IMG/VR virus record: IMGVR_UViG_3300030331_005340
Coordinates: 1 to 24,402 of that record
From: a virus
Reading direction: 5' to 3' (one strand)
DNA: 24,402 nucleotides
Shown here: one piece after another, positions 1-24,402 of the stretch
Layout: each line of letters begins with the position of its first letter
Position numbering within the stretch: the first letter of the stretch is position 1
The notes under the pieces: generated by a model
What the model saw: the letters and a program-made list of their open reading frames with translations, nothing else
The model's database searches: none
Told to the model about the DNA's origin: nothing
Program-made: the position numbers and the translations under genes

Positions 1-693
1 AAGAAAAGTAAAGTTTATTTTGGTACACCAGTACATGATGCTATCGTAAGATATAATCATTGTGATAACCCCTTAGAAAAAAATAAAATTTATACTGAGG
101 AGATACATACGGCATTTCTTAAGTTAGCAGAAAATATAATTAATACTTTTAAGTTTAGTTATTTTAGTTATGGGTTTAGAGACTTACAAGAAGAGGTTGT
201 TTCTAACCTTGTTCTTAACATGCACAAATTTGATGAAACAAAGGGGAGTAAAGCTTTTAGTTATTTTTCTGTGGTAGCAAAAAATTATCTTATCTTAAAT
301 AATAATGCTAACTACAAGAAGATGAAGATACACGATGACATAGATGTTTTGTATGACCACGGTCATGATGATGAAGTTATAAATAAAAATCCATCATCTG
401 ATGTATTTAAAAAGACTATTGATTATTTTGACCAAAATATAGAAAGGCTTTTTCCAAAAAATCAAGACAGAGAAATTGCTGAGTCTATATTATATCTTTG
501 TAGAAATAAAGATAACATAGATAACTTTAATAAGAAAGCAATCTACATAATGATTCGTGAAATGACAGATGTTAAAACATCTAAAATAACTCAGATTACG
601 AATACATTTCGTAAAATATATCCTAAAATCCAAGAAGAAGTGCTTACAAGAGGTCACATAGACAACCTAAGATATACAGGTTCTTTAGTGTAA
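1..693 (+). CDS. 55: gp55-like late-transcription sigma factor (5' end missing)
   Basis: The reading frame is open from the first base of the window, so the gene begins upstream; the ATG at 220 is internal. About 230 residues are visible. Early on it has a run of the type EIHTAFLKLAENIINTFKF, followed by YGFRDLQEEVVSNLVLNMHK and then FDETKGSKAFSYFSVVAKNY. This is the sigma region-2 core as it appears in T4 gp55 and its marine relatives (conserved DLQEE, K/N-F-D, aromatic FSYF). In T4, gp55 binds host RNA polymerase, recognises the TATAAATA late promoter and, with the sliding clamp and gp33, drives virion gene expression. The tail half (KIHDDIDVL onward) is more variable. It lies directly upstream of the baseplate genes it would be expected to switch on. 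Assignment is by recognition of the core motif, not by a search. Confidence 0.82.
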   Translation, partial: KKSKVYFGTPVHDAIVRYNHCDNPLEKNKIYTEEIHTAFLKLAENIINTFKFSYFSYGFRDLQEEVVSNLVLNMHKFDETKGSKAFSYFSVVAKNYLILNNNANYKKMKIHDDIDVLYDHGHDDEVINKNPSSDVFKKTIDYFDQNIERLFPKNQDREIAESILYLCRNKDNIDNFNKKAIYIMIREMTDVKTSKITQITNTFRKIYPKIQEEVLTRGHIDNLRYTGSLV

Positions 694-701
694 TATTGTA
701 A

Positions 702-724
702 CCATACTATATTTATATGTATGG
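702..724 (+). promoter_or_regulatory. Imperfect hairpin covering the start codon at 721
   Basis: CCATAC (702-707) is an exact inverted repeat of GTATGG (719-724). Inside it, ATA (709-711) can pair with TAT (716-718), leaving T708 bulged and a four-base loop. The ATG at 721 lies in the right arm and there is no recognisable Shine-Dalgarno sequence upstream. In RNA this would place the start codon in a stem. The central TATATTTATA (708-717) reads TATAAATA on the minus strand, which is the T4 late-promoter core but pointing away from the downstream gene. Whether the site is regulatory or only AT-rich chance cannot be decided here. Confidence 0.35.
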
Positions 725-1119
725 ACAATGATATAAAAATATTTGGTGACAAAAACTTTTCGGATTTATCCCAGGAGATATATGAGAATAACAAGTTAAA
801 GAAAACTCAAATCGACTTGTTAATCCAAGAGGTACATGGTTATATACAAGGTATCGAAGATATCGCTATCGTAGGTCCTATTATAAAGGAACTAATGGAT
901 GTTGGTATTAAGAATGATGACAATCTTGTTAAACTAGCAACTCTATATCAGAGGATAATGTCTAAACAAACTATTGATGAAAGTGGAGTTAGTCTATTAT
1001 CTGATGAAGAGAAAGAACAACTTATGGCTTCCCTTGAAGATGTAGCAGAGGACTTACAGAAGAAGAAAGATGACATTGTTGATATGTCTGAGATAAGACA
1101 AAAGTATGGTGACTCATAA
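721..1119 (+). CDS. Acidic helical phage protein, function unknown
   Basis: A 132-residue soluble protein, acidic and predicted mostly helical, with no signal peptide, membrane segment or motif that I recognise. Its middle (IDLLIQEVHGYIQGIEDIA, then GPIIKELMDVGIKNDDNLVK) looks like packed amphipathic helices. The C-terminal third, from LLSDEEKEQLMASLEDVAED, is a charged helix that could form a coiled coil. It lies between the late sigma factor and the spike-like protein, and its TAA overlaps the next ATG, so it is probably translated together with the baseplate block. It could be a small virion protein or an assembly chaperone; nothing in the sequence decides. The gene is in the same frame as the preceding sigma gene, with only one stop codon (691-693) between them, and it has no visible ribosome binding site. 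Confidence 0.75.
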   Translation: MDNDIKIFGDKNFSDLSQEIYENNKLKKTQIDLLIQEVHGYIQGIEDIAIVGPIIKELMDVGIKNDDNLVKLATLYQRIMSKQTIDESGVSLLSDEEKEQLMASLEDVAEDLQKKKDDIVDMSEIRQKYGDS

Positions 1120-2369
1120 TGCCTTTAGGTAGAATTCTTGATGATTTAGCAACTAAATCTGTAGAGTTTAATTTAGGATTTGTTAATAAGGTTTTCTTAA
1201 GTCAAACCGATAAACAAGACGAGGAAACACAATCGTCTCAGATAATTGAGTTAAAACCTTTTAACACAACACTACCTACTGTTCACAGAAAAATAAAAGC
1301 TAGACCTTTATTTAGAGGCATAAGTGACTCTATAACGAGAGGTGATATTGTTTTATTTACATTGATATCAAAAAAGTTTTATTATATGGGACCTTTAAAT
1401 ACTTTTAATAACCCTAATTTTTCATATGCTAATTTTTATAGTAGTAAATTAGAAAGTAGAGGTTTTGATAGAAAAGAGGATGTGGATATAAAGTCTGGTT
1501 ATGGAACTGATTATCCATTTGATAGAGTAAAAAAATTAGGGAAAAGAAGAAATGAGACTATAGATTTATTAGGTGACAATGAAACATCTAAACACTCTGA
1601 TTTAATATTAGAGGGGAGGCATGGTAATGGCATTAGAATAGGTTCAAGAAGTGTATTTCCAACTTTAAATATAAGTAATGCTAATACAAATACAGAAGAA
1701 GGATTGAGCAGAGGTTCAATAGTATCGATGTTATCAAATGGCTCTTTAGAAGAAAACTTTACTCTTAATAGTGGATTTAGATTATCAACAGATATATTAA
1801 CAGAAAATGACAATCCTCTTTTTAAATTAAATTTAGGTAATGATAACACAGAAGAAGTATTTAATTATGATTATGGTAAATTAGATGAAGGAACTACATT
1901 TAATCAAATAATAATAGCATCTGATAAGATAACATTTGATGCTAGAGATCCACAAGGAGATTTTACTGTATCATCACAGAGAAATATAAATTTTGGTGCC
2001 AAAAAGAATTTCACATTAAACAATCAAGGTAACTCAGTTATTAATTCTGGTAATATTTATTTAGGAGTACCAGCAAAGTCTAAAAAAGAACCGTTGGTAT
2101 TAGGTGATGAACTTAGAGCATTATTATTAGATATTATGACTATATTACAAGATTCACGAGCATTAGTTCAAGGAGTTCCGATTCCACTTGTTGATGATAG
2201 CTCTGCACCAATGTTTCAAAGAATACAAAATTTAATCACTGAACTACAACCAAGAACTGAAAGTGATAATGATGATGGTAGTAAAACAATAACAAATGAT
2301 GGACCTAAATTTATGAGTCATCATCATTACATAGAAATAAACAATAGGGAACAGAATAATGAAGGTTAA
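1119..2369 (+). CDS. Baseplate hub/spike-like protein (gp5/VgrG-type)
   Basis: 416 residues. The start overlaps the preceding stop (TAATG). Residues about 55-100 (RPLFRGISDSITRGDIVLF, then KKFYYMGPLNT) have the character of the OB-fold found at the base of T4 gp5 and related spike proteins. The middle and C-terminal parts are rich in short Asn/Gly/Ser beta strands (for example SSQRNINFGAKKNFTLNNQG), as in spike stalks. These are followed by LGDELRALLLDIMTILQ and a short helical end, a pattern common at the end of marine T4-like spike proteins. There is no lysozyme domain like that in T4 gp5. A SHHHYIEIN stretch near residue 400 could bind a metal at the tip, but this is speculation. The position just before gp25 and gp6 homologues supports a baseplate role. 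Exact equivalence to gp5 is not certain. Confidence 0.62.
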   Translation: MPLGRILDDLATKSVEFNLGFVNKVFLSQTDKQDEETQSSQIIELKPFNTTLPTVHRKIKARPLFRGISDSITRGDIVLFTLISKKFYYMGPLNTFNNPNFSYANFYSSKLESRGFDRKEDVDIKSGYGTDYPFDRVKKLGKRRNETIDLLGDNETSKHSDLILEGRHGNGIRIGSRSVFPTLNISNANTNTEEGLSRGSIVSMLSNGSLEENFTLNSGFRLSTDILTENDNPLFKLNLGNDNTEEVFNYDYGKLDEGTTFNQIIIASDKITFDARDPQGDFTVSSQRNINFGAKKNFTLNNQGNSVINSGNIYLGVPAKSKKEPLVLGDELRALLLDIMTILQDSRALVQGVPIPLVDDSSAPMFQRIQNLITELQPRTESDNDDGSKTITNDGPKFMSHHHYIEINNREQNNEG

Positions 2370-2787
2370 TATATTTAAGAAGTTAATAAGAGAAGTAGTA
2401 AGAGAAGAGTTAGATTATAAATTTTCTGCACTTGAAAAAAAGTTAGATGAAGTGTTAGTTAGCTCTAATTCTAATAGCATAGTAGAAGATAGAGCGTCAC
2501 AACTTACCGCATCTCAAACTAAAAAAACAAATACTCAATCACGAGTTCCGACTCCGACATTACCATCAACCAATACTGCACTAACAAAAGATGCAATATT
2601 AAATGATATTCTTGCTGAAACAGCAGCAAATGATGATTGGAAAAAAATAACCGAAGAACCACAAGTTCAATCTGTAACAGAAAATACTCATGGGTTACCT
2701 GAACATCTGGCAAATGCTCTTAACAAAGATTATTCACAAGTAATGCAAAAAGTAGAAGAAAAGGCAAAGTTTAAGAATGGGGCTTAA
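2359..2787 (+). CDS. Small phage protein with N-terminal coiled coil and Ser/Thr/Pro linker
   Basis: 142 residues. The start lies inside the end of the spike-like gene (11-nt overlap, ATGAAGGTTAA), which implies translational coupling. Residues 1-35 (KKLIREVVREELDYKFSALE and following) form a strongly amphipathic, charged helix likely to oligomerise as a coiled coil. Residues 36-75 are a low-complexity Ser/Thr/Gln/Pro linker. A second conserved-looking block follows (KDAILNDILAETAANDDWKK), and the C-terminus is helical. There is no enzymatic motif, signal peptide or membrane segment. Proteins of this shape occur between hub and wedge genes in marine T4-like phages, so a structural or assembly role is likely, but I do not recognise a named family. 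Confidence 0.72.
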   Translation: MKVNIFKKLIREVVREELDYKFSALEKKLDEVLVSSNSNSIVEDRASQLTASQTKKTNTQSRVPTPTLPSTNTALTKDAILNDILAETAANDDWKKITEEPQVQSVTENTHGLPEHLANALNKDYSQVMQKVEEKAKFKNGA

Positions 2788-3112
2788 AACAGACATATTT
2801 GATGCTTTAAAAAAGAATGTTGAACCAAGTAATCCTGGTGAAAATTATGAATTTAACGATGGTGGAAAGTTAGATACTTTAGCACAAGACTTGAGTAATG
2901 CTATTGTAGAGTTTATTCAGGCTCAAACATTTACTATTACAAAGTTAAATGCTACCCAGCTAAATGTTCCTGTAATAACTCCGGTAGGACCAGGAACAGC
3001 AGCTAAGGTAACAGTAAAGGTAGATGAAAATAGTCAAGCTGTTGACAACCCATTGAGTGGAGCAGAGTCTATGACAAGTGAAGTTAAATTGAAAAGAGCT
3101 ATAGAGGTTTAA
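2777..3112 (+). CDS. Small phage structural-region protein, unknown
   Basis: 111 residues. It again starts within the preceding gene with an 11-nt overlap (ATGGGGCTTAA), the same geometry as the previous junction. The N-terminal half (LKTDIFDALKKN, then GGKLDTLAQDLSNAIVEFIQ) is helical. The centre, FTITKLNATQLNVPVITPVG, is a short beta/Pro-Gly region, and the end is Ala/Val-rich and then charged. No family is recognised. It sits one base upstream of the gp25-like gene, so it is probably a minor baseplate or assembly protein. Confidence 0.68.
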   Translation: MGLKTDIFDALKKNVEPSNPGENYEFNDGGKLDTLAQDLSNAIVEFIQAQTFTITKLNATQLNVPVITPVGPGTAAKVTVKVDENSQAVDNPLSGAESMTSEVKLKRAIEV

Positions 3113-3113
3113 G

Positions 3114-3653
3114 ATGCCAATACTAGACAGAAGAAAAGATAGATTTGTAGAAGACCAAGATACAAGAGTGTCTGTGGGGATTGACTTTCCTTTTGGTAGA
3201 GTTCCAAATGGTGATGGGTTTTTCAAAACTACAAAGACAACGATAGATGCTATAAAAAACAATATCAAACTTCTTTTACAAACTAATCAAGGTGAAAGAT
3301 TATTTCAACCAAACTTAGGGATGAATTTAAGAAACCTTTTGTTTGAACCCATGACCGAAGACCTAACAATACAAATAGAAAATAATATTGTAGATGTATT
3401 TGAAAGGTGGCTGCCTTTTGTCGAGTTAAGAAATATAAACGTAGAAAGAAGAAACGATGTAAATCAAACAAAAATTAATATAGAATTTAATATAAGAAGA
3501 GCACCTAATAGTTTAGAAAGTGTTCAAGTTACATTTAATGGTGTAGGTAACGAAGACTTTACTGCCATCGGAAGTAGTGGTGGAACTACTGGCGGAATTA
3601 GTGGTGGGGCTACTGGCGGAACTAGTGGTGGTGGTGGCGGTGGTGGTTACTAA
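3114..3653 (+). CDS. 25: Baseplate wedge protein, gp25/GPW family
   Basis: 179 residues. The family signature is clear at residues 44-75: KTTIDAIKNNIKLLLQTNQG, then GERLFQPNLGMNLRNLLFEP. This is the helix followed by the G-E-R-x-x-x-P-x-x-G block of the GPW/gp25 family. In T4, gp25 nucleates the baseplate wedge and contributes to the sheath-initiating surface. The usual family length is about 130 residues. Here a Gly/Ser/Thr-only tail of roughly 27 residues, ending in Gly-Gly-Tyr, is added after residue 152 and is encoded by tandem 24-nt repeats. The start follows the previous stop by one base. The next gene is gp6-like, as in most contractile-tail clusters. Confidence 0.9.
   Translation: MPILDRRKDRFVEDQDTRVSVGIDFPFGRVPNGDGFFKTTKTTIDAIKNNIKLLLQTNQGERLFQPNLGMNLRNLLFEPMTEDLTIQIENNIVDVFERWLPFVELRNINVERRNDVNQTKINIEFNIRRAPNSLESVQVTFNGVGNEDFTAIGSSGGTTGGISGGATGGTSGGGGGGGY
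3576..3650 (+). repeat. 24-nt tandem repeat encoding the glycine-rich tail of gp25
   Basis: Two adjacent 24-nt units (3576-3599 and 3600-3623) match at 21 of 24 positions; each reads AGTGGTGG, then CTACTGGCGGAA. A third, degenerate unit of GGT/GGC codons runs from 3624 to the stop. The product is a flexible Gly/Ser/Thr tail. The repeat structure makes length change by slippage likely. Confidence 0.85.
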
Positions 3654-3669
3654 CACATAGGAGATATTA

Positions 3670-5604
3670 ATGGCATATACAGAAAAACAAAAATTAGTAC
3701 CAACAAATGTAAATTACACAAGTAAAGATTTTAGCTCAATAAAAACTGACTTGATTGAATATACTAAATCTTATTTTCCTGATACATACAAAGATTTCAA
3801 CGAAACATCTCCTGGTATGATGTTAATAGAGTTGTCAAGTTATGTGGGTGATGTACTTTCTTATTATATAGATTATAACTACAAGGAAAATTTGTTAGCA
3901 ACCGCAACAGAAAAAAGAAATATTCGAAGATTATCAGAATTTCTTGGATATAAAACTCCAAATAAAACTCCATCTGTTGTTAGGTTAAAAGTAGAGACAA
4001 CCATAAATGCAGATAGTACATCTGGCGAACCTTTATTTGGTGAAGCGCCATCGTCAATAGATAGTGGATTACAGATTGCTTCAAACATAGACTCACAGAT
4101 TCTTTTTGAAACAACTGATGAAATAGATTTTACAGCAAGTGGTTCAGGTGATCCTGCTGTAAGTGCTCCAATACTTGATGGTAATGGGGAAGCCAGTTCT
4201 TATACTTTAACAAGATTTGTAAGAGCTGTGTCTGGTCAAACTAAAACAAAAACATTTAATATTACATCTCCTACTAAATTTTTAGAATTAGATTTAGGAG
4301 AAGATGATGTTATTGAAATATTAAATTGTGAAGATGCCTCTGGTCAAAAATGGTATGAGGTTGATTATTTGGCACAAGAAAAAGTTTTAAAAGAAACTCA
4401 CTATAGTGATTCAAGTGAAGAAACAACATCTGGTGTTAGAACATCTGCTTATGACCAAGGTGAATCTACTGATACTATTTCATCCATACCCATACCTTAT
4501 GTTGCTGAATATATTAAGACAAACAAAAAATTCATATCTAAATTTGACGAAGATACACAAACATATAAAGTACAATTTGGAAATGGATTATTTAGATTTA
4601 GTAATTCGGGTTCAAATATCGATCCTGTAGAACAAGCTGGTATAACGATAAATGGAGTAAATCTATCTGATATAGGTAGTTTTGGAAACGCAACCGTAGG
4701 TAACAATCTTAACTTAGGTGAGACGCCATCTAACACTGTACTAACTTTTACTTATACAGTTGGTGGTGGAGCTGATTCAAATATTCAAGCTGGAGAACTT
4801 ACAACTGTAAATAACGCACCGGCTGGTGTTTCTATAACTGTAACAAATGATGAACCAAGTGTTGGTGGAACTGATGGACAAACTGTAGACGAGATAAGAA
4901 ACAATGCTTCTGCTTTCTTTGCCTCTCAACTTCGTTGTGTAACCAAAGAAGATTATCAGGCAAGAATATTATCTCTTCCCCAAAAGTTTGGTAGTATTGC
5001 TAAGTGTTATGTTGAAAGATTAGATGGTGGAACTCTTTTAGTTTCTACTCTTTCTTATAATCAAAACAAACAATTGGTACAAACACCACAGTTAGTATTA
5101 CAAAATATTTCCACTTATCTAAATCAGTTCAGAATGGTAAACGACCAAGTAGATTTTGGATTTACATTAAAAGATAATTTATATTCTGGCTATGTAGTAA
5201 ACTTTGGTGTTAGATTCGTGGTTAATGGTGACAGAAGATTTAATCCAACCGATGTAAAACTGAATGTAATTGAAGTGATAAAAGATTTCTTCAAGATAGA
5301 AAAGATGCAATTTAGACAATCAATAAATCTAAATGATTTACAATACAATATCTTGGGATTAGATGGTGTAATCGGAGTCAAAGAACTAAAACTATTTCAA
5401 GATGGCACTGGTGAATATGCTAGTGGTAGAAAATTATATAGTTTACAAGGAGATGGAGAAACCGTGTCTGATGGGGAAAGCGATTATGGATTTCAATATA
5501 ATTTCGAAAATGCTCTTGTGGATGGGGTTTACAGACCGTCAATAACACCATCGGTATTTGAGTTAAAAAATTCCAATCAAGACATATATGGAAAGGTAGT
5601 ATAA
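3670..5604 (+). CDS. 6: Baseplate wedge protein, gp6/gpJ-like
   Basis: 644 residues, close to T4 gp6 in length. The N-terminus is typical of the gp6 / P2 gpJ (Baseplate_J-like) group: NYTSKDFSSIKTDLIEYTKS, then NETSPGMMLIELSSYVGDVL, SYYIDYNYKENLLATATEKR and RRLSEFLGYK. Residues about 390-470 carry GGTDGQTVDEIRNNASAFFA and VTKEDYQARILSLP, the second conserved gpJ-type block. In T4, gp6 dimers join neighbouring wedges into the inner baseplate ring. Translation should start at 3670, behind a good AGGAGA site (3659-3664). The gene ends in a TAATG overlap with the next one. The order gp25 then gp6 is the conserved one. Confidence 0.9.
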   Translation: MAYTEKQKLVPTNVNYTSKDFSSIKTDLIEYTKSYFPDTYKDFNETSPGMMLIELSSYVGDVLSYYIDYNYKENLLATATEKRNIRRLSEFLGYKTPNKTPSVVRLKVETTINADSTSGEPLFGEAPSSIDSGLQIASNIDSQILFETTDEIDFTASGSGDPAVSAPILDGNGEASSYTLTRFVRAVSGQTKTKTFNITSPTKFLELDLGEDDVIEILNCEDASGQKWYEVDYLAQEKVLKETHYSDSSEETTSGVRTSAYDQGESTDTISSIPIPYVAEYIKTNKKFISKFDEDTQTYKVQFGNGLFRFSNSGSNIDPVEQAGITINGVNLSDIGSFGNATVGNNLNLGETPSNTVLTFTYTVGGGADSNIQAGELTTVNNAPAGVSITVTNDEPSVGGTDGQTVDEIRNNASAFFASQLRCVTKEDYQARILSLPQKFGSIAKCYVERLDGGTLLVSTLSYNQNKQLVQTPQLVLQNISTYLNQFRMVNDQVDFGFTLKDNLYSGYVVNFGVRFVVNGDRRFNPTDVKLNVIEVIKDFFKIEKMQFRQSINLNDLQYNILGLDGVIGVKELKLFQDGTGEYASGRKLYSLQGDGETVSDGESDYGFQYNFENALVDGVYRPSITPSVFELKNSNQDIYGKVV

Positions 5605-6698
5605 TGCATAGATATTTTTTTACAACTAAGGATACTTTTATTAATAGTGGTTCAGATGAACTTACCGGCGAAGACTTTCAAGACAAAAATGTTGGACAAG
5701 ATGAAGTTCTTGAACTTAAAAAAGTTTTTTTTGATAGAGCATTTCATCATCCAACTCGTGTTTTAGTTGAATTTAATGCTACAGAAATAGAGAACTATAT
5801 TAGCTCCTCTGTACTACCTCATGATTACAAAGTTAATTTAAGGTTATATGAAACAGAGGGTACTAGTGGTTTAAGTGAAGAATATGACGTAGCAGCTTAT
5901 CCATTAAGTGAATCATGGGATGAGGGGATTGGAAAGGAGTCGGATGTCCCAAAAACAACAGAGGGTTGTAGTTGGTTGTATCGAAGAAATAAAGAAGGTG
6001 CATCTGAAATAGAGTGGGTTGAACCAGGTGGTACTTTTATTGCTGAAGATGAGGTAACCCAATCTTTTTCATCCGAATCACCTGATATAAATATGGATAT
6101 AACCACTTTAGCAAAAAAATGGTTCAATGGTACAAATAATAATCACGGCTTATTATTAAGGTTTTCTGGTAGTAGAGAGATATCAAGTGGTAGTTTTGAA
6201 GACCTTAAGTTTTTCTCAAGACAAACAAATACAATCTATTCTCCAAAAATAGAATTAAAATGGGATGACCATTTACCAGCAACTGGCTCAAATACAGGTA
6301 GTTTAACTGAACTAGATGTAAGCGGTAATAGTGAAAATTTTTTATATCCATTACATTTTAGAGAATCCTATAAAGAAAACGAAATCGTCAAATTTAGATT
6401 TGGTGCTCGTAAAAGATACATACAAAAATCATTTACAACATCAGTCCAAACTGTAAGTGGTAGTTTTATACCACATGGTTCGGGTTCTTATTCAATTATA
6501 GATATGGCTACAAACGAATCGGTTGTTCCGTTTAGTGCTTTCACAACCATGAGTTGTGATACAACTTCTAACTATTTCAAACAAGACTTAAATGCCTTCG
6601 AACCTAATCGTGCTTATAAGATTTTGATAAAGGTTAATCATGAAGATGGTCAAGAGATAATATACGACAACGATTTTGAATTTATATTGAGGACTTAA
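5604..6698 (+). CDS. Tail/baseplate structural protein with DNRLRE-like beta-sandwich
   Basis: 364 residues. The first 225 residues resemble the DNRLRE / CBM96-type beta-sandwich. They open with FFTTKDTFINSGS, followed by an aromatic/charged strand (RVLVEFNATEIENYI), a long variable loop and the closing block DINMDITTLAKKWFNG, GLLLRFSG, SPKIELKWDD. Such domains bind carbohydrate or act as scaffolding on secreted and virion proteins. Residues 240-364 form a separate beta-rich domain ending in NRAYKILIKVNHEDGQEI. It starts inside the gp6 stop (TAATG) and is followed two bases later by the next gene, so it belongs to the wedge operon. It may occupy the gp8-like place in the order, but I see no direct similarity to gp8. 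Confidence 0.65.
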   Translation: MHRYFFTTKDTFINSGSDELTGEDFQDKNVGQDEVLELKKVFFDRAFHHPTRVLVEFNATEIENYISSSVLPHDYKVNLRLYETEGTSGLSEEYDVAAYPLSESWDEGIGKESDVPKTTEGCSWLYRRNKEGASEIEWVEPGGTFIAEDEVTQSFSSESPDINMDITTLAKKWFNGTNNNHGLLLRFSGSREISSGSFEDLKFFSRQTNTIYSPKIELKWDDHLPATGSNTGSLTELDVSGNSENFLYPLHFRESYKENEIVKFRFGARKRYIQKSFTTSVQTVSGSFIPHGSGSYSIIDMATNESVVPFSAFTTMSCDTTSNYFKQDLNAFEPNRAYKILIKVNHEDGQEIIYDNDFEFILRT

Positions 6699-6700
6699 TT

Positions 6701-8776
6701 ATGGGTTATGGAACAAGCTCAGAAGAGTCATTAGGATCAAACCCAATCGTAGAAGTTAATTTGGTTGCTACCGAAGAAGATAATTTTTATTTTCTCAATA
6801 ATCCTGATGAACGTTATGTAGGTTTATATCATCGTCATGAAGATGGAACACTGATGATTCGTGGTGGTGTTTTAGGTGTTGTTCACGAATTATTACCTGA
6901 TGAGATAATAGTTAGAAAAATATCTTATGTGGATATACAAGATACACGAGAAAAGGTAAGTGATGTTTTTTACAAAATATGGTTTGAATCAAATACTCTT
7001 TCAGATGATGAACTTTTATCTTTACAAACAACTATTCGTGACGGTAAAAAACAATCCGGCCGAACTGAAGATGAACCGCTTGTGTTCTATAAAAAAGATA
7101 GAAATACATTAGAAAATAGAAAAGACATTGAAGGTGATACGTTTGAACAAATGTGTCAATATATTTTCACTCAAAAAATTATTGATTTAGAAAATTACTT
7201 TCAAATTATCCTACAAGAATTACCATCAGAAAATAATCAAGATGTTGTTCAGTATGTGATGAGATTTAATCATGATGGGGTTAAGTTTAATATCGAAATG
7301 GCAAAAAAAGTTGGCAACAACTTTTCAAATATATTAAATTTAAGTCAATTGACAAAACCAAAATTTGGAAATAAAATAAATGTAGATAGAGCTCGTGAAA
7401 TATTAGACACGAATATATTTGAGTTACTTCCAAATCAAACAACTCGTCAGGATCAAGTAAACGATTTTTTTACAGAATTTGATAATTTAATTGGTCCACC
7501 ACCAGTCTTTCAAGATGTAGATGGTGATGGTGTCGGTGAAGACATACAAAATAAAGAACAAGACGAACAATCTCGTATTAGTTTTGAAAATCAATCAAAT
7601 GCTTTTATAACAAGGTTAGACACACAGGCATCAGGTAGTAGTATTAATCAAGGTAAAACTCTTGAGTCGATGAGAAACAGACTTAACACTTATCTTGGTG
7701 ATGTTGATAATGTTATTGAAACATTAGAGGATGATAGACCTGAGTATCAAAATATTTCAAGTGGTTTTTTAAAAATAAGAAAACCAAATCAAGCAATAAT
7801 AATAAGAGCACCTGGTAATGACTTATTAGAATTTCAAAAAGGTAACTCTTATCTAACTGATGGTTTTACAATAACAATGTGGGTAAGATTCGTTAGTAAA
7901 ACATCAGAGGGGACTCTTTTTAATTTCGGCAATCCTTTACAAGATAATGGAGAAGGATTTAGATTAGAAACAAAAACTAATATTGATGATGCGGGTAATT
8001 ATAAAAGATGGATTAGACTAGCAGTCAGAGAGAGTGATGGGACTTTACGAGACAATCATTGGGGGGTAGAAAATAGAGCAAGACTAATTGATGGAAGTAG
8101 CCCTATTGGTTTTTATGGTGATTCGGTGATACATCAACTTTACCCAAACATAACAACCGATGATTTAAATGAGTGGTATTTTATTTGTGCGACTTACAAT
8201 CCAAACGTTTCAGAGGTTGGGAGTAATCAGAGATTCAACAAACAGTATTGGTTAAATCATGTTAATCAAAATAATGAGATTGTTGCTTTTAGTGGTTTTG
8301 GAGCTAAATGTAAAGTAGAGATAATAAGTCGTTCTGATTTACTTAGAGCTCGTGGGTTTAAGATTGATGATTTGACTATTGCTGCTGATGAAGATACAAG
8401 TCCTGTTACTACACAAAATAATCCACCAACTGTAAATTTTTCATTTGAAATAATCACATCTGAAGAACAAGAGGAAATATTAGAGAATAATCCAATTGTG
8501 CAAGTAAATTTACAGGCACTTCCAGGTGAGTTTGTATTCGAACAGACGGGTGAAGAATATGTGGGTCCATATCACTTACATCAAAACGGTGATGCGATGA
8601 TTAGAGCTGGGACTCTAGGAGTTGTTCATGAATTGTTACCCGAAGAAATTATAGTACCTGTTCAACAACAAACACTAGAGGAAGAAGAACAAATTGTAGA
8701 AAGGCAAATTCAACAACAAGAGGAAGAAGTTGCAACTCAACCTACAATTACAATTAGAAGTGGTGGAGGTTATTGA
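6701..8776 (+). CDS. Large tail-associated protein: duplicated YHxH module, Asp-rich loop, LamG-like lectin domain
   Basis: 691 residues with four visible parts. (a) Residues 14-71 contain an NPIVEVNL block followed by YVGLYHRHEDGTLMIRGG and LGVVHELLPDEIIV. (b) Residues 80-270 are mainly helical. (c) At 272-281, DVDGDGVGED is an Asp-rich, EF-hand/thrombospondin-3-like loop that could bind calcium, although the usual acidic residue at loop position 12 is Gln. (d) Residues about 350-560 look like a LamG / concanavalin-A-like fold (FTITMWVRFV, DLNEWYFICATYNP, FKIDDLTI). A second copy of module (a) returns at 597-652 (YVGPYHLHQNGDAMIRAG), then a Gln/Glu-rich segment and an SGGGY end. A role in sugar binding or host contact at the tail tip is likely but inferred. 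Confidence 0.72.
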   Translation: MGYGTSSEESLGSNPIVEVNLVATEEDNFYFLNNPDERYVGLYHRHEDGTLMIRGGVLGVVHELLPDEIIVRKISYVDIQDTREKVSDVFYKIWFESNTLSDDELLSLQTTIRDGKKQSGRTEDEPLVFYKKDRNTLENRKDIEGDTFEQMCQYIFTQKIIDLENYFQIILQELPSENNQDVVQYVMRFNHDGVKFNIEMAKKVGNNFSNILNLSQLTKPKFGNKINVDRAREILDTNIFELLPNQTTRQDQVNDFFTEFDNLIGPPPVFQDVDGDGVGEDIQNKEQDEQSRISFENQSNAFITRLDTQASGSSINQGKTLESMRNRLNTYLGDVDNVIETLEDDRPEYQNISSGFLKIRKPNQAIIIRAPGNDLLEFQKGNSYLTDGFTITMWVRFVSKTSEGTLFNFGNPLQDNGEGFRLETKTNIDDAGNYKRWIRLAVRESDGTLRDNHWGVENRARLIDGSSPIGFYGDSVIHQLYPNITTDDLNEWYFICATYNPNVSEVGSNQRFNKQYWLNHVNQNNEIVAFSGFGAKCKVEIISRSDLLRARGFKIDDLTIAADEDTSPVTTQNNPPTVNFSFEIITSEEQEEILENNPIVQVNLQALPGEFVFEQTGEEYVGPYHLHQNGDAMIRAGTLGVVHELLPEEIIVPVQQQTLEEEEQIVERQIQQQEEEVATQPTITIRSGGGY
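6740..6913 (+). repeat. YHxH module, N-terminal copy
   Basis: This encodes the first copy of a module of about 57 residues in the 691-residue protein. Conserved between both copies: NPIV-x-VNL, YVG-x-YH-x-H, MIR-x-G-x-LGVVHELLP and EIIV. The partner is at 8489-8656. The protein similarity is strong while the DNA has drifted, so the duplication is old or is held by selection on the protein. Confidence 0.88.
8489..8656 (+). repeat. YHxH module, C-terminal copy
   Basis: Second copy of the module at 6740-6913. The histidines (YH-x-H and VVHELL) are kept in both copies, which suggests a metal-binding or fold-critical role. A PPTVNFSFEII stretch, like the opening strand of a PKD domain, lies just before it. 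Confidence 0.88.
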
Positions 8777-9792
8777 TGGCAAAATTTACCACAATAGAAA
8801 ATTTAATAAACCAAGCATATCAATCTATTGCTGGTGAACCACCAACCAACAATCGAGTTGAATTAGGAACAAAGACTCTTGATGATAGAGATTTTTGGGA
8901 AAATATAAATTTTAATAAAGATACATTTCAACCCTACTTAACTGGTAAATTAGAGACATTAGAAACTGAAGTTAGGGATGGGATAGTTTATCGTAGAAAC
9001 ATTGGACTGTTTTCAACCTATCAATACTCTGTTGATGCATTACCATTTGTTACAGATCCAAATAACGATGATGAAATAATAAGGTTGGATGAATACTATG
9101 ATAAAAAAAATAATTCAACAGAATATTATTTAGCAACAGAAGGTAAGATAAATTATTATCTGTATGCTAGAGAAAGTGGAAGACCTACACCAGATGGTCA
9201 TATAGATAATTACATGGGAAGAAATGCTATAACCAGATTTGATAGTTTTGCGAATAGAGAAGGAGAAACAGGTTTTTATTTATTTAAATTAAATTGGGGT
9301 GATGGGACTTCGATTGAATTTACTGATAGACCAAAATTACTCGAAGAATCTGTATTGTTGGAACACTTTTATGAGAAACCAGGTTTCTATACTATTTCTG
9401 GTGTAGTATATGCTTTATTCAAACCTAACGATGGAACAGATAGAGAAGACATAGGTGGATATGAAAGGTTTGAAACAAAAATATTATTGAACCCATCGAA
9501 GGACTATGAATTTAATTTATATGACTATGATAATTTTGCTACTATAGGTGGTATTAGTTTAGATTCGACTTTAATTAAATCTTCTTTGAATACCATAGGC
9601 ATTAATCCCATAAACCCACTTGATGACCAAAGAGCATCATCTGAAAACATAGAGGAATTAAATCTACTAGATAAGTTACAATTGTTTAATTTTTTAAATA
9701 AAGTGTCGGATTCTTTTTTAAATAAATTCGAAGATTTATTAGAACCTTATTCTCCGATAATTGCTAACTTTGAATTTGAAATAATAGAATAG
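8776..9792 (+). CDS. Tail protein with internal PKD-like domain
   Basis: 338 residues if started at the ATG at 8776, which overlaps the previous stop as TGATG; a TTG three bases earlier is a poorer choice. Residues about 160-225 form a PKD-like Ig fold: FKLNWGDGTSIEF, with W174 and the Gly-Asp-Gly turn, then EHFYEKPGFYTISGVVYALF. PKD domains mediate protein-protein or protein-carbohydrate contacts in surface and virion proteins. The N-terminal 60 residues (TTIENLINQAYQSIAGEPPT) may be the attachment part. The last residues, SPIIANFEFEIIE, look like the first strand of another PKD domain whose remainder begins the next gene (9803), as if one domain were divided between two proteins. No enzyme motif is visible. 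Confidence 0.7.
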   Translation: MAKFTTIENLINQAYQSIAGEPPTNNRVELGTKTLDDRDFWENINFNKDTFQPYLTGKLETLETEVRDGIVYRRNIGLFSTYQYSVDALPFVTDPNNDDEIIRLDEYYDKKNNSTEYYLATEGKINYYLYARESGRPTPDGHIDNYMGRNAITRFDSFANREGETGFYLFKLNWGDGTSIEFTDRPKLLEESVLLEHFYEKPGFYTISGVVYALFKPNDGTDREDIGGYERFETKILLNPSKDYEFNLYDYDNFATIGGISLDSTLIKSSLNTIGINPINPLDDQRASSENIEELNLLDKLQLFNFLNKVSDSFLNKFEDLLEPYSPIIANFEFEIIE

Positions 9793-9802
9793 AGGAATTA
9801 AA

Positions 9803-10780
9803 ATGAGTAAGACAATTCAATTTACAGATACTTCAACCAATGCTAATACTTATTTTTGGGACTTTGGAGATGGTAACACCTCAACTGAAAGAAATCCAAT
9901 ACACACTTATCAAGAAGATGGAGAGTATGTTGTCGTTCACACAGTATTTAATGATTCTGGTCAAGCCTCTACAGAACAAACTATTAGTCTAGGTATTACA
10001 CAAGCCGATGAACAAACACAAATAGACGATACCGAACCAAATCCAATCAACCCACCTTCTGGATATAATCCATTACAAGGTGAGTTTTTAGCCGGAACCA
10101 TAAGTCCTCAAGGTCAATGGATATGGAATGGTCAAGCTTGGAATGTATTGGAACCCGAACCGAGTGCTCCACCTATAGGATACAATCCATTACAAGGACA
10201 GTTTCAAGTTGGTGCTTTAAGTTCAAATGAACAATGGGTATGGGATGGTTATCAATGGAATTTGAATGTTGGTGATGAGGGACAAGAACCTGTACAAGAA
10301 TCTCCACAAGAGGATACTGAGGAAAGTGATGAAAGTGATGTTGATGTTGACATACCAGAAGAAGAAGACCTCAGAACTGGACTTGGTGGAGACACCGATG
10401 AACAAACTCAAGAGGGTGATACCATCTTAGACTACAATATCACATTAAATGAAGAGAGCGAAGTCCCACCAGTAGGACATGAACATGCTGGAGTTATCTT
10501 TGATTATATTAATTTTAATGTCAATCAATCGGGTCCCTTTATGGAGGGTGATGAAGTTGAATTAAGACTAGATTTCACTACTGGTGGCATGCATTTAGTG
10601 ACTGAAGTTGAACTTAGACCGTTCATAACAACACCTGCAGATTTGCAAATAGAATTAATAGAGGAAACTTTTATTCCACACACACAGACTCAAAGTGGGA
10701 TAGAATTTAGGCAAAATCTATATAGATTTATAATGCCTGGTCAAGATGTTTCAATAAACGCAATAGCTTATCTTCCATAG
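9803..10780 (+). CDS. PKD-domain tail protein with W-rich repeats and an InlB-repeat-like C-terminus
   Basis: 325 residues, behind a GAGG site. Residues 1-64 are a textbook PKD core: TIQFTDTSTNANTYFWDFGD, with W19-D-F-G-D-G24, then NPIHTYQEDGEYVVVHTVF. The usual first PKD strand is absent and a plausible one ends the preceding gene. Next come two 33-residue repeats (GYNPLQG, then QWIWNGQAWN / QWVWDGYQWN). A long Glu/Asp/Gln-rich linker follows (about residues 158-215). The C-terminal 110 residues are beta-rich and finish with YRFIMPGQDVSINAIAY, close to the closing strand of InlB-B-repeat/Flg_new-type domains. The overall design is that of an adhesin-like decoration protein. Probably displayed on the baseplate or fibres; this is inferred from modules and neighbours. 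Confidence 0.75.
   Translation: MSKTIQFTDTSTNANTYFWDFGDGNTSTERNPIHTYQEDGEYVVVHTVFNDSGQASTEQTISLGITQADEQTQIDDTEPNPINPPSGYNPLQGEFLAGTISPQGQWIWNGQAWNVLEPEPSAPPIGYNPLQGQFQVGALSSNEQWVWDGYQWNLNVGDEGQEPVQESPQEDTEESDESDVDVDIPEEEDLRTGLGGDTDEQTQEGDTILDYNITLNEESEVPPVGHEHAGVIFDYINFNVNQSGPFMEGDEVELRLDFTTGGMHLVTEVELRPFITTPADLQIELIEETFIPHTQTQSGIEFRQNLYRFIMPGQDVSINAIAYLP
10052..10150 (+). repeat. W-rich 33-residue repeat, unit 1
   Basis: Encodes a unit with PP-x-GYNPLQG near the start and QW-x-W-x-G-x-x-WN near the end. The partner is at 10169-10267. The regularly spaced Trp residues and the Gly turn suggest a small beta-hairpin repeat of the cell-surface binding type. Confidence 0.85.
10169..10267 (+). repeat. 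W-rich 33-residue repeat, unit 2
   Basis: Second copy of the unit at 10052-10150, separated by six codons. The stretch around GGATACAATCCATTACAAGG is nearly identical in DNA to unit 1, while the middle has diverged. Confidence 0.85.
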
Positions 10781-10791
10781 GAATAATATTC

Positions 10792-11418
10792 ATGTCCACG
10801 ACATTCATTAATAAAAAAACAACAAACACACTCAAAGATACTGGTCTTAACAATTTTGATTTGGCAACGACTAGAATTTACAAAGGTGTCAAACCAATGT
10901 GGAGACATCTTGGCTTTCAAAGTGATGATAATGATAAACCAAATGAAGTTATTTATTGGAATAATATCATACCAAGTGAATTTGATTTTTTAAATAAAAG
11001 TGGAATTCAAATTCAAGATGGTGATGAGCCTATGAAAGGTTCAAAAATACCAAGAACACCATACAAAGAAATAGTCATCGATGAAGATGATGAGCAGGTG
11101 TGGGACGATAATTATCTTTATCCCATATTACCAAAGATAAATAAGTTTGGGAGGTTTGTTGAAGATGTAAATGTTGAAGGTTCATATGGTAGAGATAGTG
11201 CGCCAATAACAAATGAAAACGATGTTGATGGTAATTTAATATTAGATGTTGATTTTGGAGTAACCACAACAGACAATTTGATTGATAAAACAGACTTTAG
11301 TGAACTTGATTACAATCAAGATTTTGAACTTTCACTTGATGATAATTTAAGATTAAAAACAGATACTTTTATTATACCAGATAGTATAGAAAAAGATAAT
11401 TCAGAACAGGCATTTTAA
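10792..11418 (+). CDS. Structural-region protein sharing a C-terminal tail with its neighbour
   Basis: 208 residues, acidic, no known family. It starts behind AGGA (10779-10782). The N-terminal region has NNFDLATTRIYKGVKPMWRH, which resembles LDLSQTRVYTESKDIYDF at about residue 606 of the next protein (D-L-x-x-T-R-hydrophobic-Y). Both proteins also end in the same type of tail, here DNSEQAF and in the next DNDKQAF, immediately before a TAATGGAA junction. The rest is Asp/Asn-rich and low in hydrophobic residues (for example VIDEDDEQVWDDNY), suggesting an extended partner-binding protein. It may be a free-standing relative of the C-terminal part of the following protein; similarity between the two ends is weak. 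Confidence 0.68.
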   Translation: MSTTFINKKTTNTLKDTGLNNFDLATTRIYKGVKPMWRHLGFQSDDNDKPNEVIYWNNIIPSEFDFLNKSGIQIQDGDEPMKGSKIPRTPYKEIVIDEDDEQVWDDNYLYPILPKINKFGRFVEDVNVEGSYGRDSAPITNENDVDGNLILDVDFGVTTTDNLIDKTDFSELDYNQDFELSLDDNLRLKTDTFIIPDSIEKDNSEQAF

Positions 11419-13568
11419 TGGAATACGGAAAAAAAATTAATTATCCATCGTGGAAAAAACCTGGCACATATCCCACTATAACTAGAAAAGAGCTTGGTTT
11501 AAATAATGGTGACTTAGAAAAGTTTTCATTGGGTAATTGGAATTCAATCATCTCTTCAAAAAGAATATTTTCGACTGGTGATTTTACTACTTATCCTAAT
11601 GAAAAAGGTAGGCCTGTTTCTATTCGTCTTTCAAGTGGAAGATTAATAGCAAATGGTTTCAACATCGCTAGATATAATAAGGATGAAAATGGAAATATTA
11701 TTCGTGATAGCATTGTTTTACTTGACGATGATGATGTGAATAATCTAAATGATATAGATAATATACCTCCGTTTGATCCCGATGATTTAAATACTGAAGG
11801 TAATCCAGTGTTGGGGGGTATTAATCTCACTGGTGTGCTCACGTTGCCGGCAGCATTGCAAAGGAGACACTTTGAAGTTTGGGGACATTATTATACTGGT
11901 GCAAATTTACAGGATGGTGTTTGGGAAGATGATAGACAACTAAGAGAAGAAAGAAGATTACGATTTGAAACGACTACAGCATTTATCAAACCAAGAGAGC
12001 CTGAAGAAATTGAACAAAACGAAACTGGTGGGGTAGAAAATCCTGAGGATATTGCACCACTTGTATTTGAATTTGAAACGGGTGACGATGTAGGTGTGAC
12101 TTTTGAAAGAGAACTTACATTTGTAGAGTTTAATAATCCGGCTATTTCAAATAATCGGACACACGAACTATTTTGGCCAAAAGCATTGTTTGTTAAAAGT
12201 CCAACCGAAACATTTGACAGACAAACAAACATATTAGACCGAGAACTCAAACCTATTGTGAGTGTTCCACAAATAAGCGACTCTGGTTTTTGGGAAGCTA
12301 ATATCGTAGACTATATACAAAGAACAGGTGAGACGCAATATACAGAATTTTTAAGCAATCTTGGAGCACCACTTTTTGCTTATAATTTTTTTCTTGATGA
12401 TGAACAATTTATTAATAATTTAATTCCGCCAAGTGAATTGTTTTTAGTAACCACAGAAACTACGAGTGGTAATGAACCATTATATTATGATAGAGATGAA
12501 AATTTACAAAACTATAATGATACTTCCTATCCTTTGAAGGTTACACTTAACATAAAGCTGTTTGACCATCCTAATTTTATAAATGAAATTGTAGAATCAG
12601 AAGTTCAGATAGACCAACTTTTTTACTTATCACAACAAACCGATATAGATGATATACTTAATCAATTTTCATTAATTGACGATATTAATAAATCATACTT
12701 TACCTATCAGATAATACAATGGGGTGATGAAAAAACTTTATTGACTGATGAACAAATTAAAAATACATATTTTTTCAGCATGTATGACTTAGAGGAGTAT
12801 CCAGGCGGTGACAATTATTTTTTGAAAAAGTGGTTTGGATCGCAAGCAAAAGAAACAAAACCAATACAACAAATATCAAATCATGTTTACAATACACCTG
12901 GAGTAAAATCTATAAAAATAATTGTTTATAGATATGATAAGAGTAGAACGTTTTTAGTGCAAACTTATTTAGTGACAAAAAATATAGTCATCAACGATGG
13001 TGCTTTATTAAGTCAAGACTTCGCAATATTTGGTGGAACTGATTTTAATTTTTTACCCATTGGAGACAATCAAGCAATTATAGGGGGATTTGACACAGAC
13101 TCAAATTATAACAATTCTGTTTCTAAAATTGTTAAAGATGACAATTTTGTTCAAGAGGATTATTTAGAAAAAGTATCATCGAAAGACTATGTGAAAAAGT
13201 TTAATAATGAATTGTTAGGAGAGACACCAGGTCAATTAGACTTAAGTCAAACAAGAGTTTATACAGAGTCAAAGGACATATATGATTTTATAGGTGGTGA
13301 TAAATTAGAGTGGATAAATAATGGTTCAGGTAGTTTACCTCTCAATAGTTTAGCAACCGATATATTTATAAGAGATAAGAAATGTGTGATTGATTTAAAT
13401 CCAGCAAACTCCGAGTTTTTAACAATACAAAATCAAATGGGAACAAAAGAACAAGGAATTTTAATAGGAGACTATAGAGTCAACCAACCAAAAGATGGTG
13501 AGGTTCAAAAACAAGGAGTGATGCAAACTCCACTTTTAGAAACAGATAATGACAAACAAGCATTTTAA
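11418..13568 (+). CDS. Large tail protein with PKD-like domain
   Basis: 716 residues, TAATG-coupled on both sides. The N-terminus (YPSWKKPGTYPTITRKELGL) and the NEKGRPVSIRLSSGRLIANG block are not from a family I know. Residues about 420-520 contain a PKD-like fold: YQIIQWGDEKTLL with W435, then SNHVYNTPGVKSIKIIVYRY. From about residue 606 it has LDLSQTRVYTESKDIYDFIG, echoed in the preceding protein, and the end DNDKQAF matches that protein's tail. It is the third protein in a row with a PKD or PKD-like unit. Likely a component linking the baseplate wedge to fibres or decorations; this is inferred from the neighbours. There is no catalytic motif. Confidence 0.7.
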   Translation: MEYGKKINYPSWKKPGTYPTITRKELGLNNGDLEKFSLGNWNSIISSKRIFSTGDFTTYPNEKGRPVSIRLSSGRLIANGFNIARYNKDENGNIIRDSIVLLDDDDVNNLNDIDNIPPFDPDDLNTEGNPVLGGINLTGVLTLPAALQRRHFEVWGHYYTGANLQDGVWEDDRQLREERRLRFETTTAFIKPREPEEIEQNETGGVENPEDIAPLVFEFETGDDVGVTFERELTFVEFNNPAISNNRTHELFWPKALFVKSPTETFDRQTNILDRELKPIVSVPQISDSGFWEANIVDYIQRTGETQYTEFLSNLGAPLFAYNFFLDDEQFINNLIPPSELFLVTTETTSGNEPLYYDRDENLQNYNDTSYPLKVTLNIKLFDHPNFINEIVESEVQIDQLFYLSQQTDIDDILNQFSLIDDINKSYFTYQIIQWGDEKTLLTDEQIKNTYFFSMYDLEEYPGGDNYFLKKWFGSQAKETKPIQQISNHVYNTPGVKSIKIIVYRYDKSRTFLVQTYLVTKNIVINDGALLSQDFAIFGGTDFNFLPIGDNQAIIGGFDTDSNYNNSVSKIVKDDNFVQEDYLEKVSSKDYVKKFNNELLGETPGQLDLSQTRVYTESKDIYDFIGGDKLEWINNGSGSLPLNSLATDIFIRDKKCVIDLNPANSEFLTIQNQMGTKEQGILIGDYRVNQPKDGEVQKQGVMQTPLLETDNDKQAF

Positions 13569-16500
13569 TGGAAATACTACAACCATATAATAATAATACT
13601 TTACAATTAATATCAGATGATACTTCTTATGAATTCACACCTGATATGTTAGAGAATGGTGTAATAAAATTATCGGTGTTCTCGGATGTTGGTGGATTTT
13701 TAGACTTATCTATATTAGAAGAGGGTATTGATTTTTATGTAAGAGACAATGACCTTTTTCTTAAACCTAATGAGTTTCTAGACAAAAACGGTTTTAGTGA
13801 AGGTAATTATAATTTACAATTTGATTTTTTAAATAGATTAGATACAAGTGATTTTAACATATCTGAAATATCTCCAAGTAGACAAGAAATAAGAATAAGT
13901 ATAGTTGGTTCTGAGATAAGTGATAATACTCAAAATAATATTGTTTTATTTATGCAAGGTAATGAAGATACATATCAGTTTAATTCTTATTTAGAATTAT
14001 CACAAGGAAGATTGATTCCTATTAATGGGTATGCTTTTGATAATGTAACTAATAATAAAAGAACTTTGGTATTGAAATTAAATGAACCACTACCAGGTGA
14101 TATACCAGTTTTATCAACTGATTTTAATATATCAAATAAATTTTTATCATCACAAACCGAAACAATATTTTTTATTGACCGAGAAGGTCTTGCTGTAAGT
14201 GGATTAGGGTTATCGATTGACGAAGGCTATATTAGCGAGCCTTTTTCAACAACAGATTCGTATGACAACTACAACTCTATCACAAGTTCTGTTGGACTAA
14301 ATTTAATAGAAGAAATTGTTCGTCAACAAAAAGACCTTAATTTAAACATTGATTATGAAAAATTTGATGGTCATGTTTTCTTTGGTTCGGCAAAATCCAA
14401 ATTAGAAAATTTTAAAAATAAAACAGTAAAGTTAGAAGGATTATTTAGTCAAATAAGTTCATCTCTTGCTTTTTCAAGTAGTTTAAAAGTTATAGAAAGA
14501 AGAAAACATTTATTTAAAGAAGTAAGAAAGGTAGAGGATGAATTCACTCACTATGAACATTTTGCATATCACGATGGTCAAAGTTATTCGACATCATCGG
14601 CACCAGGTATTGGCTCTAATTTAGCCGGAAATAATTTTAGACAATCTGGATATACACATACATCTCAAGCAACTTTACAAGACCACGAAGGTTTTAATAA
14701 AATTCATCAAAAAACAAAAGATGGATTTATACATCTAACCACAGATTTATATAATGTAGAACAACCACCTTTTTACAACTCAGATGATAATTTTTACTTA
14801 TCGTTTATTTTGAGAGGTGGTGGGGATGATTCAGAATTCAGTTTAAACGCTAGTAGTGGTTCGGTAGCTAATGTTAATTATAATACTAATAAGACTTTTT
14901 CTACTTTAGGTAATTACATATATAGTAACGATAGACAAATACCATTTAGTGCGTGGACTGGTTCAGCTTTATTAAATCCAGAAACAACTGGTTCTCATTA
15001 TAAAAGATATATTTTTGAAGCTAAACAAAATTATTTTACAGTAAATCAAGATAATTATTCAGGAGTAATAGATAGTGAGTTTAAGTATGGACAAGGTAAT
15101 GATAATTGGGATATAATATCAGGCTCGGATGTAATAGCACCTTTCACAGATACAATTCTAGATATGACAGGTAAATTTACACCTTACTTTTTTCCAAATC
15201 AACTTAATAATGAGTCTATATTTAACGATGTAGAAAAAGCAAATGCTATCATATTACCACAAGGGGATTTATTTCCTGTATTTACCCAAGAGAGTGGAGA
15301 TAAAGAAGTATTTTTTACAGATGTAGTCGTAACTAAAAACAATCCTACAAACATACATCCGTTCTCAAAAATTTATAGACCACCAAGTGGAAGTTATGCT
15401 GGTTCATCTGAATGGAATGATTGGTACGATACAATGGAAACCATTGCTGAAGATTATGATACTGATAACATTCATTCTCTAGTAAATAATTTACCAGTAT
15501 CATTAAGAACTAGCGATGAACACAAAGTTCTTCGTGATTTTGTAAATATGCTAGGAGAACAATTTGACTTGTTGAGAAGTTATATTGACAACTATCATAA
15601 CATTTATAAACTTGGATATAAAAATCCAAATGCCATGCCAGACAATCTTTTACCAATTATTGGAAGTTCACTTGGATTTGATTTATACAATCCAATTACA
15701 GGTAGTGTAAGCAACTATTTAGAGTCAACTGATGGAGACGAAGTTGGTGATAAAAAAGCTATTGCTTCTTTATGGACAAAGATATTAAATAATATTATTT
15801 ACATCTACAAAACTAAAGGAACTCATGAAAGTTTAAACACTTTGCTAAACCTTTATGGGTATGATACAAATTCTTTTAATTTGACTGAATACGGTGGTTC
15901 TGATGATGAACACAACCCAAGTGTTGTTACTAATTCAACCACTAATGACTTGGATAATGGATTACGAAATGTTACAGGTAATGTTTCTTTTAGAGAAAAA
16001 ACAGAACAATTAAAATCACTAAGTTTATCTTCTGGTTCAAATAATTTAGCATTAGATTGGTGGTCAAACGATGCACAGCCAAATGGTATTGAGTTCATAT
16101 TTAGAACTAATAATACAAATACTTCACAAACTCTTGTAAGAGCTAGTGGTTCAGCTGATTTATGGGATTTAAGAATAGTTCCATCAGGTTCATCAACCAC
16201 CACTGGTAGTTTAGAATTTAGATTAAACAATAGTGCGAATGGTGGAAGTGCTATAGCAACTAATGCCATATCAATGTCAAGTGGTTTTATAAATGATATA
16301 AATAATTTTAAATATTTTAATGTTATGTTACAAAAAAATATCGTGACTTCAGAATATGAATTAACACAATCATATCATATGTTTGTTGGTAGAAAAGATA
16401 ATGATAGAATTAAAGACATACAATTTGTTAGTATGTCTTCGTTTGATACTAATGCTAATAGAAATTTTATAACATCATCAGCTGCTCAAAACGCTGCTGG

Positions 16501-18166
16501 TAACAATTTGTTTTTTGGTGAAACCATGTCGGGCTCGGTTGCTCAAATTAGAGCCTGGGATGCTTACATTAGTATGTCTAAATTTAAACAACATATTCTC
16601 AACTACAATAGTCTTGTTGGTGGAACAGCAACAGCACCAAGAGATAATTTAATTTATTATTTCAAACTTAATGACAACGAAAATTCCACAACTATAAAAG
16701 ATTCTTCCTCACCAAGTAAAATCAAAAACTTTGATAAAACAGTATCGTCTCAGCCAAATTTTGATGAGGTAAAAAGTAGTATTTCTACGGTCAAAAATTT
16801 TAGTTTTCAAGTTAGAGGTGTTGATGAAATTAAAAGTGATAAACAAGTTAAAATTGGAAGTGACTTAAAAACTATTGGTGGTCTTAGTGATAAAACAGCA
16901 ACTCTAAGACAACCAGTTAAAGCCGGAACAAATGAACCAAAAGTAAAAGTTACACCAAAAGTAGGAAAGGATTATTCTTATGTAGATGCTATAGATTCTA
17001 TTGTAATTAATACACTAGCTGATTTTCAATTAGATGATTATTTAGATGATTATGATAACAACGGAATTTATAATGACCTATTAACTTTAAGAAGACAATT
17101 AATTGATGAAAGATTGATATCGATTGATATACCAAAAAACTTATCTACAGTAGAAAATAAGATAGACGGATTAGGAATAATAGAACAAATAGAAACTTTA
17201 GTTCCAGCAAAAACAAAAATAGAATTTTCTTACACCGTTAAAAACGACACTCTGTTTAGATCAAGAATAAAAAGAGCTGCTTTGCAAACACAACTTAATC
17301 CTAACAAAGCAGAGGGTTCAACTAATTTAACAGAACCAACTGTTAGTATAAACTTTAACGAAAACAAACACGAAAAATCTATTGATGTTTTAACTGATGA
17401 ACTTAGTGTATCTGGTTTTGCTAATGAAAATTTAAAAGAAAAATCTATTAATGTTCTTATAGACGAATTAAGTGTAACATCTACTGTTAACGATAAAGTT
17501 CATACAAACAAATCTGAGCCTTTAGATGTTATTAATTTGTCAAATTCGTCAAATCAAACCGTGTTTAATATTACTTTAGGTAATTTTACCGATTTACTTC
17601 TTGGTTCTAAAAATCAGTTTCACAAAAACGCTGGGACAGCTGAAAACCAAACTTTTTTCAAATCTGGTAAACCGGGTAATAATGGAGACTACAACACATA
17701 CAGATACGATGGTAGAGTTTTCTTTAGAACGATTGGCGATATAGAAGGATTTTTTCCAACAAGTGGTTCATATAAAAATAGAACAGGTACAAACGCCAAA
17801 CAACCTTTTAATCATCATGATAACTTTAGACATTTTGGAAATCGTTATTATGTGGATAGTGGAAGTGGACATACCTACTCATCTTTTTTTGGTAGTGATG
17901 ATGCTACTGTAGATGGTAGAATGGTAGGAAGAACACTTTTTTTTAAAACAGATGATGATGGAAATATCACATATCCAATCAATCATTTCTTTAAGGTAGG
18001 AACGAGTAAAGATGGTTTAACAAATCTAATTTACAAAGGAACACAAAATGATGGTAGTAACCCACCACAATTTGATCCTGAATTAGATACATCACCAAAA
18101 ATATCAGCATACACAATTAATGTCGGTGGTTCAGATACTACAAAGAAGTTAAAAGTAATAAGGTAA
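13568..18166 (+). CDS. Giant baseplate protein: gp7/gpI-like core with LamG-like insertion
   Basis: 1532 residues, TAATG-coupled to the previous gene. Residues about 240-330 (NIDYEKFDGHVFFGSAKSKL, then FKNKTVKLEGLFSQISSSLA) are a block seen in large T4-like baseplate proteins of marine phages. Residues about 630-775 look like the P2 gpI / T4 gp7 wedge core: LRDFVNMLGEQFDLLRSYID, NLLPIIGSSLGFDLY, LWTKILNNIIYIYKTKGTHE, LLNLYGY. Residues about 800-1045 resemble a LamG lectin fold (FIFRTN, WDLRIVPSG, QIRAWDAYIS, YYFKLND). Residues 1269-1312 are two 22-residue tandem repeats. The C-terminus is beta-rich with many His/Phe/Tyr residues (NHHDNFRHFGNRYYVDSGSG). T4 gp7 has 1032 residues, so extra sugar-binding modules appear to have been added. 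This gene ends the tightly coupled block. Confidence 0.72.
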   Translation: MEILQPYNNNTLQLISDDTSYEFTPDMLENGVIKLSVFSDVGGFLDLSILEEGIDFYVRDNDLFLKPNEFLDKNGFSEGNYNLQFDFLNRLDTSDFNISEISPSRQEIRISIVGSEISDNTQNNIVLFMQGNEDTYQFNSYLELSQGRLIPINGYAFDNVTNNKRTLVLKLNEPLPGDIPVLSTDFNISNKFLSSQTETIFFIDREGLAVSGLGLSIDEGYISEPFSTTDSYDNYNSITSSVGLNLIEEIVRQQKDLNLNIDYEKFDGHVFFGSAKSKLENFKNKTVKLEGLFSQISSSLAFSSSLKVIERRKHLFKEVRKVEDEFTHYEHFAYHDGQSYSTSSAPGIGSNLAGNNFRQSGYTHTSQATLQDHEGFNKIHQKTKDGFIHLTTDLYNVEQPPFYNSDDNFYLSFILRGGGDDSEFSLNASSGSVANVNYNTNKTFSTLGNYIYSNDRQIPFSAWTGSALLNPETTGSHYKRYIFEAKQNYFTVNQDNYSGVIDSEFKYGQGNDNWDIISGSDVIAPFTDTILDMTGKFTPYFFPNQLNNESIFNDVEKANAIILPQGDLFPVFTQESGDKEVFFTDVVVTKNNPTNIHPFSKIYRPPSGSYAGSSEWNDWYDTMETIAEDYDTDNIHSLVNNLPVSLRTSDEHKVLRDFVNMLGEQFDLLRSYIDNYHNIYKLGYKNPNAMPDNLLPIIGSSLGFDLYNPITGSVSNYLESTDGDEVGDKKAIASLWTKILNNIIYIYKTKGTHESLNTLLNLYGYDTNSFNLTEYGGSDDEHNPSVVTNSTTNDLDNGLRNVTGNVSFREKTEQLKSLSLSSGSNNLALDWWSNDAQPNGIEFIFRTNNTNTSQTLVRASGSADLWDLRIVPSGSSTTTGSLEFRLNNSANGGSAIATNAISMSSGFINDINNFKYFNVMLQKNIVTSEYELTQSYHMFVGRKDNDRIKDIQFVSMSSFDTNANRNFITSSAAQNAAGNNLFFGETMSGSVAQIRAWDAYISMSKFKQHILNYNSLVGGTATAPRDNLIYYFKLNDNENSTTIKDSSSPSKIKNFDKTVSSQPNFDEVKSSISTVKNFSFQVRGVDEIKSDKQVKIGSDLKTIGGLSDKTATLRQPVKAGTNEPKVKVTPKVGKDYSYVDAIDSIVINTLADFQLDDYLDDYDNNGIYNDLLTLRRQLIDERLISIDIPKNLSTVENKIDGLGIIEQIETLVPAKTKIEFSYTVKNDTLFRSRIKRAALQTQLNPNKAEGSTNLTEPTVSINFNENKHEKSIDVLTDELSVSGFANENLKEKSINVLIDELSVTSTVNDKVHTNKSEPLDVINLSNSSNQTVFNITLGNFTDLLLGSKNQFHKNAGTAENQTFFKSGKPGNNGDYNTYRYDGRVFFRTIGDIEGFFPTSGSYKNRTGTNAKQPFNHHDNFRHFGNRYYVDSGSGHTYSSFFGSDDATVDGRMVGRTLFFKTDDDGNITYPINHFFKVGTSKDGLTNLIYKGTQNDGSNPPQFDPELDTSPKISAYTINVGGSDTTKKLKVIR
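17372..17503 (+). repeat. Two 66-nt (22-codon) tandem repeats in the giant baseplate gene
   Basis: Units at 17372-17437 and 17438-17503 both encode EKSI(D/N)VL(T/I)DELSV followed by a variable ten-residue part. A weaker third trace (EPLDVINLS) follows. They probably form a repeated strand-turn element in a stalk-like part of the protein. Confidence 0.8.
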
Positions 18167-18223
18167 AATATTTTTTGGATATATTTATAGATGAGTAATA
18201 TTATAACTTAAAGGATTACAATT
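18167..18223 (+). promoter_or_regulatory. Intergenic gap with candidate promoter element and ribosome binding site
   Basis: This is the longest gap within the structural block (57 bp). It holds TATATTTATA at 18180-18189, the same ten bases found in the gap at 708-717, and AAAGGA (18210-18215) eight bases before the ATG at 18224. On the minus strand the ten-mer reads TATAAATA, the T4 late-promoter core, but no minus-strand gene exists. The ten-mer also occurs once inside a gene (13361-13370), so chance is possible. It could be a variant late promoter starting a new transcription unit. Confidence 0.3.
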
Positions 18224-18892
18224 ATGGGAATTTTAGATAATGATACAGTAATAGTTGATGCCATTCTAACTAAGTTAGGTCGTCAAAAGTTGGCTAATGG
18301 ACAACCATTAGGCGTCACACAATATGCTTTTGGAGATACAGGAGTTGATTACACTCTTTATAATCCAAACCACCCAAGTGGTTCAGATTCATATGGAAGT
18401 GCGATTACTTCTCTTCCAATGTTAGAAGCTGTACCAGATGATAATGTATTTTTAAGATTTAAACTATATGGAGAAGGTGAAAGAAACGTACAGAACTTTT
18501 CTTTTATTACCATAACAAGTGGGACTTCTGTTACCATAACAAAAATTGCTGGAGAAACTGAAAGTAATCCTATTACAATAATTCCAAGAGTTTTTCCAAA
18601 TGTCCAAGGTGCCAATTTTGATTTTAAGGTTTTAGATATGAGAGGTTTGACAGCAACTGGCTTAACACCAGAGTTATTAAATATAGGTGGTGATTTTAAT
18701 CTTACAAATCTCCCCCCATTTGACCATCCAGATCCTGTCATTGCTACTATAAGTGGTGTTTCTACTTTAACATTGAATGCTGCTCCTCAACAATTTACTT
18801 CTGAAAGGTCAATAGGCGTAGAGGTGACCAGAGATGGTGCTGCTTCAGCATTTGTAACTGTAACCGTTAATGCAAATAACACAACAGCGTAG
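18224..18892 (+). CDS. Virion structural protein of marine T4-like type
   Basis: 222 residues, with its own AAAGGA site. The N-terminus MGILDNDTVIVDAILTKLGR, then QKLANGQPLGVTQYAFGDTG and DYTLYNPNHPSGSDSYG, is a block I associate with a conserved structural protein of marine myoviruses, often near the fibre genes. The remainder is beta-rich and ends in an Ig-like or bacterial-repeat-like stretch (IATISGVSTLTLNAAPQQF, GVEVTRDGAASAFVTVTV). It has no enzyme motif or signal peptide. It starts a small set of three virion-like genes after the first real intergenic gap. The recognition is from general family resemblance, so the precise role (tail, neck or fibre) is open. Confidence 0.7.
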   Translation: MGILDNDTVIVDAILTKLGRQKLANGQPLGVTQYAFGDTGVDYTLYNPNHPSGSDSYGSAITSLPMLEAVPDDNVFLRFKLYGEGERNVQNFSFITITSGTSVTITKIAGETESNPITIIPRVFPNVQGANFDFKVLDMRGLTATGLTPELLNIGGDFNLTNLPPFDHPDPVIATISGVSTLTLNAAPQQFTSERSIGVEVTRDGAASAFVTVTVNANNTTA

Positions 18893-18902
18893 GGTTTGAA
18901 CT

Positions 18903-19961
18903 ATGATGAAAACATTTAATATAGCAGAAGATACTATAACAACACAGATTACTGTGACAAACGGATTTTTTGATGGTGGTGTTGGAACACTTGCTGGTTC
19001 TAATCTTTCTACCTCTTCATTATCCGCAACACAGAAATCTTATTATTACAATTTACAACATAACAGTAAAGACATGTTTAGTATTAGTTACGGTCACATT
19101 CTCGGAAGTGGTTCTGCTGAACAATCAACGACTGTAGAGGGAACTACACAAGCTATCTATAAACAATTTTTTAATTTTGTTGAACCAGAAGCCACTAATT
19201 TAAGAGATGAGGCTGGTTGGTCAATGATAGATGGAACTGATGGTGCTAATAGTGTTACTCAAGAAGGTGTCTATATTTTATCAGCAGAAAGATTACAGAT
19301 GAAAGATAGACTAAATCCTGGTACTTGGACAGTTACTCTTTCAGGTTCTAGTACCGCTGGTGCTGCTGCCTCTTTAAATTTAACCGATGATTCTAAGACT
19401 GTAGATTCAACAGCTGTTCCATTTGGTTCACGATTCAATATTGTAGAGGGCTCTGCTGGAGAAGTAACTACTGCTCACACAACAAAAACTTATGGATTCT
19501 TTTATCCAGATGCTGGGCTAATGGTATTTAGTGCTAATGCTCTTTCATCAAGTTTACCTGGTAGTGGTTCTTCTTTTAACAATTTTGGTGGAAGTGTTGG
19601 TGGTGGTAGTGGACTAGCACAAAACTTAACAGTTGCTGATGCTACTGATAATGCATGGAAACTAACAAGAGCTATACAACTTGGTTCAACAACTCTTCGT
19701 TCTGAAGAACAACAATTTGTGTTTGATTATTTCTGTAGAGCAAAGTCAAATGAGTTTAACCTTTCACAAAACTTAACTTTTTGGAGTGGTTCAACCTATG
19801 AAATAAGACATAGTGATATGGTAACCAATCCTCAAGTTTTCATTAGTGAGGTTGGATTGTATGATGGTCAAAACTCATTAGTTGCTGTTGGTAGATTAAG
19901 TTCACCAATAAATAAAAACTTTAGTTCTGAAGCAATCGTTAAGGTTCGTTTGACTTACTAA
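18903..19961 (+). CDS. Virion/fibre-type protein with C-terminal VGLYD module (paralogue 1)
   Basis: 352 residues. The two possible starts (ATG at 18903 and 18906) are adjacent. The protein is Ser/Thr/Gly/Asn-rich and beta-rich (SLSATQKSYYYNLQHNSKDM, LPGSGSSFNNFGGSVGGGSG), as is typical of surface-exposed virion proteins. The C-terminus (FDYFCRAKSNEFNLSQNLTF, then VFISEVGLYDGQNSLVAVGR and LSSPI) aligns with the C-terminus of the next protein, so the two are paralogues in that part. The ending type, I-S/T-E-V-G-L-Y-D-x-x-N-x-L-V, is common in fibre or collar proteins of marine T4-like phages. Function beyond a structural role cannot be read. Confidence 0.7.
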   Translation: MMKTFNIAEDTITTQITVTNGFFDGGVGTLAGSNLSTSSLSATQKSYYYNLQHNSKDMFSISYGHILGSGSAEQSTTVEGTTQAIYKQFFNFVEPEATNLRDEAGWSMIDGTDGANSVTQEGVYILSAERLQMKDRLNPGTWTVTLSGSSTAGAAASLNLTDDSKTVDSTAVPFGSRFNIVEGSAGEVTTAHTTKTYGFFYPDAGLMVFSANALSSSLPGSGSSFNNFGGSVGGGSGLAQNLTVADATDNAWKLTRAIQLGSTTLRSEEQQFVFDYFCRAKSNEFNLSQNLTFWSGSTYEIRHSDMVTNPQVFISEVGLYDGQNSLVAVGRLSSPINKNFSSEAIVKVRLTY

Positions 19962-19970
19962 TGTCATGGA

Positions 19971-20783
19971 ATGTTTAAACAATTCACATCTGAAAATCAG
20001 AACACTTACGAGTACAAGGCACATAAGTCATTTACTTTAAGTCAAGCAGATGTCACGAGACATCAGTTTTTAAACAACTCATCAAATGAAGTATCTAAAA
20101 GTTATTATGACTTTGCTCGTATAAATTTTTATCTTAGTGGTTCTACCTCTGAAAATTATGGTAGTTCATTTAACATAGGAAACGATGGTTCTGGTAGAAA
20201 CACTTTTTTGACAAAATTTTATGATACTGGCTCAATTGTTTTTATTCCACAAAATAAATTTGATGAAGAAATAAAAAAAGGTAGTTTTATTTTAACAGAC
20301 ACCACAACTGGTGCCAGAATAGTAGATGATAGTAATGGAAATCTTTATTCTACAAATGCTACGTTTTCACAATCAGTATCAGCACTATCATCATCCGACA
20401 ACTATATAGGGAATATTTTTTATAGTGTTGGTGCTTTTACAATTACTGAAACAGCTTCATTTGATGGTTCACAAAATTACACAGAAGTAACAAGTGGTAA
20501 CTACACAGTTTCATATCAAGGAACAACTGTTATAAACACATATGAATGGACTTGTGATGCTCAACCAAATGAGTTGAATAACACAACTAATGCCACAGTG
20601 TTTCATAGTAATGGGTTGGGGCAATTAAAAGATAATTTAACAAGTAGTAATTATCCAACTTACATAACAGAAGTTGGATTATATGATGAACAAAATAGTT
20701 TAGTGGGTTATGCTAAATTATCTAAAGCTATTCCAAAAAGTCAAAAATTAAGAATGAAATTTTTATTAAGAATGGATTACTAA
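19971..20783 (+). CDS. Virion/fibre-type protein with C-terminal VGLYD module (paralogue 2)
   Basis: 270 residues. The start at 19971 follows a short spacer; an ATG overlapping the previous stop (19961) gives only five codons. The N-terminal part (FTSENQNTYEYKAHKSFTLS) differs from paralogue 1, but WTCDAQPNELNNTTNATVFH and YITEVGLYDEQNSLVGYAKL, then SKAIPKS, match its C-terminus. This looks like a shared attachment or folding domain with a different exposed head. It ends the virion block; the next gene has a strong ribosome binding site and a different character. Confidence 0.7.
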   Translation: MFKQFTSENQNTYEYKAHKSFTLSQADVTRHQFLNNSSNEVSKSYYDFARINFYLSGSTSENYGSSFNIGNDGSGRNTFLTKFYDTGSIVFIPQNKFDEEIKKGSFILTDTTTGARIVDDSNGNLYSTNATFSQSVSALSSSDNYIGNIFYSVGAFTITETASFDGSQNYTEVTSGNYTVSYQGTTVINTYEWTCDAQPNELNNTTNATVFHSNGLGQLKDNLTSSNYPTYITEVGLYDEQNSLVGYAKLSKAIPKSQKLRMKFLLRMDY

Positions 20784-20815
20784 TACTTATTAGTGTAACT
20801 TACAGGAGAAATATA

Positions 20816-21106
20816 ATGGAAAGTCCAATATCAAAATTTGTAAACTGGCAACTATCGACTGGTCAACTTGACCATTGGACATCTTATCATATAGCAGCTG
20901 GTTTAGCTATTGCGAAAATAGCACAATGGTTGGGTTCATCCGATTTGTGGGCAGTTCTTTGGGTGCTAATCATCGGAATTGCTTGGGAAATATTTGAATA
21001 TATCATAGAGGATTGGAGAGTCTATGGTAGTAAAAAGAAATGGGCTTGGAACACAGCAGCTGACATCATAGTAGAAGTCGGTGCGGCTTGGTGGATGGTC
21101 TTATAG
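20816..21106 (+). CDS. Small three-helix membrane protein (VanZ/YjdF/YfiM-like pattern)
   Basis: 96 residues behind a perfect AGGAGA site. Three hydrophobic segments are predicted, roughly residues 24-40, 44-64 and 80-96. Polar residues inside or beside the membrane are arranged as in the VanZ/YjdF/YfiM-like families: D19-H20 and H25 before the first helix, WEIFEYIIE (57-65) at the end of the second and NTAADIIVE (79-87) in the third. The same layout recurs in the protein at 23550. In a phage, a short three-helix protein could be a holin or a superinfection-exclusion factor. No lysozyme-like gene is visible in the window, so a lysis role is unproven. It opens the accessory cassette. Confidence 0.7.
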   Translation: MESPISKFVNWQLSTGQLDHWTSYHIAAGLAIAKIAQWLGSSDLWAVLWVLIIGIAWEIFEYIIEDWRVYGSKKKWAWNTAADIIVEVGAAWWMVL

Positions 21107-21115
21107 GAGAAACAG

Positions 21116-22459
21116 ATGTTAAAGAAAATAATATTAGGTTTATTACTAGTCTCATCTTTGTTTAGTCAAACTGATTGGAAAGATAAGTTTTGGTCAGGAC
21201 CTAAAAGTATAATGTCGTTTAGGTTTGCTGACAAGTTCTTAAAATATTCTACTGCTTATTCTAGTTTTAGTTTAAATGCTCCACGATATCAAGATGATAG
21301 ATTTGCCATTGTTGGTGGTTTATCCACTGGTGCTTTAGAAGTTACTAGAGATGAAAGAGATTTAAAACCTGATTTTCAAACATCATTCGGACTTCGTAAA
21401 ATTGGTAGATTTCAGTATGAACCGAAGAGAGGTGTGAAATCTGCTGGTAGAGGTGGTACTTGGTATGATGGTAATGAAAAAAATGCTAATGAAAGTGCGA
21501 TATTCGGACCTGTAAAGGGTTGGGAATATCTAATGAAATGGACAGAAGGTAGACAATGGGGTAATGAATATTTAAACCAAGAATATTGGATACGATACAT
21601 CGGTGATTGGGCAATGGCTAAAGTTGGTTGGACAGAATTAGGTTTGGAAGATATTAGTTATGGACAAGGTGATATCAGAGTTCATCTTACACCAGAAGCT
21701 CTTGGAAACAAACTACACTTTTCTGTTGGATTTAAACACAGACAACATCCTGTTTATGGATTTGATGCGATGGTATTGGACACAACTTGGTATAAAGGAC
21801 AATGGTGGCAGTTTGCAGAAAAAGCATTTGGTATAGATGATAATATGTGGTATGATCCTACAATGCTAGACGAAGATGGAAATTGGATACATCAAGACCT
21901 TTATGAAATTGATCCTGTAACGGGTGAACTAAAACTTATAGAAGGTGACGGACCATTTTGGAATGAAGGTGGTCAATATTGGGGACACGATTGGTTATGG
22001 AGAGATGAGCAAGGTAATATATTTGCTTATACAGATAGAGAGTATTTCTTATACCACTTTCCAGGCATGTTAGAAGAATATATTGATGGTGTTAAAAAAG
22101 ATTTAGGATATCAAAGTGAAACATCTTTAGTGTTGGGTATTGACTTTTATCACTACGATGAAAACTGGTGGATACATGGTTGGGGTAATTGGCTACCTAT
22201 TCATTATGGACATTCAGATTATGCTTATCACAATGCTGCTCATTATCAAACTCACTTAGAAGAGGGTGGTGAAGCTAGTGAGTTTGTATTTATGAAACCA
22301 ATGTGGCATGATTGGAATGATTATGATATGGGTGGTATATTTGGTATAAAAGTAAAAGATAACCTTGGTGTATTTGCAGAGGGTAGATATCTGTATTATT
22401 GGGAAAGACCTGCTTATGATTTAAAATTAGGTGTTAATTATCAATTTATGGGATTTTAA
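21116..22459 (+). CDS. Exported Trp/Tyr-rich protein, probable outer-membrane beta-barrel
   Basis: 447 residues behind AGGAGAAA. A clear signal peptide (MLKKIILGLLLVSSLFSQ) is followed by a mature protein very rich in Trp, Tyr, His and Gly. Many alternating aromatic strands are visible (KLHFSVGFKHRQHPVYGF, ETSLVLGIDFYHYDENWW). The last strand, YDLKLGVNYQFMGF, ends in a terminal Phe as outer-membrane barrels usually do. His/Asp-rich stretches (HYGHSDYAYHNAAHYQTH) may bind a metal or ligand. I do not recognise the family. An exported barrel-like protein is unusual in a phage late operon; it could modify the host surface, block the receptor or have been acquired from a host. It is directly followed by the Cys-rich micropeptide. 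Confidence 0.72.
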   Translation: MLKKIILGLLLVSSLFSQTDWKDKFWSGPKSIMSFRFADKFLKYSTAYSSFSLNAPRYQDDRFAIVGGLSTGALEVTRDERDLKPDFQTSFGLRKIGRFQYEPKRGVKSAGRGGTWYDGNEKNANESAIFGPVKGWEYLMKWTEGRQWGNEYLNQEYWIRYIGDWAMAKVGWTELGLEDISYGQGDIRVHLTPEALGNKLHFSVGFKHRQHPVYGFDAMVLDTTWYKGQWWQFAEKAFGIDDNMWYDPTMLDEDGNWIHQDLYEIDPVTGELKLIEGDGPFWNEGGQYWGHDWLWRDEQGNIFAYTDREYFLYHFPGMLEEYIDGVKKDLGYQSETSLVLGIDFYHYDENWWIHGWGNWLPIHYGHSDYAYHNAAHYQTHLEEGGEASEFVFMKPMWHDWNDYDMGGIFGIKVKDNLGVFAEGRYLYYWERPAYDLKLGVNYQFMGF

Positions 22460-22460
22460 T

Positions 22461-22514
22461 ATGTGTGAATGTAATGGAACATGTAGTTGTGATTGTTGCG
22501 ACTGCTGTAAATAA
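22461..22514 (+). CDS. Cysteine-rich 17-residue micropeptide, metallothionein-like
   Basis: The peptide is MCECNGTCSCDCCDCCK: eight Cys of 17 residues, at positions 2, 4, 8, 10, 12, 13, 15 and 16, giving C-x-C, C-x-C-x-CC and CC patterns like metallothionein metal-binding clusters. The ORF fills the gap exactly: its ATG comes one base after the preceding TAA (22457-22459), and its own TAA (22512-22514) touches the ATG at 22515. A weak GGGA (22450-22453) lies seven bases upstream. Six Cys codons are TGT and two are TGC, fitting the AT-rich genome. There is no signal peptide, so it would stay in the cytoplasm. It may bind Zn, Cu or Cd, or it could be a leader peptide whose Cys codons sense cysteine supply and couple translation to the next gene. 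The exact fit favours a real gene, but no homologue was checked. Confidence 0.62.
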   Translation: MCECNGTCSCDCCDCCK

Positions 22515-23156
22515 ATGAACGGTGACATCAAAATTGGTAAGTTGTTATGTGATGAGGACATCATTACTAAGAGACAACTAAATAAAGCCTTACAAGTTCA
22601 AGTAAAAGGAGATAAACGCACTCTCGGAGAAATACTTGTAGATTTAGGTTTTTGTGATTTTGATGATATAACAGATGCTTTATTAAATGCTGATTGTGAT
22701 ACAAAAAAACACGAGAAGAAAAAAGAAGAAATTCATCAAGAAGTAAAGCCTGTGGTTGAACAAAAAGAAAAACAAAAATCTAAAAAGAAAGAACCAATAG
22801 AAATATCAGAAGACAAGGTTATGAACACTAAGTTTACCATGTCTATTCAAACTATAGTTGCTTTAGTAGGTGTCATATCTGCTGGAGTTGGTGGTTACTA
22901 CATGTTATTATCTGAGATAGAGGAGGCAAAATTATTACCAGAACCACCATCAATAGAGACAATTTTTACGGATGAATACCCATCCAAACCTGATGGTCAT
23001 AATTGGCCACGATCATATGAACAATACAAGAATCAAGTTGGAGGTCTACAAGAAGATATGGATGCCGTGTATGACGTATTAGATGAGTATGAAGAACTCA
23101 TCAAAGAATTACAGAAGGATATCAAAGACCTTGAACGAAGAAAGAGGGATAAATAG
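22515..23156 (+). CDS. MshEN-like domain, TM segment and coiled coil: envelope protein
   Basis: 213 residues. Residues about 5-60 resemble the MshEN / GspE-N domain of type II secretion and type IV pilus ATPases: IGKLLCDEDIITKRQLNKAL, ending L-Q-V-Q, then a second half TLGEILVDLGFCDFDDITDA. The first half fits the 24-residue c-di-GMP-binding motif (LG-x-x-L, I-x-x-x-x-L-x-x-x-L-x-x-Q) apart from the leading Arg; the second lacks the final Gln. Residues 62-100 are a Lys/Glu-rich linker. Residues 109-132 are one membrane helix, and 165-213 are a charged coiled coil. No ATPase domain follows. No Shine-Dalgarno site is seen and the ATG abuts the stop of the micropeptide, so translation is probably coupled. 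It could be an adaptor tying a cytoplasmic signal to the envelope, or a spanin-like protein. Confidence 0.68.
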   Translation: MNGDIKIGKLLCDEDIITKRQLNKALQVQVKGDKRTLGEILVDLGFCDFDDITDALLNADCDTKKHEKKKEEIHQEVKPVVEQKEKQKSKKKEPIEISEDKVMNTKFTMSIQTIVALVGVISAGVGGYYMLLSEIEEAKLLPEPPSIETIFTDEYPSKPDGHNWPRSYEQYKNQVGGLQEDMDAVYDVLDEYEELIKELQKDIKDLERRKRDK

Positions 23157-23165
23157 GAGTTTGTT

Positions 23166-23540
23166 ATGAAAAACATATTAACATTATTACTATTCCTGTC
23201 TGTTACATTTTCACAAGTAAATGACAAGAACTTTAAATCAGAAATCAATGGTGGAATAGTAGTTGCTATCTTTTCATCTGAGTGGCAAGAACAAGATGTA
23301 GATGAAAAAATACTAAAGGGTGTTAGTGGATATCAAGATTGTAAGATAATTAGAGTCAAGAGTGAGGATGCTCCAAAGGTTGTAAAGAAACTTAGATTCA
23401 GAAACTTTCCGTCCATGGCTTTATTCTATGATGGTAGTAAAAAAGAAACTTGGAAAGCTGATATGGATGGTGAAATAGATGTTAGTAATAAAGAGATAAA
23501 ATCATCTATAGATGATGTTTTGGCAGAAGACGTATTTTAG
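23166..23540 (+). CDS. Exported thioredoxin-fold protein lacking the CXXC motif
   Basis: 124 residues behind AGGAGT. The signal peptide is MKNILTLLLFLSVTFSQ. The mature part follows the thioredoxin pattern: GGIVVAIFSSEWQEQDVDEK (first strand and active-site helix), a central KIIRVKSEDAPKVVKKLRF, and the cis-Pro strand NFPSMALFYDG. Where active thioredoxins have W-C-x-x-C, this protein has W40-Q-E-Q-D, and the only cysteine in the mature chain is C59. So the fold is probable but disulphide exchange is not. It could act as a periplasmic chaperone or binding protein. It lies between the MshEN-like membrane protein and a small membrane protein, all with strong ribosome binding sites. I rate the fold more securely than any role. 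Confidence 0.66.
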   Translation: MKNILTLLLFLSVTFSQVNDKNFKSEINGGIVVAIFSSEWQEQDVDEKILKGVSGYQDCKIIRVKSEDAPKVVKKLRFRNFPSMALFYDGSKKETWKADMDGEIDVSNKEIKSSIDDVLAEDVF

Positions 23541-23549
23541 GAGAGTGTG

Positions 23550-23813
23550 ATGAGTAAATTCAATGACTTTATGTTACAATGGGGAACTGATAAGTTTCTT
23601 CATTTTATGGCTGGAGCTGCTGGGTTTGCCATAACAGAGTCTTGGATAGTGTTGGGTATACTCGCGTTTGGTAAAGAGATTTATGATAAGTATTTTGGTA
23701 GTGGGTGGAGTAATAAAGATGCCTTTGCTACCGTACTAGGTGGTATATTTGCATTTATTGGTGATATTTGTTGGGAGTTCATTATAGAAAAATTACCATT
23801 TGTAATTTATTGA
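23550..23813 (+). CDS. Small membrane protein, YfiM/DUF2279-like pattern
   Basis: 87 residues from the ATG at 23550, which is better spaced from AGGAGA (23539-23544) than the GTG at 23547. Three hydrophobic segments are predicted. The pattern WGTDKFLHFMAGAAGFAI, then AFGKEIYDKYFGSGWSNKDA and ATVLGG, is that of the YfiM/DUF2279-type small membrane proteins (D-K-x-x-H-F-x-A-G; G-K-E-x-x-D; D-A-x-x-T-x-x-G-G). It shares its architecture with the 96-residue protein at 20816 but not clear sequence identity. It is the last gene before the terminator. A holin-like or exclusion role is possible. Confidence 0.72.
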   Translation: MSKFNDFMLQWGTDKFLHFMAGAAGFAITESWIVLGILAFGKEIYDKYFGSGWSNKDAFATVLGGIFAFIGDICWEFIIEKLPFVIY

Positions 23814-23841
23814 TACACAATGTAACAGGTGTAACATTTTG

Positions 23842-23876
23842 AAACCTCACTTTTTAGTGGGGTTTTTTTATTTTAT
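23842..23876 (+). terminator. Intrinsic (rho-independent) terminator
   Basis: AAACCTCAC (23842-23850) pairs with GTGGGGTTT (23857-23865): nine base pairs including one G-U, with loop TTTTTA. A T-rich run continues through TTTTTTTATTTT. It ends the cassette that finishes at 23813 and separates it from the pilin-like gene. Confidence 0.9.
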
Positions 23877-23983
23877 ACTCTAAGTTCAACAATATTAACA
23901 TAATTAAAAAAAATAGTCAAAAACAAACACTTTGGTACAGTTATTGTACTATATAGGTAACAACAACATATAGGAGAACTGAA
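23877..23983 (+). promoter_or_regulatory. Leader of the pilin-like gene: inverted repeat, possible promoter, strong RBS
   Basis: Non-coding and very AT-rich. GTACA and TGTAC form an inverted repeat around GTTAT (23936-23950) and extend on both sides with one mismatch. TACTATATA (23947-23955) follows and could be a -10 element; the same TACTATAT occurs at 705-712. I see no good -35 at the right spacing, so promoter type is unclear. AGGAGA (23973-23978) is a strong ribosome binding site for the ATG at 23984. Because the terminator lies just upstream, some promoter is expected here, and the inverted repeat could be an operator. Confidence 0.5.
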
Positions 23984-24402
23984 ATGTTCAAATCAATAAA
24001 AAAATACTTTAAAGGTCGTAGTGGTCAGTCACTCGCTGAATTTGCAGTAACAACTGCTATGATGGCAACACTTGCTACTACTGCAGCACCTAAATTTTCG
24101 GGTGTTGGAGAGGGTGCCAAGGAAAAGAAAACCCTTGCCGACATCGATAAGATAATGAAGTCAGCTAACAATTTTTATAATGCTAAAGTAACATCAGAAG
24201 GTCGTGGTAGATTTCCTGGTCAGGTAAAGTACAACGAAAGTGTACCTGATAATAATGGTGGATATGCTAACGAAGATTTACTTATTGCAAGTATCGATGT
24301 ATTTGAAACTTTTGAAAGTCAAGAAGCATCCAAGTGGGCTTCTGTGTTTGGAACAGCAAATTTAGAATCACCAGCACCACAAGGTTCTTCTGTGAATGTA
24401 TC
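23984..24402 (+). CDS. Type IV prepilin / GspG-like pseudopilin (3' end missing)
   Basis: 139 codons are visible before the window ends. The leader MFKSIKKYFKGRSG is short and basic. Cleavage after G14 would give a mature chain starting QSLAEFAV, with Glu at +5 and Pro at +22 (P36), both classic for type IV pilins and pseudopilins. The hydrophobic helix (FAVTTAMMATLATTAAPKF) is rich in Ala and Thr and less greasy than usual. The following AKEKKTLADIDKIMKSANNF and GRGRFPGQ resemble the helix and the Gly-x-Phe/Tyr-Pro block of GspG-like major pseudopilins. Residue +1 is Gln, not Phe. It has its own leader after a terminator, as a phage moron gene would. It could be a decoy or modifier of host pili or secretion, a virion protein, or a host-derived gene. 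Confidence 0.72.
   Translation, partial: MFKSIKKYFKGRSGQSLAEFAVTTAMMATLATTAAPKFSGVGEGAKEKKTLADIDKIMKSANNFYNAKVTSEGRGRFPGQVKYNESVPDNNGGYANEDLLIASIDVFETFESQEASKWASVFGTANLESPAPQGSSVNV

Follow-up and report, generated by a model that had tools for sequence, protein, structure and literature searches.

A virus record of 24.4 kb with contractile-tail baseplate genes (gp25-like, baseplate wedge), here called the window and analysed over its full 24,402 nucleotides, contains an open reading frame (ORF) of 17 codons plus stop, almost half of which encode cysteine, raising the questions of whether an ORF this short is a gene and what its product would do. The ORF lies at 22461..22514 on the plus strand, with its ATG at 22461 and its TAA at 22512-22514, and translation of the window gives MCECNGTCSCDCCDCCK, with 8 Cys among 17 residues. 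The stop of the upstream 447-aa gene (21116..22459, +) is the TAA at 22457-22459, separated by a single T from the micropeptide ATG (TAA-T-ATG junction, 22457..22463, +), and the micropeptide stop directly abuts the ATG at 22515 of a 213-aa gene (22515..23156, +). The arrangement reported in the first-pass annotation, with eight Cys, an ATG one base after a stop and a stop touching the next ATG, is thus exact in the sequence.

The 447-aa gene is the constant neighbour of the micropeptide in the phage group of the window. Its product has a signal-peptide-like start and is strand-rich and of outer-membrane type, with 77 relatives in IMG/VR, zero matches in Pfam and PHROG searches and an AlphaFold model that was unusable (mean pLDDT 38). 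The 213-aa protein, with 52 relatives in IMG/VR, is composed of a conserved N-terminal domain, a Lys-rich linker, one membrane segment and a C-terminal coiled coil; it had been named 'MshEN-like', a name that found no backing in Pfam (zero significant matches). A 96-aa membrane protein gene (20816..21106, +) precedes the 447-aa gene, and the gap behind it (21107-21115) is empty in the window and holds a micropeptide in L035, L049 and L464. Positions 20816-24400 of the window, and those of L128 after 9090, form an envelope-type gene cassette downstream of the tail genes, comprising a small membrane protein, the 447-aa outer-membrane-type protein, a membrane coiled-coil protein, a secreted protein and a pilin-like protein. 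The secreted protein is thioredoxin-fold-like with EWQEQ at the CxxC position, that is, without the active-site Cys, and the pilin-like protein is of type IV, L128 having in addition another pilin-like gene, the FTLIE motif of which is canonical.

Coding status of the ORF

A chance origin of the ORF was ruled out by dinucleotide shuffles and selection tests. Dinucleotide shuffling of the window, repeated 400 times (9.76 Mb), produced zero ORFs with at least 6 Cys at a Cys content of at least 38%, and the related loci (≤1.27 Mb, redundant) hold 19 distinct such ORFs, 19/19 on the coding strand and 17/19 with a Shine-Dalgarno-like motif. A codon comparison, proposed at first reading, bore out selection on the cysteines: in groups of alignable copies, some members of which were found by their cysteine patterns and so bias the test, Cys codons had 12 synonymous changes and 1 non-synonymous change, against 13 and 31 in the remaining codons (Fisher p=7e-5), Cys codons changing almost only synonymously and other codons freely.

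Most of the bias of searching by cysteine pattern is avoided in two further sets, namely peptides found through the flanking genes, which still needed a minimum Cys content, and those from a scan with MxxCxCCxCC, a pattern that demands five Cys and ends at residue 10. Relative to shuffled residues, the peptides found through flanking genes are enriched in CxC (z=+10), depleted in CCC (z=-5) and free of long gaps. Beyond the scanned pattern, Cys occupies residues 12 and 14 of 15/15 distinct peptides and residue 15 of 12/15, with residues 11 and 13 variable. It is the spacing of the cysteines that is conserved, not Cys content alone. Both purifying selection and conservation of the frame across relatives, by which a protein-coding gene is recognised, are found, and the 17-aa, almost half-Cys peptide of the window is very probably the product of a real gene, an assignment drawing on direct translation, equivalents in the same slot of relatives and selection on the Cys codons of the class.

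The window copy has no Shine-Dalgarno site. At the junction site the relative L054 carries TAGGAGAAATATAATG, which the window has lost via in-frame deletions, alignment of the two copies giving a net loss of 24 bases, the Shine-Dalgarno site included. The window copy would therefore need stop-start coupling for translation, and such coupling, deduced from the TAA-T-ATG layout, probably replaces the site. A Shine-Dalgarno motif is missing from one further copy, that of L035, which overlaps its upstream gene in a layout comparable to that of the window.

Position in relatives and extent of the class

Relatives were fetched from IMG/VR through the downstream gene (52 loci) and through the 447-aa gene (77 loci). 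The same slot in close relatives is filled by different Cys-rich ORFs, including MCDCCGCDCNCNCGK, MCDCCGCDCVNCNCGN, MCECCGNNCDCVNCNCGN and MCECKNCKCNESCGCGNCNC, most of them preceded by an evident Shine-Dalgarno sequence (TAGGAGA, for example). In L043, L050 and L052 the ORF is absent and both flanking genes are present, joined directly by TAA-A-ATG, and the earlier contention that the spacing makes sense only if the ORF is translated is therefore no proof of translation. Across about 60 loci the micropeptide, in those that have one, occupies a single side of the 447-aa gene, either 9-22 nt ahead of it or 1-16 nt behind it, the sole positional exception being L084, where it is one gene further on (617 nt). 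Where it follows the 447-aa gene, several unrelated genes come next. In a quick tree of the 447-aa protein with many weak branches, the micropeptide is present in 20/24 members of the clade of the window, with at least 7 gains or losses and at least 5 side switches overall. L042/L119 have no micropeptide at the 447-aa gene and carry MCKCCECCDCGCDCK elsewhere in the genome, and in L399 the micropeptide is the last gene of its cluster. By pattern, at most one copy per genome was found in the records checked, and the control pattern read backwards gave zero matches in the same records. Retention of a gene despite its changes of place points to a product that acts in trans, and the absence from three close relatives, the variable place and the one cluster-ending copy likewise argue for a trans-acting peptide and not a cis-acting leader. 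In phage G002 (L423, position 2883, minus strand) the micropeptide is away from the 447-aa gene in a different genome region, with no recognised Fe-S genes in the stretch of its surroundings that was read.

The earlier suggestion of a pattern search in viral contigs was fruitful, Cys-rich peptides recurring in IMG/VR. DNA-pattern scans of that collection, together with relatives of the flanking genes, yielded a class of 93 distinct peptides in 106 distinct contexts from many phage groups, with a median of 16 aa and 45% Cys. Recurring frameworks are MxxCxCCxCCxCxCC, MCxCxxCxCxPCxC, MCKCCKCCTCTCPECN, MCECKQCECESCNCSCCEC and MCCC(V/L)xCKCSCC. Some of the 93, for example MCVCGWCPCCCF and MCSCGHCLCPPCAHTA, may be unrelated to the rest, and the peptides are too short for shared ancestry of the different frameworks to be decided from sequence. 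A set of 37 peptides draws 91% of its non-Cys residues from D, N, E, K, G, S, T, P, Q and R, lacks F and W altogether and contains little Y or H. Each peptide has 6-9 thiols, the longest form having 17. A broad CDCCDCC scan was uninformative, with matches mostly inside long frames.

The peptide of the window very probably belongs to a large, mostly marine and apparently undescribed class of tiny Cys-rich phage genes. It is plausible, on the few annotated records examined, that genes this short escape annotation. Annotated phages in INPHARED gave zero relatives of either flanking gene or of the 43-aa peptide, and the micropeptide pattern was unmatched in HTVC008M, AG-345-L05, S-SSM7 and S-ShM2. 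A cellular origin was rejected, a search of the GTDB collection with the downstream gene finding zero relatives and the most specific pattern giving 13 matches in cellular genomes, several ferredoxin-like and none with the phage frameworks. A search of the open literature found no report of phage metallothioneins or Cys-rich phage micropeptides, which may nevertheless be listed in the 2022 small-gene catalogue of phages by Fremin, said to hold many genes this short. Many genes of this length also exist in the GMSC microbiome small-gene catalogue, the text of which mentions neither cysteine nor metallothionein (PMC11364881).

Neighbouring Fe-S assembly genes and the proposed function of the peptide

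A gene for Fe-S assembly lies beside the micropeptide in several phages. IscU adjoins it in L135, L162, L164, L181, L138 and L399 and is one gene away in L478, L489 and L492; an A-type carrier adjoins it in L448 and L535 and is one gene away in L138; and an NfuA-type protein adjoins it in L431 and L435. Representatives of these neighbours were confirmed by Pfam, and gene orders differ between phages. Outside the 447-aa-gene group, 11/69 distinct peptides have an Fe-S assembly gene within 3 kb, L399 not being counted because its discovery went by way of IscU, and 9/13 such Fe-S genes are the immediate neighbour of the micropeptide (hypergeometric p=5e-5). Set against the published figure of 16/1,352 marine viral genomes with Fe-S assembly genes (PMC5332604), 11/69 gives a binomial p of 6e-10. 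Both p-values ignore relatedness between contigs, such that the weight of the link rests on the differing gene orders. The linkage is enriched across the class and absent in the group of the window, in which no IscU was found in the long records checked, these being incomplete; for the window copy, the link holds by class only. The micropeptide is in the same kind of marine phages as the phage genes for IscU and A-type carriers and adjoins several of them; those genes are of ordinary size and already known as auxiliary metabolic genes (PMC5332604), and the micropeptide does not count among them and is more widespread than its pairing with Fe-S genes.

On balance, the window ORF probably encodes a metal-thiolate micropeptide that acts in trans in the cytosol, a minimal peptide resembling metallothioneins in mechanism, as suggested by its Cys-dominated and hydrophilic composition, the lack of a signal peptide and the mostly strong Shine-Dalgarno sites of the class. 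Fungal and bacterial metallothioneins are about 25-56 aa. Like the copper metallothionein of Neurospora crassa, MymT and the Synechococcus protein, the micropeptides are very small and Cys-dominated, with Cys as CxC, CC or CxxC, few aromatic residues and no signal sequence, and by composition they are likely to work like a metallothionein. They differ in being shorter (typically 13-20 aa), richer in Cys (median 45%) and phage-encoded, with putative metal binding and no detectable sequence homology. Homology to metallothioneins was not shown by sequence tests, Pfam, PHROG and PDB sequence searches giving no match for members above the 20-aa limit, which the 17-aa window peptide does not reach; the best Pfam match at E≤10 was a sub-threshold hit to PF12749 (E=0.49) for one 23-aa member. 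CxC is a named Cu(I)-binding motif of bacterial metallothioneins, being present in the mycobacterial metallothionein MymT, which binds Cu(I) (PMC6337107), and Fe-S assembly is reportedly inhibited when IscA binds copper, as the title of a work cited there has it. The peptide would be made in quantity in the reducing cytosol during infection, its thiols gathering soft metal ions into clusters of Cu(I), Zn(II) or Fe(II), such that free metal, above all Cu(I), would be kept from Fe-S assembly and the other metal enzymes that the phage needs or, alternatively, metal would be held for them, while the homeostasis of the host itself fails. The metal-buffering half of the function first suggested for this ORF fits the CxC/CC spacing, the hydrophilic non-Cys residues, the purifying selection on Cys and the recurrent adjacency of Fe-S genes. 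Against it stand the lack of a family match to metallothionein, the close relatives without the ORF, a window group without IscU in the records checked and the lost Shine-Dalgarno site.

The main rival, rated as rather unlikely, is that the peptide is a dedicated Fe-S or sulfur partner, either a thiol-rich carrier for iron, persulfide sulfur or a nascent cluster delivered by IscU, an A-type carrier or NfuA of the phage, or an adaptor between these proteins. Direct adjacency to these proteins in several gene orders and the 9/13 immediate neighbours would favour it, as would the presence of IscU and an A-type carrier in genomes of the MCKCCKCCTCTCPECN group, but most micropeptides, including that of the window, have no Fe-S gene nearby, and among the best 80 viral IscU loci most lack a micropeptide next to IscU. 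That a gene functional in relatives is decaying in the window, or persists there as an untranslated remnant, is improbable; the Shine-Dalgarno site of L054 has been deleted, yet the deletions keep the frame, the ORF retains its full length and 8 Cys, an ATG one base past an upstream stop is a usual layout for reinitiation and L035 provides a comparable case.

The other half of the earlier suggestion, a translational regulator of the 'MshEN-like' gene, gained no support, the micropeptide preceding or following the 447-aa gene, lying elsewhere (L423) or ending a cluster (L399), and RNA structure and a terminator having been sought at the ORF and none found. A cis-acting leader, the translation of which would sense the supply of cysteine or charged tRNA-Cys and control the next gene, is in keeping with the intergenic position and very high Cys content and has a precedent in the polycysteine attenuators of mycobacteria (Canestrari 2020, as cited in PMC9094748), which are likewise very short Cys-rich ORFs in operons. 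However, an attenuator has a fixed place upstream of one operon and an alternative RNA structure or terminator, whereas the gene behind the micropeptide differs between phages, the gaps of 0-22 nt are too short to accommodate a terminator switch and neither a stable RNA structure nor a terminator-like site was found near the ORF. The mycobacterial leaders are leaderless with runs of Cys; in the phage micropeptides such runs are avoided, CxC spacing is favoured and conserved beyond content, and a Shine-Dalgarno site is mostly present. On these grounds a leader is disfavoured and improbable. Also very improbable is the precursor of a modified (RiPP-like) or disulfide-bonded exported peptide, small Cys-rich peptides of this kind being common in nature, since the phage peptides are very short without a signal sequence and no modification enzyme was noticed among their neighbours, read without RiPP-specific models.

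Extending the metal-thiolate reading beyond the window, it is tentatively proposed that phages, mostly marine, might carry widespread unannotated thiolate-cluster peptides of ~12-43 residues guarding or supplying Fe-S assembly and other metal enzymes, which would be among the smallest metallothionein-like gene products. If true, the control that phages exert over the metal homeostasis of marine bacteria during infection would have been overlooked because the genes are too short for the cut-offs customary in gene finding. Peptides of this length, MCECNGTCSCDCCDCCK, MSKCKCCKCCNCTCC and MCKCKDCKCNPCRCK among them, lend themselves to synthesis, making metal specificity and effects on Fe-S assembly directly accessible, and the recurrent link to IscU, A-type carrier and NfuA provides a concrete hypothesis for the Fe-S genes of marine phages.

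Further Cys-rich peptides

In another phage group (L451 2211-3530; L541 5771-7151) the Cys micropeptide MCECTNCDCQVCECTCCSC and its kin lie between two genes, one an unrelated beta-barrel-like gene with a signal peptide and the other resembling the C-terminal half of the 213-aa gene of the window, such that the layout is that of the window with a different outer-membrane-type protein. The family MCCC(V/L)xCKCSCCxxHIxx (L455, L463, L491, L517, L522 and relatives) belongs to a separate phage group, follows an Hsp20-type gene and has a conserved non-Cys tail. In two Clostridium contigs (L225 near 7366; L227 near 418), MCRCCCCCEICII and MCRCCCCCCNICII have a good Shine-Dalgarno site and resemble leader peptides with runs of Cys, not the frameworks of the phage peptides. 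A 59-aa phage ORF near 8810 of L242 (minus strand) contains the Cys cluster CCNCGCDCGCDGNCDCCDCC with other sequence at both ends.
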